A stretch of 60,000 nt of DNA, taken from assembly GCA_003281045.1 (NCBI GenBank), contig QCDD01000004.1, forward strand, positions 1 to 60,000. Direction: 5' to 3'. Source of the stretch: Pelagibacteraceae bacterium AG-349-L23. Its GTDB lineage: Bacteria > Pseudomonadota > Alphaproteobacteria > Pelagibacterales > Pelagibacteraceae. Position 1 is the stretch's first letter. The number at the start of each line of letters is the position of its first letter. Shown here piece by piece: positions 1 to 60,000 of this stretch. The position numbers were made by a program, and so were the translations under genes. The notes below the pieces were generated by a model. It saw nothing but the letters and a program-made list of their open reading frames with translations, was not told the origin of the DNA and searched no databases.

Positions 1-1686
1 CTAATAAAAAATAATATCTATTTAGGTAAAGTTAGTCGTATAGAACCATCTTTGCAAGCTGCGTTTGTTGATTTTGGAAGAGAACGTCATGGCTTTTTAT
101 CCTTCAACGATATTCAATCTGATTATTATCAAATTCCACAAAGTGATTTAGAAAAAATAAAACAAGAGGAAGAAAGAGTCCGAGAGGAACTATCAAAAAA
201 GGTTGAAGCTAAAGAGGAAGAAAATTTAGCTGAAGGCAAATTAGAAATTGAGGATCCCTTGGAAAAAAAAGATCCAATAGAAAAAAAAGATCCAGAGGAA
301 AAGGGAAATTCAGAAAATGAAAAAGAAAAAAAATATGAAAGTAAATTTAGATTCAAAAGATACAAAATCCAAGAGGTAATAAAGCCCAATCAAGTAATTT
401 TAGTTCAGGTTATAAAAGATGAGCGTGGTCAAAAAGGTGCTGCTTTAAGTACATTTATTTCTATTGCAGGCAAATATATAGTTTTAATGCCTAACACACC
501 TAAGGGTGGAGGAATTTCGAGAAAAATTTTTAATCCTGCAGATCGGAAAAAAATAAGAAGTATTTTAAATGAAATTGAAATCCCAAAAGAAATGGGACTA
601 ATAGTAAGAACTGCCGGAAGTAACAAAACTAAAAATGAAATAAATCATAATTTAGATACACTAATTAATAATTGGAATCAAATTAAGGAAAATGCGTTAA
701 GCTCTATAGCACCTTCATTAATTCATCAAGAAAGTGAAATTATCAAAAGAACTTTAAGAGATATGTATGATGAAAACACAAAAAGTATAATTATTGAAGG
801 TAATGAAGGTTATAAAAAAGCTCAAAATTTTATGAAAATGATGATGCCTTCTCATGTAAAAAAAATTAAAAAATATAGAGGAAAAAAACCTTTATTTATT
901 GAAGAAGGAATTGAACAAAAGTTAAATCAAATATTTGAAAGTGAAATAAAATTGAACTCAGGTGGTTACTTGGTAATTAATCCTACAGAGGCGTTGGTTT
1001 CCATTGATATTAACTCTGGAAGTTCAATTAAACAAAAAAATGTGGAAAGCACTGCTTTAGATACAAATCTTGAGGCAGCAGATGAAATAGCAAGACAAAT
1101 AAAAATAAGAGATTTGTCAGGACTTATCATAATAGATTTTATTGACATGCTTAGTTATGGCAATCGAAGATTAGTAGAAAGAAGACTAAAAGAAAAGTGT
1201 AGATCTGATCGAGCAAGAATTCAAATTGGAAGAATATCGAATTTTGGTCTTTTAGAAATGTCTCGACAGAGATTAAGAGAAAGTGCGGTTAAATGGAATA
1301 TCAAACTAACAGATGAGTCTTTTGCGCTAAAAATTCTTAAATTAGTTGAATTAAAAGCAGTTTTAAATAAAGCTAAATTTGTAGATTTAAAGGTTTGTAA
1401 AAAAATTTCTGATTTTCTAAAAGAAAATTTTATTGAAGACCTTACTTACTTTGAAAAAAAGAATAAAATGAAAATTGATATAATATCTGATAATAGTCTA
1501 ATAATTCCTGAATATATTATCGATATTAAAAATAAATCTAAGAAAACTATCGAACTTATTGAACAATTTGAAAAACTAAAGAATCTTGAGGAGCAAAAAG
1601 TAAATAATGTTATTGAATTAAAAGATAAGAAGAAATTTAAAAAGAAAACTTTTAGAAAAAGAAAATATTATAAAAAAGCTAAATAA
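1..1686 (+). CDS. rne: Ribonuclease E/G, 5' end outside the window
   Basis: Endoribonuclease of the RNase E/G family, which processes rRNA and starts mRNA decay. The frame is open from base 1, so the true start lies upstream; 561 residues are visible. The visible part begins inside the S1 RNA-binding domain (NIYLGKV, AAFVDFG). An acidic/basic insertion follows at about residues 55-115, then the DNase I-like catalytic region with the two catalytic-site Asp motifs VSIDINSG (about residue 335) and IIIDFIDM (about 380). The alphaproteobacterial motif MSRQRLRES follows, but the CPxCxG zinc-link expected next is absent. The protein ends in a short Lys/Arg-rich tail with no long RNase E scaffold. 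The 3' end overlaps convergent thiG by 8 nt. RNase E and RNase G cannot be told apart with certainty here. Confidence 0.93.
253..306 (+). repeat. Three 18-bp tandem repeats inside the RNase E gene
   Basis: Three consecutive 18-bp units (253-270, 271-288, 289-306) each start with gatcc and continue into an A-run. They encode the peptide repeats [18 protein letters not shown] in a charged insertion of the S1-domain region. The period is a multiple of three, so copy-number change would keep the reading frame. This is a coding minisatellite and not a CRISPR-like array. Confidence 0.85.
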
Positions 1687-2452
1687 TTCCAGACTTTGGT
1701 GAAGATGGATTTCCGTATAGAGTTTTTTTTATTCTTCCAGATAAATAAGATTGGCGACCAGCAATAACCGCATTTTTAAATGCTAAAGCCATTTGAAAAG
1801 GTTTTTTTGCTTTAGCAATTGCAGTGTTTACTAAAACACCATCGCATCCTAGTTCCATAGCTATAGCTGCATCTGAGGCTTGTCCTAGCCCAGCATCAAT
1901 TATTAATGGTAATTTTGTTTGCTTTCTTATTATCTTAATATTAATCTCGTTAATTATACCTAAACCGGAGCCTATTGGAGCAGCTAAAGGCATAATTGCA
2001 CAGGCTCCAGAATTTTCTAATCTTTTTGCCATTAAAGGATCATCGTTGCAATAGACCATAACTTTAAAACCCTCTTTAGTTAATATCTCTGTAGATTTAA
2101 GTGTTTCAATCATTTCTGGAAATAAGTTTTTTTTATCACCTAAAACTTCAAGTTTTACTAATTTCCATCCACCAATCTCTCGTGCTAATCTTAAAGTTCT
2201 TAATGCATCTTTTGAATTAAAGCAACCAGCGGTATTTGGAAGGTAAGTAATTTTTTTTGGATCAATATAATCCATCAATAGTGGTTTTTTTTTATCGGTA
2301 ATATTTACTCTTCGAACAGCAACTGTGACTATTTCAGCTCCAGATAAATTTATTGCTTTAGCACACTCCTGCATATTTTTATACTTACCAGTTCCAACAA
2401 TAAGTCTAGAACTAAATTTTTTATTAGAAATAATAAGTTTATCTTTTTTCAA
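1679..2452 (-). CDS. thiG: Thiazole synthase ThiG
   Basis: Thiazole synthase, which builds the thiazole phosphate ring of thiamine from deoxyxylulose phosphate, dehydroglycine and the ThiS thiocarboxylate. At 257 residues it has the usual family length. Visible family motifs are an N-terminal GTGKYKN, the Schiff-base lysine region KLEVLGD (about residues 98-104) and the phosphate-binding end [17 protein letters not shown]. The start codon is TTG (2450-2452), two bases downstream of the thiS stop codon, which supports translational coupling in a thiS-thiG pair. The 3' end overlaps convergent rne by 8 nt. The other thiazole genes (thiH or thiO, thiF) are not in this window. Confidence 0.96.
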
Positions 2453-2454
2453 TT

Positions 2455-2667
2455 TTAACCACCTCCAATAAAATGAACAATTTCTATTTTATCATTATTT
2501 TTAAGGTTGATATTCTTAATTTTTTTTTTATCCACTATTTCTTGATTTAATTCAATAGCAACTTTCGCTAATGGAATTTTGTTTTTTTGAACAATATTGA
2601 ATAATGTTGATTTATTATTGATAGTTTTTAATTTTCCATTTAATTTTATTTTTATTTTTTTTTTCAT
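2455..2667 (-). CDS. thiS: Sulfur carrier protein ThiS
   Basis: Ubiquitin-fold sulfur carrier of 70 residues. It is adenylated and thiocarboxylated at its C-terminal glycine and donates sulfur to ThiG. The protein ends in IVHFIGGG, the diagnostic carboxy-terminal glycines. The open frame extends further upstream, but the ATG at 2665-2667 gives the normal ThiS length and avoids overlap with the divergent aroQ gene, so it is chosen. Only 16 bp separate this start from aroQ, so the promoters of the two genes must overlap each other or the neighbouring coding sequence. Confidence 0.93.
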
Positions 2668-2683
2668 CGTATATAAAAGCTGA

Positions 2684-3133
2684 ATGAACAATAAAATAAT
2701 TATTATTAATGGTCCAAATATTAATCTATTAGGTGAAAGAGAACAATCACAATATGGATCGATTACTTTTGACCAACTTAAAAAAGAATGCATCGCGAAA
2801 TCAAAAGAATTGGGACTTTCCACTGAATTTGCACAATCAAATGTTGAAGGGGAATTGGTTAATCTAATACAAAATGCTAGAGAGAAGTTTGATGGGATGA
2901 TTATTAATGCAGCTGCATTTACTCACACCTCAGTTGCAATAAGAGATGCTTTAGAAATTTTTAAAAAACCTATTATTGAAGTACATATCTCAAATATCTA
3001 CAAACGTGAAGAGTTTAGAAAAAAATCTTTAATAAGTGACGTAGTTACTGGTGGAATATTTGGCTTAAATGCTGATGGTTATATTTTAGCCATAATTTCA
3101 ATGCAAAAGCTAATCCAAAATGAAAATAGATAA
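2684..3133 (+). CDS. aroQ: 3-dehydroquinate dehydratase, type II
   Basis: Dodecameric type II dehydroquinase of the shikimate pathway, converting 3-dehydroquinate to 3-dehydroshikimate. The 149-residue length is typical. It has NGPNINLLGERE at the N-terminus, the YGS segment with the catalytic Tyr, NAAAFTHTS in the middle and EVHISNIYKREEFR with the catalytic His. It opens an aroQ-accB-accC operon, an arrangement common in proteobacteria. The next gene starts inside its last codons (14 nt overlap), implying coupled translation. Confidence 0.97.
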   Translation: MNNKIIIINGPNINLLGEREQSQYGSITFDQLKKECIAKSKELGLSTEFAQSNVEGELVNLIQNAREKFDGMIINAAAFTHTSVAIRDALEIFKKPIIEVHISNIYKREEFRKKSLISDVVTGGIFGLNADGYILAIISMQKLIQNENR

Positions 3134-3551
3134 AAAAATAATAAAAGAGTTAAGTGATTATTTGGATGAATTTAATCTTACTGAATTGGAGTACACTGAA
3201 AAAGATACCAAAATAAAAGTCTCAAAAAATAATATTTCAATCAATAACCAAACTAATCAAACATTATCTAAAGAAATAAGCTCAAATAAAAATTTAGAAA
3301 GTCAAAATAATATATCTGGAATTGAAGTTACATCGCCAATAATTGGTACTGCTTACCATGCACCTGAACCTGGAGCTAAAAAATTCGTAGAGGTTGGAAA
3401 GAAAATAAAAAAAGGTGACACTGTTATGATTGTAGAGGCTATGAAAACTATGAATCATGTGCCCTCAAGTTCTGATGGAATAGTAAAGAAGATACTTGTA
3501 GCTGATGGTCAACCTGTTGAGTTTGGCCAAACCCTTATCATTTTAGAATAA
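3120..3551 (+). CDS. accB: Acetyl-CoA carboxylase biotin carboxyl carrier protein
   Basis: BCCP subunit of acetyl-CoA carboxylase, first step of fatty acid synthesis. The 143 residues comprise a helical N-terminal part, an Asn/Gln/Ser-rich linker (about 40-66) and a C-terminal biotinyl domain. The biotin attachment site EAMKTMNHV puts the modified lysine at about residue 109. It overlaps aroQ by 14 nt at the start and accC by 1 nt at the end, so subunit stoichiometry is probably set by coupling. The carboxyltransferase genes accA and accD are not in this window. Confidence 0.97.
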   Translation: MKIDKKIIKELSDYLDEFNLTELEYTEKDTKIKVSKNNISINNQTNQTLSKEISSNKNLESQNNISGIEVTSPIIGTAYHAPEPGAKKFVEVGKKIKKGDTVMIVEAMKTMNHVPSSSDGIVKKILVADGQPVEFGQTLIILE

Positions 3552-4888
3552 TGTTTAAAAAAATTTTGATTGCAAATCGTGGTGAAATTGCAGTCAGAAT
3601 TATAAGAGCCTGTAAAGAATGGGGAATCTCAACTGTTGCTGTTCATTCTGACGTAGATAGAGAAAGTATGCATGTTAAATTAGCAGATGAAAGTGTTTGT
3701 ATAGGCTCTCATCAACCGGCTAATAGTTATTTAAATATTCCTGCACTTTTATCAGCTATTGATTTGACTAATGCTGAGGCAGTTCATCCTGGTTATGGTT
3801 TTTTATCTGAAAATGCAAACTTTGCAAAAATACTTGAAGAAAATAAAATCAAATTTATAGGTGCTTCTGCAAAACATATAGAAATGATGGGGGATAAAAT
3901 TCAAGCAAAAAAAATTGCAAAAGAAAATGGATTACCTGTTATAGAAGGATCTGAGGGTGGTGTTCGAGATGTAACTGCAGCAAAGGAGTTGTGTAAAAAA
4001 ATTGGTTTTCCAGTCTTAATTAAAGCCTCTGGAGGTGGAGGAGGTAAAGGTATGAAAATTGTTCAAAAAGAGGAAGATTTTGAGACGATGTTTTCTACAG
4101 CAAAATCAGAGGCAAAAAAATATTTTGGCAATGACGAAGTTTATATTGAGAAATTTTTTCAAAATCCAAGGCATATAGAAGTTCAAATTTTAGCTGGAAA
4201 AAATGCAACAATCCATTTACATGAAAGAGATTGCTCAGTTCAAAGAAGACATCAAAAATTAATTGAAGAAACTCCAAGCCCAGTTTTAAACGACGAAATT
4301 AGAAAAGATTTATTTGATAGAACTGTAAATATGGTCAGAAAAATTGGTTATCAAGGAGCTGGTACAGTGGAATTCATATATGAAGATGGAAAATTTTATT
4401 TTTTAGAGATGAATACAAGAGTCCAAGTCGAGCATCCTGTCACCGAAATGGTTACTGGAATAGATATTATTAAAGAACAAATTTGGATTGCATTTACTGG
4501 TGAAACAGCTCTTAAACAATCAGATATAAATCCTAGGGGCCATGCTATTGAATGTAGAATAAACGCTGAAGATCCTGAAAAAAATTTCCAGCCCTCGCCA
4601 GGTATTATTGGTATGTGTCATCAACCATCAGGTTTTAGAACTAGAGTAGATGGAGCAATTTTTCAAGGTTATAAAGTAACCCCCTATTATGACAGTATGA
4701 TATGTAAATTAATTTGTCATGGTAGAAATAGAGGTGAGGCAATACAAAGAATGAATAGATCATTGGATGAATTTGTTATTGAAGGCATTACAACAACAAT
4801 TCCTTTACATAAGAAACTTTTAAGTCATAAAAAATTTATAGAATCTGATTTCAATGTAAGTTGGCTTGATAATGAAAAGTTAGTTTAG
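3551..4888 (+). CDS. accC: Acetyl-CoA carboxylase biotin carboxylase
   Basis: ATP-grasp biotin carboxylase that carboxylates the AccB biotin using bicarbonate and ATP. At 445 residues it matches the family. Visible landmarks are KILIANRGEIAVR at the N-terminus, the Gly-rich ATP-binding loop ASGGGGGKGMK, HLHERDCSVQRRHQK, and the active-site segment MNTRVQVEHPVTE. It starts in a TAATG overlap with accB. The 3' end overlaps the convergent DUF2155 gene by 4 nt, leaving no room for a separate terminator. Confidence 0.98.
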   Translation: MFKKILIANRGEIAVRIIRACKEWGISTVAVHSDVDRESMHVKLADESVCIGSHQPANSYLNIPALLSAIDLTNAEAVHPGYGFLSENANFAKILEENKIKFIGASAKHIEMMGDKIQAKKIAKENGLPVIEGSEGGVRDVTAAKELCKKIGFPVLIKASGGGGGKGMKIVQKEEDFETMFSTAKSEAKKYFGNDEVYIEKFFQNPRHIEVQILAGKNATIHLHERDCSVQRRHQKLIEETPSPVLNDEIRKDLFDRTVNMVRKIGYQGAGTVEFIYEDGKFYFLEMNTRVQVEHPVTEMVTGIDIIKEQIWIAFTGETALKQSDINPRGHAIECRINAEDPEKNFQPSPGIIGMCHQPSGFRTRVDGAIFQGYKVTPYYDSMICKLICHGRNRGEAIQRMNRSLDEFVIEGITTTIPLHKKLLSHKKFIESDFNVSWLDNEKLV

Positions 4889-5283
4889 TAACAACTTACT
4901 AACCTAATATCATATACCGGGTGATCAAATGGAGTTATAGATGGGCTAGATGAAAACATCCAGTTATTAAAAACAAATACATCATCTTTATTCTTGTTAG
5001 TTAGATCCCTCACCTGAATATATGCTATAATTTCCGGATTATCATCAAATTTAGAGTTTTTACATTTCATGCTTTTAATAAGAAGATCTTTATGTCTTTT
5101 TACTTCTCCATTTTTAAGTTTTACTAAAATATTTTTTGAGGAAATTTTATCTAAAATTTTTATATTAGTGTAATTACCTTCTAAATTTTGTTCAGAATGT
5201 ACAAAAAAAGGAATGGTAAAAAATAAAAATATTAATAAATTTAATTTAGTCCTTCCAGGACTTGTATTTTTTTTGAATAGCAT
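4885..5283 (-). CDS. DUF2155 secreted protein
   Basis: A 132-residue protein with an N-terminal Lys-containing stretch and a hydrophobic segment (about residues 15-30) that reads as a signal peptide, so it is probably periplasmic. The C-terminal part has the DUF2155 signature: a paired-Cys beta fold and the ending NWMFSSSPSITPFDHPVYDIRL. In alphaproteobacteria DUF2155 genes commonly sit beside the NDUFA12-type gene, as here. Its start lies 38 nt inside that upstream gene. Molecular function is not known to me. Confidence 0.85.
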   Translation of the reverse strand: MLFKKNTSPGRTKLNLLIFLFFTIPFFVHSEQNLEGNYTNIKILDKISSKNILVKLKNGEVKRHKDLLIKSMKCKNSKFDDNPEIIAYIQVRDLTNKNKDDVFVFNNWMFSSSPSITPFDHPVYDIRLVSCY

Positions 5284-5605
5284 TTTTATTTTTATTTGGA
5301 TAATAGGCTGAGTCTGTGCCAGTTAAATTCTCTTGATGAGGTTTCTGCCAATCATACTTTTTTAGTTCGTGATTATTTTCTATTTTATTATGAGTGAAAT
5401 GTATCCAAGAATACCACTCAACGGGTATTTTTGATGCGTCAATTTCTGCAGCATAAATTACCCATCTTTTTCCATTTTTGGATTCATAATATTTATTTCC
5501 TAAATGATCTTTACCTGCTAATTTACCAAATAAGATTGTTTTTATTCTAGTTCCAAAAGTATCTCGATTCCACCAGGTGAAAATTTTTTTTAAAATTGTC
5601 AACAT
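5246..5605 (-). CDS. NADH:ubiquinone oxidoreductase accessory subunit, NDUFA12 family
   Basis: A 119-residue homologue of NDUFA12 (B17.2), a supernumerary subunit of mitochondrial complex I that is also found in alphaproteobacteria. Family features visible here are WWNRDTFGT near the N-terminus, GNKYYES, and the RWVIYA/EWYSWIHFTH block. It probably sits on the peripheral arm of NDH-1 at the cytoplasmic face, by analogy with the mitochondrial protein. It is transcribed with the DUF2155 gene, which starts within its last 38 nt. It is divergent from the TSCPD gene across a 117-bp AT-rich spacer that must hold both promoters. Confidence 0.92.
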   Translation of the reverse strand: MLTILKKIFTWWNRDTFGTRIKTILFGKLAGKDHLGNKYYESKNGKRWVIYAAEIDASKIPVEWYSWIHFTHNKIENNHELKKYDWQKPHQENLTGTDSAYYPNKNKNAIQKKYKSWKD

Positions 5606-5722
5606 AATTAAATTATTTTTTTCAATTTAAAATTGTATAAATTAAATTAGACTAAAATTTGTTTTTGTATATAAATTAATTGATTCATTATTCAAATAAA
5701 TTTTAAAAACAACTGAGGTTAA

Positions 5723-6547
5723 ATGGCAAAATATTTAGTTGAAACATATTACACTTGTACTTTTAAAGTAAATCATTATTTAGACGACATCAACGAAGCT
5801 GAGCTTAAAAATTTAGAAAAACGTGACGATGGTAAATTTGAAGTCCTGGACGTAAAACTTGATAATAGAAAAACCAAAAGCTTAGATCCAAATAATAAAA
5901 AAATTGTTGAAAATAAGAAAATTGATGCAGTACCCACAAATAACCAATCATCATCAAAAAATTTAGAGAACATAATCAAGTCAAATAATAATAATTCAGA
6001 AAAATCAGGAAAAAGATTTAGTATGCCAGATAGAAGAAAGGGCTACATCCAAAAAGCAACTATTGGTGATCATAAAGTATATTTACACACTGGTGAATAC
6101 GAAGATGGAAAAATTGGAGAAATTTTTATTGATACAAGTAAAGAGGGTGAATTAGTTAAAGCTCTAATGAACAATTTTGCTATAGCGGTGTCATTAGGTC
6201 TACAATATGGAGTTCCACTGGATGAATTTATAAGTGCTTTTGTGGGTACAAAATTTGAACCTTCTGGTAAAGTTCATGGAAATGATAGAATTTTAACCGC
6301 AACATCAATTTTAGATTATATTTTTAGAGAATTAGCGATTTCTTATCAAAATAGAGAAGATTTAGCTCACACACCTTCAATTGGTAGTTCAGAAATTTCA
6401 AATATTGATGAGCAAAACTCAGATGATCAAAATCAACTTTTAAAAATAGTAAAAGATATCACTAGTAAAGGTTTTGTAAGAAATAACTATAAGAAAAATT
6501 TAGTGGATTTATCAGATGTAAAGATAAATCTTAAAGGTAAAAAATAA
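5723..6547 (+). CDS. Stand-alone TSCPD-domain protein related to class II ribonucleotide reductase C-terminus
   Basis: A 274-residue protein in three parts. Residues 1-55 form a compact N-terminal domain ([22 protein letters not shown]). Residues 55-100 are a low-complexity Asn/Ser/Lys linker. Residues about 100-220 strongly resemble the C-terminal TSCPD domain of B12-dependent ribonucleotide reductase Nrd[58 protein letters not shown]. The catalytic barrel of a reductase is absent. It could be one half of a split class II reductase, as in the two-gene nrdJ of pseudomonads, or a regulator derived from it. A GAGG ribosome-binding site at 5715-5718 lies 4 nt before the ATG and supports this start. 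Confidence 0.82.
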
Positions 6548-6548
6548 T

Positions 6549-8327
6549 TTATTTTTTTATTTTAAGAGCAAGATTAAGCTCCTGTAGTTGTTTCCCATCT
6601 ATTGATGAAGGAGCATTCATCATTAAATCTTGAGCGTTTTGGTTCATGGGAAACATGGTTACTTCCCTAATATTTTTTTCATTTGCCAAAAGCATTATTA
6701 TTCTATCAATTCCAGGAGCGATTCCCCCATGCGGTGGCGCACCATAGCTTAAAGCATTAATCATTCCGCTAAATTTTTTATCGACTTGATCTTTATCATA
6801 ACCGGCAATAGCAAATAATTTATACATAAGTTCAGGAATATGATTTCTTATAGCACCAGATGAAAGTTCAATCCCATTACATACTATATCGTACTGATAA
6901 GCTAACATTTCTAAAGGTTTTTCAAAATTAAGTTGTTTGATATCTCCTTGTGGCATCGAAAAAGGATTATGGCTAAATTCAATTTTATTAGTTTGATCAT
7001 TTTTTTCAAACATTGGATAATCAACTACCCAACAAAATGCGAAAACATTATCATCTATTAAATTTAAGTCTTTTGCAATTTTGTCTCTAGCCAAGCTAGT
7101 TATTCGCTCTAAATCCTCTTTTTTACTACAAGCCATAAAAATACTATCTCCAACTTTTGCACCTGTTTTTTTCATGATTTCCTCTAAAGATTCTTTAGAA
7201 AAAAACTTACCCACTGGTCCTTTTGCAGAAATCCCCTTTTCAATAGTGAAATAGGCTAAACCAGAAGCTCCCTCATCTTTGGCCCATCTATCAATATTAT
7301 CAAAAAAACTTCTTGGTTTATCTTTCGTATTCTTGGTAACAATACATCTTACATTTGAGCCAGACTTCACAAGTTTTTTAAAGATATCAAAAGATACATC
7401 CTCTCTTGTAAAAGTTTCTGTTATGTCTTGAATTATCAGTGGATTTCTAAGATCGGGTTTATCACTTCCATACTTTAAAAGGGCATCTTTATAAGTAATT
7501 CTTGGAAACTTTTCTGTAATAATTTTTTTTTTTGAGAATTTTTTAAAAGTGTTAAGTAATAATTGTTCAACAACTTTAAAAATATCCTCTTGCTCAACAA
7601 AAGACATTTCTAAATCTAATTGATAAAACTCTCCTGGACTTCGATCAGCACGAGCATCTTCATCTCTAAAACATGGGGCGATTTGAAAATATTTATCAAA
7701 ACCTGAAACCATTATGAGTTGCTTAAATTGTTGAGGTGCCTGCGGCAAAGCATAAAACTTACCTGGATTCAATCTACTTGGCACAAGAAAATCTCTCGCT
7801 CCCTCAGGACTTGATGAAGTTAATATCGGTGTTTGGAACTCTAAAAAACCAAATTTATTCATTTCATTTCTAATAAATGAAATAACTTTTGATCTCAAAA
7901 TAATATTTTCATGAATTTTTTTTCTTCTTAAATCTAAATATCTATATTTTAATCTGATTTCTTCAGAATATTCTTGATCACTAAAAACAGGCATTGGCAA
8001 TTCTTTGCACTTACCTAAAACAACAAAATTTTCGATAGTGACTTCAATTTCTCCTGTTTCTATCTCTTTATTGATTGTATCAGTTGATCTATCAACTACT
8101 TTACCCTCTACATTAATAACTGTTTCAAGTTGTAATTTTTCTAAATCTTTAAAGTTTTTATTTCCTTTATCTACTATACACTGTGTGATGCCATAGTTAT
8201 CACGTAAATCTAAAAATAAGAGATTTCCATGATCACGCTTCTTATTAATCCAACCTGAAAGTAAAATACTACTCCCAACATTTTTTTTTCTAAGTTCGTT
8301 ACAATTGTGACTTCTATATTTATTCAA
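6549..8327 (-). CDS. aspS: Aspartyl-tRNA synthetase
   Basis: Class IIb aminoacyl-tRNA synthetase of 592 residues, the bacterial AspRS length. The N-terminal OB-fold anticodon-binding domain (about 1-110) is followed by class II motif 2 (FRDEDARADRSPGEFYQLD), the bacterial GAD insertion domain in the middle, and motif 3 (GIAPGIDRIIMLL) near the C-terminus. The hda-like gene stops one base upstream of its start, so the two are probably co-transcribed. Whether it also charges tRNA-Asn cannot be decided from the sequence alone. Confidence 0.98.
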   Translation of the reverse strand: MNKYRSHNCNELRKKNVGSSILLSGWINKKRDHGNLLFLDLRDNYGITQCIVDKGNKNFKDLEKLQLETVINVEGKVVDRSTDTINKEIETGEIEVTIENFVVLGKCKELPMPVFSDQEYSEEIRLKYRYLDLRRKKIHENIILRSKVISFIRNEMNKFGFLEFQTPILTSSSPEGARDFLVPSRLNPGKFYALPQAPQQFKQLIMVSGFDKYFQIAPCFRDEDARADRSPGEFYQLDLEMSFVEQEDIFKVVEQLLLNTFKKFSKKKIITEKFPRITYKDALLKYGSDKPDLRNPLIIQDITETFTREDVSFDIFKKLVKSGSNVRCIVTKNTKDKPRSFFDNIDRWAKDEGASGLAYFTIEKGISAKGPVGKFFSKESLEEIMKKTGAKVGDSIFMACSKKEDLERITSLARDKIAKDLNLIDDNVFAFCWVVDYPMFEKNDQTNKIEFSHNPFSMPQGDIKQLNFEKPLEMLAYQYDIVCNGIELSSGAIRNHIPELMYKLFAIAGYDKDQVDKKFSGMINALSYGAPPHGGIAPGIDRIIMLLANEKNIREVTMFPMNQNAQDLMMNAPSSIDGKQLQELNLALKIKK

Positions 8328-8990
8328 TTATTCTCCTAATACCTCTTTAATTGTACTTAAATTTATAGATTTTTTTTTTTTTAAACTTACTTCGTCGATT
8401 TTATATATAAAATCAACTATTTTTCCATATGATCTATCAATTCTTTTAATAATATAGTCAATTAATTTTTTATCTATTGATATTTGACGATCAGATAAAT
8501 TTTTTAAAATTAGAGCGAATAAAAGTTCATCATCGGGTTTATCAATATTTTGAAGTAAAAAATTTTTTGATCTTGATTTTAAATCATTTAACTGAAATTC
8601 AATATTTACAATGGAGCTTTCAGAGGTAACTATTAAATATTTATTATCTTGTTCAGCTATATTACACAAAGTAAAAAATAAATTTTCATTTATCTTTTCA
8701 GATACATTTTCTAAAATAATATTTTGAAAGATTTTTATTTTTTTTAAATCATTATCACATAATGAATCGGCTTCAATTTTAGTTCCTTTATATTTTTTTA
8801 AAAAAATATTAATTAAATGTGTCTTTCCAGAATATTTTTCACCACTAATATTAAGAAAATTTTTTTCCCATTTGGGCCATTTGTTTAATAAATCAAATAT
8901 TTGCTTATTACTTTTTGATACATAAAAATCATCTTCTTTGAAATTACCATCGTAATTAAATTTGATAATTTCTTGATCTATATCTTTCAT
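8328..8990 (-). CDS. DnaA-family regulatory protein, Hda/HdaA-like
   Basis: A 220-residue AAA+ protein without a DNA-binding domain, resembling Hda, which with the DNA clamp promotes hydrolysis of DnaA-bound ATP. Walker A reads SGEKYSGKTHL (residues about 49-59). At the Walker B position the usual Asp is replaced in IILENV (91-96), so ATPase activity is uncertain. The small helical lid domain follows to the end. An open frame allows a start four codons earlier, but the ATG at 8988-8990 forms an ATGA overlap with the upstream stop codon and is preferred. In alphaproteobacteria this gene usually lies beside purM/purN and a DUF2066 gene, as here. Confidence 0.8.
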   Translation of the reverse strand: MKDIDQEIIKFNYDGNFKEDDFYVSKSNKQIFDLLNKWPKWEKNFLNISGEKYSGKTHLINIFLKKYKGTKIEADSLCDNDLKKIKIFQNIILENVSEKINENLFFTLCNIAEQDNKYLIVTSESSIVNIEFQLNDLKSRSKNFLLQNIDKPDDELLFALILKNLSDRQISIDKKLIDYIIKRIDRSYGKIVDFIYKIDEVSLKKKKSINLSTIKEVLGE

Positions 8991-10063
8991 TGTAAAACCC
9001 ATGTCTTATTCTGAGTGCTAAAAACAAAATTTTTATCTTTCATTAATTTCAAAAATATATTTGGAGTACCATTAAAAATAATTTGATAATAGATATGGTT
9101 TTTATCAAATTTTAAAACAAAATAATCATATACTAAATTTATTTCATTTAATATTTTTTCAAAATTTGAAACTTTCAAATTATCATCAGAATCTAATTTG
9201 ACAAATATTGGCAGTTTAATTGAGGTATTAATTCTATTGAAAATTTTCCAGTGATCTTCGTAAATTATTTTTAATTTATCTATTAAATTTGTAATATCGT
9301 CTTCATCATCGAAATTTATTTCAGAAAATGAAAGATTTTTTAAAACCACTTTGTCCTCGATTGTTATTCTTGATAAAATTCTTACATTATTATTACTTTT
9401 AAAAACTAAAGTTATAATTGAATCATCTAAATTATATTTCCTAGTAATCTCTTCAAAATCATATTTTTCAATTGTCTCGTAATTTTTTTTTATGAGATTT
9501 AAATCTTCTAGATCTTCAGTTGGTAAAAGATACTCGAGAAGATGTGACTTTTTATTATACTTATTCCAATTATTAAATAAGTTATTTTCTGAAAAGGCAA
9601 TTAAATTGTCATTTTTTTCCTCTATTATAATTGGAAACAATAAGAATTTTTTTCTATTTGGAATTGATGGGAACACATTTTTATTTTCTAAATAATTGAA
9701 AATTTTTTTTTTATTAAAAGCGACACCCAAATTTACATAATAAGTCTCATCAATAAACTTTTCCTCTTTTACAGAAAAAGACTCTATCATTCCTTTTATC
9801 TCAGCTAATTTTATTTCTTTAATTATTTCTTGATCTGAGGAAACTGTAATAGTTGAGATTAATCTTGAAAAAGCTTTGATAAAACCTTCATCTATTACCT
9901 TATTTTTATCAAAATTTATTTCAAACGGCTTTGAAATTTCAATATTATTTACATCAAAAGATTTTGCCTCAACTTTATCTGTGGAAAAAAAAAATATATT
10001 TAAAGATAGAAACGCAAAAAAAATATATAAAAAATGTAAAAAATTTTTAAATCTAATTATCAT
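8987..10063 (-). CDS. Secreted DUF2066-like protein
   Basis: A 358-residue protein with an N-terminal hydrophobic segment (about residues 10-28) followed by KVEAKSF, which reads as a signal peptide or membrane anchor; the rest is probably periplasmic. The body is rich in Asp, Asn, Lys and Ile, with no catalytic motif that I recognise. The DUF2066 assignment rests mainly on context (between hda and purM) and on the segment EGFIKAFSRLISTI, where the family has a similar motif. It is coupled to hda by an ATGA overlap. Its start is only 11 bp from the divergent purM start. Confidence 0.65.
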   Translation of the reverse strand: MIIRFKNFLHFLYIFFAFLSLNIFFFSTDKVEAKSFDVNNIEISKPFEINFDKNKVIDEGFIKAFSRLISTITVSSDQEIIKEIKLAEIKGMIESFSVKEEKFIDETYYVNLGVAFNKKKIFNYLENKNVFPSIPNRKKFLLFPIIIEEKNDNLIAFSENNLFNNWNKYNKKSHLLEYLLPTEDLEDLNLIKKNYETIEKYDFEEITRKYNLDDSIITLVFKSNNNVRILSRITIEDKVVLKNLSFSEINFDDEDDITNLIDKLKIIYEDHWKIFNRINTSIKLPIFVKLDSDDNLKVSNFEKILNEINLVYDYFVLKFDKNHIYYQIIFNGTPNIFLKLMKDKNFVFSTQNKTWVLQ

Positions 10064-10074
10064 ACTTTATAATA

Positions 10075-11103
10075 ATGAATAAAAATCTATTAACATACAA
10101 AAAAAGTGGAGTTGATATTAAGGCTGCAGATAAGTTTATAAAGTTCATATCTTCGATTTCATCAAAAAAAAGGGGCAAAAAAAAGTTTGATAATATAGGT
10201 GGTTTTGGTTCTATAACAGACATTCCTGATAATTTAAAAAATCCAAAAATTGTAGCATGCACTGATGGGGTTGGTACTAAAATAGAAATAGCAAATCTCT
10301 TAAAAAAATTTGATACTATTGGAATCGATTTAGTTGCGATGAGTGTAAATGATTTGATAGTCCAAGGTGCTACTCCCTTTTTTTTCTTAGATTATATTTC
10401 GATAAACAAAATTAATTTACCAAAACTAAAATCAATCATTAAAGGAATTGTTAAAGGGTGTAATATATCCGGTTGTGATTTAGTTGGTGGTGAAACAGCT
10501 GAAATGCCAGGTACATATGAAAAAAATAAATTCGATATTGCTGGTTTTGCAGTTGGATTAGTTGAAGAAAAAAAAATTTTAGACAAAAATAATGTTAAAG
10601 AAAATAACCTTATTTTAGCAATTCCATCAAGTGGCTTACATTCAAATGGTTACTCATTAGTAAGAAATATTATCAAAAAAAAAAATATAACAATTAATAG
10701 GAATATTTTTTTAAAAAAAGAGTTGCTAAAACCAACAAAGATTTATGTTAAAGAAATTTTAAGTCTTATTAACAAGAAACTTATAAATGGTTGTGCTAAT
10801 ATTACTGGTGGAGGTTTACCAGATAATATCAAAAGAGTTATCCCAAAAAATCTTTGTGCAGAAATTGATTTAGAAAAGATAAAACCTCTTAAAATCTTTA
10901 AATGGTTAAAAAAAAATAATTTAAATGACTTCGAAATGTTAAAAACTTTTAATTGTGGCGTTGGTTTTTGTCTAATTATAAATCCAAGAAATTTAAAAAA
11001 AATTAACAAATATTTTTCTAAAGATTATAAACCTTATGTGATCGGCAAAATATCGAAAAATTCAAAAAAAATAAAATTTAATGGTAAAATTAATTGGTCC
11101 TAA
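10075..11103 (+). CDS. purM: Phosphoribosylformylglycinamidine cyclo-ligase (AIR synthetase)
   Basis: Fifth step of de novo purine synthesis, closing the imidazole ring of FGAM to AIR with ATP. The 342-residue length is normal. Motifs seen are CTDGVGTKIEIA, GIDLVAMSVNDLIVQGA, the ATP-binding GCDLVGGETAEMPG, PSSGLHSNGYSLVR and ITGGGLPDNIKRV. It overlaps purN by 23 nt. It is unusually close (11 bp) to the divergent DUF2066 gene, and the only clear TATAAT in the gap (10068-10073) ends one base before the ATG. Confidence 0.97.
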   Translation: MNKNLLTYKKSGVDIKAADKFIKFISSISSKKRGKKKFDNIGGFGSITDIPDNLKNPKIVACTDGVGTKIEIANLLKKFDTIGIDLVAMSVNDLIVQGATPFFFLDYISINKINLPKLKSIIKGIVKGCNISGCDLVGGETAEMPGTYEKNKFDIAGFAVGLVEEKKILDKNNVKENNLILAIPSSGLHSNGYSLVRNIIKKKNITINRNIFLKKELLKPTKIYVKEILSLINKKLINGCANITGGGLPDNIKRVIPKNLCAEIDLEKIKPLKIFKWLKKNNLNDFEMLKTFNCGVGFCLIINPRNLKKINKYFSKDYKPYVIGKISKNSKKIKFNGKINWS

Positions 11104-11665
11104 AAAAATAAGAACTGCAGTTTTTATTTCTGGAACAGGAAGTAACTTAAAAAATCTAATTGAATTTTCTTTAAAAAAAAAAACTCCAATTGAAGTAAAT
11201 TTAATTGTTTCAAATAATGTAAAAGCAAAAGGACTTAGATTTGCAAAATTGTATAAGATAAAAAAAAAAATTTATAATTATGATAAAAAACAAATTTCAG
11301 AAAAAAAAATATTAAAAGACCTAAAGTTAAATAACATTAAACTAATATGTCTCGCGGGCTTTATGAAAATTTTATCTAAAGATTTTATAAGGAAGTTTAA
11401 AGGGAAAATTTTGAACATACATCCTTCCTTATTACCAAAATACAAAGGATTAAACACACACAATAGAGCAATTCAAAACAAAGAAAAATACTCAGGATGT
11501 ACAGTGCACTTAGTAAACTCAAAACTTGACTCAGGAAAAATAATTCTTCAAAAAAAAGTTAAATTATCGAAAAAAGAAACTCCCTTATCTCTCCAAAAGA
11601 AAATACTTAAACATGAACATATTTTATATCCAAGAGCTATTAATAAGATATTTGCTAATCTTTAA
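11081..11665 (+). CDS. purN: Phosphoribosylglycinamide formyltransferase 1
   Basis: Transfers a formyl group from 10-formyl-tetrahydrofolate to GAR in purine synthesis. Its 194 residues carry the substrate loop ISGTGSNLKNLI and the catalytic Asn-His-Asp set: NIHPSLLPKYKG holds the Asn and His, and TVHLVNSKLDSG holds the Asp. The start overlaps purM by 23 nt. The end overlaps convergent ndk by 11 nt. The protein is very Lys-rich, in keeping with its neighbours and not a sign of transfer. Confidence 0.96.
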   Translation: MVKLIGPKKIRTAVFISGTGSNLKNLIEFSLKKKTPIEVNLIVSNNVKAKGLRFAKLYKIKKKIYNYDKKQISEKKILKDLKLNNIKLICLAGFMKILSKDFIRKFKGKILNIHPSLLPKYKGLNTHNRAIQNKEKYSGCTVHLVNSKLDSGKIILQKKVKLSKKETPLSLQKKILKHEHILYPRAINKIFANL

Positions 11666-12065
11666 AGAAAAAATCAATTTCAATTTTTGCATTTTCAATA
11701 CTGTCAGAACCATGTACTGAATTTTTATCTATTGAAATTCCATATTTTTTTCTGATTGTTCCTTCCTCAGCATCTTTAGGGTTAGTTGCTCCCATTAATT
11801 TTCTATTTTCAGCCACAGCATTCTCTTTTTCAAGTATCATTGCGATTATTGGACCTGATGAAAGATATGAACATAAGTCATTATAAAATGGTTTTGTCTC
11901 ATGAACTTTATAAAATTTTTCAGCTTCTGATTTTTCTATCTGAATTTTTTTTTCTTTAAATATATTAAATCCGTTTTTTATAAACATTTGTTTAATTTCA
12001 TTATCAAGGTTTCTTTCCACTGCATCTGGTTTAATGATTGATAAAGTCTGTTCAGTATTACTCAT
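11655..12065 (-). CDS. ndk: Nucleoside diphosphate kinase
   Basis: Exchanges gamma-phosphates between NTPs and NDPs through a phospho-histidine. The 136-residue protein contains the start signature TLSIIKPDAVERN, the active-site loop NSVHGSDS with the catalytic His, and the nucleotide-binding GATNPKDAEEGTIR. The open frame reaches 12077 via a TTG codon, but a GAGGA ribosome-binding site at 12071-12075 lies 5 nt before the ATG at 12063-12065, which also matches the family N-terminus. That start lies 8 nt inside the end of pepA, so the two are coupled. Confidence 0.96.
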   Translation of the reverse strand: MSNTEQTLSIIKPDAVERNLDNEIKQMFIKNGFNIFKEKKIQIEKSEAEKFYKVHETKPFYNDLCSYLSSGPIIAMILEKENAVAENRKLMGATNPKDAEEGTIRKKYGISIDKNSVHGSDSIENAKIEIDFFFKD

Positions 12066-13527
12066 AATAATCCTCAATTAATTGATTTAATAATCTAACT
12101 CCAAATCCAGTTGCTCCCTCAGAGTTTAAAGCACCTCCATATTTTGAAAATGCCATACCTGCAATATCTAAATGTGCCCAAGGAGTTTTATTAAGTATGA
12201 ATCTCTGTAAAAATTGTGCTGCGGTAGTTGAGCCAGCCCCTCCAACATAATTAATGTTTTGCATATCAGCATTTTTAGAATTAATTAATTTATCATAATT
12301 TCTATCTAGTGGCATTCTCCATACCCTTTCTCCAACTTTCTGACCTGCATCAAACAGTTGTTTGGACAACTTATCATTATTTGAGAAAAGTCCTGCAAAT
12401 TCAGAACCCAAGGAAACTATAATTGCTCCTGTTAAAGTTGCTAAATCAACAATAAATTCAGGCTTATATTTTTTTTCTGTATATGTAAGTGCATCAGCTA
12501 AAACTAATCTTCCCTCAGCATCTGTATTCAAAACTTCGATTGTCTTACCACTATAAGATTTCACAATATCACCAGGTCTTTGAGCATTACCGCCTGGCAT
12601 ATTTTCAACAAGACCTACTACTCCAATTGCATTTATTTTTGCTTTCCTTAATGCAAGATTTTTCATCAAACCTACAACAACAGCAGAACCAGCCATATCA
12701 TAAGTCATATCTTCCATAAACTTTGCAGGCTTAAGAGAAATACCACCAGTATCAAAACAAACTCCTTTTCCAACAAATGCTAATGGTTTTTTTTTTGATT
12801 TTGAACCTTTCCACTCTAAAGTAACAAGATAAGACCCCCTTATGCTACCTTGTCCTACGCCCAAAAGTGCATTCATACCAAGCTTTTTCAATTTCTTTTT
12901 GTCAAATACGTTTACTTTAAGACCAAATTTTCTAAGTTGTAATAATCTTTTTGCATATTCATCTGGATGAAGAATATTTCCTGGTTCTGAAACGAGATCT
13001 TTTGTTAAATTTGAACCTTCAATTAATGATCTATACTTTTTATTTTTATTAAATTGGAAAGTTTTGTTTTTGTTCAAGACCACTATATCAAATTTTTTTT
13101 CTTTACTTTTAGATTTATATTTATTGAATTCGTATGATTTTAATTGAAGGCCTTGTGCAAATTGATCAAAAAAGAATTTATTTTTAGGAAAAGTGTTCCT
13201 TATATTTTGTTCATAAAAAGTTGTTTTTAAATACAAATTTGATTTTAAATACATATAAAATTCTGCTCCCATTTTTTCAATGTCAAAAGCAGATTGATTA
13301 TCTTTAATTTTTATCAAAATAACTTTTTGTGAAGCGCTTATGTTTAATGATAAAAAATTCTTATCACCTAATTCATTTGAGCTTAGTGACTGATTTATAA
13401 AACTAGAAAATTTAGATATTGGAAGTTTGCTGAGATCATTTATTTTAAAATTTTTATTGGTAAAAAAAACATGATTTTTTACTGATTTTTGGTCTAAACT
13501 ATTTTTGACACTTATTTTTATTGACAT
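12058..13527 (-). CDS. pepA: Leucyl aminopeptidase, M17 family
   Basis: Cytosolic dizinc or manganese aminopeptidase of 489 residues. The N-terminal macro-like domain is divergent. The C-terminal catalytic domain has the metal and bicarbonate site motifs GVCFDTGGISLKP, YDMAGSAVV and the family signature NTDAEGRLVLADAL. It recycles peptides; some PepA proteins also bind DNA, but nothing here shows that role. It is upstream of and coupled with ndk, and divergent from lptF across 82 bp. Confidence 0.97.
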   Translation of the reverse strand: MSIKISVKNSLDQKSVKNHVFFTNKNFKINDLSKLPISKFSSFINQSLSSNELGDKNFLSLNISASQKVILIKIKDNQSAFDIEKMGAEFYMYLKSNLYLKTTFYEQNIRNTFPKNKFFFDQFAQGLQLKSYEFNKYKSKSKEKKFDIVVLNKNKTFQFNKNKKYRSLIEGSNLTKDLVSEPGNILHPDEYAKRLLQLRKFGLKVNVFDKKKLKKLGMNALLGVGQGSIRGSYLVTLEWKGSKSKKKPLAFVGKGVCFDTGGISLKPAKFMEDMTYDMAGSAVVVGLMKNLALRKAKINAIGVVGLVENMPGGNAQRPGDIVKSYSGKTIEVLNTDAEGRLVLADALTYTEKKYKPEFIVDLATLTGAIIVSLGSEFAGLFSNNDKLSKQLFDAGQKVGERVWRMPLDRNYDKLINSKNADMQNINYVGGAGSTTAAQFLQRFILNKTPWAHLDIAGMAFSKYGGALNSEGATGFGVRLLNQLIEDYYE

Positions 13528-13609
13528 TTTTTATATATATGTACTTTGAGTTGTATTTAAATTGTAAACTAACAGTTGAAAATATATAAATATATTTAGA
13601 TAGATTTCA

Positions 13610-14746
13610 ATGAAAAAAATATTATTTCGGAAACTTCTTTTTGACTGTTTAGTTTTTTTTACAATAACTCTTTTTTCCTCAAGTATAATTATATGGGTAT
13701 TTCAGGCTGTAAATTTTCTAGATATAATCGTAGAAGACGGGCGTAATTATTTAGTCTATTTAAATTTTTCACTTTTAAATTTTCCAAAGGTAATAAGTAA
13801 ATTAGTCCCATTTATCCTTTTTTTTAGCTTTCTTTATATTATTGGAAAATATGAGTTAAAAAACGAATTAATTATTTTTTGGAACTTTGGCATAAATAAA
13901 ATTGAGCTAATAAATTTTTTTATAAAATTTTCATTTTTTATAATGTTATTTCAAATATTTCTTACTGCCTCTATTGTGCCAAAAAGCCAAGACCTAGCTA
14001 GGTCATTCTTGAGAACTTCATCAATTAATTATTTAGAAAATTTTATAAAACCTAGGATATTCAATGATGGCGTTAAAGGTTTAACTATTTACAGTAATTC
14101 GAAAGATAAGTCTGGAAATTTAAAAGAAATTTATCTAAAAAAAGGTTCTGGAGAAAATTTTCAAATAACTTTTGCAAAAGAAGGAAGATTTAAACAAATA
14201 GGAAAAAATCAATTTTTAGAACTAAATTATGGTGAAACAATAAGTGTAGTTAATAATAAGATTACAAACTTTAAATTTAAAAAAACAGATTTTAATTTGA
14301 GTAATTTTGAAGATAACACAACAACATATAAAAAAACTCAAGAAGTAGCAACAACAGATCTAATAAAGTGTTATCATAAATTGATGAATTTTAATATTTT
14401 AAAAATTGATGAAAATTTTGAAGTTGAAAATTGTAGGAATGATAATATTGATAATATTATTAAGGAATTGTATAAGAGAATAATAATTCCATTGTACATT
14501 CCAGTATTAATACTTCTTTCTTTATTATTAATATTTAAATCCAAGGAAAATACTAATTACTCAAGATATAGAGTCTTAATTTTTTTAATTGGCTTTAGCA
14601 CAATCATTCTTTCAGAAATGACTATTAGATTAATAAATGCTGATTTTATAAAAAATATAAAATTTTTTTTAATCCCTATTATTTTAGTAATAACTCTTTA
14701 TTCAAATTATTTTATGAGATTTAAAAATATGAAAGACTCAAAATGA
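13610..14746 (+). CDS. lptF: Lipopolysaccharide export permease LptF
   Basis: Inner-membrane permease of the LptB2FG ABC transporter that extracts lipopolysaccharide for transport to the outer membrane. The 378 residues show hydrophobic helices at the N-terminus (from about residue 15, at 55-75 and 95-115), a periplasmic beta-jellyroll region (about 130-255), and further helices in the C-terminal 110 residues, as expected for YjgP/YjgQ. The stop codon overlaps the lptG start in ATGA. It is the first gene of the lptF-lptG-lptD-surA-pdxA-rsmA run. Confidence 0.92.
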   Translation: MKKILFRKLLFDCLVFFTITLFSSSIIIWVFQAVNFLDIIVEDGRNYLVYLNFSLLNFPKVISKLVPFILFFSFLYIIGKYELKNELIIFWNFGINKIELINFFIKFSFFIMLFQIFLTASIVPKSQDLARSFLRTSSINYLENFIKPRIFNDGVKGLTIYSNSKDKSGNLKEIYLKKGSGENFQITFAKEGRFKQIGKNQFLELNYGETISVVNNKITNFKFKKTDFNLSNFEDNTTTYKKTQEVATTDLIKCYHKLMNFNILKIDENFEVENCRNDNIDNIIKELYKRIIIPLYIPVLILLSLLLIFKSKENTNYSRYRVLIFLIGFSTIILSEMTIRLINADFIKNIKFFLIPIILVITLYSNYFMRFKNMKDSK

Positions 14747-15816
14747 ATACCTATACTAAATTCCTTGTTAAAACATATCTAATTTCTTTCTTAAATGTTT
14801 TTTTTATTTTTTTTTGTTTAATATATGTTCTTAATCTACTTACTGAATTAGAATTTTTTAAACGAACAGATGTCGACACTTATTTTCCACTTTATTTATC
14901 TCTTATAAATACTCCAATGTTTGTTTTTGAAATGTTTCCATTTATTTTCTTAATATCAACTCAATTTTTTTTTAACACGCTTTTTACAGATAATGAGATG
15001 AATATCTTTAAGTACTCTGGACTAAAAAATACAAAGATTTTTTCAATTATTGCTATTACTATATTTTTTATTGGGATTATTATAATTTCTATTTTTTATA
15101 ATTTATCCTCTAATTTAAAAAATTTATATTTAGGATTAAAATCAAATTATACTGAAGATAAGAAATATCTTGCGGTGATAACTAAAAATGGTTTATGGAT
15201 TAAAGACATATATGATGAAAAAATTATGATGATAAATGCCAGCTCATTTAACAAAAATGAGCTTGTTAATACTTATATTTCTGAATTTGATAAAAACTTT
15301 GAAATTATTAGAAACATTAAAAGTAAAAAAATTGATATTAAAAATAAAGAATGGATAATTAAGGATGCTGAAATTTATATTCAAAATAATAAAGAAATTG
15401 TGAATAACCTAAAATTTCAAACTAATTTTAATTATGAGTTAATTCAAAGTTTATTTTCAAATATGTCCTCTTTATCTTTCATGGAATTAATTGAAATGAG
15501 AAAAAATTATAAAAAACTCAATTATTCCTTAACAGAAATAGATCTTCAGCTTTTGAAATTAGTCTCTTTTCCTTTTAATTTCATCTTAATGTTTATTTTT
15601 GCAGCAATAATTATGATGAATACGAAAACTTTTAAAAGTAAAAGTCTTAAAATAATTATTGGACTTTTTTTGTCTGTAATAATTTATTATATTAATAATT
15701 TCTTTTTTATTTTAGGAAATTCAGAAAAAATAAATGTTATTAGTTCAATTCTTATTCCTTTGATAATTCTATCTTTGATTAATTTTTTATTCATGAGAAA
15801 CATAAATGCTAAATAA
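14743..15816 (+). CDS. lptG: Lipopolysaccharide export permease LptG
   Basis: Second YjgP/YjgQ-type permease of the LPS export transporter, 357 residues. It has N-terminal helices (about residues 10-35, 60-80 and 100-125), a soluble periplasmic region in the middle (about 130-260) and three hydrophobic helices at the end. The pairing with lptF by a 4-nt overlap and the following lptD gene identify it as LptG. Its last 11 nt overlap the lptD start. The ATPase LptB is not in the window. Confidence 0.92.
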   Translation: MNTYTKFLVKTYLISFLNVFFIFFCLIYVLNLLTELEFFKRTDVDTYFPLYLSLINTPMFVFEMFPFIFLISTQFFFNTLFTDNEMNIFKYSGLKNTKIFSIIAITIFFIGIIIISIFYNLSSNLKNLYLGLKSNYTEDKKYLAVITKNGLWIKDIYDEKIMMINASSFNKNELVNTYISEFDKNFEIIRNIKSKKIDIKNKEWIIKDAEIYIQNNKEIVNNLKFQTNFNYELIQSLFSNMSSLSFMELIEMRKNYKKLNYSLTEIDLQLLKLVSFPFNFILMFIFAAIIMMNTKTFKSKSLKIIIGLFLSVIIYYINNFFFILGNSEKINVISSILIPLIILSLINFLFMRNINAK

Positions 15817-18235
15817 AATTTTCTTAACTTTTTTAATATTTTTTTATTTAATTGGTAATAATGTTCATAGTAACGAACAAATTAGTTTTGATGTGAATGA
15901 AATAGAAATTTTAGATGATGGAAACAAAGTAGTTGGCAAAAATAGAGGAATTATTACTATAGAAAATGGAATAACTATTGAGGCAGATGAGTTTGAATTT
16001 AACAAAATAAAAAATATTCTTCAAGCAAAAGGAAATATAATAATTAATGATCGAATAAATAACTACAATTTTACAGCACAAAATATTTTTTATAACAGAA
16101 ATGAAGAAAGATTAGAACTTATAGGTAAAGCAGAAGCTTTGGTTGACAGCAATTACAAGTTTAATTCTAAAAATATTATTATTCTTAGAAATGAAAAATT
16201 AATAAGTTCTGATCAAGGAGTAACTATTTTGGATAAAATAAATCAAACAAGATATGAAATTGGAAAATTTAGTTATTCTTTGAAAAATGAAACTTTAAAA
16301 GGTGAAAAAATTTTTATTCATACAAAATTTAATCAACCTTTCAGTGATAAATATTTTTTTAAAAGTGCAGTTTTTAATTTAAAAAATCAAAATTACATTG
16401 CTCAAGACATAAACATAGATTTTAAAAAAAATTTATTTGGTGATAAAAACAATGATCCAAGATTTAAAGGACTCTCCTCTTCAAGTAAAAATGGTATCAC
16501 AACAATAAACAAGGGTATATTTACAAGTTGTAAAAAAAACGATCGGTGCCCCCCTTGGACTATTCAAGCTGATAAAATTACTTATGATCAAAATAAAAAA
16601 CAAATAAATTATGATAATGCTATTGTAAAAATTTATGATATTCCTGTTTTGTATTTTCCAAAATTTTTTCACCCTGGCCCAACTGTAAAAAGGCAAACGG
16701 GTTTCTTAGTACCTCATATTAATAATTCAAATGTGCTTGGTTACTCTTTGCAAATACCATATTTTTATGCTCTTTCAAACAATCAAGACTTTACTTTTAA
16801 ACCAACATTCTTTGATAAAGATATTTTAATGTTTCAGAATGAATATAGGCAACAAAATAAAAATTCATACTTTATTAGTGACTTAAATATCGTAAATAAT
16901 TACAAATCAAAAAAAACGAATGAAAAAAAAACGTTAACTCATGTATTCTCCAAATTTCAGATGGATTTAGCTTACGAAAACTTTATCGAAAGCTCGCTTA
17001 ATTTTTCATTTCAAAAAGTTAATAATGATACATATCTAAAAGTTTTTGATACAAATATTGTAAATACTGAATTAAAACCCAATAACTTTGACACTTTAAC
17101 TTCTGATATAGATTTAAATCTTGAAAATGAAAATTTTTCATTAACAGCTGGATTTACTGCATACGAAAATCTATCAAAGCAGAATAGTGATCGTTATCAA
17201 TATGTTTTACCTTACTACGATTTCTCAAAAAGTTTTTTTGAAAACAATAATTTTGCTTCTTTTAATTTTATTTCTCAAGGAGATAACATTTTAAAAGATA
17301 CAAACAGTCTGAGATCTAGAATGATTAATAATTTAGATATTCATAGTTATGGTTATTATTTTGAAAACGGAGTCAAAAATAATTTTAATTATTTTCTTAA
17401 AAATACAATTTCCGCAGGAAAAAACAACGTTGATTATGACTCTAGTCCACATATAAAGCTTATGAATATATTTGAGTTAGTTTCAAGTTTTCCACTTATT
17501 AATTTAACGGAAAACTACTCAAATTACTTAAATCCAAAGATCTCCCTAAGAATTAACCCCTCAGGTATGAAGAGTTACAAAAATGAAAATAGACAGATAA
17601 ATAATGATAACTTGTTTAATATTAATAGACTTGGTCTGATTGATACTCTTGAGTCTGGAAATAATCTTACTTTAGGGGTGGATTACAAAAGAGAAAAAAT
17701 TGATGATATCAACAAATATTTTGAATTGAAACTTGGCACAGTTTTAAGGACAAAATCAAATAAAAATTTACCAACAAATAGCACACTTGACAAAAAAAGA
17801 TCAAATTATTTTGGAAAAATAACAAACAATTTAAATGATAATATAAATTTTAATTACGAATTCTCAATTGATCATGATCTAAGCCAAATTCAATACAATT
17901 CCTTTGGTACCACCATTAGAAAAAATAATTTTATCACAACTTTTAACTTTATTGAGGAAACTGGTAATGTTGGAAGCACTAATATTTTTGAAAATGAAAC
18001 AACATTTAATTTTGATGACCAAAATTTTATTACATTTAGAACAAGAGAAAATAAAGAGATAGATTTGACTGAATATTATGATTTAATTTATGAGTATAAA
18101 AATGATTGTCTAGTTGCGGGTATCAAATATAATAAAACTTATTACCAAGACAGAGATTTGCAACCAACTGAAGATTTTATGTTTACTATAAAATTAGTAC
18201 CATTGACTGCTGTAGAGCAAAAATTTGCAAATTAA
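15806..18235 (+). CDS. lptD: LPS-assembly outer membrane protein LptD
   Basis: Outer-membrane barrel that inserts lipopolysaccharide into the outer leaflet. The 809 residues start with a signal peptide (hydrophobic to about residue 18), then an OstA-like periplasmic domain (about 25-220) and a long beta-barrel region rich in alternating aromatic and polar strands. The conserved junction segment CPPWTIQADKI and the neighbouring Cys residues (about 238 and 243), with another Cys near the C-terminus, could form the disulfide known in this family. It overlaps lptG by 11 nt. Confidence 0.93.
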   Translation: MLNKIFLTFLIFFYLIGNNVHSNEQISFDVNEIEILDDGNKVVGKNRGIITIENGITIEADEFEFNKIKNILQAKGNIIINDRINNYNFTAQNIFYNRNEERLELIGKAEALVDSNYKFNSKNIIILRNEKLISSDQGVTILDKINQTRYEIGKFSYSLKNETLKGEKIFIHTKFNQPFSDKYFFKSAVFNLKNQNYIAQDINIDFKKNLFGDKNNDPRFKGLSSSSKNGITTINKGIFTSCKKNDRCPPWTIQADKITYDQNKKQINYDNAIVKIYDIPVLYFPKFFHPGPTVKRQTGFLVPHINNSNVLGYSLQIPYFYALSNNQDFTFKPTFFDKDILMFQNEYRQQNKNSYFISDLNIVNNYKSKKTNEKKTLTHVFSKFQMDLAYENFIESSLNFSFQKVNNDTYLKVFDTNIVNTELKPNNFDTLTSDIDLNLENENFSLTAGFTAYENLSKQNSDRYQYVLPYYDFSKSFFENNNFASFNFISQGDNILKDTNSLRSRMINNLDIHSYGYYFENGVKNNFNYFLKNTISAGKNNVDYDSSPHIKLMNIFELVSSFPLINLTENYSNYLNPKISLRINPSGMKSYKNENRQINNDNLFNINRLGLIDTLESGNNLTLGVDYKREKIDDINKYFELKLGTVLRTKSNKNLPTNSTLDKKRSNYFGKITNNLNDNINFNYEFSIDHDLSQIQYNSFGTTIRKNNFITTFNFIEETGNVGSTNIFENETTFNFDDQNFITFRTRENKEIDLTEYYDLIYEYKNDCLVAGIKYNKTYYQDRDLQPTEDFMFTIKLVPLTAVEQKFAN

Positions 18236-18239
18236 CAAG

Positions 18240-19181
18240 ATGTGTTTAATCAAAAAATTAAAAGTACTTTTTATATTCTTTTCACTAACTTTAAGCTTTC
18301 AAAACTTAAATGCACTAGAAAATAGAATATTATTTAAAGTTGATAATGAGATTATTACTACAATTGATATCTTTGAAGAAATAAAATTCTTAAAAACTTT
18401 TAATCCAGAAATGAACAGTTTAAGTAAAGAAGAGTTATTTGAAATATCAAAAAATTCTATTTTAAGAAATAAAATAAAAAAAATAGAATTAACGAATTTT
18501 GTAAAAGAGTTGAAAGTTGAGGATAAATTTTTATTAAATATTATAAAAAGTAAATACCCAAAAATAGGTATGAATTCATTAGAAAATTTTAAAAATTTCT
18601 TAAAAGATAATAATCTTAATTTTGAGATAATTAGAGAAAAGCTGACAATTGAACTAATTTGGAATGATTTTATTTATCAAAAATTTAATGAAAAAGTTGT
18701 AATTGATAGGAATAAAATAAAAAATGAAATTTTACAAAACCCTCAAAAAGAAAGTCAAATTGAACTTTTGCTTTCGGAGATCACTTTTACTATAAATGAT
18801 AAAATAGATTTTCAAAATAAATATCAAAAAGTTCTTCTTGATATTGAAAAAATTGGATTCAAAAAAGCCGCCCTAATACATAGTAACTCTGAAACAGCTG
18901 CCAATGGGGGTGCTATTGGGTGGATAAATGAAAATAATTTAAATAAAAATATCAAGGAAATTATTTCAAAACTACAAACAGGTCAATTTTCAAAACCAAT
19001 AAGAACATCATCAGGATTCATTATAATTAAGATTGACGATAAGAGAGAAAGTGTTTCAAAATTTGATTTAACTAAAAAAATTGAAGAAATTATCAAATTC
19101 AAAACTAACGATCAGCTAGATCAATTTTCTAATATGTATTTTAATAAAATAAAAAAAGATTTAAAAATATATGGTTTATAA
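18240..19181 (+). CDS. surA: Periplasmic chaperone/peptidyl-prolyl isomerase SurA-like
   Basis: Periplasmic folding helper for outer-membrane proteins. The 313-residue protein has a signal peptide (hydrophobic to about residue 23, ending LNALEN), a SurA N-terminal chaperone domain (LFKVDNEIITTIDI) and one parvulin-type domain (about residues 170-275) with the family segments NGGAIGWI and ISKLQTGQFSKPI. Enterobacterial SurA has two parvulin domains and about 430 residues, so this is a shortened form. A TTG start at 18225 inside lptD is also open, but ATG 18240 gives a cleaner signal peptide. Confidence 0.86.
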   Translation: MCLIKKLKVLFIFFSLTLSFQNLNALENRILFKVDNEIITTIDIFEEIKFLKTFNPEMNSLSKEELFEISKNSILRNKIKKIELTNFVKELKVEDKFLLNIIKSKYPKIGMNSLENFKNFLKDNNLNFEIIREKLTIELIWNDFIYQKFNEKVVIDRNKIKNEILQNPQKESQIELLLSEITFTINDKIDFQNKYQKVLLDIEKIGFKKAALIHSNSETAANGGAIGWINENNLNKNIKEIISKLQTGQFSKPIRTSSGFIIIKIDDKRESVSKFDLTKKIEEIIKFKTNDQLDQFSNMYFNKIKKDLKIYGL

Positions 19182-20136
19182 ACCTATTATCGTAGTTGCA
19201 GGAGAGCCAAATAGTATTTTTTCTGAAATTTTTTTTAAATCTTTGAGACATAAGAAATTCAAAAGTCCAATAGTTTTGATTGCCTCACAAAAATTAATTA
19301 AACTCCAAATGAAAAAATTAAAAGTAAATAAAAAAATAAGGTTAATTGAACATTTATTTTTTGAAAAATATAAATTAGACAATAAAAAAATAAATTTGAT
19401 TGATGTAAGATTTAATCAAAAAAAGGCTTTTGATGAAATTACAAATAAATCAAACAAATACATAACAAAATCATTCGATATTGCTTTAAAGATTTTAAAT
19501 AAAAAAATTACAAACAAATTTATTAATGGTCCTGTCTCAAAAAAATTTTTTTTAAAAAAAAAGTATTTAGGAATCACAGAATATTTGGCTCATAGAACTA
19601 AAAGCAGAAATTTTGCAATGCTTATATATAATAAAGAATTGTCTGTATGTCCTCTTACAACTCATTTACCCATTAAAAAAGTTTCTAAGATAATCAATAA
19701 AGATTTGATTAAATCAAAAATTAAGTTAGTTGAAGTTTTTTTTAAAACTCATCTAAAAGAAAAATCTAAAATTGCAATCACTGGTTTAAATCCACATTGT
19801 GAAAGCATTGACAACTTTAATGAAGATGAAAAAATTATCAAACCAACAGTAAAAAACTTAATTAAATCAAATCATAAAATATTTGGACCGTTTGCTGCTG
19901 ATACAATTTTCTTAAAAAAAAATAGAAAAAAATACAATGTTATAATTGGCATGTATCATGATCAGGTACTAACACCCATAAAAACGCTATTTGAGTATGA
20001 TGCAATTAATATTACTTTAGGCCTTCCATTTATAAGAATTTCTCCTGATCATGGTCCAAATGAAAGAATGTTAGGAAAAAATAAATCTAATCCTTTAAGC
20101 TTAATCAAAGCATTAACTTTTTTAGACTCTAGGTAG
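19171..20136 (+). CDS. pdxA: 4-hydroxythreonine-4-phosphate dehydrogenase
   Basis: NAD-dependent oxidation of 4-phosphohydroxythreonine on the route to pyridoxal phosphate. The 321-residue protein has the metal-binding and substrate motifs TTHLPIKKV, MYHDQVLTPIK and SPDHGPNERM, and the expected GEP segment near the start (VVAGEPNS). It overlaps surA by 11 nt and shares its stop with the start of rsmA. The placement between surA and rsmA is the classical proteobacterial order. The protein is more Lys/Asn-rich than most PdxA. Confidence 0.94.
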   Translation: MVYKPIIVVAGEPNSIFSEIFFKSLRHKKFKSPIVLIASQKLIKLQMKKLKVNKKIRLIEHLFFEKYKLDNKKINLIDVRFNQKKAFDEITNKSNKYITKSFDIALKILNKKITNKFINGPVSKKFFLKKKYLGITEYLAHRTKSRNFAMLIYNKELSVCPLTTHLPIKKVSKIINKDLIKSKIKLVEVFFKTHLKEKSKIAITGLNPHCESIDNFNEDEKIIKPTVKNLIKSNHKIFGPFAADTIFLKKNRKKYNVIIGMYHDQVLTPIKTLFEYDAINITLGLPFIRISPDHGPNERMLGKNKSNPLSLIKALTFLDSR

Positions 20137-20918
20137 TGATCAAAGCAAAAAAAAGTTTGGGTCAAAATTTTTTAATAGATCAAAATATTCTAAAAAAAAT
20201 TGTCTCATTAATAAAAATAGAAGATAAATTTGTACTTGAAATCGGCCCAGGCACTGGAAATCTAACTTCTTATATTTTAAAAAATAATCCAAAAAAACTT
20301 ATAGTAGTTGAAAAAGATAAATTATTGGCAAATCACTTAAAGAAAAAATTTGATAGTAGAATTACAATAATTAATGATGACATTCTTAAAATTGATGAAA
20401 AAAAATTATATAATAAAAGGTTAATTGTTTTTGGAAATTTACCATATAATATTTCGACTGAGATATTGGCTAAATGGATTATAAATCTTGATAATAAAAA
20501 TTTTTGGTTTGACTCTTTAATACTGATGTTTCAAAAGGAAGTGGCAGATAGAATTTTATCCAAATTTAATTCATCAAACTACGGAAGGTTAACAATTTTA
20601 GCTAATTGGAAATTAGAAATTGATAAAATTTGTGATATTAAACCTGGTAGTTTTTATCCAAAACCTAAAGTTGATAGTTCATTATTATTTTTTAAACCAA
20701 AAAAAATTTTTTATCAGCTAAAAAACTCAAAAAACTTAGAAAAAATAACAAGAATTTTTTTTAATCAAAAAAGAAAAAAAATTAAAACACCCTTTAATAT
20801 TTTGTTTAAAGGTAATCTTAAAGTTCTAAATGAACTAAATATAGATCTAAACTTAAGACCTCATAATTTGAGTCAAGATATTTATTATAAATTAACTGAA
20901 GAGTACGAAAAACTATGA
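20136..20918 (+). CDS. rsmA: 16S rRNA (A1518/A1519) dimethyltransferase RsmA
   Basis: Dimethylates two adjacent adenosines near the 3' end of 16S rRNA. The 260-residue protein has the start LGQNFLID, the SAM-binding loop [10 protein letters not shown] (about 38-47), the catalytic motif NLPYNIS and a helical C-terminal domain with [12 protein letters not shown]. Translation starts at GTG, which shares one base with the pdxA TAG stop (TAGTG). The 3' end overlaps convergent gmk by 6 nt. Confidence 0.97.
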
Positions 20919-21545
20919 TGTCAGCTTTTCTACATGGTTTCTTATGAAATTTTTGTCATAATCTTTTGAACCATTTTTTATTTCAGCCTGTATTAAATTA
21001 TAGATCTTTTCATAACAGTCATCTAAATTATTGTTAATTACAACATAATCATAATTTATCCAATGTAATACATCATGTTCAAATTGTTTCATTCTCTCAT
21101 CAGCTATTAATTTATCTTTCATGTCTCTATTGGATAATCTCTTAAACAACACTTTTTTACTTGGAGGCAATATAAAAAAAGTAATTAGCTTATAATCTAA
21201 TTTTTTATTTTTGATTTGATCAGCACCCTGCCAATCAATATCAAAAAGTACATTTTTTCCATTATCTAAATTATTTATTACTGGTGTCCTAGTTGAACCA
21301 TAAAAATTATTAAAGACTTTTGCATATTCTAAGAATTCCTGATTTTTAATGAGCCTTTTAAACTCATCTTCACTTACAAAAAAATAATCCTTATTAGGGA
21401 TTTCATTAGGTCTTGGCTTTCTTGTTGTATGTGAAATAGAAATTTCGAAGTTATCTAGTTTTGATAGTAAATTTACTAACGTAGTTTTTCCTGCTCCAGA
21501 AGGAGAGGACAAAATTATCATAATCCCATCTTTGTCTATGGGCAT
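20913..21545 (-). CDS. gmk: Guanylate kinase
   Basis: Phosphorylates GMP to GDP. The 210-residue protein has the P-loop [11 protein letters not shown] (about residues 13-23), the GMP-binding region [11 protein letters not shown] and the segment [10 protein letters not shown]. It follows acpP by 7 bp on the minus strand and overlaps rsmA at its end. In related alphaproteobacteria yicC, mltG and fabF usually lie between gmk and acpP; here nothing does. Confidence 0.97.
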
Positions 21546-21552
21546 TTAAAAT

Positions 21553-21792
21553 TTAATTTGCTTTACCTTCAATAAATTTTACAGCATCACCAACTGTTAA
21601 AATTTTTTCAGCCTCGCTATCAGAAATCTCCGAGCCAAACTCTTCCTCGAAAGCCATAACTAACTCAACTGTATCTAAACTATCCGCTCCTAAGTCGTCT
21701 ATAAAACTTGATTCCTCTGTTACTTTAGCTTCATCAATACCTAGGTGATCAGCTACAATTTTCTTTACTTTACTTGAAACATCTTCTGACAT
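21553..21792 (-). CDS. acpP: Acyl carrier protein
   Basis: A 79-residue acidic carrier of growing fatty acids. The phosphopantetheine attachment site is [10 protein letters not shown], with the modified Ser at about residue 41. An AAGGA ribosome-binding site (21798-21802) lies 5 nt before the ATG and is stronger than at most genes in the window, matching the high expression expected of ACP. The gene sits 48 bp after fabG in a fabD-fabG-acpP-gmk run. Confidence 0.98.
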
Positions 21793-21840
21793 ATTGATCC
21801 TTTTTTGTTTAATTTGTTATTAGTTTAAAAACTTGTTTTG

Positions 21841-22578
21841 TCAAGCCATATACATGCCCCCATTAACATGAATAGTTTCGCCATTAATGTATTTTGATTG
21901 ATCTGAGGCTAAAAAAAGAACAGCATTAGCAACATCTGTGGGCTCCCCTAATCTTGCAGATGGTATTTTAGATATGATTAATTCTTTAAATTTTTGATCT
22001 AACTTATCTGTCATAGATGTTTTTATAAAACCTGGCGAAATACAATTAACATTAATATTCTTTTTGGCATACTCAATAGCCAAACTTTTTGACATAGCAA
22101 CTATACCCGCTTTTGATGCTGTATAGTTTGCTTGACCTAAATTTCCAGTATGACCTACAACGGATGTAATATTTACAATTTTTCCTGATTTATTTTTCAG
22201 CATTTTCTTAATAGCGAATTTACTCAAGAGAAAAGTAGATGTTAAATTTATATCAATTACTTTTTTCCATTCATCCAGGCCCATACGTATTGCTAAATTA
22301 TCTTGAGTCAATCCTGCATTATTAACAATACAATCTAAATTACCCCCAAGTTGTGATGTAGCATTTTCAATAAATCCCTCAATTTTTTCACTTTGAGATA
22401 TGTCAAAACTCAAAATTTTTACATTTTTAACATTTGACTTTAATTCTTCTAACTTTTCAATTTTTGTTCCTGTAGCTAATATATTAGCTTCAAACTCACT
22501 TAATTTTTTTACTATCGAATTACCTATTCCACCTGATGCACCAGTAACAATGATATTTTTATTTTTTAAATTAATCAT
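21841..22578 (-). CDS. fabG: 3-oxoacyl-[acyl-carrier-protein] reductase
   Basis: NADPH-dependent short-chain dehydrogenase that reduces beta-ketoacyl-ACP. The 245-residue protein has the cofactor loop TGASGGIGNSIV, NNAGLTQDNL, the catalytic Ser in NITSVVGHTGN, the YTASKAG Tyr-Lys pair and the C-terminal INGETIHVNGGMYMA typical of FabG. Its ATG overlaps the fabD TGA stop (ATGA), supporting coupling. Confidence 0.97.
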   Translation of the reverse strand: MINLKNKNIIVTGASGGIGNSIVKKLSEFEANILATGTKIEKLEELKSNVKNVKILSFDISQSEKIEGFIENATSQLGGNLDCIVNNAGLTQDNLAIRMGLDEWKKVIDINLTSTFLLSKFAIKKMLKNKSGKIVNITSVVGHTGNLGQANYTASKAGIVAMSKSLAIEYAKKNINVNCISPGFIKTSMTDKLDQKFKELIISKIPSARLGEPTDVANAVLFLASDQSKYINGETIHVNGGMYMA

Positions 22579-23501
22579 AGCTTAAGTTCTTTTATATCAC
22601 TATCTGTATTGATTGTATTAGTTTTTACGTTCTTATCTATCCTTTTTATTAAACCTGTTAGTACTTTTCCAGGTCCAATTTCAATGAAATGATTTACTCC
22701 TTTTTTAATCATATGGTCTACGCTTTCTCTCCATCTAACTCTATTCTCTATTTGATCAACTAACAGTATTTTAAGCTCTTCTTTGTTCAAAATTTCTTTT
22801 GCAGTCACATTTGATATCAACTTATTTTTAGAATCTTGAAAATCTAATTTTTGAATTTCGTTCCTCATAATTTCAGTCGCATTGTTCATAAGTTGACAAT
22901 GAAAAGGGGCGCTAACTGGTAATTTTATGTTTTTAATATTTTTTGATTTTAAAACCTGGATTAATTTTTCTATTTCACTAATTTTTCCACTTAAAACAAT
23001 CTGACCCTCAGAATTATCATTAGCAATTTGTACTATAAAATTATTCTTATTTTCTTTCAAAAGATCTTCTATTATTTCTACTTTTGAACCTAAAACAGCT
23101 AACATACCTCCCTCACCCTCTGGGACAGCATTTTGCATCGCTTCTCCTCTAATTTTTAAAAGTTTAATGGTATCTGAAAAACTGAGATAGTTAGCAGCAC
23201 ATAAAGCTGAATATTCTCCCAGTGAATGGCCAGCAAAATATTTTGCATTATTAAGATCCAAATTGAATTCTTTTTTCATTACCTGAAAAATTGAATAGCT
23301 TATTAGAAATATTGCCGGCTGAGTATTTACAGTAAGATCCAATTTATCTTTAGGCCCCTCTAAAATTATTTTTGATATGCTTATGCCCAATGACTCGTCT
23401 GCTTCTTTGAAAAGATCTTTTACTAAATCATAATTTTCAAAAAAATCTTTTCCCATCCCAATTTTTTGAGAACCTTGTCCTGGGAATACTAGAGAAAACA
23501 T
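22575..23501 (-). CDS. fabD: Malonyl-CoA:ACP transacylase
   Basis: Loads malonyl groups from CoA onto ACP. The 308-residue protein starts with the oxyanion-loop motif FPGQGSQ and has the nucleophile elbow GHSLGEYSAL with the active Ser. The catalytic His segment APFHCQLM and the C-terminal IEIGPGKVLTGL complete the pattern. It is the first gene of the minus-strand fatty acid operon. The 87-bp spacer upstream is shared with the divergent rpsF operon. Confidence 0.97.
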   Translation of the reverse strand: MFSLVFPGQGSQKIGMGKDFFENYDLVKDLFKEADESLGISISKIILEGPKDKLDLTVNTQPAIFLISYSIFQVMKKEFNLDLNNAKYFAGHSLGEYSALCAANYLSFSDTIKLLKIRGEAMQNAVPEGEGGMLAVLGSKVEIIEDLLKENKNNFIVQIANDNSEGQIVLSGKISEIEKLIQVLKSKNIKNIKLPVSAPFHCQLMNNATEIMRNEIQKLDFQDSKNKLISNVTAKEILNKEELKILLVDQIENRVRWRESVDHMIKKGVNHFIEIGPGKVLTGLIKRIDKNVKTNTINTDSDIKELKL

Positions 23502-23527
23502 CTAAAAAAACCCTTATTTTTTATTGT

Positions 23528-23556
23528 TTTTGCTATTGTAATTAAAGATTTATAAT
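23528..23556 (+). promoter_or_regulatory. Putative sigma-70 promoter of the rpsF operon
   Basis: A consensus TATAAT (23551-23556) lies 33 bp before the rpsF ATG. A weak -35 hexamer TTTTGC (23528-23533) sits at 17-bp spacing. It is in the only spacer between the divergent fabD and rpsF operons. The call rests on the -10 match and position only. Confidence 0.5.
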
Positions 23557-23588
23557 AGTATATCCTCATTTTTTATTAAAGAAATTAA

Positions 23589-23942
23589 ATGAATTTATAC
23601 GAGCATACAATAATTGCAAGACAAGACACTTCTCCAAGTGAAATTAAACAATTAACTGAAAAATATTCAAGCATTATTGAAAAAAATGATGGTGAGATAA
23701 TAAAAACAGAAAATTGGGGTTTATTAAATTTGTCGTACTTAATAAAAAAAAATAAAAAAGGAAGCTACATTCACTTTAAATTTAAAGGCAAAGGAAATGT
23801 AATTAGTGAACTTGAAAAGAATGAAGTGATTGATAAGAAATTATTAAGATATTTAACTGTAAGAGTAAAAAAATTTGACCTTGAAACAAATTTTTTCTCA
23901 AAAAAAGACGAGTTTGAAAAAAAGGAAAATCCTAAAAATTAG
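23589..23942 (+). CDS. rpsF: Small ribosomal subunit protein bS6
   Basis: 30S ribosomal protein of 117 residues. The N-terminus [18 protein letters not shown] and the segment [19 protein letters not shown] match bS6. The C-terminus is charged and Lys/Glu-rich. It is the first gene of rpsF-rpsR-rplI-dnaB, the conserved bacterial order, with its partner bS18 starting 2 bp downstream. Confidence 0.97.
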
Positions 23943-23944
23943 TT

Positions 23945-24217
23945 ATGCCTAAAAGACAAAGCGGAAATAAAAAAAGTAAACAAAGTAATTTTGCAAAATT
24001 AAGTATTTTCCAACCAAATAAATATAAATTTAAAAAAAATTGTCCATTATCAGTCAAAGGAGCTCCAAAAATTGACTATAAAAACGTTAAGTTATTGAAA
24101 AGATATATCTCAGAAAATGGTAAAATTCTCCCGTCAAGAATAACTAATGTAAGTCAAAAAAAACAAAGAGAGTTATCTTTATCAATAAAAAGAGCACGAA
24201 ATTTAGCTTTAATTTAA
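23945..24217 (+). CDS. rpsR: Small ribosomal subunit protein bS18
   Basis: 30S protein of 90 residues that pairs with bS6. The core [19 protein letters not shown] and the end [19 protein letters not shown] are diagnostic. The N-terminal 25 residues are basic and less conserved. The following rplI gene starts directly after the stop codon. Confidence 0.97.
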
Positions 24218-24676
24218 ATGAAAGTAATATTACTAGAAAATATCAAAAGAGTAGGATCTATTGGTGAAATTATAGATGTAAAGAGAGGTTTTGCCAGAAA
24301 TTTTTTGATCGCGAATAAAAAGGCGTTATATGCTTCAAAAGAAAATATTAATCAAGTTGAAAAAATTAAATCTCAACTATCAAAAAAAGATAATGAAAAA
24401 AAACAAGAGTCAAAAAAAATAGCTGAAAAAATTAATAAAAAAGAATTTTTTGTAAAAAAACTTTCGACTGAAAATAAAGAGTTGTATGGTTCAGTCAAAC
24501 CTACAGAAATTTCCAAACTAATTAAAGAAAAAGAAAAGATAGATATTACACCATCAATGATACAACCAATTAAAGAAATCAAATCTCTTGGAAAATTTAA
24601 AGTAAAAGTATCTTTACACTCTGAGATTGATGCGGAGATACATATTGTAGTTGAGTCAGCTGAGACTATTCAATAA
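24218..24676 (+). CDS. rplI: Large ribosomal subunit protein bL9
   Basis: 50S protein of 152 residues. The N-terminal rRNA-binding domain shows VILLENIKRVGSIGEII and VKRGFARNFLI. A Lys/Glu-rich connecting helix (about 50-85) leads to a C-terminal domain containing LYGSVKPTEI. There is no spacer between rpsR and this gene. A 67-bp spacer with a small hairpin separates it from dnaB. Confidence 0.97.
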   Translation: MKVILLENIKRVGSIGEIIDVKRGFARNFLIANKKALYASKENINQVEKIKSQLSKKDNEKKQESKKIAEKINKKEFFVKKLSTENKELYGSVKPTEISKLIKEKEKIDITPSMIQPIKEIKSLGKFKVKVSLHSEIDAEIHIVVESAETIQ

Positions 24677-24715
24677 TTATACAATTTTTTCCCCAATTAA
24701 TATTTAAAATTCATT

Positions 24716-24732
24716 TGTCAGATAAACTGACA
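24716..24732 (+). other. Small perfect hairpin in front of dnaB
   Basis: TGTCAG and CTGACA form a 6-bp perfect inverted repeat with a 5-nt loop, ending 11 bases before the dnaB GTG start. No T-run follows, so it is not a standard terminator for rplI. It could hinder translation of dnaB, bind a protein, or be chance. Confidence 0.4.
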
Positions 24733-24743
24733 TACAATGTAGT

Positions 24744-26162
24744 GTGGAAAATAATTTATCAATCGTAAAAGACAAATTTAAAGAATTACCAAATAATATT
24801 GAAGCTGAACAAGCAGTGATTGGCTCAATACTTGTTTCAAATGAGATTTTTGACGAAATTAATATTATTATAACAAGTAACAACTTTTACGATCCAATGC
24901 ATCAAAAGATTTTTGGAGCAATAGAAAGCCTAATTTATAAAGGATTGTTGGCTAACCCTATTACTTTAAAAAATTATTTTGAAGATGAGAAAGACGAATT
25001 GAATGTACCGGAGTACTTAGTAAAAATAACAAAGTTTTCTACCTCTGTAAGACAAGCCATCGAATACTCAAAAATTATCTACGATATGTTTGTTCGAAGA
25101 GAACTTATAAAAATTTCTGAGCAAACTATTGATGATGCTAAGTTAGGTGATCTTAATACAAGTGGACAACAAATAATTGAAAATTCGGAAAAAGAATTAT
25201 TTAAATTAGCTGAGAAAGGATCTTTTAGCTCCTCTTTTATAAAATTTGATAAAGCTTTAAAAGATACAATTGATATGGCCTCTGCTGCTTATAAAAATGA
25301 TGAGGGAATTGTTGGGGTTCCAACTGGATTAAGAGATTTAGATGATAGATTAGGGGGACTGCACAAATCTGATTTGATTATAATTGCAGGAAGACCTGGT
25401 ATGGGGAAAACCGCACTAGCTACAAACATCGCTTTTAATGCAGCTCAAAAATTGCAAGAAAGTGGTAAGAAATCATCCATAGCTTTTTTTTCATTAGAAA
25501 TGTCATCTGAACAATTATCTACAAGAATTTTAGCAGAACAATCTAGAATTAAATCAAATGATATAAGAAGAGGTAAAATTTCTGATGAACAATTTGATAA
25601 ATTTATAGAGACTTCAAAAAATATATCTGAACTTCCACTTTATATTGACGAAACACCAGCAATAACAATCGCTGCAATGAGTAATAGGGCACGGAGAATC
25701 AAAAGGACTCATGGTCTTGATATGATTATTGTTGATTACATTCAGTTAATGAGAGGAACATTAAATTATAAAGATGGAAGAGTTCAAGAAGTATCAGAAA
25801 TTACTCAAGGTTTAAAAGCGATTGCTAAAGAATTATCAATACCTGTAGTTGCTCTTTCACAATTATCAAGACAGGTTGAGCAAAGAGATAATAAAAAACC
25901 GCAATTATCTGATTTAAGAGAATCAGGTTCTATCGAACAAGATGCTGATGTGGTGATGTTCGTTTACAGAGAATCTTATTATTTAGAAAATAAAGAACCA
26001 AAACCAGCGACTGTAGAGCATGCTGAATGGCAAGCAAAAATGAATGAAGTATCTAATCTGGCAGAATTAATTATTGGTAAACAAAGACATGGTCCTACTG
26101 GAAATGTATTTTTAGAGTTTGAGGCAATGTTTACTAAATTTAAAGATACTCAAACTAACTAA
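24744..26162 (+). CDS. dnaB: Replicative DNA helicase DnaB
   Basis: Hexameric helicase at the replication fork, 472 residues. The N-terminal primase-interacting domain starts NNIEAEQAVIGSIL. The RecA-like motor has Walker A AGRPGMGKTALA (about residues 214-225), the Walker B region IIVDYIQLM and the arginine-finger area near KQRHGPTG. Translation starts at GTG 24744 because an in-frame ATG is lacking near the conserved N-terminus. No intein or insertion is seen. It follows rplI as in many alphaproteobacteria. Confidence 0.97.
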   Translation: MENNLSIVKDKFKELPNNIEAEQAVIGSILVSNEIFDEINIIITSNNFYDPMHQKIFGAIESLIYKGLLANPITLKNYFEDEKDELNVPEYLVKITKFSTSVRQAIEYSKIIYDMFVRRELIKISEQTIDDAKLGDLNTSGQQIIENSEKELFKLAEKGSFSSSFIKFDKALKDTIDMASAAYKNDEGIVGVPTGLRDLDDRLGGLHKSDLIIIAGRPGMGKTALATNIAFNAAQKLQESGKKSSIAFFSLEMSSEQLSTRILAEQSRIKSNDIRRGKISDEQFDKFIETSKNISELPLYIDETPAITIAAMSNRARRIKRTHGLDMIIVDYIQLMRGTLNYKDGRVQEVSEITQGLKAIAKELSIPVVALSQLSRQVEQRDNKKPQLSDLRESGSIEQDADVVMFVYRESYYLENKEPKPATVEHAEWQAKMNEVSNLAELIIGKQRHGPTGNVFLEFEAMFTKFKDTQTN

Positions 26163-26183
26163 ATTCCAATATAAAAGGGTAAG

Positions 26184-28571
26184 ATGATTGCCCAATTTTA
26201 TCAAAATATTATTCTTAAAAATCCAAAATCTATATTGATAATCTTACTTATAGCCCTATTTACTTTTGGCTATTATTCCAAAGATTTTAAATTAGATGCT
26301 TCATCAGAGACATTACTAATTGAGGGAGATCCAGACCTTGAATATCTAAAAGAAATTACAAATAGGTACGGGTCAAAGGAATTTTTAATACTAACCTATA
26401 CACCTAACGAAGGAATGATTTCCGATGTTTCTATAAACAACCTTCTAAGTTTAAAATACAAAATTCAAAGTTTAAACTGGGTCCATAGTGTCATTACCCT
26501 CTTAGATATTCCTTTATTAAATAATTCTGACGCTCCTTTGCAAGAGAGATTAGAAAATTTTAAGACTTTAAAAGATGAAGATATAGATAAAGAAAGAGGA
26601 TTTAATGAGATTTTAAGTAGCCCCGTATTTAGAAATTTTGTTATCAGTGAAGATGGTAAAACCTCTGGAATCATAGTTTATATTAAAAATAAAAAACCAA
26701 TAAAAAATGTTTCTAATAAAACGAAAGAGGAAATTGAAACCCAGAAAGACTTAATAAAAAAACAAAATCATCAAAATATTCTTGAAATTAGAGATGTCAT
26801 TAAAAGTTACAATAACATTGGAAAAATAAATTTAGGCGGGATCCCTATGATTGCCGACGATATGATGACATTTATTAAAAGTGATATAGTGGTTTTCGGA
26901 TTAGGAGTTTTATTATTTATTATTGCAACATTATGGTTTGTATTTAGAAAACTAATTTGGATTATCGTCCCGATAAGTAGTTGTTTTTTTTCAGTAGTAA
27001 TCATGACAGGCTTGCTTGGAATATTGGGGTGGAAAGTTACAGTCATTTCATCAAACTTCATTGCTTTAATGTTAATTTTAACAATGGCAATGAATATTCA
27101 CATGAGCACAAGATTTTTACAAATTAAAGAAGTTCATCCAAACAAAAAAATTATAGAATTGATTACTTTAACAACTAATAAAATGTTTTGGCCAATTTTA
27201 TATACTGCTTTAACAACTATAATTGCCTTTTTATCTTTAATCTTCAGTGAAATAAAACCAATAATTGATTTTGGCTGGATGATGACCTTGGGTTTAATTA
27301 CATCATTTGTTATTACCTTTACATTACTTCCATCTCTAATTAACTTTATGCCTAAAGAAAAAATATTTATTAAAAAACAAGAAGAGTCAAAAATTACCTC
27401 TTTCTTTACACAAATTTCCTTAAATAATCACAAAACAATTTTTACCTTAACTATCGTAATTATCATTTTAAGTTTAATTGGTATAAGCAGACTAGAAGTT
27501 GAAAATAGTTTCATTAATTATTTCAGTAAAAAAACTGAAATTTATAAAGGTATGAAACTCATAGACGAAAAGTTAGGTGGAACAACTCCACTTGAAATAA
27601 TTTTAAAGTTTCCAAAGAAAGAAAACAAGAAAACTGATGATGAAGATGATTTTGAAGATTGGGGGGATGAAGAAAATGAGAATGATGATAAATACTGGTT
27701 TACTAAAGATAAAATAGATAGAATTTCCTCCGTTCATAATTATCTAGATGATTTGCCTCAAGTTGGAAAAGTTCTATCCTTTTCATCAATAATCGATGTA
27801 GCAACGATGCTCAATAACAATAAGCCTTTGGGAACATTAGAAATGGGTGTGCTTTATTCAAAAATACCTGAAAGTATCAAAACTGAAATAATTGATCCAT
27901 ATATTTCTATAAAAGATAACGAAGCTAGAATCAATCTAAGGATTATAGATTCTCAAGAAAATTTAAGGAGAAACGACCTCATAAAAAAAATTAATTATGA
28001 CTTGAAAAATAAGTTGGGTTTAAAAGAAAGTGAGTACAAACTTGCTGGTGTTTTAATTTTATTTAATAACTTACTCCAAAGTCTTTTTAAATCTCAAATA
28101 CTTACTTTAGGTTTAGTGATGATCGGAATATTTGGGATGTTCGTAGTTCTTTTCAAAAATATTAAGCTTTCTCTAATTGGTGTAGTACCAAATTTTATAG
28201 CAGCTTTTTTTATTCTAGGAATAATAGGTTTGCTTGGTATTCCATTGGATATGATGACAATCACAATAGCCGCAATTACAATTGGAATAGCTGTAGATAA
28301 TAGTATTCATTATATTTATAGGTTTAAGGAAGAATTTAATACCTCAAAAGATTATAATAAGACTCTTATTTTGTGTCACTCTACAGTTGGTAAGGCAATT
28401 TTAAATACCTCAATAACAATCGTTTTTGGATTTTCAATTTTAGTTTTGTCAAAATTCATTCCGACAATCTATTTCGGTATATTTACTGGACTTGCAATGT
28501 TATTAGCTATGGTCTCAGTTTTAACGTTGCTTCCTTCTTTGATTTTATTGATTAAACCGTTTAATAAATAA
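26184..28571 (+). CDS. RND superfamily exporter, MMPL-type
   Basis: A 795-residue membrane protein with the RND duplication. One helix at residues 15-32 precedes a soluble periplasmic region and a group of helices (about 235-390). Another helix (about 418-435), a second soluble loop and a final helix group (about 640-790) follow. Segments such as GMFVVLFKNIKLSLIGVVPN and the DNSIHYIYR motif in a membrane helix match the MMPL/hydrophobe exporter branch. The second loop carries a striking acidic stretch (about residues 485-510). The substrate is unknown; lipids or hydrophobic compounds are typical for the family. It lies 21 bp after dnaB. Confidence 0.83.
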   Translation: MIAQFYQNIILKNPKSILIILLIALFTFGYYSKDFKLDASSETLLIEGDPDLEYLKEITNRYGSKEFLILTYTPNEGMISDVSINNLLSLKYKIQSLNWVHSVITLLDIPLLNNSDAPLQERLENFKTLKDEDIDKERGFNEILSSPVFRNFVISEDGKTSGIIVYIKNKKPIKNVSNKTKEEIETQKDLIKKQNHQNILEIRDVIKSYNNIGKINLGGIPMIADDMMTFIKSDIVVFGLGVLLFIIATLWFVFRKLIWIIVPISSCFFSVVIMTGLLGILGWKVTVISSNFIALMLILTMAMNIHMSTRFLQIKEVHPNKKIIELITLTTNKMFWPILYTALTTIIAFLSLIFSEIKPIIDFGWMMTLGLITSFVITFTLLPSLINFMPKEKIFIKKQEESKITSFFTQISLNNHKTIFTLTIVIIILSLIGISRLEVENSFINYFSKKTEIYKGMKLIDEKLGGTTPLEIILKFPKKENKKTDDEDDFEDWGDEENENDDKYWFTKDKIDRISSVHNYLDDLPQVGKVLSFSSIIDVATMLNNNKPLGTLEMGVLYSKIPESIKTEIIDPYISIKDNEARINLRIIDSQENLRRNDLIKKINYDLKNKLGLKESEYKLAGVLILFNNLLQSLFKSQILTLGLVMIGIFGMFVVLFKNIKLSLIGVVPNFIAAFFILGIIGLLGIPLDMMTITIAAITIGIAVDNSIHYIYRFKEEFNTSKDYNKTLILCHSTVGKAILNTSITIVFGFSILVLSKFIPTIYFGIFTGLAMLLAMVSVLTLLPSLILLIKPFNK

Positions 28572-28575
28572 TTAG

Positions 28576-29121
28576 ATGCAAGATCTTGTTGTAGATTTTT
28601 ATAAAACTACAAACGTTATAGACATAGTATATTTAATAATTACAATTTTTACATTAATTGGAGGTTACAGAAAAGGTTTTGTTTTAAGTGTTCTTTCAAT
28701 GGCTAAATGGTTTCTAGCCTATATAATTACATTGATAATATTCCCAAGAGCAAAACCTTATTTAAAGGGCGTAATTGATAACGAGTATGTTCTAGATATA
28801 GTTTTAGGGGTTACAATTTTTGTAATCGTTATATTTTTAATTTTAATCATTAATAGAGGTATCAGAAAAGCTGTAAAATTCACTGGCCTTGGAAGTTTAG
28901 ATACAATGTTTGGATTCTTTTTTGGATTTATTAAAGCTTATATTATCTCTGTATGTATCTTCTCAGGTGTACACATTGTATATAATCACGATAAATGGCC
29001 AGTAAATTTAAGTAAATCATTAATCTTTCCATATTTAGAAAAAGGTAGTAATTATTTATTAGAAAAATTTCCTGATGAAAAAACATATCAAAAATCTAAG
29101 GAGAAAATTGAAAATATTTGA
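28576..29121 (+). CDS. CvpA family inner-membrane protein
   Basis: A 181-residue CvpA/colicin V production family protein. Four hydrophobic segments are visible (about 15-35, 43-60, 74-95 and 112-135), and the family pattern GYRKGFVLSVLSM lies in the first loop. It is directly followed by, and overlaps, purF; cvpA-purF adjacency is common in proteobacteria and supports the call. The biochemical role of CvpA proteins is not well defined. Confidence 0.88.
   Translation: MQDLVVDFYKTTNVIDIVYLIITIFTLIGGYRKGFVLSVLSMAKWFLAYIITLIIFPRAKPYLKGVIDNEYVLDIVLGVTIFVIVIFLILIINRGIRKAVKFTGLGSLDTMFGFFFGFIKAYIISVCIFSGVHIVYNHDKWPVNLSKSLIFPYLEKGSNYLLEKFPDEKTYQKSKEKIENI
29098..29103 (+). promoter_or_regulatory. Ribosome-binding site that sets the purF start
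   Basis: AAGGAG lies 4 nt before a TTG codon at 29108-29110. It is the strongest Shine-Dalgarno match nearby; the alternative ATG at 29075 has none. The site lies within the last codons of cvpA. Confidence 0.6.
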
Positions 29122-30556
29122 TCCTAAGCTTAAAGAAGAGTGTGGTATATTTGGAATTAGTAATACTAAAGATGCCTCTGCATTAACGGCCTTAGGACTT
29201 CATGCCCTTCAACACAGAGGCCAAGAAGGATGTGGAATAGTTACCTTTGATGGTAAACAATATTTTTCTGAAAAAAGATTTGGTTTGGTGGGTGATAATT
29301 TTAATAAAGAGAAAATACTAAAAAAGCTTCAAGGTGATTATGCTATTGGACATAATAGATATAGTACAACAGGTGAAAATACTCTTAGAAACATTCAACC
29401 TTTCTTTGCTGATACTAATGCTGGAGGGATCGGTGTAGCTCATAACGGAAATTTAACCAATTCTATTTCTTTAAGAAAAAAATTAGTTGATGAAGGTGCA
29501 ATTTTTTACACAACTTCTGATACAGAAACAATAGTTCAATTAATTGCCAAGTCAAAACGAGCAAAAACAATAGATAAAATTGTTGATGCAATTTTTCAAA
29601 TACAAGGTGGATATGCTTTAGTAATGTTAACTCAGACTTCATTAGTAGGTGTAAGGGATCCTTTTGGTATCAGGCCTTTAGTAATTGGAAAATTAAAGAA
29701 TAGTTATGTACTAGCATCTGAAACATGTGCTTTAGATATAATTGGTGCAAAATTTATAAGAGAAGTTGAAAATGGTGAGATAGTTTTAATTGAAAATAAC
29801 GAATTAAAAAGTATTAAACCCTTTCCACCAAGAAAAGTTAGGCCTTGTGTTTTTGAATATATTTATTTTGCAAGACCAGATAGCATGCTTGGTGGAAAAA
29901 CTGCATATGAACATAGAAAAAACCTTGGCTCGGAACTTGCAAAAGAAAATGATGTAGATGCTGATATTGTTGTGCCAGTACCAGACTCTGGAAATGCAGC
30001 AGCTTTAGGTTTTGCACAATTCCTGAATGTAAAATTTGAGCTTGGTTTAGTCAGAAATCATTATGTCGGAAGAACTTTCATTGAACCGAGTCAGAAGATC
30101 AGAAGTTTGGGTGTTAAATTAAAATTAAATGCTAATCAATCAACAATTCAAGGCAAAAAAATAATTTTAGTAGATGATTCACTAGTAAGAGGTACCACAT
30201 CCCATAAAATAGTTAAAATGTTATACGACGCTGGCGCAAAAGAAGTTCATGTTAGAATTGCCTGTCCAGAAATAAAATTTCCTGATTTTTATGGAGTTGA
30301 TACCCCCACGAAAAAAGAATTGCTTGCGGCAAATAAAAGTAACTCCGAAATCTGTGATTACATCGGTGCAAGATCATTAAAATTTTTATCAATAAATGGG
30401 ATGTATCGGGCAATTGGTTTTAATAAAAGAAATGAAACTTATCCTGAATTAACTGATCATTATTTTACGGGAGATTACCCTGTTAAACCTATCGATGAAC
30501 TTGGAGATAGTAAAATCACTCAATTATCATTGTTAAATACTGCATCAAATAATTAA
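29108..30556 (+). CDS. purF: Amidophosphoribosyltransferase
   Basis: First committed step of purine synthesis, PRPP plus glutamine to phosphoribosylamine. The Ntn glutaminase domain begins at the Cys of EECGIFGI and includes HRGQEGCGI and GHNRYSTTGE. The phosphoribosyltransferase domain carries the PRPP motif VDDSLVRGTTS. With TTG 29108 as start the propeptide removed before the catalytic Cys is 11 residues, as in Bacillus PurF. An ATG at 29075 would give 493 residues and a 22-residue propeptide. It overlaps cvpA and abuts the HD-domain gene with no gap. Confidence 0.95.
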   Translation: MKIFDPKLKEECGIFGISNTKDASALTALGLHALQHRGQEGCGIVTFDGKQYFSEKRFGLVGDNFNKEKILKKLQGDYAIGHNRYSTTGENTLRNIQPFFADTNAGGIGVAHNGNLTNSISLRKKLVDEGAIFYTTSDTETIVQLIAKSKRAKTIDKIVDAIFQIQGGYALVMLTQTSLVGVRDPFGIRPLVIGKLKNSYVLASETCALDIIGAKFIREVENGEIVLIENNELKSIKPFPPRKVRPCVFEYIYFARPDSMLGGKTAYEHRKNLGSELAKENDVDADIVVPVPDSGNAAALGFAQFLNVKFELGLVRNHYVGRTFIEPSQKIRSLGVKLKLNANQSTIQGKKIILVDDSLVRGTTSHKIVKMLYDAGAKEVHVRIACPEIKFPDFYGVDTPTKKELLAANKSNSEICDYIGARSLKFLSINGMYRAIGFNKRNETYPELTDHYFTGDYPVKPIDELGDSKITQLSLLNTASNN

Positions 30557-31123
30557 ATGAAAAAGGTAAGTTTTACTGAAATGAAAAATGGAACTAAAGA
30601 AGATTATCTTTTTTTAGATAAACATGAAAAAGATTTTGCCAGCAAAACTGCTGATAGAATATTAAAATTTATGTCTGGACTAACTGAAACTTTAGAAGGG
30701 TATCAAGTATCAAGACTGGAACATTCACTTCAAAGCGCTACGAGAGCTCATAGAAACGGCGAAAGTGAGGAGATGGTTGTAGCCTGTCTGTTACATGACA
30801 TCGGTGATGAATTAGCACCAATGAATCATTCTGAGTATGCTGCTTCAATTTTAAAGCCCTATGTATCAGAAAAAACTCATTGGATAGTTGAAAAACATGG
30901 AGAATTTCAAATGTATTATTATGCACATCATTTAGGTGGTGATAAAAATAGAAGAGACAAATATAAGGATCATAAATATTTTCAAGATACAATTGATTTT
31001 TGTGAAAAATACGATCAAAATTCTTTTGATCCTAAATATAAGTCTTTACCATTAAAGTTTTTCGAACCAATTGTAAAAAAAATTTTTTCTAGAAAACCAT
31101 ACTCTTCTCTAAAGAATAATTAA
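30557..31123 (+). CDS. HD-domain protein, COG4341-like
   Basis: A 188-residue all-alpha protein with an HD metal-binding pattern: LEHSLQSATRAH provides the first His, LLHDIGDEL the HD pair, and later His residues follow in VEKHGEFQ and AHHLGGD. The family (COG4341) was first called HD phosphohydrolase. Some members, such as the phosphonate enzymes PhnZ and TmpB and myo-inositol oxygenase relatives, are instead mixed-valent di-iron oxygenases. I cannot tell which applies. No phosphonate gene is nearby. It abuts purF (0 bp) and lies 17 bp before gshA. Confidence 0.75.
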   Translation: MKKVSFTEMKNGTKEDYLFLDKHEKDFASKTADRILKFMSGLTETLEGYQVSRLEHSLQSATRAHRNGESEEMVVACLLHDIGDELAPMNHSEYAASILKPYVSEKTHWIVEKHGEFQMYYYAHHLGGDKNRRDKYKDHKYFQDTIDFCEKYDQNSFDPKYKSLPLKFFEPIVKKIFSRKPYSSLKNN

Positions 31124-31140
31124 AAATAAAATTTATATCT

Positions 31141-32436
31141 ATGATTACAAAAAAAGAGCAAATAATTGAATATTTCAAGTCTGGAATTAAAAACAAAAAA
31201 GAATTTAAAATCGGTATAGAGCATGAGAAATTTCTATTTAACAGCCAAAATAATAAGAGAATTGATTATCAAAAAATAAGGGAAATGTTCTCGGCTCTAC
31301 TTGAATTTGGATGGAATCCTGTATTAGAAAACGACAATATTATTGGTTTAAATAAGGGTGGTAAAAATATTACTCTTGAACCAGGTAATCAAATTGAATT
31401 ATCCGGTGATAAACTTACAAATATTCATGAAGCATGCGCAGAGTCTTATGATTACTTATTTGAGTTAAAACAGGTCACAAAAAAACTTAACATTAAAATT
31501 GTAAGTGCAGGTTTTGATCCAATATCAAAATTAAATGAGATCCCCAACAACCCTAAAAAAAGATACAAACTGATGACAAAAGATATGCCTTTAGGGGGAG
31601 AATTAAGTCTTGATATGATGTATCGAACATGTGGAACACAGTTGAATTTAGATTACTGTTCAGAAGAGGATTTTAAAAAAAAATTTAAGATAGTAAATTC
31701 TCTAGTGCCTATTTCAATTGCTTTATTCGCTAATTCATCAATAGTTGAGAAGAAAAAAAGTAAATATTTATCGTACCGATCGAAAGTATGGCAAAATACT
31801 TCTCGAGGTGGTTTGCCTAAATTTTTCCTAGAAAACTTTGATTTTGAAAAATATGCAGATTTTGTGATTAATTTTCCAATTCTGTTTATACAACAAAAAG
31901 AAAATTATTTTTCAGGAAAAGGATACAATTTCAGCGATTTCATGTTGGGAAATATAAAAGAAATTAACAATCGTCTGCCCGATGAGAATGATTTATCGAT
32001 TCATTTAAGTACAATCTTTACCGAGAATAGACTTAAAAAATATATTGAATTAAGGTCGATGGATACGTGTGGTTGGGATTGTTTATGTGCCGGTCCAGCA
32101 TTTAATGTTGGAATGTTATATGGAAATTTAGATGAAGTTTATGAATTAATTTCTAGTTGGGATAAAGATAAAATAATAAATGCATATTTAGAAGCACCAC
32201 AAAAAGGTTTTAATACCCAGCTTATGGGTAAAGACCTGCTTTATTGGTGTTCGGTATTATTAGATTTATCTAAAAAGGGATTAGAAAAGAGAGATATAAT
32301 CAATAAAAGTGGAAAAAATGAGACTATATTTTTAAATCATTTACAAAAAGTGATTGATAATAAAACTACAAATGCACATCATATGATTATTAAATTTTCT
32401 AAAGATGAAGATTTAACTGAATTATATGACAAATAA
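31141..32436 (+). CDS. gshA: Glutamate-cysteine ligase, GCS2/plant type
   Basis: First step of glutathione synthesis, joining glutamate and cysteine with ATP. The 431-residue length and motifs FKIGIEHEKFLF, EPGNQIELSG and MYRTCGTQLNLDY match the plant/alphaproteobacterial class and not the E. coli class. ELRSMDTCGWDCLCAG lies in the C-terminal third. The Cys residues there are worth noting because plant enzymes are redox-regulated, but that is only an analogy. It overlaps gshB by 11 nt. Confidence 0.95.
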   Translation: MITKKEQIIEYFKSGIKNKKEFKIGIEHEKFLFNSQNNKRIDYQKIREMFSALLEFGWNPVLENDNIIGLNKGGKNITLEPGNQIELSGDKLTNIHEACAESYDYLFELKQVTKKLNIKIVSAGFDPISKLNEIPNNPKKRYKLMTKDMPLGGELSLDMMYRTCGTQLNLDYCSEEDFKKKFKIVNSLVPISIALFANSSIVEKKKSKYLSYRSKVWQNTSRGGLPKFFLENFDFEKYADFVINFPILFIQQKENYFSGKGYNFSDFMLGNIKEINNRLPDENDLSIHLSTIFTENRLKKYIELRSMDTCGWDCLCAGPAFNVGMLYGNLDEVYELISSWDKDKIINAYLEAPQKGFNTQLMGKDLLYWCSVLLDLSKKGLEKRDIINKSGKNETIFLNHLQKVIDNKTTNAHHMIIKFSKDEDLTELYDK

Positions 32437-33352
32437 AATTATTGCCATCCAAGGGAATCATCCCGCTAAACTTAACCCTTTAACCGATACCAGTATTTTT
32501 TTAGCTCATGAAATACAAAAGAAAAATTATAAAATTTTTTATTATGATCCAAAAGATTTATCTATCATTAATTTTAAAGTAGTTGCTGAAGGATTTTTTA
32601 TCAAATTTGATTATAAAAAAAAAAGATTTTTTGAAATTTTAAAAAAACAAAAACTAGAACTTATTAAGTGTAAATATTTACTTATTCGCCAAGATCCACC
32701 ATTTAATTTAGAATATATATGTTCAACTCTCATTTTAGATAAAATAAAAAAAAGAGTTAAAGTTATTAATGATCCAACAGCAATAAGAAATGTATCTGAA
32801 AAACTTTTTTCCACAAAATATCAAAAATTTATGCCAGATACTATTTTTTCACAAAATATTGATCAAATTAGAAAGTTTTTTAAAAAACATAAAAAAGTGA
32901 TTGTTAAACCTATTAATAGCTATAGTGGAAACAATATATATTTATTGACCAAGTTTAATCTAAAATTTTTTCAAAAATTTATTAAAAAACACGATCATAT
33001 TATGTGTCAAAAATATTTGTCTAAGATCAAAGAAGGAGATAAGAGAGTTTTTTTGATAAATGGTAAAGTTTGTGGCGCAATATCAAGAATTCCAAAAAAA
33101 GGCTCATTTTTAAGCAATTTAAGTAAAGGTGCAAAACCAATAAATATAAAATTGACTAATAAAGAAATGAAAATATCAAAATTGATTAGTAAAGATTTAA
33201 AAAAAGATAAAATTTTCTTTGCTGGAATTGACTTTATAGATGAACAACTGAATGGTGACATAAATGTTACATCACCTACTGGATTAAAAACTTTTTACGA
33301 TCTCTCAAAAATAAATTTAGCCTCAACTTTCTGGAAAGAATTAAAAGCGTGA
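32426..33352 (+). CDS. gshB: Glutathione synthase
   Basis: ATP-grasp ligase that adds glycine to gamma-glutamylcysteine. The 308-residue protein has IRQDPPFNLEYI, the central ATP-binding segment VKPINSYSGNNIYL and the C-terminal FAGIDFIDEQLNGDINVTSP typical of bacterial GshB. It is coupled to gshA (11 nt overlap) and to the DMT transporter (GTGA overlap). Complete glutathione synthesis is therefore encoded in one operon with a transporter. Confidence 0.95.
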   Translation: MTNKIIAIQGNHPAKLNPLTDTSIFLAHEIQKKNYKIFYYDPKDLSIINFKVVAEGFFIKFDYKKKRFFEILKKQKLELIKCKYLLIRQDPPFNLEYICSTLILDKIKKRVKVINDPTAIRNVSEKLFSTKYQKFMPDTIFSQNIDQIRKFFKKHKKVIVKPINSYSGNNIYLLTKFNLKFFQKFIKKHDHIMCQKYLSKIKEGDKRVFLINGKVCGAISRIPKKGSFLSNLSKGAKPINIKLTNKEMKISKLISKDLKKDKIFFAGIDFIDEQLNGDINVTSPTGLKTFYDLSKINLASTFWKELKA

Positions 33353-34209
33353 AAAATTTTACAGACCAACAAAAGGGATCATTATTGGCCTTTGTTGCTG
33401 TAATGTTTATTACACCAGACTCACTATTTATAAGACTTTCAAATGTAGATACTTGGGGTTTAGTTTTTTATAGGGGAATTATTCCTTTTATGACTGTTTT
33501 GACAGGTATGTTAATCATTTATAAGTTAAATTTCTTTAAAATTCTTTTCACTAGTGGTTATCATGGAATATTTTATGTAATTACATTTAGTGTAACTAAT
33601 ATAACTTTTGTGGTTTCAATTCAAAATACAAACGTAGCCAATACCTTAGTTATGATTGCGACTGCTCCAATGTTATCAGCTATTCTTGGAGCAATATTTC
33701 TAAAAGAACCACCTGATAAAAAAACTTGGATTTCTATAATAATTACTTTTTTAGCAATAATATATATTTTCTATGACTCTTTGAAGTTAGGTAATTTCTA
33801 TGGAGATATTTTAGGATTTGTCACCGCAATTGGTTTAGCGGTTGGAGCAGTTATAATCAGATCTGCTAAAACTAAAAATTTAGTTCCTGCTGCGGTAGTT
33901 GGTAAATTATTTGTAGCAACTTTTGCATTACTTTTTATCGAAAGTTTTGCATTAGTTGGTAAAGATCTTTTGATTGTTCCTTTGATGTGTATTTTATGTG
34001 TAGCGATACCTTTTGTGTTAGTGACCATTGCACCAAGGTTTATACCTGCTGCAGAGGTAAATCTTTTTTTTCTGCTAGAGACTATAATTGGTCCAATTTG
34101 GGTTTGGTTAATCATAAAAGAACAGCCTAGTTTAGAAACACTTCAGGGTGGTCTAATTATAATAACCACCATCGCAATTCACTCATACTTAAAACTCAAA
34201 AATTCTTAA
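33349..34209 (+). CDS. DMT superfamily (EamA) transporter, copy 1
   Basis: A 286-residue protein with about ten hydrophobic helices in two EamA repeats. The first repeat ends near residue 140, and the family pattern NTNVANTLVMIATAPMLSAI is visible. The start is GTG within the gshB TGA stop (GTGA overlap), so it belongs to the gshA-gshB operon. Substrate is unknown. A role with glutathione, its breakdown products or its precursors is suggested only by the operon position. Confidence 0.88.
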   Translation: MKNFTDQQKGSLLAFVAVMFITPDSLFIRLSNVDTWGLVFYRGIIPFMTVLTGMLIIYKLNFFKILFTSGYHGIFYVITFSVTNITFVVSIQNTNVANTLVMIATAPMLSAILGAIFLKEPPDKKTWISIIITFLAIIYIFYDSLKLGNFYGDILGFVTAIGLAVGAVIIRSAKTKNLVPAAVVGKLFVATFALLFIESFALVGKDLLIVPLMCILCVAIPFVLVTIAPRFIPAAEVNLFFLLETIIGPIWVWLIIKEQPSLETLQGGLIIITTIAIHSYLKLKNS

Positions 34210-34211
34210 GC

Positions 34212-34240
34212 TTGTCACAATTAAGACTTGATTTAATAAT
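34212..34240 (+). promoter_or_regulatory. Putative sigma-70 promoter of the MFS gene
   Basis: TTGTCA (34212-34217) and AATAAT (34235-34240) are separated by exactly 17 bp, each one mismatch from consensus. The predicted start point is about 20 nt before the MFS ATG. It begins 2 bp after the upstream stop codon. Confidence 0.6.
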
Positions 34241-34267
34241 ACATCGCGAATAATTACCTCAATTTTT

Positions 34268-35623
34268 ATGAATAAAGTTTTAAAAAACTCCTGGGCATTG
34301 TTTTTAGGAATGGGCTTCATAATGATGGCATATGGATTCCAAGGGTCTCTCTTAGGTGTAAGAGCTGTTCAGGAAGAATTTAGCCTTACTTCAACTGGGT
34401 TTATGATGTCTGGTTATTTTGTAGGATATTTTATCGGTGCCGCAACTATTCCAAATATAATTTCAAGTGTTGGTCACATAAGAGTTTTTGCAGCTTTTGC
34501 ATCTTTAGCTTCATTAGTTGTTTTAATTCACTCGGTAATAATTCATCCATTCATATGGTTTTTATTAAGAATACTCACAGGTGTAAGCATGGTCTGTATT
34601 TATACAGTTGCAGAAAGTTGGTTAAATGACAGATCAAGTAATAAAAATAGAGGCAGCGTACTTTCAGTTTATATGGTCATACTTTATGGAGCCATGGGCA
34701 TCGGTATGTTTTTACTTAACTTTAGTAGTCCTAAAAATTTTCAACCTTTTATCTTGGTTTCAGTAATAACTTCTGCTGCTTTAATACCTATTTTACTAAC
34801 TAAAAAAAAACCACCAAATTTTAAAAAAATACAAGCCATGAATATGAGAGAGTTATACGAATCTTCACCTTTTGGTATGGTTAGCTCTCTTTTTTATGGA
34901 ACAATACAATCAGCTTTATTCACATTACTAGCAGTTTACGCTACCTCCATGAACTTCACAATTTTAGAAATATCAATTGTAACTTTCCTATTAGCGATAT
35001 CAGGAGCGGTAGCCCAATTTCCAGTTGGTAAAATTTCTGATATTTATGATAGAAGAAGAGTAATTGTTTTCTCAACATTTGGAGCAGCAATATTTGCAAT
35101 AATTGCAATATTTGTTTCAAGACAAATGTATTTACCAGGTGGTCTTGCAACTAGTAAAACATGGTTTTATTTTTTCTTTATTCTTTTTTCATTTTGTAGT
35201 TTGCCAATGTTTTCTTTAATCCTAGCACATACAAACGATTATATTTCAAAAGAAAAATTTGTTGCAGCAGGAGCGGGACTTCAATTTGCTTTTGGATTAG
35301 GAGCAATGAGTGGGCCATTTCTTTGTTCAATATTCATGGATCTAGTTGGGCCAAATGGTTTCTTTGTGTTTCTATTTATTTTTCATTCTTTTATTGGATT
35401 TTTTGGAATATATAGAATGAAAGTAAGAAAAACTGTTGAAAATCCAGACTCTCAGTTCGTTGCTATGCCACAAACCATTACTCCAGCAGGTATTGAACTT
35501 AATCCTACTACTGAACACATAGAAGAACCATATTCAGAAAAAGTTAAAGAAATTTTAGAAAGAAAAGGTGTAAAATATAAAAAAGACGAGAACGAAGATC
35601 AAAAAGAGGAAGTGACATACTAA
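34268..35623 (+). CDS. Major facilitator superfamily transporter
   Basis: A 451-residue protein with about twelve hydrophobic segments and the MFS loop motif GKISDIYDRRRVIV between helices 8 and 9. The N-terminal half has AESWLNDRSSNKNRG, a pattern of the YcaD-like MFS branch. A hydrophilic C-terminal tail of about 65 residues ends in charged, Lys/Glu-rich sequence. It has its own promoter-like element upstream. Substrate unknown. Confidence 0.88.
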   Translation: MNKVLKNSWALFLGMGFIMMAYGFQGSLLGVRAVQEEFSLTSTGFMMSGYFVGYFIGAATIPNIISSVGHIRVFAAFASLASLVVLIHSVIIHPFIWFLLRILTGVSMVCIYTVAESWLNDRSSNKNRGSVLSVYMVILYGAMGIGMFLLNFSSPKNFQPFILVSVITSAALIPILLTKKKPPNFKKIQAMNMRELYESSPFGMVSSLFYGTIQSALFTLLAVYATSMNFTILEISIVTFLLAISGAVAQFPVGKISDIYDRRRVIVFSTFGAAIFAIIAIFVSRQMYLPGGLATSKTWFYFFFILFSFCSLPMFSLILAHTNDYISKEKFVAAGAGLQFAFGLGAMSGPFLCSIFMDLVGPNGFFVFLFIFHSFIGFFGIYRMKVRKTVENPDSQFVAMPQTITPAGIELNPTTEHIEEPYSEKVKEILERKGVKYKKDENEDQKEEVTY

Positions 35624-35731
35624 ATATATCCCTTTCAGGTTGTAACTCATTTTAGTCAGGCTACATAAATTTTTTTAAGAATCTTATTGAATAATTTTCA
35701 TTTATCTAGTGAAATAATTAAAAATTAAAAA

Positions 35732-36463
35732 ATGCCGTTAAAAAAAAAGAAAACAAAAACTAAAAAAAAAACTAACGGGCTTGCTAAAATAGCATCGCTC
35801 ACAACAAGTTCGCTTAGCAGCGCATTAACTAATTATAAGAAAAAAAAAGAACAAGAAAAAATCAAAGCTATTAAATTACAAAAACTTGAGGAAAGAAATT
35901 CTTATCAAAAGGAAAAGAAAGAATTGAAACTTTGGGAGGATAGGCTCAATAAAGAAAGTAGTAAAATCCGTTCAAATGAAGAAGAGCTGAGATTAAGAGA
36001 AAAAGAAATTAGATCTAAAGAAGATCAACAAAAAATTGAAAGTGAAAGACTGACGAAAAAAGATGAAGAGTTAGTGCTTGTTGCAAAAGAATTAAGAGAA
36101 AAAGAAAAACAATTAAAGATTAGAGAAGAAGAGCAAAATAGAAAAGATATTGATTTAAAAGTAAGAGAAGATGAACAAAAAAACAAAGAATTAAAAGAGC
36201 AAAGACGTAAAAATAGAGAATTAAAAATATTGAAAGAAGAGGAAGATAGACAAAAAGAAGCTGAGTTTATCAAAATAAGAGAGTGGGAAGAAAAATTTGA
36301 TAGAGAACAAAAGCAAAAAGAACAAGAAGAAATTAGACGTGAACAAAGACTTATTCAAAAAGAAATAGAAAAAAGAGCAAGATTTGATGAAATTGACAAA
36401 AATCTTAAAAGTTCATCAAGTGGATTAGAGAATTTTAATATAGATAAATCAAAAGAAAACTAG
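35732..36463 (+). CDS. Unrecognised coiled-coil protein
   Basis: A 243-residue protein that I do not recognise. The first 20 residues are almost all Lys and Thr. A short Ser/Thr/Ala segment (about 20-38) follows, and residues about 40-225 are a continuous Lys/Glu/Arg-rich helix with heptad character and repeated LREKE, KIREEE and KVREDE units. There is no signal peptide or membrane segment. Such proteins can be structural or nucleic-acid-binding, but nothing here decides. The 108-bp upstream spacer has direct repeats of TCAGG but no clear promoter. Confidence 0.7.
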   Translation: MPLKKKKTKTKKKTNGLAKIASLTTSSLSSALTNYKKKKEQEKIKAIKLQKLEERNSYQKEKKELKLWEDRLNKESSKIRSNEEELRLREKEIRSKEDQQKIESERLTKKDEELVLVAKELREKEKQLKIREEEQNRKDIDLKVREDEQKNKELKEQRRKNRELKILKEEEDRQKEAEFIKIREWEEKFDREQKQKEQEEIRREQRLIQKEIEKRARFDEIDKNLKSSSSGLENFNIDKSKEN

Positions 36464-36536
36464 ATCAAAAAATTCTTTCCTTTTATTTTATTCTAAAGAC
36501 TATGCTAGATTTAAATAGATCAAGATCTTGAGGTAT

Positions 36537-36764
36537 ATGAACAAAGAAAATGCAAGTAAACTCTGGAAAATTATTCAGGAAGCTGGTGATTATTTGGTTG
36601 GTCAATTACCTGATCATCCTAATCATCCTAAAGGAAGAAATCCTTATGCTCATGTAGCAATTTGTATAAAAAGTAAATTCAATGCGAGTTATAAAGATAT
36701 TCCAGATGATAAATACAATGAAGTCTTACAGTATATTGATTTTTTAAAAAAAAATCCTAGCTAA
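36537..36764 (+). CDS. Small conserved-looking protein of unknown function
   Basis: A 75-residue protein that I cannot assign. The sequence is well structured (LWKIIQEAGDYLVGQLPDHP, GRNPYAHVAICIKSKF, DIPDDKYNEVLQYIDFL), with three probable helices and no low-complexity tract, so it is likely a real gene. The frame is open from TTG 36528, but GAGG (36530-36533) just before ATG 36537 favours this start. It converges with the amidinotransferase gene over a 15-bp gap. Confidence 0.65.
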   Translation: MNKENASKLWKIIQEAGDYLVGQLPDHPNHPKGRNPYAHVAICIKSKFNASYKDIPDDKYNEVLQYIDFLKKNPS

Positions 36765-36779
36765 TTAAATTAAATTTTT

Positions 36780-37895
36780 TTATTGTTTAGGAAAATAATC
36801 TTTAAATTCACTTTCTCTATAAACATCAGCAGTACAACAATGAAGGCCGCCGCCAAAAGCATAGGCAGCTCTTAAATCTACTGGAATTACTTCCATACCA
36901 AGTTTATCGAGTTGCTCTGCTTGATATTTTTCACTTTTTTCAACACAAACTGTCTTTGGATCTAGTACCAAAACATTCATAGAAAGCCAAACAGATGAAT
37001 AGCAAAGCGGTGGTGGTTCGTTGTGAGCAGGATGTGCAGCATCTATAATTTCCCAGCCATTATTTTCAAATAATTTTCTTTGTTCTTTGGGTAATCTTCT
37101 TTGAGGATTATTAATAATCAATCCCTCTTTTATTGGTGTAAAGGTTGCATCTATATGAATTGGGTATGGATCACCAGGAAAGTTTACAGCATGAACTCGA
37201 TGATCTTTATAATGTCTTTTTAACCAATCAATTCCTTTAAGATTTGTCGTGAAACCATGTTGTACCACTAAGTCTTTACCAAATCTCAACACATCAGCTG
37301 CATCAAACAAAGGTTCTTCTTCAGTTGTTACAAAAAATTTATCTTCAGTCCATTTTAATCTTTTTTGAATTCCAATTTTGTCAGATAAATAATCTTTTCT
37401 ATAATCTGCGTCTGTTAATCTTGGTTTTGGCGCTGACTCATGTCTCATGTTTGGATCTAAATTGTAATATTCTTTAAGAAGCGGACGGTAACAAAGATAC
37501 TCAAACCATCTACATCTATAACTCATAGTTGCCTCTAAAATTTCATTTCCAACTGTTAATAAAACATCTCTAGGAGGCATGCAGCCAAACATAGTTTCAG
37601 ATTCCCAATCAGGTGTTGAAGTTTTTTGATTAAAATTTAAAGGTGTCGGTCTATCAACTTTAATACCTCTTTTAACCAAAATATTTGAGAAATCATCAAG
37701 TAACTGATTTGCTTTATCTACAGTATCTTTTGTTCTAGGACCAAATTTCCCTCTCATATCTGAGTCTTCAGGAACTTTTGCATCTAAAGCAGGCTCTGGT
37801 GCAGGTATACATGTGCCGTCAGCCCTTCCAACAATAACATGTTTTAAAGGATCCCACTCATTCCAGCTATTTACAATCCTTTTTCCTTTTTTCAT
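36780..37895 (-). CDS. Glycine amidinotransferase-type enzyme
   Basis: A 371-residue member of the guanidino-group transferase family that includes L-arginine:glycine amidinotransferase. The catalytic Cys is in GGGLHCCTADV (Cys 353), with the Asp in LFDAADVLRFGKD and the His-Asp pair in PIHIDATFTPI. The classical reaction is arginine plus glycine to guanidinoacetate plus ornithine; other acceptors (lysine, inosamine) are known for relatives, so the acceptor is uncertain. The gene is last in a DMT transporter/creatinase/amidinotransferase operon, one base after the creatinase stop, which argues for a guanidino substrate. Confidence 0.87.
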   Translation of the reverse strand: MKKGKRIVNSWNEWDPLKHVIVGRADGTCIPAPEPALDAKVPEDSDMRGKFGPRTKDTVDKANQLLDDFSNILVKRGIKVDRPTPLNFNQKTSTPDWESETMFGCMPPRDVLLTVGNEILEATMSYRCRWFEYLCYRPLLKEYYNLDPNMRHESAPKPRLTDADYRKDYLSDKIGIQKRLKWTEDKFFVTTEEEPLFDAADVLRFGKDLVVQHGFTTNLKGIDWLKRHYKDHRVHAVNFPGDPYPIHIDATFTPIKEGLIINNPQRRLPKEQRKLFENNGWEIIDAAHPAHNEPPPLCYSSVWLSMNVLVLDPKTVCVEKSEKYQAEQLDKLGMEVIPVDLRAAYAFGGGLHCCTADVYRESEFKDYFPKQ

Positions 37896-37896
37896 T

Positions 37897-39114
37897 TTAA
37901 CCTTTTATAATATTGTGCTCTGGACCAAATGGAAACTTCGTAATATTTGCTGATCTATCCTTCCCTATTACCAAAATATCATGCTCTCTATACCCTCCTG
38001 CACCTGGATTTCCTTCAGGAATAAGTATCATAGGCTCCATTGAAATAACCATATTTTCCTCAAGAACAGTGTCAATATCCTCTCTCAATTCTAGACCCGC
38101 TTCCCTTCCATAAAAATGGGACAATACTCCAAATGAATGTCCATACCCAAACGTTCTATACTGCAAATATCCCAACTCAGCAAAAAGTTCATTTAATTCA
38201 TTACATATGTCAGAACATTTTACTCCAGGTTTTATTAACTCAAGCCCCCTTTTGTGAACCTTCACATTTGCCTCCCATGCTTTTAAAGATTCATCATTTA
38301 CATTATCTAAAAATAAAGTCCTCTCTAATGCAGTATAATATCCAGAAATCATTGGAAAAGTGTTTAAGGATAAAATATCGCCATTTACTAATTTGCGATT
38401 TGTTTTTGGATTATGTGCGCCATCTGTATTGATACCTGATTGAAACCATACCCAAGTATCCATGTATTCAGCATCTGGATATGTTTTGGCTATTTCTTTT
38501 TCCATTTTATCTCTTCCAGTTATTGCAATTTCTAGCTCTGTTGCTCCTTGTTTAATATTCTTGACAATTTCTTCTCCACCAATATCAGCAATTCTTGCCC
38601 CATTTTTTATAATTTCTATTTCTTCTTTAGATTTTATCATTCTTAACTTCATCAGTTTTTTTGAAATATCTTTAAAAGTAGAGACTGAAAAAATTGATTG
38701 AATTTTTTCATTTATTTCTAAAGTAATATGATCATTTTCAATTCCAATATTTTTAGGTATTTTATTCTCATCAATTATTGATGTTATCGCTTTTAAGAAG
38801 TTGTCCTTTTTCCAATCAGTATAAATAATATTTTCGCAATGTGATCTCCTCCAGGGCTGACTTGCATCAATATTAGCTGAAATAGTTACAATTTTATTTT
38901 CAGTAATGATACATCCGTATGGTCTGCCGAAAGAGCAATAAATAAAACCAGAGTAGTAAGCTATATTATGCATTGAGGTTAAAATAATCATATCAAGATT
39001 ATCTTTATCCATTATAGTTCTTAATTTATTTAACCTCTGATTATATTCTTCGTTAGAAAAAGGTAGTTTAGCCTTTTCACCATTCTTTAAAGTAAAAAAA
39101 TCAGGCCTTTCCAT
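37897..39114 (-). CDS. Creatinase (creatine amidinohydrolase)-like enzyme
   Basis: A 405-residue pita-bread-fold protein of the M24 family. As I recall the Pseudomonas creatinase sequence, this one matches it along its whole length: YCSFGRPY, ISANIDASQPWRR, MDTWVWFQSGINTDGAHNP, RTFGYGHSFG, REHDILV. The presumed catalytic His is at residue 234 (DGAHNP). The two metal-binding Asp residues of true M24 peptidases are replaced in LSLNTFPMISGYYTALERT, as in creatinase, so a prolidase function is unlikely. Creatinase converts creatine to sarcosine and urea. It lies between a DMT transporter and an amidinotransferase. Confidence 0.86.
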   Translation of the reverse strand: MERPDFFTLKNGEKAKLPFSNEEYNQRLNKLRTIMDKDNLDMIILTSMHNIAYYSGFIYCSFGRPYGCIITENKIVTISANIDASQPWRRSHCENIIYTDWKKDNFLKAITSIIDENKIPKNIGIENDHITLEINEKIQSIFSVSTFKDISKKLMKLRMIKSKEEIEIIKNGARIADIGGEEIVKNIKQGATELEIAITGRDKMEKEIAKTYPDAEYMDTWVWFQSGINTDGAHNPKTNRKLVNGDILSLNTFPMISGYYTALERTLFLDNVNDESLKAWEANVKVHKRGLELIKPGVKCSDICNELNELFAELGYLQYRTFGYGHSFGVLSHFYGREAGLELREDIDTVLEENMVISMEPMILIPEGNPGAGGYREHDILVIGKDRSANITKFPFGPEHNIIKG

Positions 39115-39127
39115 AAATTTTATGAAT

Positions 39128-40033
39128 TTAATTTAGAGCTATATATCTCTTATTCCATCTCATTATAAGGCTATAATAAATAATTGAGACAAAAAGAAAG
39201 AAGCCTCCCACTATTGTGTTAGTAGATGGAATTTCATTAATCCCAAATAACGGTAACCATACCCAAAAAATTCCTCCAATAACCTCTGTCAGAGATAGTA
39301 ATGTTAATTCTGCTGCCTGGATTGCTTTAGATCCTATCGAATATAAAATAAGACCTAAACACACTAATACTCCATGGAGAGAAAACATTGCACTATTATA
39401 ACTAGTTGCAAAAAAAGTTTGTTTATTAACCAAAATCATAATTGTAGCCGTTATAAAACAAAATAAGCCGGCTACAGCGACTGTTGTAAATTTTGGAGTT
39501 TCTTTTCTCCATCTTAGAGTGACAGAAAAAATTGAAAATCCTATTGATGATGTGAGTCCAAAAACAAAACCTATTAAAGAATTTTTTTCAGTATTACCAA
39601 CCGCCATGATTATGATGCCCACAGTTGCAATAAGCATTGATATCCAAACATTTAGAGAAATTTTTTCTTTTAAAAATAAAAAAGCTAATAATGCAGTAAA
39701 AAAAGGCATTGCAGCTAAACATAATAAAGTAATTGCTGCAGTGGTATTTGTAATTGAATAAATAAATGAAATCATTGCAATACCAAGACCCATGCCACCA
39801 ACAACTCCTGATTTACCTACTTTTTTGTAGTTTTTGTAAAAATTTATTCCTTCTTCGAAATATAAATATAAATTTAAAATAATAAAAATAGTTAAACCTC
39901 TACCAAAAATATATTGCCAAGGAACCATATGAGGATCATTCATATATCTCACTACTAGAGGGCCAAACGACCAAAGTATCCCTGCAAATAAAACTACCGG
40001 TACAGCTATTTTTTCATTTCTTAGTTCAACCAT
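39128..40033 (-). CDS. DMT superfamily (EamA) transporter, copy 2
   Basis: A 301-residue protein with about ten hydrophobic helices in two EamA repeats. Segments such as SITNTTAAITLLCLAAMPFF at the end of the first repeat and LTEVIGGIFWVWLPLFGI in the second are family-like. It is the first gene of the operon with the creatinase-like and amidinotransferase genes (13 bp before the creatinase start). This makes it a candidate carrier for creatine, guanidinoacetate or another guanidino compound; direction of transport cannot be inferred. Confidence 0.88.
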   Translation of the reverse strand: MVELRNEKIAVPVVLFAGILWSFGPLVVRYMNDPHMVPWQYIFGRGLTIFIILNLYLYFEEGINFYKNYKKVGKSGVVGGMGLGIAMISFIYSITNTTAAITLLCLAAMPFFTALLAFLFLKEKISLNVWISMLIATVGIIIMAVGNTEKNSLIGFVFGLTSSIGFSIFSVTLRWRKETPKFTTVAVAGLFCFITATIMILVNKQTFFATSYNSAMFSLHGVLVCLGLILYSIGSKAIQAAELTLLSLTEVIGGIFWVWLPLFGINEIPSTNTIVGGFFLFVSIIYYSLIMRWNKRYIALN

Positions 40034-40105
40034 AATCGACTATTTAGATCTAATTGATTAGCACTACAACATAAATTAAATTGTTATACAAAGTATTGGT
40101 ATTAG

Positions 40106-40111
40106 TATAAT
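40106..40111 (+). promoter_or_regulatory. Putative -10 element of the SufU-like gene
   Basis: A perfect TATAAT ends 8 bp before the ATG at 40120. The start point would fall within a few bases of the start codon, giving a very short or leaderless mRNA. A clear -35 hexamer at the right spacing is not seen. Confidence 0.4.
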
Positions 40112-40119
40112 AAATTAAT

Positions 40120-40518
40120 ATGAATTTGGATATTCTTAAAATAGCCTCTGATACCAACAATAACAAAAGTATAAAAAACTATACACACCACTCAAAATTG
40201 AAAAATTCAATGTGCGGTGATGAGATGCAAATAGATTTGGTTATAAAAAAAAATAAAATTATTGATTTTGGTTATCAAGGTAAGTCCTGTGTTTATTGTC
40301 AAGCCTCAGCAAGTTTACTTTCAAAAATTTCAATTAATGAAAATAAATCTAAAATTAATGAATTGTGCGATGATGCAAAATATTATTTTGAGGGAAATGT
40401 TGAAAATATTGAGAAAAAATGGAAATCGCTTAATAAAATATTTAATGATAAAAATTTATCTCGTAAAGAATGTATTTTATTGCCTTTTAAAACAATAAAA
40501 AAAATAGTATCAAAATGA
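40120..40518 (+). CDS. Iron-sulfur assembly scaffold, SufU/NifU-N type
   Basis: A 132-residue protein of the IscU/SufU fold. The three conserved cysteine positions are visible: NSMCGDEM, SCVYCQASASLLS (an extra Cys is present) and SRKECILLPFKTI near the C-terminus. The LSRKEC..LPF ending is more like SufU than IscU. It could hand sulfur or clusters to SUF components, but no other suf gene is in the window. It is divergent from the DMT/creatinase operon and 4 bp before the HPP gene. Confidence 0.85.
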   Translation: MNLDILKIASDTNNNKSIKNYTHHSKLKNSMCGDEMQIDLVIKKNKIIDFGYQGKSCVYCQASASLLSKISINENKSKINELCDDAKYYFEGNVENIEKKWKSLNKIFNDKNLSRKECILLPFKTIKKIVSK

Positions 40519-40522
40519 TTTT

Positions 40523-40987
40523 ATGGGTAATTTAAAACAATCTTTTATTGCAGGTTTATTTTCAATTATCACTATAGGTATTTTAACTTTATTAACTTAT
40601 AAAACTGAATTTGGAATTTTCCTTGTAGCATCTTTTGGATCATCAATGGTTCTATTGTATGGATATCCTGAAAGCCCTTTTGCCCAACCCAAAAATGTTT
40701 TTTTTGGGCATCTGGTAACTGCAATTGTAGGAATGTTTTTTTTATATTTAATTCCTTTGCCATTATTTATAATTATACCATTAGCAGTTGGTTTTGGAGT
40801 GGGTCTAATGATATTATTTAATGTTACTCATCCACCTGCAGGTGGAAATCCAATTATAGTTATTATGGGCAGTGTCTCACTAGACTATTTGTTAAGTCCA
40901 ATAATTTCAGGATCAATAATTATTATAGTTTTTGCTATTATAATTAATAAATTTATACTTAAAAAGAGTTATCCAAAAACAAAATAA
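40523..40987 (+). CDS. HPP family membrane protein
   Basis: A 154-residue membrane protein with about four or five hydrophobic helices. The family motif THPPAGGNPIIVIMG and the upstream YGYPESPFAQPKN are clear. Cyanobacterial and plant HPP proteins have been linked to nitrite uptake, but I do not extend that to this gene. It directly follows the SufU-like gene and precedes the formate dehydrogenase promoter region. Confidence 0.88.
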   Translation: MGNLKQSFIAGLFSIITIGILTLLTYKTEFGIFLVASFGSSMVLLYGYPESPFAQPKNVFFGHLVTAIVGMFFLYLIPLPLFIIIPLAVGFGVGLMILFNVTHPPAGGNPIIVIMGSVSLDYLLSPIISGSIIIIVFAIIINKFILKKSYPKTK

Positions 40988-40992
40988 TTTGT

Positions 40993-41021
40993 TTGCTAGC
41001 GACATTAAAATAATGTTAGAT
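40993..41021 (+). promoter_or_regulatory. Putative promoter of formate dehydrogenase
   Basis: TTGCTA (40993-40998) and TTAGAT (41016-41021) are spaced by 17 bp, starting 6 bp after the HPP stop codon. A clear AGGAG ribosome-binding site (41055-41059) then lies 5 nt before the fdh ATG. Each hexamer is an imperfect match. Confidence 0.45.
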
Positions 41022-41064
41022 GTCTCAAAATAAATTAATGATTGAAAGTAACGCAGGAGAATAA

Positions 41065-42264
41065 ATGAAAATATTATGTGTATTATATGATGATCCAAAA
41101 GGAGGAATGCCTAAGTCATATCCACTTAAAGATCTTCCTAAACTAGAAAAATATCCAGACGGGATGACTTTACCTTCTCCAAAAGGAAGAGATTTTAATC
41201 CAGGAGAATTATTAGGATGTGTTTCAGGAGAGTTAGGATTAAGAAAATTTTTAGAAAGTAATGGACACGAGTTAGTAGTTACTAATAGTAAAGATGGAGA
41301 TGGATGTGAGGCAGATAAGCATATCGTTGATGCTGATATAGTAATTTCTCAACCTTTTTTCCCGTATTACTTAACTAAAGAAAGAATTGCTAAAGCTAAA
41401 AACTTAAAAATGGCTATTACAGCTGGAATCGGCTCTGATCACGTGGATTTACAAGCAGCTATGGATAACAAAATTGATGTAGTTGAAGTAACTTTTTGTA
41501 ATTCAAGATCTGTTGCTGAACACATTGTAATGATGATTGTATCAATGGTGAGAGACTATCACAACCAACATAGAATTGTTAATGAAGGTGGATGGAACAT
41601 AGCAGATGCTGTGCAAAGATCTTATGATGTTGAAGGTATGCACATTGGAACTGTTGCTGCTGGCCGTATCGGTTTAGATGCATTAAGAAAAATGAAACCA
41701 TTTGATGTACACTTACATTATTTTGATAGACATAAATTACCAGATAGTGTTGAGAAAGAATTAAACTTAACATTTCATGAGTCAGTAGAGTCTATGGTAA
41801 AAGTTTGTGATGTCGTGACTATTAACTGTCCTCTCCATCCTGAGACTGAGAACTTATTTGACGATGCAATGATAAGCAAAATGAAAAAAGGTGCTTATAT
41901 TGTAAACACGGCAAGAGGTAAAATTTGTAATCGTGATGCAATTGCAAAAGCATTGAAGAGTGGTCAACTAAGTGGTTATGCTGGAGACGTTTGGTTTCCA
42001 CAGCCAGCTCCAAATGATCATGTATGGAGAACAATGCCTAACCATGGTATGACACCTCACACTTCTGGAACTTCTTTGTCAGCTCAAACAAGATATGCTG
42101 ATGGTGTAAGAGAAATCTTAGAATGTTTCTTTGAAGGAAAAGAAATTAGAAATCAATATCTTATCGTCAAAGATGGACAATTGGCTGGAATGGGTGCTCA
42201 CTCATATAGTAAAGGATCTGCCACAGGTGGTTCTGAAGAGGCAGCTAAATATAAGAAAAAATAA
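41065..42264 (+). CDS. fdh: NAD-dependent formate dehydrogenase
   Basis: A 399-residue D-2-hydroxyacid dehydrogenase-type FDH that oxidises formate to CO2 with NAD, cofactor-free and soluble. Motifs are PFFPYYLT for formate/inhibitor binding, AGIGSDHVDL, NSRSVAEH, the dinucleotide loop VAAGRIGLDAL, the catalytic Arg in NTARGK and the catalytic His in TPHTSGTSLSAQ, with GDVWFPQPAP between them. The length equals methylotroph FDH. It has a strong ribosome-binding site and a large hairpin downstream, so it is probably a single-gene, well-expressed unit. It fits SAR11 one-carbon oxidation for energy. Confidence 0.95.
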   Translation: MKILCVLYDDPKGGMPKSYPLKDLPKLEKYPDGMTLPSPKGRDFNPGELLGCVSGELGLRKFLESNGHELVVTNSKDGDGCEADKHIVDADIVISQPFFPYYLTKERIAKAKNLKMAITAGIGSDHVDLQAAMDNKIDVVEVTFCNSRSVAEHIVMMIVSMVRDYHNQHRIVNEGGWNIADAVQRSYDVEGMHIGTVAAGRIGLDALRKMKPFDVHLHYFDRHKLPDSVEKELNLTFHESVESMVKVCDVVTINCPLHPETENLFDDAMISKMKKGAYIVNTARGKICNRDAIAKALKSGQLSGYAGDVWFPQPAPNDHVWRTMPNHGMTPHTSGTSLSAQTRYADGVREILECFFEGKEIRNQYLIVKDGQLAGMGAHSYSKGSATGGSEEAAKYKKK

Positions 42265-42276
42265 ATCATTCTTTAA

Positions 42277-42319
42277 ATTATTAGAGGTATGCTACTTAAA
42301 AGTAGCTACCTTTAATAAT
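42277..42319 (+). other. Long hairpin between fdh and msrA
   Basis: An inverted repeat of about 20 paired positions surrounds a 2-4 nt loop at 42298-42299. The inner arm GCTACTT/AAGTAGC and the outer arm AGGTA/TACCT are separated by one bulged T at 42290, followed by an AT-rich lower stem with one G-T pair. It starts 13 bp after the fdh stop codon. There is no immediate T-run, so a classical intrinsic terminator is doubtful. An mRNA 3'-end stabiliser or an attenuator of msrA are alternatives. Confidence 0.6.
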
Positions 42320-42357
42320 CTAGACTCAATTTCCAATTTTTGTATAAATTTTTAGTC

Positions 42358-42933
42358 ATGAGATTTTTATTATTTATATTTTTAAACTTAATAATTGCAA
42401 ATTCAGTATTGGCATCTGAAAAAAGTAAAGCATATTTTGCTGGTGGTTGTTTCTGGTGTATGGAAGAATCTTTTGAAAAATTAGCAGGTGTTGAGAAAGT
42501 AATTTCAGGGTACTCAGGAGGAAAAACTGAAAATCCAACCTATAAAGAAGTTACTTATGGAAATACAGGTCACCTTGAAGTTGTAGAAGTAATTTACGAT
42601 GCAAGTTTAATATCTTTCGAAGAACTACTTAAAAATTTTTGGCTCAACATAGATCCATTTGATCCTTATGGTCAGTTTTGCGACAAAGGTTATAGCTACA
42701 GATCTGCAGCTTTTTATACAAATCAAAAGGAAAAAGATTTAATTGAAAAAGATTTTAAAAGACTAGAAAAAAAATTTAATAAAAAAGTTGTTACTTATAT
42801 TAGAGAATTTGAAAAATTTTATATAGCTGAAGATCGTCATCAAGATTATTATCAAGTATATTTTTTAAATTATTTAAAATATAAAAAAGCTTGTAGAAGA
42901 GAAGAGATTTTAAATAGAATTTGGAAAATGTAG
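42358..42933 (+). CDS. msrA: Peptide methionine sulfoxide reductase MsrA, exported form
   Basis: Reduces methionine-S-sulfoxide in proteins. The 191-residue protein starts with a clear signal peptide (residues 1-19, ending VLAS), so it probably acts in the periplasm. The catalytic motif AGGCFWC has the nucleophilic Cys at 31. GYSGG, DPFDPYGQFCDKG and the resolving Cys region KKACRREEI follow. The frame is open from TTG 42340, but the ATG at 42358 gives the normal signal peptide. selO follows after 6 bp. Confidence 0.93.
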   Translation: MRFLLFIFLNLIIANSVLASEKSKAYFAGGCFWCMEESFEKLAGVEKVISGYSGGKTENPTYKEVTYGNTGHLEVVEVIYDASLISFEELLKNFWLNIDPFDPYGQFCDKGYSYRSAAFYTNQKEKDLIEKDFKRLEKKFNKKVVTYIREFEKFYIAEDRHQDYYQVYFLNYLKYKKACRREEILNRIWKM

Positions 42934-42939
42934 CAATTT

Positions 42940-44394
42940 ATGAAAAATAATATCAATTGGAATTTTGATAACACATATTCCAAATTGCCTGAGCCATTTA
43001 GAGAAAAGATAAATCCAGTAAAAGTTAAAAATCCTAAACTGATTTTATTAAATGAGTCTTTGGCCAAGGATCTAAATTTAGATTTTTCTGAGATTAGTCA
43101 GTCTGAATTATCAGCAATATTTACGGGAAACGAATTGCCAAAAAATAGTAATTCAATAGCACAAGCTTATGCAGGTCATCAATTTGGCCATTTTACAATG
43201 CTTGGTGATGGGAGAGCAGTTTTGATTGGAGAACATGTATCTAAAAATAATCATAGATACGATATTCAATTTAAAGGCTCAGGAAAAACTGCTTTTTCAA
43301 GAAATGGAGATGGAAGAGCAGCGTTAGGGCCTATGCTTAGAGAATATTTAATAAGTGAAGCAATGTATGCCTTAAATATTCCGACAACACGAAGTTTAGC
43401 AGTCGCAAAAACTGGAGAAAATGTAATTAGAGAGACACAATTAGAAGGTGCTGTACTAACTAGAGTGGCATCAAGTCATATTAGAGTAGGAACTTTTCAG
43501 TATATTGCAGCGAGAAATAAAAAAGATGAGTTAGAGACATTATTTGAATATGTCATCAAAAGACATTACCCAGAAATTGAAAATTCAAAAAATAAAGCCT
43601 TAGATCTTTTAAAAATTGTTTTAGGTAAACAGATTGATTTAGTAGTCAATTGGATGAGAGTTGGATTTATTCATGGTGTAATGAATACAGATAACATGAG
43701 TATAGCTGGTGAGACCATTGACTATGGACCCTGTGCTTTCATGGATATTTATGATCCAAAAACTGTATTTAGTTCAATTGATAAATTAGGTAGATATGCT
43801 TATTGCAATCAGCCAGTTATAACAAAATGGAATCTATCAAGATTTGCTGAGTGCTTGATACCTTTGATCGATAAAGACCAAGACACAGCTGTAAAATTAG
43901 CAACTGAAATAATCAACACTTTTGAAAAAACATATGAAGAAAAGTGGTTAAATATGATGAGGGCTAAGCTGGGCTTACTCGGTACGGATAAAAAAGATAA
44001 ATACCTAATATTAGACTTGCTCACTTGGATGCATCAAAATAAAGTTGATTACACAAATACATTTTGTCACTTGATGAACTTTAAAACTCAAGGAGATAAT
44101 ATTTATGAAGGTGCTGATTTTAGCAACTGGAAAAAAAGGTGGCAGGAAAGATCATCAAGTCATGATAATTCAAAGGAAAAGCATAAAAAATTGATGCGAA
44201 GTACAAACCCTCTTTTAATTCCAAGAAATCATATAGTTGAAAATACTCTTAGAGATGCAGATCAAGGAAATTTGGAACCTTTGCTTAACTTTTTAAAAAT
44301 CTTAAATAGCCCCTATACTGATCAAAAAGATATCAGAGAATACCAAATATTATCCAGTTCAAATGAAAATTATCAAACTTTTTGTGGAACTTAA
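42940..44394 (+). CDS. selO: Protein adenylyltransferase SelO (YdiU family)
   Basis: A 484-residue pseudokinase-fold enzyme that transfers AMP from ATP to Ser/Thr/Tyr of proteins in studied members. Visible motifs are AYAGHQFGHFTMLGDGRAVLIGE, SGKTAFSRNGDGRAALGPMLREY, SSHIRVGTFQY, and the metal/catalytic region NTDNMSIAGETIDYGPCAFMD. It ends in FCGT, a Cys at position 482 where eukaryotic SelO has selenocysteine. It follows msrA by 6 bp, and both are linked to oxidative stress in other organisms. Confidence 0.95.
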   Translation: MKNNINWNFDNTYSKLPEPFREKINPVKVKNPKLILLNESLAKDLNLDFSEISQSELSAIFTGNELPKNSNSIAQAYAGHQFGHFTMLGDGRAVLIGEHVSKNNHRYDIQFKGSGKTAFSRNGDGRAALGPMLREYLISEAMYALNIPTTRSLAVAKTGENVIRETQLEGAVLTRVASSHIRVGTFQYIAARNKKDELETLFEYVIKRHYPEIENSKNKALDLLKIVLGKQIDLVVNWMRVGFIHGVMNTDNMSIAGETIDYGPCAFMDIYDPKTVFSSIDKLGRYAYCNQPVITKWNLSRFAECLIPLIDKDQDTAVKLATEIINTFEKTYEEKWLNMMRAKLGLLGTDKKDKYLILDLLTWMHQNKVDYTNTFCHLMNFKTQGDNIYEGADFSNWKKRWQERSSSHDNSKEKHKKLMRSTNPLLIPRNHIVENTLRDADQGNLEPLLNFLKILNSPYTDQKDIREYQILSSSNENYQTFCGT

Positions 44395-44397
44395 AAA

Positions 44398-44910
44398 TTA
44401 TTTTTTTGCAATCAAGTTTAAACTTATCAGCTCTCCATCGATGTCCTCATTACTGGTATCATGTGTAAATATTGAGAATTTTTCAACTTTTTCAATTTCA
44501 TCGAAACCAACATTTTTCAATAAACCACTAAGAAGTTCAAAATCCCACCCAAAATAGTGGAAATCATATTCATCAATTTGACCTCCAAATATCATTCTCA
44601 TTATCTTAATTTTGGTTTTAGTTTGATTTTTTTTTTCCAAAAATTGTCTAAATAAAACATTCATATTAGGGACTGAAATATAAAATTTTCCACCAGAGGT
44701 AAGAATTCTATAGATACCAGATAAAGTTTTTTTTACATCAATGTATTTTACATGCTCAAATACATGGCTGGCATAAACTTCACTTATTGAATTATCTTTG
44801 AATTGAGAAAGATCTGATATATCCCCTACAAAATCAACATTATCTCTTTTTTGAATATTTAAAATCTTCCATCCTTCTTTGGCTTCCCAGCCTCCAATAT
44901 GTAATTTCAT
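44398..44910 (-). CDS. Class I SAM-dependent methyltransferase, short
   Basis: A 170-residue protein with a methyltransferase type 11 pattern. The N-terminal KLHIGG replaces the usual glycine-rich loop, followed by the acidic loop VGDISDLSQF, EVYASHVFEHV and RILTSGGKFYISVPN. Relatives often act on small molecules or in surface polysaccharide synthesis, but the substrate here is unknown. The motif I loop is not canonical (IGGWEAKEGW), although this variation is frequent in this subfamily. It lies 3 bp from convergent selO and 14 bp downstream of the DAO-family gene. Confidence 0.78.
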   Translation of the reverse strand: MKLHIGGWEAKEGWKILNIQKRDNVDFVGDISDLSQFKDNSISEVYASHVFEHVKYIDVKKTLSGIYRILTSGGKFYISVPNMNVLFRQFLEKKNQTKTKIKIMRMIFGGQIDEYDFHYFGWDFELLSGLLKNVGFDEIEKVEKFSIFTHDTSNEDIDGELISLNLIAKK

Positions 44911-44924
44911 AAAATTTTTACTAT

Positions 44925-46028
44925 TTATAAAACATAAGGCTCATGTCTAGCCTGTTTGCCTAAAACTCTTTCGACCGCCATATTTGAAATATCAATTGAT
45001 TGATAAGCACCCGTCGTAATCAATTCTGTTAATGCTCTACCAATTCCTGGGGCTTGCATTAATCCTCTTCCTGTAAAACCTGTTGCTAAGTAAACATTTT
45101 CAAATTTTGGATGTTTTCCAACAACTGCATTGTTATCAAGTCGATTGCAATCATAATATCCAGCCCATCCACCAGTTAATTTTAATTCTTCCATAGCCGG
45201 TATTCTATGAGCTAGTGCTGGCCAAACCAGTTCTTCAAAATCATCCCATGCAGGTTCGAGATCTTTAGCATCAAAGACTGATTTTGGTGAACCTGCTAAG
45301 TATTCTTTACCTTCAGGTCTCCAATAAACTCCTGTTGTTAGATCTCCTGTTAAAGGCATTTCAGGAATATGCTTTGGACACTTTACTCTGAAAACAGTAT
45401 GTTTTTGAGGTTCAACAGGTATATCTTCTAAAAGCTCTTTAGTCCAACATCCAGCTGCTGAAATAATTGTCTTAGCATTTATCTCGGAAAGGGATTTAAC
45501 TTCACCCTTTACAAATTCTGCTCCAAGGTCAATTGCTTTACTTTTCAAAGCACTATGAAACATGAAGGGGTCAATCCATCCCTCACTTTGATTGTCAGTA
45601 AAAGTCGCTGTTTCAATTCCCTCACTATTGATATATGGAAAAAACTTTTTTAACTCAGAGCCTTTGATATTTTTTGTTCCTGCATCACAAGCTTTATGAT
45701 TTTCGAGCGCTTTATATTGTTCATCTGCATGCTCAGGTCCAAACATTAATAAATAACCATTGGTCACCATACTGGCAGTGGGTTTTGGATTTTTTTCAGT
45801 TTTTAATAAATCTGGAATTTGAAAAATAAATTCTCTGGCAAATTTTCCTAACAAAATGTTTTCTTTTTGAAAAAATTGTCTTCTAAAGCCACCTAATGAC
45901 AAAGGAAAAGAAGCAGTTTTATAAGTAGGGTCTTTTTCTATAACTTTAACTTTTCTGCCCTCTTTTGATAAAAAGTAAGCAGTCGCGGCTCCAATTATTC
46001 CACCACCAACTATTACAACATCATTCAT
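44925..46028 (-). CDS. DAO-family FAD-dependent oxidoreductase
   Basis: A 367-residue D-amino-acid-oxidase-like flavoprotein. The FAD-binding N-terminus is DVVIVGGGIIGAATAYFLS, and the C-terminal flavin motif region reads LATGFTGRGLMQAPGIGRAL. The family oxidises secondary or tertiary amines such as sarcosine, dimethylglycine or D-amino acids. Sarcosine would link it to the creatinase-like gene 6 kb away, but the exact substrate cannot be read from the sequence. It overlaps tspO by one base. Confidence 0.87.
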   Translation of the reverse strand: MNDVVIVGGGIIGAATAYFLSKEGRKVKVIEKDPTYKTASFPLSLGGFRRQFFQKENILLGKFAREFIFQIPDLLKTEKNPKPTASMVTNGYLLMFGPEHADEQYKALENHKACDAGTKNIKGSELKKFFPYINSEGIETATFTDNQSEGWIDPFMFHSALKSKAIDLGAEFVKGEVKSLSEINAKTIISAAGCWTKELLEDIPVEPQKHTVFRVKCPKHIPEMPLTGDLTTGVYWRPEGKEYLAGSPKSVFDAKDLEPAWDDFEELVWPALAHRIPAMEELKLTGGWAGYYDCNRLDNNAVVGKHPKFENVYLATGFTGRGLMQAPGIGRALTELITTGAYQSIDISNMAVERVLGKQARHEPYVL

Positions 46029-46510
46029 TAATTTAATATCAGTAAGTTAATATTTAGAAATAATGCATAGCAACACCAAAGTAAATAGGGAATCATTAAA
46101 TAATAACTCACAAAATTGACACGCTTATATCTAATTAATAAAGTAATTATTAAACCAATTAAGATTACCAAAACGACTAAAGCTAAAAAAATTTGGTGTA
46201 ATCCAAAAAAAACGATACTCCAAGTTGTATTAAATATAATATGAATAAAATAAATATAAATCGTGTTCATGTCTCTACTTTTACTATGCCAAAAAAACCA
46301 AATAGCGACTGTCATCATTAGATATAGCGTAGTCCAAACAGGTGCAAATATCCAATCAGGTGGGTTAAAATCAGATTTGATTAATTGAGAATACCAAGGG
46401 TCTTTAAAATTAATTGTGACTAAACTTCCGATAAATGAGGCTGAAAATGTGATAATAAAAAAAAGTATGAATGATAAAAATTTATTTTTCAGCATTAAAG
46501 TATTATACAT
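46028..46510 (-). CDS. tspO: TspO/MBR family membrane protein
   Basis: A 160-residue tryptophan-rich sensory protein with five hydrophobic helices. The family hallmark DFNPPDWIFAPVWTTLYLMM is clear, as are the aromatic-rich helices after it. TspO homologues bind porphyrins and other ligands and influence pigment and stress responses in Rhodobacter. The start may be ATG 46510 or the internal ATG five codons later. It overlaps the DAO gene by one base and is divergent from the SDR gene across 9 bp. Confidence 0.92.
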   Translation of the reverse strand: MYNTLMLKNKFLSFILFFIITFSASFIGSLVTINFKDPWYSQLIKSDFNPPDWIFAPVWTTLYLMMTVAIWFFWHSKSRDMNTIYIYFIHIIFNTTWSIVFFGLHQIFLALVVLVILIGLIITLLIRYKRVNFVSYYLMIPYLLWCCYALFLNINLLILN

Positions 46511-46519
46511 CTTTAAATT

Positions 46520-47281
46520 ATGAATAAAAAAACAATTTGGATAACGGGTGGGAGCACTGGAATTGGCAAAGCTCTTGCAATAAAATTTGCTAATGAAGGA
46601 TGGAATGTTGCTATTTCAGCCAGACGTGAGAATCTTCTTGATGAGATTGCAGACAATCATGAAAATATAAGTCCATTTCCATTAGATGTGACTGATAAAT
46701 CAAAATGTAAAGAGGTTTTTGAAAAAATTAAGAATAAATTTGAAAATATAGACATTTGTTTTTTTTCCACTGGCACGTGGAATCCAAAAAAAGAAAGAGA
46801 TATTGATGTTGAACAAATTGAGGAAGTTTTTAAAATTAATTTTTTTGGGACGTTGAATGCTATCAAAGCAGTTGAAGAATATTTTAAAAAAAAGAAAAGT
46901 GGAACAATTACTATCGTCTCCTCAATTGCTGGTTATAGAGGCTTACCAAATTCGACCGGGTACGGACCCTCAAAATCTGCTCTAAATAATTTAGCTGAAA
47001 GTTTATATTTTGACTTCAAAAGATCAAATGTTCGTGTTTGTTTAGTTTCACCAGGTTTTATCAAAACTCCAATGACAGATAAAAATGATTTTAAAATGCC
47101 CTTTTTAAAGACTACTGAATATGCGGCTGAAAAAATATATGATGGCCTGGTAAATAAAAAAACTTTTGAAATACATTTTCCTAAGTCTTTGACTTTAGTG
47201 CTTAAGATATTTAGTTTCTTACCTAGTAAAATATACTTTGCCTTGGTCACTAAAATGACTAAATACCAAAAAAAAAATTAA
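46520..47281 (+). CDS. Short-chain dehydrogenase/reductase
   Basis: A 253-residue SDR enzyme with the cofactor loop ITGGSTGIGKALAI, the catalytic Ser in TIVSSIAG and the Tyr-Lys pair YGPSKSAL. A hydrophobic C-terminal segment hints at membrane association. The substrate is unknown. It starts 9 bp from divergent tspO and converges with the zinc-ribbon gene after 8 bp. It is not FabG, lacking that C-terminal signature. Confidence 0.88.
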   Translation: MNKKTIWITGGSTGIGKALAIKFANEGWNVAISARRENLLDEIADNHENISPFPLDVTDKSKCKEVFEKIKNKFENIDICFFSTGTWNPKKERDIDVEQIEEVFKINFFGTLNAIKAVEEYFKKKKSGTITIVSSIAGYRGLPNSTGYGPSKSALNNLAESLYFDFKRSNVRVCLVSPGFIKTPMTDKNDFKMPFLKTTEYAAEKIYDGLVNKKTFEIHFPKSLTLVLKIFSFLPSKIYFALVTKMTKYQKKN

Positions 47282-47289
47282 GCTGATAT

Positions 47290-47472
47290 TTAAGCTTTTT
47301 GTTGAGAGCAAACATCTTTAATAACAGGTACATTTGCACAATCTCCACATTTTGTTTTTTGAACAATGCATCCATTATCAAGAACTTTCACATCTACAAC
47401 TCTATCACATTTTGAGCAAATAGACGTAATTGTAAGTCCGCACTTTTTACAACTATAGTTTTGTGTTTCCAT
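47290..47472 (-). CDS. Small Cys-rich zinc-ribbon protein
   Basis: A 60-residue protein with three CxxC pairs: CKKC (about residues 8-11), CSKC (19-22) and CGDC (42-45), and further single cysteines. This resembles a treble-clef or rubredoxin-like metal-binding fold; I do not recognise the family. The length and Cys spacing suggest zinc or iron binding. Upstream lie a promoter-like element and a near-consensus Fur box, so it is probably iron-regulated. It stands alone on the minus strand after a 118-bp spacer, one of the longest in the window. Confidence 0.75.
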   Translation of the reverse strand: METQNYSCKKCGLTITSICSKCDRVVDVKVLDNGCIVQKTKCGDCANVPVIKDVCSQQKA

Positions 47473-47511
47473 ATATTAATCGTAAATATTTTAAACTTGA
47501 ATGCAAATAAA

Positions 47512-47538
47512 ATTTTAGCGAATGATTACTAGTCTCAA
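47512..47538 (-). promoter_or_regulatory. Putative promoter of the zinc-ribbon gene
   Basis: On the minus strand TTGAGA (47533-47538) and TAAAAT (47512-47517) are 15 bp apart. The spacing is short, so the -35 assignment is weak; TTTGAG shifted one base gives 16 bp. The Fur-like box lies directly upstream. The arm TCTCAAA/TTTGAGA (47533-47551) is also a 7-bp inverted repeat. Confidence 0.35.
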
Positions 47539-47547
47539 ACTTTTTTT

Positions 47548-47566
47548 GAGAATGATTATCATTAGC
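47548..47566 (-). promoter_or_regulatory. Fur-box-like operator
   Basis: Read on the minus strand the 19 bases match the classical Fur consensus at 17 of 19 positions, with a palindromic core AATGATAATCATT. It is 76 bp upstream of the 60-residue Cys-rich gene and 9 bp from the proposed -35 element. The neighbouring gene on the other side (DUF3833) ends towards it, so the Cys-rich gene is the only target in this orientation. Confidence 0.7.
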
Positions 47567-47590
47567 TAAAAAAACTCAAAAGAAAAAAAA

Positions 47591-48139
47591 TTATTCTTTT
47601 ATGAAAACAACTGTGAGCTCCGCAACCTTAATTCCAAATTTAGTCATTGTAGCTCTATTAATTGCTACGCGATCATCCTGTTTGAAAATCCAATCATCAA
47701 AAGTAATTTTAATTTCTTTACCTTTCACCGGAACTAATAAAACATACTCAAATTTAAATGCGGGACCATATGAGTATCCTTTAGCTTTTCCAACTACGTC
47801 TCCAGCAGTTCCTTCATAATTATTTTCATCTATTTTAGTAATTTGCCATTGTCTAGTTTGTACTTCACCATCATCCCAATTAAATTTTTCATCAAGAATT
47901 AATTGTTTACCATCCCACTTGCCATCTAAATCTGCTGAAAATTGTCTAGTAACTTTTCCAGATCTATTCTGAAGAACTCCCCAAGCTTTAACATTGCCTG
48001 ACAAGTAATTTTCTATAATTAATCTCGGTTCTTTACCTTTAAAATCTTCTGGTTTCATATCGCTATTATTTGAGCAGTTTGTAATTAAGAATAAAGAGAT
48101 TATCAATAAAATTGATCTTAAGTTTATTATTTTGCTCAC
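47591..48139 (-). CDS. DUF3833 lipoprotein
   Basis: A 182-residue protein with a lipoprotein signal: a hydrophobic segment (about 8-20) and the lipobox LITNC, Cys at about residue 22. The rest is a beta-rich domain with FNWDDGEVQTRQWQITKID and FDDWIFKQDD, matching DUF3833. It starts at GTG behind a GGGGG ribosome-binding stretch, unusual in this AT-rich DNA. It is the last gene of a COG2907/DUF1365/cfa-like/DUF3833 set that in other marine and phototrophic proteobacteria is connected with lipid modification and singlet-oxygen stress. Confidence 0.82.
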   Translation of the reverse strand: MSKIINLRSILLIISLFLITNCSNNSDMKPEDFKGKEPRLIIENYLSGNVKAWGVLQNRSGKVTRQFSADLDGKWDGKQLILDEKFNWDDGEVQTRQWQITKIDENNYEGTAGDVVGKAKGYSYGPAFKFEYVLLVPVKGKEIKITFDDWIFKQDDRVAINRATMTKFGIKVAELTVVFIKE

Positions 48140-48152
48140 AAGCCCCCGTTAT

Positions 48153-49331
48153 TTATTTATTTTGAATTGAAAATTGTATCAGATCAATATTTTTCGATTT
48201 AAATCCAGCCTCACAATAAGATAGGTAAAACTCCCACATTCTTTTAAAAGTTAAATCAAAACCTTGTTTTTTAATGAGATCCCATTTTCTATTAAATTCA
48301 TTTTTCCAAATAGCTAATGTATTTGCATAATGATCAGCATATGAGTCGTAAGACTTAATTGTTAAACCATTGTCTGAAACATATTTGTTTAAGCTATTTT
48401 TACTAGGCAAAAATCCTCCTGGAAAAATATATTTTTGAATAAAATCTTGTTTCGTTTTATATCTATCAAATAAACTATCATTTATTGTAATTGCTTGAAT
48501 AGCTGCCCTACCATCTGTAGAAAGGTTTTTCTTAATAGTTTTAAAATAACTTTCCAAATAATTTTGCCCTACCGCTTCAATCATTTCTATGGACGCTATT
48601 GAATTATATTTATTCTTTAAATCTCTATAATCTTTTATTTCGATATTTACTTTTTCATTTAAACCACAATTATGAATTCTTTTTTTTGCATATTCGAATT
48701 GTTTTTTTGAAATAGTAATGCAATCTAATTTAACATCATATTTTTTTCCTAAATATTCTGCAAAACCACCCCAGCCACATCCGATTTCTAAAACCCTATC
48801 ACCATTATTAGGTTTTATTAAATCTATCATTTTTTGATATTTGTTATTTTGTGCATCTGAGAGATCTTTGGTGGTCTCACTAAAAATTCCGCTTGAGTAA
48901 GTTAAGGTTTCATCAAGCCATAAAGAAAAAAAATCATTTCCTAAGTCATAATGTTTTGCAATATTTTCCTTACTTCTATTTTTTGTATTTTTTATAAAGA
49001 TCCCTTTTAAAAAATTTATAATTGGAAAATCGAGTAAACCTGAAAACTTGTATATGATTTTGATGTTTCGAGCTGTTATTTCAATGAGATTGGATAAATT
49101 ATCAGTTTCAAATTCTCCTCTCATGTAAGACTCAGCAAAACCAATGCTGCCACCCTTTATAAGATTAAAAGAAAAATTTGGTTTTTTAATTTTCAATTTA
49201 GCTTTTAAATTATCCTGAGGATTTCCAAATTTAAAAACTTCTCCTTGATAATTTGTAATTTCTAGATATCCAACATTTATTCCGGCTAATATGTTAAAAA
49301 CCAGTTTGTCTGAAAGTCTATTTAAGGACAT
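48153..49331 (-). CDS. Cyclopropane-fatty-acyl-phospholipid synthase family methyltransferase
   Basis: A 392-residue SAM-dependent methyltransferase. The N-terminal domain is typical of CFA synthases. The catalytic domain has AKHYDLGNDFFSLWLDETLTYSSG, the SAM loop LEIGCGWGGFAEYL and the C-terminal FPGGFLPS segment. CFA synthase adds a methylene to membrane unsaturated fatty acids; relatives methylate the chain instead, as in furan fatty acid synthesis. The surrounding genes favour the latter group. It overlaps the DUF1365 gene by one base. Confidence 0.9.
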   Translation of the reverse strand: MSLNRLSDKLVFNILAGINVGYLEITNYQGEVFKFGNPQDNLKAKLKIKKPNFSFNLIKGGSIGFAESYMRGEFETDNLSNLIEITARNIKIIYKFSGLLDFPIINFLKGIFIKNTKNRSKENIAKHYDLGNDFFSLWLDETLTYSSGIFSETTKDLSDAQNNKYQKMIDLIKPNNGDRVLEIGCGWGGFAEYLGKKYDVKLDCITISKKQFEYAKKRIHNCGLNEKVNIEIKDYRDLKNKYNSIASIEMIEAVGQNYLESYFKTIKKNLSTDGRAAIQAITINDSLFDRYKTKQDFIQKYIFPGGFLPSKNSLNKYVSDNGLTIKSYDSYADHYANTLAIWKNEFNRKWDLIKKQGFDLTFKRMWEFYLSYCEAGFKSKNIDLIQFSIQNK

Positions 49332-50110
49332 TAATTTTCAAAAGATATGTTGTTTCTTATTTTCAATTTTTTTTGGATAAACTTTATTCCTTTGGTCCAT
49401 AATTTAAACGCTTCAAAATGTATCGCTGCAATAATTTTAAACGTCATTAGGGGATGTTTTAAATAAGATTTAATTAACTCTGAAGTTGTAAAATCTTTTC
49501 TTTTCCCATCTTGAGAGGCATATAATATTTTTTCGTTTAATTGATATTGATCAATGATTACTGAGATCTTATCTGCAGGTTTTAAAATTCTAAAAAAATA
49601 ACTACAATTCATTTCAATGAATGGTGAAACATGAAATTTTTTCTCGCAATTGTGTTGCAATAAATTATCATTTTTTACTTTAAAAACATAAGTGTGTTGC
49701 TCACCAAAAGTATTTTTGACTTCATATAATATGGATATCAAATCATTGTTATTATTGTACACATAAAAAACACTTAATGGATTAAAAACATATCCAAAGA
49801 TTCTTGGGTAACATAAAAGTTTAATTTTAATATTTTCACTACTAATATTATTTTGATTAAGATTTTTTTTAACCCAATCGATTAATTGTGATCCATCTCT
49901 ATCTCCATGGTCTTTATCAAAAAAACTTACTAAATTAAATTTATTGTATGAAAAAAAACTAATTGTTTTATCTAATTTTTCTAATTCAGAAAGATCAATT
50001 AAAAGTGAAAATACCCTGTATTTAAAAAAATGTATCTTTGGTTTAAATCTTTTGTGAATTACAGTGCCATTATATATACAACTAGTCATTAAGGGTTTTG
50101 AGCATTTCAA
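49331..50110 (-). CDS. DUF1365 family protein
   Basis: A 259-residue soluble protein with the DUF1365 signatures IYNGTVIHKRFKPKIHFFKY near the start, CYPRIFGYVFNPLSVFYVYN in the middle and HVSPFIEMNCSYFF later. Molecular function is undefined. The gene is typically found between a COG2907 flavin amine oxidase gene and a cfa-like gene, and here it overlaps both (29 nt and 1 nt). Its N-terminus lies within the C-terminal coding part of the amine oxidase. Confidence 0.9.
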   Translation of the reverse strand: MKCSKPLMTSCIYNGTVIHKRFKPKIHFFKYRVFSLLIDLSELEKLDKTISFFSYNKFNLVSFFDKDHGDRDGSQLIDWVKKNLNQNNISSENIKIKLLCYPRIFGYVFNPLSVFYVYNNNNDLISILYEVKNTFGEQHTYVFKVKNDNLLQHNCEKKFHVSPFIEMNCSYFFRILKPADKISVIIDQYQLNEKILYASQDGKRKDFTTSELIKSYLKHPLMTFKIIAAIHFEAFKLWTKGIKFIQKKLKIRNNISFEN

Positions 50111-51320
50111 TAGATGATTTTATTCCATCTTCATGAAAACCGTAACCAAAATAACTACCACAATAAAGAATATTTCTTTTATTTTGTAAATTTTTAAGCT
50201 GACTTTGAAAATTAAGTGCAGATTGATCAAAATATGGATGTGTAAATCTTACTTTTTTTAAAATTTTCTTGTCATCAATTTTAAAAAAAGGATTTAAGGT
50301 AAGAAAAATATTTTCATCAAATTTAAGGTTTTGTAATAAATTTAACCAATATGTAATTGAATTTTTTTCTATGTCATCCTTTTTCATTGATGAATTCCAT
50401 GAACACCAAGCCTTTTTATTTTTTGGCATAGCTTGTTCATCGGTATGAATATAAGCAATATTTTCCTTATACTTATAATTTGAAAGCACATTCTTTTCCT
50501 GGTCAGTTGGATTATCAATTATTGATAAAGCTTCATCTGCATGCGTTGCTAAAACAACTTTGTCGTATCCAAAATATTCACTTTCTCCTCCATAATACAA
50601 ATTTATACCTGTTGTTTTTGTTTTAATTTTTTTGATTGGATAATTTTTGAAATGTTCACCGCTGATTTTTGAAATAATGTTTTGAACATAAGTTCTGCTC
50701 CGATTTGATACAGTGTACCATTGGGGTCTATTTTTTAATTTAAACAAACCATGATTTTGAAAAAACTTTAAGAAAAATCTTAACGGCATTTGACTGGCAG
50801 CACTTGGTGGCATTGACCATATGGCTGAGACCATCGGTATCAAATGAAAGTTGATAAACTCTTTTGAAAGATTTTCCTTTCTCAAATAATCACCAAGTGT
50901 AGTCTCTTGATCAATTTTTTTTATATTATCACATTTTTTATAAAACTTTATTATATCAAAAAACATTTTGAGGAATCTTAGATTAAACAGATTGATCTTA
51001 TTTGAAAAAATTCCATTTAATCCTCGACCGCAATATTCGAATGAAGATTTTTTAACTGATACAGAAAAAGACATATCGCTTTTTTCAATTGCAATATTAT
51101 TCTCTTCGAAAAAATTTATTAAATTTGGGTAAGTTGCGTAATTAAATACAATAAAACCTATATCAACTGGAACTTTTTTTGTACCAAACGATAAATCAAT
51201 AGTATTAGAGTGACCACCGAAACGATCTTCCTTCTCAAAAAGATCTACATGATGTTTTTTTGATAAGTAATATGCAGCGCTTAATCCTGATATGCCTGAG
51301 CCGACAACAGCAATCTTCAT
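50082..51320 (-). CDS. COG2907 NAD/FAD-binding amine-oxidase-like protein
   Basis: A 412-residue flavoprotein with the N-terminal dinucleotide site AVVGSGISGLSAAYYLS and FGGHSNTIDLSFG, matching the predicted NAD/FAD-binding COG2907 family. The GYDKVVLATHADEAL segment is a second flavin-binding region. Homologues in Rhodobacter belong to a singlet-oxygen-induced operon and are implicated in unsaturated or furan fatty acid formation (from memory). It starts 6 bp after gcvP, so it may be read through from the glycine-riboswitch operon. Confidence 0.88.
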   Translation of the reverse strand: MKIAVVGSGISGLSAAYYLSKKHHVDLFEKEDRFGGHSNTIDLSFGTKKVPVDIGFIVFNYATYPNLINFFEENNIAIEKSDMSFSVSVKKSSFEYCGRGLNGIFSNKINLFNLRFLKMFFDIIKFYKKCDNIKKIDQETTLGDYLRKENLSKEFINFHLIPMVSAIWSMPPSAASQMPLRFFLKFFQNHGLFKLKNRPQWYTVSNRSRTYVQNIISKISGEHFKNYPIKKIKTKTTGINLYYGGESEYFGYDKVVLATHADEALSIIDNPTDQEKNVLSNYKYKENIAYIHTDEQAMPKNKKAWCSWNSSMKKDDIEKNSITYWLNLLQNLKFDENIFLTLNPFFKIDDKKILKKVRFTHPYFDQSALNFQSQLKNLQNKRNILYCGSYFGYGFHEDGIKSSIEMLKTLND

Positions 51321-51326
51321 TAATTT

Positions 51327-54197
51327 TTAAGCTGCATCTTCTTTAAATTCATCTATGCTTGGACAAGTACAGAATATATTCTTGTCACCATAAACATTAT
51401 CAACTCTTGCAACTGGAGGCCAAAATTTATTAGCTCTTAAGAATTTTGCTGGATAAGCAGCTTCTGCTCTTGAATATTTATGCGTCCAATCATCAGAAGC
51501 TAGTTCGCTGTCCGTATGAGGAGCATTTTTTATTGGATTGTCTACTTTATCAAATTCACCTGATTTAATTTTTTCAATTTCTTCTTTAATCTTAATTAAA
51601 GTATCACAAAATCTATCGAGTTCTGACAAACCCTCACTTTCAGTTGGCTCTATCATCATTGTACCAGCTACTGGCCATGACATAGTTGGTGCATGAAACC
51701 CATAATCTATTAATCTTTTTGCGATATCTTCTTCGGTTACCCCTGTCTCTGATTTGATATTTCTAATATCAATAATACATTCGTGAGCAACATTTCCATT
51801 TGATCCTTTATACAAAATTGGAAAGTGATCTTTGAGTCTATGAGCAATATAATTTGCATTTAATATTGCTACTTCAGTAGCAAGCTTTAACCCTGCTGAT
51901 CCCATCATTTTAATGTACATCCAAGAGATTGAAAGAATACTTGAACTACCCCAAGGAGCTGCCGAGACTGCTCCAATACCAGATGTTGGTCCACAATCTT
52001 TAATAACTGGATGATTGGGTAGATAAACTTGTAAATGTTTTTTACAAGCAATCGGTCCCATGCCTGGTCCTCCCCCACCATGTGGAATACAAAATGTTTT
52101 ATGTAAATTAATATGACAGACATCTGGACCAAAATTTCCAGGCTTTGCAACTCCAACTAAGGCGTTTAAATTTGCTCCATCCATATAGACTTGTCCACCA
52201 TGTTTGTGAACTAACTCACAGATATCAGTTATTTTTTCCTCAAATACTCCATGGGTAGATGGATAAGTTACCATTAATGCCCCAAGATTTTCTGAATGTT
52301 GTTCAGCTTTTTTCTTTAAATCATCAAAATCAACATTTCCTTCTTTATCACAATTAACAACAACCACCTTCATTCCAACCATTTGTGCACTTGCTGGGTT
52401 AGTACCATGTGCTGAACTTGGAATTAAACATATATTACGATTAGCCTCACCCCTATCTAAATGATACTTTCTGATAACCATTAAGCCCGCATACTCACCT
52501 TGAGCACCTGCATTAGGTTGCAAAGAAACACCTGAAAAACCAGTTATAGAACGCAACCAATTTTTTAGATCAGTAAATAAATCTCTAAAACCCTCCATTT
52601 GTTCAATTGGAACAAACGGATGAGGTTCTGCAAATTCTTTCCATGATATTGGTATCATTTCGGCAGCAGCATTTAATTTCATTGTACAAGAACCAAGTGC
52701 AATCATAGTTCTATTCAATGCTATATCTTTATCTTCTAATCTTTTTAAATATCTAAGCATTTCAGTTTCTGAATGATATGAGTTGAAAACTGGATGTTCT
52801 AAATATTTTGAAGTTCTTAATAAATTTTTTGGAAGATTAGGTAAACTTACCGATGGATCTTCTTTTTTGATTGATTCTGCTGCATTAAAAATTTTTAATA
52901 GTTGATTTACTCTATATACATTTTTTCTCTCATCAAATGAAACAGCAAGCATCTCAGAATTTACTTTTCGAATATTAACTCTCTGATTCAGAGCATTCTT
53001 ATAAATTTGGTCAGTCTTTTCTTTGGTAATAATTGTTACAGTGTCAAAAAAATTATTCGAATAAAGCTCGTATCCAGATTGTTTTATTTTATCAGCAAAA
53101 CTTTTTGCTAATTGAGACACTCTTTCTGAAATATTTTTAATTCCATCTGGACCATGATAAATCGCATATGCTGCTGACACAATTGCTAATAAAGCTTGGG
53201 CAGTACAAATATTACTCGTCGCCTTATCTCTTCTGATATGTTGCTCTCTAGTTTGTAATGATAATCTATATGCTTTATTACCATGTCTATCAACTGATAC
53301 ACCGACAATTCTTCCAGGCATTGATCTTTTAAACTCATCTTTTGTAGCAAAAAAAGCTGCATGTGGACCTCCATATCCCATTGGAATTCCAAACCTTTGG
53401 GAGCTTCCAACTGCAATGTCGGCACCAAGTTCTCTTGGTGTTTTTAATTTTGCTAAAGCCAACAGATCACAAGCTAATACCGCCTTTCCATTTTTTTTGT
53501 GAATTTTGCTAATCGCTTCACTTGGGTCTTTAATATCTCCTAAAGTTCCTGGATATTGTAAAATTCCACAAACTAAATCTTCTTTTAGCTGGTCTAAAAC
53601 TTCATCTTCTTTACCGACTAAAACCTTTAAACCCATAGGTTCAGCTCTTGTTTGAATTACATTTATTGTTTGAGGGTGGCAATCTTCAGAAACAAAAACT
53701 AAATTACTATCTTTTTTATTTAATCTGTGACTTAAACCCATGGCTTCTGCTGCTGCTGTACCTTCATCTAATAAAGATGCATTGGCAATATCCATCCCTG
53801 TAAAGTCAACAATCATTTGTTGAAAGTTTAATAACATCTCAAGTCTTCCTTGAGCTACCTCAGGCTGATAAGGTGTATAGGAAGTGTACCAACCTGGATT
53901 TTCTAATATATTTCTTAAAATTACATAGGGTGTATAGGTTCCATAATAACCCATACCAATAAAATTTGAGTAAACTTGATTTTTTTTCGAAATTGCTCGT
54001 AATTTTCTTAACGCCTCGTACTCTGAATTTGAATCACCAATATTAAGTTCACCTTTAAACTTTATTTTTTCTGGAACAGTATTGTCAATCAAATCATCTA
54101 GTGATTTATAATTTAATTCTTTTAACATTTTTGATTGGTCTTCTTTTGAAGGACCAATATGTCTTCTTAAAAAATCTTTTTCTGAATTTGGTAACAT
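51327..54197 (-). CDS. gcvP: Glycine dehydrogenase (decarboxylating), P-protein
   Basis: PLP-dependent P-protein of the glycine cleavage system, 956 residues with the fused N- and C-terminal halves of the proteobacterial type. Visible are RRHIGPS at the start, YTPYQPEVAQGRLE, and the PLP-lysine region INLHKTFCIPHGGGGPG (about residue 700). The reaction decarboxylates glycine and transfers the aminomethyl group to GcvH. It overlaps gcvH by one base and is third in gcvT-gcvH-gcvP, under a tandem glycine riboswitch. Confidence 0.98.
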   Translation of the reverse strand: MLPNSEKDFLRRHIGPSKEDQSKMLKELNYKSLDDLIDNTVPEKIKFKGELNIGDSNSEYEALRKLRAISKKNQVYSNFIGMGYYGTYTPYVILRNILENPGWYTSYTPYQPEVAQGRLEMLLNFQQMIVDFTGMDIANASLLDEGTAAAEAMGLSHRLNKKDSNLVFVSEDCHPQTINVIQTRAEPMGLKVLVGKEDEVLDQLKEDLVCGILQYPGTLGDIKDPSEAISKIHKKNGKAVLACDLLALAKLKTPRELGADIAVGSSQRFGIPMGYGGPHAAFFATKDEFKRSMPGRIVGVSVDRHGNKAYRLSLQTREQHIRRDKATSNICTAQALLAIVSAAYAIYHGPDGIKNISERVSQLAKSFADKIKQSGYELYSNNFFDTVTIITKEKTDQIYKNALNQRVNIRKVNSEMLAVSFDERKNVYRVNQLLKIFNAAESIKKEDPSVSLPNLPKNLLRTSKYLEHPVFNSYHSETEMLRYLKRLEDKDIALNRTMIALGSCTMKLNAAAEMIPISWKEFAEPHPFVPIEQMEGFRDLFTDLKNWLRSITGFSGVSLQPNAGAQGEYAGLMVIRKYHLDRGEANRNICLIPSSAHGTNPASAQMVGMKVVVVNCDKEGNVDFDDLKKKAEQHSENLGALMVTYPSTHGVFEEKITDICELVHKHGGQVYMDGANLNALVGVAKPGNFGPDVCHINLHKTFCIPHGGGGPGMGPIACKKHLQVYLPNHPVIKDCGPTSGIGAVSAAPWGSSSILSISWMYIKMMGSAGLKLATEVAILNANYIAHRLKDHFPILYKGSNGNVAHECIIDIRNIKSETGVTEEDIAKRLIDYGFHAPTMSWPVAGTMMIEPTESEGLSELDRFCDTLIKIKEEIEKIKSGEFDKVDNPIKNAPHTDSELASDDWTHKYSRAEAAYPAKFLRANKFWPPVARVDNVYGDKNIFCTCPSIDEFKEDAA

Positions 54198-54577
54198 TAT
54201 GCGGAAGTCTCCTTTGCAAATTTATCGTAATCGTCTTTGTTCATTAAAGTATCCATTTCTGATGGGTCTTTTATTTTTAGTTTAAAAAACCACGCTGAGT
54301 CCTCTGGGTCTTGATTAATCTTTGATGGATCATCTACTATAGCTTGATTGGTATCAACTATTTCACCGCTCACAGGGGTATATACATCGCTAGCAGCTTT
54401 CGTTGACTCTACAACACCAGCTGTACCATCTTTCTCTACGCTAGAACCTTTTTCTGGAAGTTCTGCAAAAACTATATCACCTAACATCTCTGTAGCATGT
54501 TTTGTGATGCCAATTGTTGCAACATCTCCATCTAATTTAATCCACTCGTGCTCTTTTGAATATTTTACTTCACTCAT
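54197..54577 (-). CDS. gcvH: Glycine cleavage system H protein
   Basis: Lipoyl carrier of 126 residues that shuttles the aminomethyl group between GcvP and GcvT. The lipoylation site is [10 protein letters not shown], with the modified Lys at about residue 60, and the start [11 protein letters not shown] is typical. One-base overlaps with gcvT and gcvP indicate tightly coupled synthesis. Confidence 0.98.
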
Positions 54578-55680
54578 TAGTTTACCCCTTTGACATAACT
54601 TTTTCTATAAAATGGTAAGCTGCAAATACTTGCAGGATGTTTTTTACCTCTGACCTCTAAAAATACTTTAGTATTTTTTTTTGAAAATTCATTTTCCACA
54701 TAACCCATTGCAACAGGTCCATTAACACTTGGTCCAAATGTACCACTTGTGATTTCTCCAATATGAACATCTGATTGATTAAATATTTTTGTTTTTTCTC
54801 TAGCAATAATTCTGCCCTCAGGTTTAATTCCAACTCTTATTTTACTGACACCATCATTTAATTGTTTAATAATTATGTCAGAGCCAATAAAATCTCCCTT
54901 TGAAATTCTTTCTTTTGAAATAGCCCACTTTAAATTTGCTTCCACTGGAGTTTTGTCTTTATCAAGATCATGACCATAAAGACATAAACCTGCTTCCAAT
55001 CTTAATGTATCTCTTGCTCCAAGACCTATCAATTTAGATCCTTTATTGATTAATTCTCTAGTTAATTGGTCGACAAAATCATTTGCGATTGATATCTCAA
55101 AACCGTCTTCACCTGTGTAACCAGATCGCGTAATATAAACTTTCTGATTTTCAAATGTAAACCAGTTTCCAGACATAAAATTTAGATCTTTCACACCATT
55201 AATAACACCATTAAGAATTTCTGATGATTTTGGACCCTGAATGGCAATTAGAGATCTATTTTCATCCAGAACCATTTTGTACTTATCCTCAAGAAGTTCT
55301 TTTAAAATTTTAAAGTCATTATCTTTACATGCTGCATTGAGAATTATCAAAAAGCCTTCTTTTGTTTTTGTGATAATTAAATCATCATGTATCCCAGCAT
55401 CTTTGTCCATTAAGAAGCTGTATTTTGAATGATTTAATTTCAAATTTTTAAGATCTAAAGGAAAAATTTTTTCTAAATCTTTGATTAAGTCTTCTCCACC
55501 ATAAATAAATAGCTGACCCATATGGGAAACATCGAAGATACCTGAGTGATTTCTTGTGAATTTGTGTTCTTCTACAATACCTTCCGAATATTGTATTGGC
55601 ATTTGATAGCCTGCAAATTCAACGAATTTTGCATTACAATCTTGATGTAATTGGTACAGCGATGTTTTTTTTGTTTCCAT
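54577..55680 (-). CDS. gcvT: Aminomethyltransferase, glycine cleavage T protein
   Basis: Releases ammonia and makes 5,10-methylene-tetrahydrofolate from the aminomethyl-lipoyl group. The 367-residue protein shows [13 protein letters not shown], the folate-binding and catalytic region [14 protein letters not shown] and [14 protein letters not shown]. The start ATG (55678-55680) lies directly downstream of the tandem glycine riboswitch and forms part of a 12-bp alternative helix described below. No strong ribosome-binding site is seen; the best is AAAGAG, also inside that helix. Confidence 0.97.
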
Positions 55681-55839
55681 ATTAACTCTTTGTACCCATC
55701 TGTATATTTGCCTGAGAGTTTTGCTCCTTCGGCGAGAATTAAATCTCTTTCCAGAGTTAATATGTTACGGTCCTTTTTGCCTGAGAGATTCCTGGGTGGT
55801 TGCTCCTTCGGCGCTACGATAATCTGTAGTCTCTCCCGT
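55678..55839 (-). promoter_or_regulatory. Tandem glycine riboswitch upstream of gcvT
   Basis: Two gcvT-motif aptamers on the minus strand. Aptamer 1 spans about 55839-55767 and aptamer 2 about 55756-55699. Each has the conserved core GCCGAAGGAGCAA (forward positions 55800-55812 and 55721-55733) followed by CTCTCAGGCAAA. Short P1 stems ACGG/CCGT and TCT/AGA close them. The region between aptamer 2 and the gcvT ATG carries the presumed expression platform. A 12-bp inverted repeat (55753-55764 with 55678-55689) pairs the linker strand with the start codon region. SAR11 glycine riboswitches are known from published work on gcvT and malate synthase. Confidence 0.92.
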
Positions 55840-55845
55840 TGCAGG

Positions 55846-55874
55846 ATACTCTTACATGTGTGGAAAAAAGTCAA
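55846..55874 (-). promoter_or_regulatory. Putative promoter of the gcv operon
   Basis: On the minus strand TTGACT (55869-55874) and GAGTAT (55846-55851) are spaced by 17 bp. The predicted start point, near 55840, falls at the first base of the first riboswitch aptamer stem. The -35 hexamer overlaps the stop codon of the upstream DMT gene, so the promoter is partly inside that gene. The -10 hexamer matches consensus poorly (3 of 6). Confidence 0.5.
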
Positions 55875-56749
55875 TCAGAAACAATTTTTTTTTGTTTACT
55901 TAAAAGCGAGTAAAATTGTAATAAAACCGCAGAAAGTATGATTGCACCACCAATTAATCCAAATACAGAGGGTCTTTCACTTACAAAAAGGAATGCCCAT
56001 ATCGGTCCTAGGACAGATTCGGATAACATTATGATTCCTACCATTGCAGACGGTGTTGTTCTTGCACCGATAGTTATAAATATAAAACCAAAACCAACTT
56101 GAAAAAAACCTGCGAGAAAACCCAAAAAGATATCATGAGGAGAAATCATGATTTTAGTGGAAAGCAAAAAACCAATTAGACATGAACTCACACCAGAAAC
56201 GAACTGGGCTGGCACCATATCCACAGAGGGAAATTTTCTCACAATCATTATTAAAATTGCAAAAGTAATTGGCATTGTAAAAGCTGCAAGGTTTCCAGAT
56301 AGTTCTCCAGGAGATAATGAATTGCCAACCATTAATAAGACACCTGTCATCGCCAGACAGATTGAAAACAAAGTAATTAAATTTATTTTTTCCTTAAGGA
56401 AAAAATACCCAAATATTGCAAGAAATAGTATTTGAAGTGAAATGATAAAATTAGTATTAGCAACAGTGGTGTTGTACATAGCAAACACATATCCACAAAA
56501 ACCAAAAGATAAAATAATTCCACCAAACAATCCTGGTAATCCAGATTTATAAAATGACTCAATTGTTTTTCCTCTATAACTTAAAATTAAGAAAGCTAGA
56601 ATTGTTAAAGAAAAAAATAAGGATCTCCAAAATAGAATTTGCCATAATGTAGCTCCCTCAAAAGATTTTACAATTAATCCACCAAAACTTAAACTTAATG
56701 CACCTAAAAAAATTAATAATGGTCCAGGTAAGTTTCTTATAAAAGTCAT
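55871..56749 (-). CDS. DMT superfamily (EamA) transporter, copy 3
   Basis: A 292-residue protein with about ten hydrophobic helices and two EamA repeats. The segments YNTTVANTNFIISLQILFLA and SVLGPIWAFLFVSERPSVFG are family-like. It overlaps pxpC by one base and so belongs to the pxpB-pxpC operon, suggesting transport of 5-oxoproline or a related compound. Its end overlaps the gcv promoter. Confidence 0.88.
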   Translation of the reverse strand: MTFIRNLPGPLLIFLGALSLSFGGLIVKSFEGATLWQILFWRSLFFSLTILAFLILSYRGKTIESFYKSGLPGLFGGIILSFGFCGYVFAMYNTTVANTNFIISLQILFLAIFGYFFLKEKINLITLFSICLAMTGVLLMVGNSLSPGELSGNLAAFTMPITFAILIMIVRKFPSVDMVPAQFVSGVSSCLIGFLLSTKIMISPHDIFLGFLAGFFQVGFGFIFITIGARTTPSAMVGIIMLSESVLGPIWAFLFVSERPSVFGLIGGAIILSAVLLQFYSLLSKQKKIVSD

Positions 56750-57693
56750 TAAATTTGTGAAATTAAATTTTGTGTCTCCAAGTCATATAGTTTAAATAAT
56801 GTTTCTGCATCAGCTAATTCGACTTTTTTAAATTTAATCTTTGAACCTGGGGTTAATTGAACCAACTTGTCATAATCTGCACTGATAACAACTCCTATTT
56901 TAGGATAACCTCCAATAGTGCCATGATCTGAAAGCATAATTATTGGATTTCCATCTGCTGGTACTTGAATAACACCTTTTAATAAACCTTCTGATTTAAT
57001 ATTGGTATCAACAATATTTTCTATTTTTGGTCCCTCTAGCCTCATACCCATACGATCTGATAATTTTGATATTACAAATTCTTTCTCAAAAAAAATCTTT
57101 TTTCCTTCGTTAGAAAAATAGTCAAAATTTGTTCCTTGGATAACTCTGATATTTTCAATTTTTGTATTAATGTAATTTAATTTTTTATCACTTAAATTTT
57201 TATTGATATTTAAAATATAAATCTTTTGTCCATCTTCTATTTTTTTTCCATTATTTGCACCAATATTTGCTTTTGTGTTAACAGAGCAACTTGACCATTG
57301 ATAATTAACATCAAATTCACCACTTACTGCTAAATATCCATAAACAGATTTATTAGTGCTTATAATATCTAATTCATCACCATTTTCTAAAGTGAAAGAT
57401 TGATAACATTTTCCTTCGAAAGTATTGTTTTTTTTTCTAATTATAAATTTTACATCTCCCGTGATTGCAAAATTAATATTTTCACCAAAATACTTTAACA
57501 AAGGACCTTGATAAGCAAATTCAATTATTGGAAAATTTACTTCATTACCAACAAGTTTGTTAGAAATTTGAAAATTTCTATTATCCATTGCTCCACTAAA
57601 TGGAATACCAATATGATAAAGATTGCCTCTACCCTGATCTTGAAATGTTGTGTTAATTCCAGCTCTTTTTATTTCAAAATAATTTTTATTCAT
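56749..57693 (-). CDS. pxpC: 5-oxoprolinase subunit C
   Basis: A 314-residue member of the biotin-dependent carboxyltransferase-like (KipA/PxpC) family, one of three subunits of the prokaryotic ATP-dependent 5-oxoprolinase that opens pyroglutamate to glutamate. Family features are AGINTTFQDQGRGN, GIPFSGAMDN, FAITGDVKF, RMGMRLEGP and the Gly-rich HGTIGGYPKIGVV. An upstream TTG (57729) is also open, but the ATG at 57691-57693 fits the family N-terminus and overlaps pxpB by 8 nt. Confidence 0.93.
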   Translation of the reverse strand: MNKNYFEIKRAGINTTFQDQGRGNLYHIGIPFSGAMDNRNFQISNKLVGNEVNFPIIEFAYQGPLLKYFGENINFAITGDVKFIIRKKNNTFEGKCYQSFTLENGDELDIISTNKSVYGYLAVSGEFDVNYQWSSCSVNTKANIGANNGKKIEDGQKIYILNINKNLSDKKLNYINTKIENIRVIQGTNFDYFSNEGKKIFFEKEFVISKLSDRMGMRLEGPKIENIVDTNIKSEGLLKGVIQVPADGNPIIMLSDHGTIGGYPKIGVVISADYDKLVQLTPGSKIKFKKVELADAETLFKLYDLETQNLISQI

Positions 57694-58360
57694 TGATATT
57701 GTAATATTGTTCTTTAGTAATTTGCTCAAAAGTAACTACATCACCTGGATTAATTAAATTTGGATTATTCTCATTAGTGCTATCAAAAATAACTTGTGGT
57801 GTATTTCCAATGATATTCCATCCACCAGGACTCTCAAATGTATAAATATTTGCAAATTGTTCTGTTAATCCAACTGAACCCTTAGGTACTTTTACTCTTG
57901 GTGTCTCCAAACGCTTTGCCTGCAGCTCATTTTCTAAATCACCCAGAAAAGGCATACCTGCAATAAAACCAGTCATGTAACAAAAGAATTCCTTACCAAA
58001 AAATTTCTCATAAATTTTATCACGAGTTATTTGTAACTTTTCCTCTAATCTTTTTATATCTAACGAAAAATTTTCATCACAACAAACAGGTATCTTAATT
58101 CTATTTGTCTCTAATTCATCATCATTAGTAATATTTAAATTTTCGATTAATTTTTTGATCGTTTGAAAATTTTTTTTTCGTAGATCGAATGAAATAATTA
58201 ATTTATTATATGAGGGAGTTAAGTTATTGATCCCATCAATATTTTCTTTTTGAATACTTTTAAAATATCGTATTACTTTACTATTTATTTCTTTGTTTAC
58301 CTCAGACCCGAAATCACAATACAAAGCTGCGTCACCAAGATTTGATATATTTTTAATCAT
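57686..58360 (-). CDS. pxpB: 5-oxoprolinase subunit B
   Basis: A 224-residue KipI/PxpB-type subunit. It begins NISNLGDAALYCDFG and contains IPVCCDENFSLDI, FCYMTGFIAGMPFLGDL and the C-terminal ESPGGWNIIGNTP pattern of the family. It is coupled with pxpC and forms the first gene of a pxpB-pxpC-DMT operon. The third subunit gene pxpA is divergent, about 21 bp away, which is unusual; the three are often in one operon. Confidence 0.93.
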   Translation of the reverse strand: MIKNISNLGDAALYCDFGSEVNKEINSKVIRYFKSIQKENIDGINNLTPSYNKLIISFDLRKKNFQTIKKLIENLNITNDDELETNRIKIPVCCDENFSLDIKRLEEKLQITRDKIYEKFFGKEFFCYMTGFIAGMPFLGDLENELQAKRLETPRVKVPKGSVGLTEQFANIYTFESPGGWNIIGNTPQVIFDSTNENNPNLINPGDVVTFEQITKEQYYNINE

Positions 58361-58381
58361 GCCATGTTATACTTACAAATT

Positions 58382-59161
58382 ATGAGTATGGAAATTAATA
58401 TAAATTGTGATTTAGGTGAAAAATCAAAACATCACTCAAATAAGTATGATCCAGATTTATTAGAAATCGTAAATTCAGCCAATGTTGCTTGTGGCTATCA
58501 CGCTGGAGATGAGCAAACTATGAATCAAGTAGTAAAAATTTCGAAAAAAAATGGAGTGAGTATTGGTGCACATCCTTCTTTTAACGATCCGGAAAATTTT
58601 GGTAGAGAAAGAATGAATCTTTCTGAAAGTGAAATAAAAAAACTTATAATTGATCAATATGAAATTCTTCAAAAAATAGCTTCTTCTCATGGAGAAAGTG
58701 TATCTCATGTAAAACCTCATGGGGCCTTAAATAATATGGCATGTGAGGATATTGAGTTAGCTACAATTTTAGCCAAAACTATTAAGGATATTAATAAAGA
58801 CATAATATATCTCGTACCTACTGGATCGAAAATGCAAGAAGCAGCAAAGAAATTAGATATGAAGTTCGCTTGTGAAATATTTGCTGACAGAAATTATGAA
58901 GATGATGGCAATCTTGTATCGAGAAAGAAATCTCATGCATTAATAACTGATCCTGAGCTAGCAAAAAAACATGTATTAAAGATGGTGCAAACTCAGTCGC
59001 TTAATTGTCACAGCGGGAAGCAAATACCTTGTGAAATCGACTCTGTTTGTATACATGGTGACAATCTAAGCTCATTAGCAACAGCTAAGTCGATAAGAGA
59101 AAACTTAGTTGAAAATGGCTTAGAGTTAAAAACTTTAAACAAAATGAAAAAATTTATTTAA
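58382..59161 (+). CDS. pxpA: 5-oxoprolinase subunit A, LamB/YcsF family
   Basis: A 259-residue TIM-barrel-like subunit. INCDLGEK, ANVACGYHAGDEQTM, IGAHPSFNDPENFGRERM, HVKPHGALNNMA and CIHGDN are the family motifs. The frame is open from ATG 58364, but ATG 58382 or 58388 fits the family start. A TATACT (58368-58373) upstream would place transcription close to 58382, possibly leaderless. Works with PxpB and PxpC to turn 5-oxoproline into glutamate using ATP. Confidence 0.94.
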   Translation: MSMEININCDLGEKSKHHSNKYDPDLLEIVNSANVACGYHAGDEQTMNQVVKISKKNGVSIGAHPSFNDPENFGRERMNLSESEIKKLIIDQYEILQKIASSHGESVSHVKPHGALNNMACEDIELATILAKTIKDINKDIIYLVPTGSKMQEAAKKLDMKFACEIFADRNYEDDGNLVSRKKSHALITDPELAKKHVLKMVQTQSLNCHSGKQIPCEIDSVCIHGDNLSSLATAKSIRENLVENGLELKTLNKMKKFI

Positions 59162-59162
59162 T

Positions 59163-59648
59163 ATGAAAAAAATTATCTTATCCTTATCTGTCATCTTCTT
59201 TATCACAACAAATGTTTTTGCAGCTGGTTCGTCTTCAAGCGGATCAAGTGAAAAAAAAACAAATTATGATAAAGCTGTATTACTTGTAAAAAGCGCAAAA
59301 AAATATGAAAAAAATGGAAAGACTGAGAAAGCAAAAAAAGTTTATGCAAAAGCGCAAAAGCTTTTAATCAAATCAAATGAAAAAAAACCTGGTAAAGCTG
59401 ATACTCTAAACTATTTAGGTTTCACAACTAGAAAGCTAGGTGATTTTGAGAATGGTGAAAAATATTACCTTCAAGGTTTAGCTGTTGATCCGAAACACAA
59501 AGGTATCAATGAGTATCTTGGTGAGTTGTATGTAGCAACAAACAGACATAATCTTGCAGTTGAAAGGCTCGGAGTTTTAGAGGGTTGTAATTGTGAAGAA
59601 TATGATCAGCTAAAAGCTGTTATAGCTGGCGAAAAATCAAAATACTAA
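59163..59648 (+). CDS. Exported TPR-repeat protein
   Basis: A 161-residue protein with a signal peptide (residues 1-20, ending VFAAG), a Ser/Gly-rich stretch, a Lys/Ala-rich helical part (about 35-75) and one or two tetratricopeptide repeats in the C-terminal half (TLNYLGFTTRKLGDFENGEKYY is the clearest). A periplasmic adaptor role is plausible, but no partner is evident. It starts one base after the pxpA stop and overlaps the end of the convergent TRAP gene by 4 nt. Confidence 0.8.
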   Translation: MKKIILSLSVIFFITTNVFAAGSSSSGSSEKKTNYDKAVLLVKSAKKYEKNGKTEKAKKVYAKAQKLLIKSNEKKPGKADTLNYLGFTTRKLGDFENGEKYYLQGLAVDPKHKGINEYLGELYVATNRHNLAVERLGVLEGCNCEEYDQLKAVIAGEKSKY

Positions 59649-60000
59649 TTTATATTTTTAATCATTTGCTCCGGCATCCATAAAGCTATTTCTGGAAAAA
59701 TTACTACTAATATAACTGCGAGTACCATCAATAAGAATAATGGAAATGCACTCCTTGCAATATACCCCATATCTTTTTTTGCCATACCTTGAAGTACAAA
59801 TAAATTAAAACCAACAGGTGGCGTGATTTGTGCCATCTCAACAACAATGACTAAAAAAATACCAAACCAAATCATATCAAAACCTGCTTGTCTAATCATG
59901 GGCTCAATAATTGCCATTGTTAAAACAACTGCTGAAATACCATCAAGAAACATTCCTAAAATTATATAAAAGATCATTAAAACAAATATCAAAACATATG
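59645..60000 (-). CDS. dctM: TRAP transporter large permease (DctM), C-terminal part
   Basis: C-terminal 118 or so residues of a TRAP transporter large membrane subunit; the gene continues past base 60000 and no start is visible. The segment GMFLDGISAVVLTMAIIEP and the motif EMAQITPPVGFNLFVLQG are diagnostic of DctM. TRAP carriers import organic acids and similar solutes with a periplasmic binding protein; the substrate is not visible. It converges with the TPR gene in a 4-nt overlap. Confidence 0.93.
   Translation of the reverse strand, partial: YVLIFVLMIFYIILGMFLDGISAVVLTMAIIEPMIRQAGFDMIWFGIFLVIVVEMAQITPPVGFNLFVLQGMAKKDMGYIARSAFPLFLLMVLAVILVVIFPEIALWMPEQMIKNIN

Follow-up and report, generated by a model that had tools for sequence, protein, structure and literature searches.

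Adjacent creatinase and amidinotransferase genes in SAR11 bacteria: a possible module for obtaining glycine from guanidino compounds

SAR11 is among the ocean's most abundant bacterial groups. In animals, creatine synthesis is opened by L-arginine:glycine amidinotransferase (AGAT), and creatine, glycocyamine and taurocyamine are animal phosphagens. The amidinotransferase reaction can run in both directions, and both human AGAT and CyrA accept guanidinoacetate as donor (PMC4887976). The glycine auxotrophy of SAR11 is relieved by glycine betaine (PMC12478193), and strain HTCC1062 has a sarcosine dehydrogenase (PMC3160333). Creatine-to-glycine genes have been noted in SAR11, and creatine use by these bacteria has already been suggested in print (PMC3686209). 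An amidinotransferase partner of the SAR11 creatinase was not found in the literature searched.

The locus and its two enzymes

We analysed a window, meaning a whole stretch of 60,000 nucleotides, whose host is a SAR11 bacterium. The gene arrangement given in the earlier note was confirmed: the open reading frames yield three minus-strand genes separated by gaps of 13 bp and 1 bp. The features considered here are the following.

36780..37895, minus strand: amidinotransferase of the AGAT family, 371 aa, with triad D198-H247-C353 and flap DPYPI (human DPNPM)
37897..39114, minus strand: creatinase (creatine amidinohydrolase), 405 aa
39128..40033, minus strand: EamA/DMT-family membrane transporter, 301 aa, a neighbour of uncertain link to the pair
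40034..40119: divergent intergenic region, 86 bp, by its position the likely site of the operon promoter
41065..42264, plus strand: NAD-dependent formate dehydrogenase of PRK07574 type, a flanking gene
55758..55848, minus strand: glycine riboswitch aptamer, preceding gcvT-gcvH-gcvP-like genes (51327-55680; gene names read from the sequence)

The flanking formate dehydrogenase is taken as molybdenum-free and as the last one-carbon oxidation step; in many relatives, MobA/MoeA-like genes adjoin the operon in its place. The riboswitch lies outside the operon and is context on glycine metabolism. Scans of the window and of further loci revealed no glycine riboswitch at the operon, and control of the operon by such an element was set aside, the riboswitches found being those of gcv genes in the window and in one other genome (G026).

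To judge from its sequence, the protein of 405 residues is a true creatinase, as had been proposed earlier. Pfam assigned Creatinase_N and Peptidase_M24 domains, and 228 of 398 aligned residues (57%) were identical to the solved creatinase 1chm, which we take to be from P. putida. Among the structure-sequence matches, 1chm scored 529.6 bits and the best prolidase or other non-creatinase 98.2 bits. Residues R64, H234, E264, H326, R337, E360 and H378 of the window protein aligned with R64, H232, E262, H324, R335, E358 and H376 of the P. putida enzyme, the creatine-binding and catalytic residues (in the alignment, each creatinase chain position is the literature number minus one). The DGAHNP motif was present and, in the alignment to 1pv9, Asn251 and Ala262 took the places of the two prolidase metal Asp residues, and His378 that of one metal Glu. 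The motif and the loss of the peptidase metal Asp residues, both remarked on before, were thus borne out by alignment, although the Asp loss alone is not diagnostic of a creatinase, because paralogous M24 proteins also lack these residues. In a tree, 1chm and 7yto grouped inside a clade of creatinases from SAR11 and other Alphaproteobacteria, which split from four other M24 proteins with an SH-aLRT of 99; the tree was a quick one, and its outgroups had long branches.

A grouping with prolidases or with DMSP-cleaving relatives had been named in the earlier note as evidence against this identity; by bit scores, NCBIfam models and tree, the protein fell with neither. As a prolidase or Xaa-Pro peptidase it was rejected on the replaced metal ligands and on a PepQ score of 116.7 of the 630 bits required. 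For the DMSP lyase DddP, no DddP model was among its NCBIfam matches, and chains 4rzy and 4b28, presumably DddP structures, were absent from its 49 structure matches; the same two chains topped the match list of a DddP-like protein of G549. The ectoine hydrolase DoeA was also discarded, the scores (75.2 of 575 and 74.1 of 613 bits) being under the cut-offs.

For the 371-residue protein, Pfam gave ADI only (24.1 bits, cut-off 22.8), and phmmer gave L-arginine:glycine amidinotransferase at 2.4e-84. Against human AGAT (1JDW), 155 of 350 aligned residues (44%) were identical. D198, H247 and C353 aligned with the human triad D254, H303 and C407, and these columns were retained in the aligned relatives displayed, which bears out the Cys-His-Asp set reported before and supports the amidinotransferase identity. 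The flap is not of the human type: Tyr244 and Ile246 stand at human Asn300 and Met302 (DPYPI vs DPNPM). Because of this difference (N300Y, M302I), glycine and guanidinoacetate may not be the SAR11 substrate pair. CyrA and AoaA carry Phe and Ser at the same two places and still use glycine (PMC3684758, PMC4887976), so that a human-type flap would not strictly define an AGAT. A second subfamily, AGAT2, has Tyr at the place of human Ser354 (tree support 100/100); in four genomes (L078, L139, L248, L250) its neighbourhood includes TauD-like and choline-dehydrogenase-like genes.

Pairing and distribution of the genes

The pairing of creatinase and AGAT is real and goes beyond chance. Both genes were present in 15 of 147 genomes of the family (Pelagibacteraceae), and in all 15 they were adjacent on one strand. 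G006 was left out of this count, its sole AGAT relative being at 34%; in G011 a contig end cuts AGAT. The gene order is reversed in G010 and G119, giving two orders among the 15 pairs. Within the genus, AGAT is near-core (26/27 genomes) and creatinase optional (11/27), and both genes occur in cultured HTCC1062, recognised here from published coordinates. Among the GTDB loci of this AGAT (best 80 of 468 relatives, upstream gene visible in 77), creatinase lay upstream in 49, directly before AGAT in 47 of them and separated from it by a 570-aa ORF in L182 and L220. The survey of marine genomes proposed in the earlier note thus found the arrangement conserved. The remaining 28 of the 77 had AGAT without creatinase, as did nine of the ten genomes tested from a second SAR11 family (of these ten, two were less than 75% complete), where AGAT lies among cell-shape and amino-acid transport genes; the pair is therefore optional. 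Outside the family, creatinase occurred in three of the four genomes with a close AGAT (61-79% identity) vs 40 of 363 (P 0.005), or, by genus, in 2/3 vs 31/267 (P 0.036).

All nine genomes of the genus without AGAT also lacked DMT and creatinase. This joint loss was not retained as evidence of linkage, since eight of them also lacked the flanking HPP gene and the ninth has it at a contig start; these absences are probably assembly gaps, and AGAT is therefore probably nearer to core than the counts say. Creatinase was found in 40 of 43 loci showing MobA/MoeA-like genes vs 5 of 26 showing formate dehydrogenase only (Fisher P 4e-10, best 80 of 468 relatives); two of the 40 also show formate dehydrogenase, and 8 of the 77 loci, having neither, were left out. 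The association is strong but follows clades, and was not taken as functional.

The neighbours in other genomes were also recorded. Sister genera have operons headed by AGAT, creatinase or both that also contain EutA-like, DoeA-like and Pot-type genes. Against curated ectoine cut-offs of 318 and 613 bits, the scanned EutA- and DoeA-like proteins reached 205 and 461 bits, and an ectoine substrate is therefore not assured. In G549, AGAT has a dimethylglycine dehydrogenase (577 bits to 5l46) immediately on one side and a methyltransferase on the other; in G446 it precedes a GcvT/DmdA-like aminomethyltransferase, and in G306 EutBC- and DoeB-like genes. At 31 of the 77 GTDB loci (best 80 of 468 relatives), the gene that follows it is of PLP aldolase type (PF01212). 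A single-protein search of IMG/VR, covering close relatives only, returned no confirmed relative of creatinase or amidinotransferase; the virus-borne creatine-synthesis genes reported, in the available text, are mainly the methyltransferase GAMT (PMC11360552).

What the pair might do

With moderate confidence, we read the pair as a catabolic guanidino-compound module of SAR11 in which both enzymes would supply glycine. From its family, residues and clade, creatinase would very probably hydrolyse imported creatine to sarcosine and urea. Sarcosine would then probably be converted to glycine and one-carbon units by a folate-linked sarcosine dehydrogenase, the formate being oxidised by the adjoining formate dehydrogenase, as literature and gene context suggest. 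More tentatively, AGAT might run in reverse, forming glycine and arginine from guanidinoacetate (or a similar guanidino acid) and ornithine. The amidino group would in that case pass to ornithine, with no nitrogen lost as urea, and both routes would thus yield glycine for glycine-requiring SAR11. The presence of a synthesis and a degradation enzyme in one operon, considered unusual in the earlier note, would then cease to be a puzzle. The operon interpretation of that note holds in part: the enzyme identities, the arrangement and environmental guanidino compounds as the theme are supported, whereas the role of the DMT transporter, the use of urea nitrogen and the feeding of creatinase by AGAT are weakened.

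As for the transporter, the 301-aa protein has an EamA domain (62.8 bits, cut-off 28.2). Its orthologues occur without adjoining creatinase or AGAT in a run with MoeA/MobA-like genes (G002, G008), beside a 152-aa ORF at a contig start (G068) and beside a threonine-aldolase-like gene (G549). Creatinases in other genomes sit with a PotABCD-type ABC importer; at 5 of 27 class loci, Pot-type genes were no more than 1.5 kb away from creatinase, and in G357 they adjoin it divergently. A DMT protein dedicated to guanidino compounds is weakened by both observations, and its link to the enzyme pair is weak. Uptake could plausibly proceed through a PotABCD-type importer encoded elsewhere rather than through the adjacent DMT protein.

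It is possible, if doubtful, that creatine degradation alone takes place here, and that the amidinotransferase serves an unrelated pathway with another donor or acceptor (e.g. beta-alanine, GABA, taurine or a diamine), having become a neighbour via a hot spot downstream of the DMT gene. The flap unlike that of human AGAT, the near-core AGAT that is also present without creatinase, and the DMT locus with neither enzyme in other genera would fit such an account, but it agrees poorly with adjacency in 15 of 15 genomes, in two orders and two different operon types, with the co-occurrence outside the family and with both genes heading the same EutA-DoeA-Pot operon type in sister genera.

That AGAT runs forward, from arginine and glycine to guanidinoacetate and ornithine, the product being exported by the DMT protein or methylated to creatine and later recycled by creatinase as a self-made solute or store, appears improbable. 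The family name suggests it, as do the DMT gene near AGAT in 76 of the 77 genus loci (best 80 of 468 relatives; the exception, L210, ends at a contig edge) and the EamA-type genes that also adjoin the second AGAT subfamily. Yet glycine is limiting in SAR11 (PMC12478193), the creatinase of the same operon would destroy the product, and the trio holds no methyltransferase. The earlier suggestion that AGAT makes the creatinase substrate is likewise weakened, as it needs a guanidinoacetate methyltransferase. The methyltransferase beside AGAT in G549 was rejected for this role: its best solved match was Methyltransferase-like 27, and none of its seven solved-structure matches was named guanidinoacetate methyltransferase.

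A full urease domain was found in one of 27 genus genomes, which is one of the 11 with creatinase (G088); G069 and G131 had only short urease matches below the cut-off. Urea carboxylase was over the cut-off in none of 30 genomes; each of them gave partial matches that scored below it. Urea is thus probably not used by most of this genus. Ureohydrolases, present in 26 of 27 genus genomes (the two scanned being agmatinase-type), are another possible route for guanidino acids. Creatine is rich in nitrogen, G088 has creatinase and urease, and AEGEAN169 Ca. Indicimonas is reported to have creatine- and urea-use genes (PMC11366302), but an operon serving mainly to feed the cell on creatine-derived urea is, on the urease and urea carboxylase counts, very unlikely and largely refuted for the genus.

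If the pair does act as a catabolic module, the possible glycine sources of SAR11 would come to include creatine and guanidinoacetate, by way of an optional creatinase and a near-core amidinotransferase that is apparently uncharacterised, and guanidino compounds from animals and algae would be tied into the microbial loop. Creatine use would release urea to urea-using neighbours, as most of the genus apparently does not use it. The idea is directly testable, since the pair is present in cultured HTCC1062. We also consider, as a rather unlikely extension, that a dedicated SAR11 AGAT clade carries out reverse, nitrogen-sparing de-amidination of marine guanidino compounds, with the amidino group passing to ornithine as arginine and guanidinoacetate becoming glycine, and with AGAT2 acting likewise on another compound, e.g. 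taurocyamine; animal phosphagens would then be a source of glycine, taurine and arginine for SAR11.

Comparison with known systems

With creatinase (EC 3.5.3.3, 1CHM), the SAR11 protein shares a full-length match, the creatine-binding and catalytic residues and the clade; it differs in having an amidinotransferase as operon partner and in that 26 of the 27 genomes of its genus lack a full urease domain. From human AGAT/GATM (EC 2.1.4.1), the SAR11 protein also keeps Asp170, Asp305, Arg322, Ser354 and Ser355, whereas Tyr164 is replaced by Phe, the flap reads DPYPI, and the SAR11-type genes lie in bacterial operons with mostly catabolic neighbours and not in creatine synthesis. The bacterial AGATs CyrA and AoaA, of cylindrospermopsin synthesis, belong to the same family and likewise have the flap replaced; compared through the available text of their papers, they differ in their biosynthetic cluster and in the flap letters. 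Relatives of the ectoine utilisation genes (EutA, DoeA/EutD, EutB, EutC) are immediate neighbours of AGAT or creatinase in sister genera, and of AGAT in G306. A further comparison is with the account of the SAR11 cluster SAR2086 (PMC3686209), whose published gene list names creatinase and whose text proposes creatine-to-glycine conversion; in its available passages the amidinotransferase, the operon and urea are not mentioned.

Gene trio and identity of the creatinase

The trio was located at window positions 36780-40033 as three minus-strand genes with intergenic gaps of 13 and 1 bp, the arrangement that the earlier note had described:

39128-40033, minus strand: DMT, a 301-residue EamA protein
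37897-39114, minus strand: creatinase, 405 residues
36780-37895, minus strand: amidinotransferase (AGAT), 371 residues

The genome (912 kb, 73% complete) belongs to SAR11; among the best 80 of 468 AGAT relatives (GTDB loci), 79 were placed in Pelagibacteraceae/Candidatus Pelagibacter and one (L216) in Alphaproteobacteria. The same trio is present in strain HTCC1062, to which we matched genome G026: its gcv glycine riboswitch (649787-649876) lies within the published interval 649763-649953, and the last base of its moeA-like gene, 670505, directly precedes the interval 670506-670772 between SAR11_0685 moeA and SAR11_0686 (PMC2704228, in excerpt). Going by gene order, SAR11_0686 is the DMT gene. 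Since the DMT start called here, 670554, falls within that published intergenic interval, the annotated SAR11_0686 begins later. The creatinase and AGAT tags would be 0687 and 0688.

By phmmer, the window creatinase scored 529.6 bits against the solved creatinase 1chm and 98.2 bits against the best prolidase, and 228 of 398 aligned residues were identical to 1chm. The positions that we take to be creatine-binding or catalytic were all conserved in the alignment, and two Asp and one Glu among the prolidase metal ligands were substituted. In a quick M24 tree (55 proteins, long-branched outgroups), both solved creatinases nested among those of SAR11 and of other Alphaproteobacteria, and this group excluded the four other M24 proteins. 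Tried as DddP or DoeA, the protein fell outside the membership definitions of both families. The outcome that the earlier note had named as refuting, a placement with prolidases or DMSP-cleaving relatives, was thus not borne out. A creatinase about 80% identical to that of the window lies at L258:2205-3422 (G512, a different SAR11 family) beside genes that were not recognised; either lateral transfer or contamination may account for it.

Conservation of the pair and place of the transporter

The arrangement was surveyed in marine genomes, as the earlier note had proposed. In the family draw of 147 genomes, AGAT was matched in 39 (G006 with only a 34% relative; G011, G016 and G092 with contig-edge pieces) and creatinase, counted at 239 bits or more, in 27, four of these being partial pieces (G020, G042, G096, G130). 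Both were found together in 15 of the 147, adjoining on one strand in all 15, with AGAT first in G010 and G119. Within the window's genus, AGAT was present in 26 of 27 genomes and creatinase in 11. In the order draw, AGAT was detected in 152 of 197 genomes, that is 108 of 117 of the genus (G549 carrying only the AGAT2 type, a second subfamily) and 44 in a second family, where creatinase was found in one of ten genomes tested (G512); the nine AGAT-less genus genomes are probably assembly gaps. Among the best 80 of 468 relatives, 77 loci show an upstream gene: creatinase lies upstream in 49 and DMT in 76, and a PF01212 (threonine-aldolase-type) gene directly downstream of AGAT in 31. A 570-residue same-strand ORF separates creatinase from AGAT in L182 and L220. 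The pair is conserved, with AGAT as a near-constant member and creatinase as an optional one.

The guanidino-compound operon suggested by the earlier note is partly supported; the role given there to DMT as importer or exporter is doubtful. DMT orthologues (56-60% identity) occur in G002 and G008 without AGAT or creatinase, in a run with MoeA-/MobA-like genes, near relatives of the window EamA (33349) and MFS (34268) genes; G068 resembles them, but its contig starts nearby. In G549, DMT adjoins an aldolase gene, again without either enzyme. Because such orthologues occur without the two enzymes, DMT seems to have been established at this locus before them. DMT-creatinase without AGAT was seen in G006 and G038; in G020, creatinase reaches the contig edge, so no following gene is visible.

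The window has two further EamA/DMT-type genes. One, at 33349-34209 (Pfam EamA), adjoins the MFS gene; the other, at 55871-56749, was assigned by eye, precedes the gcv riboswitch and neighbours genes that look like portions of 5-oxoprolinase. Either a PRK07574-type NAD formate dehydrogenase or MobA/MoeA-like genes adjoin the operon (window 40120-42264; L066-L073, L141-L220); the window has the former and two loci have both. Among the best 80 of 468 relatives, creatinase accompanies MobA/MoeA-like genes in 40 of 43 loci versus 5 of 26 with formate dehydrogenase.

Proposed metabolism and other settings

Creatinase would convert creatine to sarcosine and urea, and sarcosine could yield glycine via sarcosine dehydrogenase, an enzyme named for HTCC1062 (PMC3160333, in excerpt). 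The amidinotransferase may convert guanidinoacetate and ornithine to glycine and arginine. We favour this direction because, in the portions consulted, amidinotransferases are described as reversible with guanidinoacetate as donor for human AGAT and CyrA (PMC4887976), and SAR11 cells as requiring glycine, for which glycine betaine can substitute (PMC12478193). Urea is probably waste, since a full urease domain was found in one of 27 genus genomes (G088; short matches below cut-off in G069 and G131) and urea carboxylase above cut-off in none of 30, with partial matches in all 30, fullest in G088. Absences in the window's own genome carry little weight, as it is 73% complete.

Operons headed by AGAT, creatinase or both, with EutA-like, DoeA-like and PotABCD-like genes, occur in sister genera (L074, L080, L081, L082, L083). 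Of the Pot genes, PotA was accepted by its model, PotD matched SBP_bac_8, and PotB and PotC were assigned by eye. The window's genome carries an EutA-DoeA-Pot run without AGAT or creatinase on another contig; between its PotD and the L074 protein, identity is 42%. Beyond SAR11, 5 of 27 class loci (those kept from 43 class genomes with a match) have Pot-type genes no more than 1.5 kb from creatinase, and in G357 such genes are divergent and adjoining. AGAT relatives accompany EutABC- and DoeB-like genes in G306, and precede a GcvT/DmdA-like aminomethyltransferase in G446 and serine-biosynthesis-type genes in G432 (phosphoglycerate dehydrogenase by profile, aminotransferase by eye). In the second SAR11 family, AGAT lies among cell-shape genes, an amino-acid-type ABC transporter and an FAD hydroxylase. 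In this handful picked for inspection, most settings are catabolic; that of G432 is biosynthetic and that of the second family uninformative.

AGAT2 is a distinct subfamily (tree support 100/100). It adjoins dimethylglycine dehydrogenase in G549. In L078, L139, L248 and L250, its neighbourhood includes choline-dehydrogenase-like and TauD-like genes, and L139 and L248 also have a ThDP-enzyme gene (L250 is cut by the contig). The run in these four loci, fullest at L248:4142-17000, is long and operon-like, and also holds EamA, 2OG-oxygenase, luciferase-like, AA_synth and aldehyde dehydrogenase genes; a pathway for taurocyamine or another guanidino compound is possible. At L237:3433-11513 (G549; same region as L249), an operon-like run contains homocysteine methyltransferase-like, dimethylglycine dehydrogenase, AGAT, methyltransferase, Rieske oxygenase and DddP-like genes.

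Amidinotransferase and known enzymes

A SAR11 creatinase cluster has been listed with a suggested creatine-to-glycine conversion (PMC3686209), and creatine use was proposed for AEGEAN169 in a paper citing a seawater creatine-use study (PMC11366302), both sources in excerpt. In the open-access literature searched, we found no paper on a SAR11 amidinotransferase or a bacterial creatinase-amidinotransferase operon; SAR11 and creatinase occurred together in two papers. Of the HTCC1062 tags looked for, five in number, 0686 and 0690 alone were mentioned, both in a single paper. The creatine module is real, conserved and partly known; its amidinotransferase partner was not found described. The enzymes are ordinary and the pairing new, and a tie to glycine supply in SAR11 can be put to the test.

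The best solved match of the 371-residue protein was L-arginine:glycine amidinotransferase (2.4e-84), three other amidinotransferases scoring lower. It shares 155 of 350 aligned residues with human AGAT and keeps the Cys-His-Asp triad, as the earlier note had read it, together with Asp170, Asp305, Arg322 and Ser354/Ser355; Tyr164 is changed to Phe, Asn300 to Tyr and Met302 to Ile. The resulting flap, DPYPI, is common to most aligned relatives; departures are DPFPT in L231 and L235, DLIPT in L088, a 61% relative, and the sequences of three distant ones, L089, L092 and L093. The flap of CyrA and AoaA, amidinotransferases of cylindrospermopsin synthesis, likewise differs from that of human AGAT, with Phe and Ser where the window protein has Tyr and Ile, yet these are glycine enzymes (PMC3684758, PMC4887976, in excerpt). 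Since they still take glycine, the flap change is compatible with, and does not exclude, glycine as a candidate substrate of the SAR11 protein.
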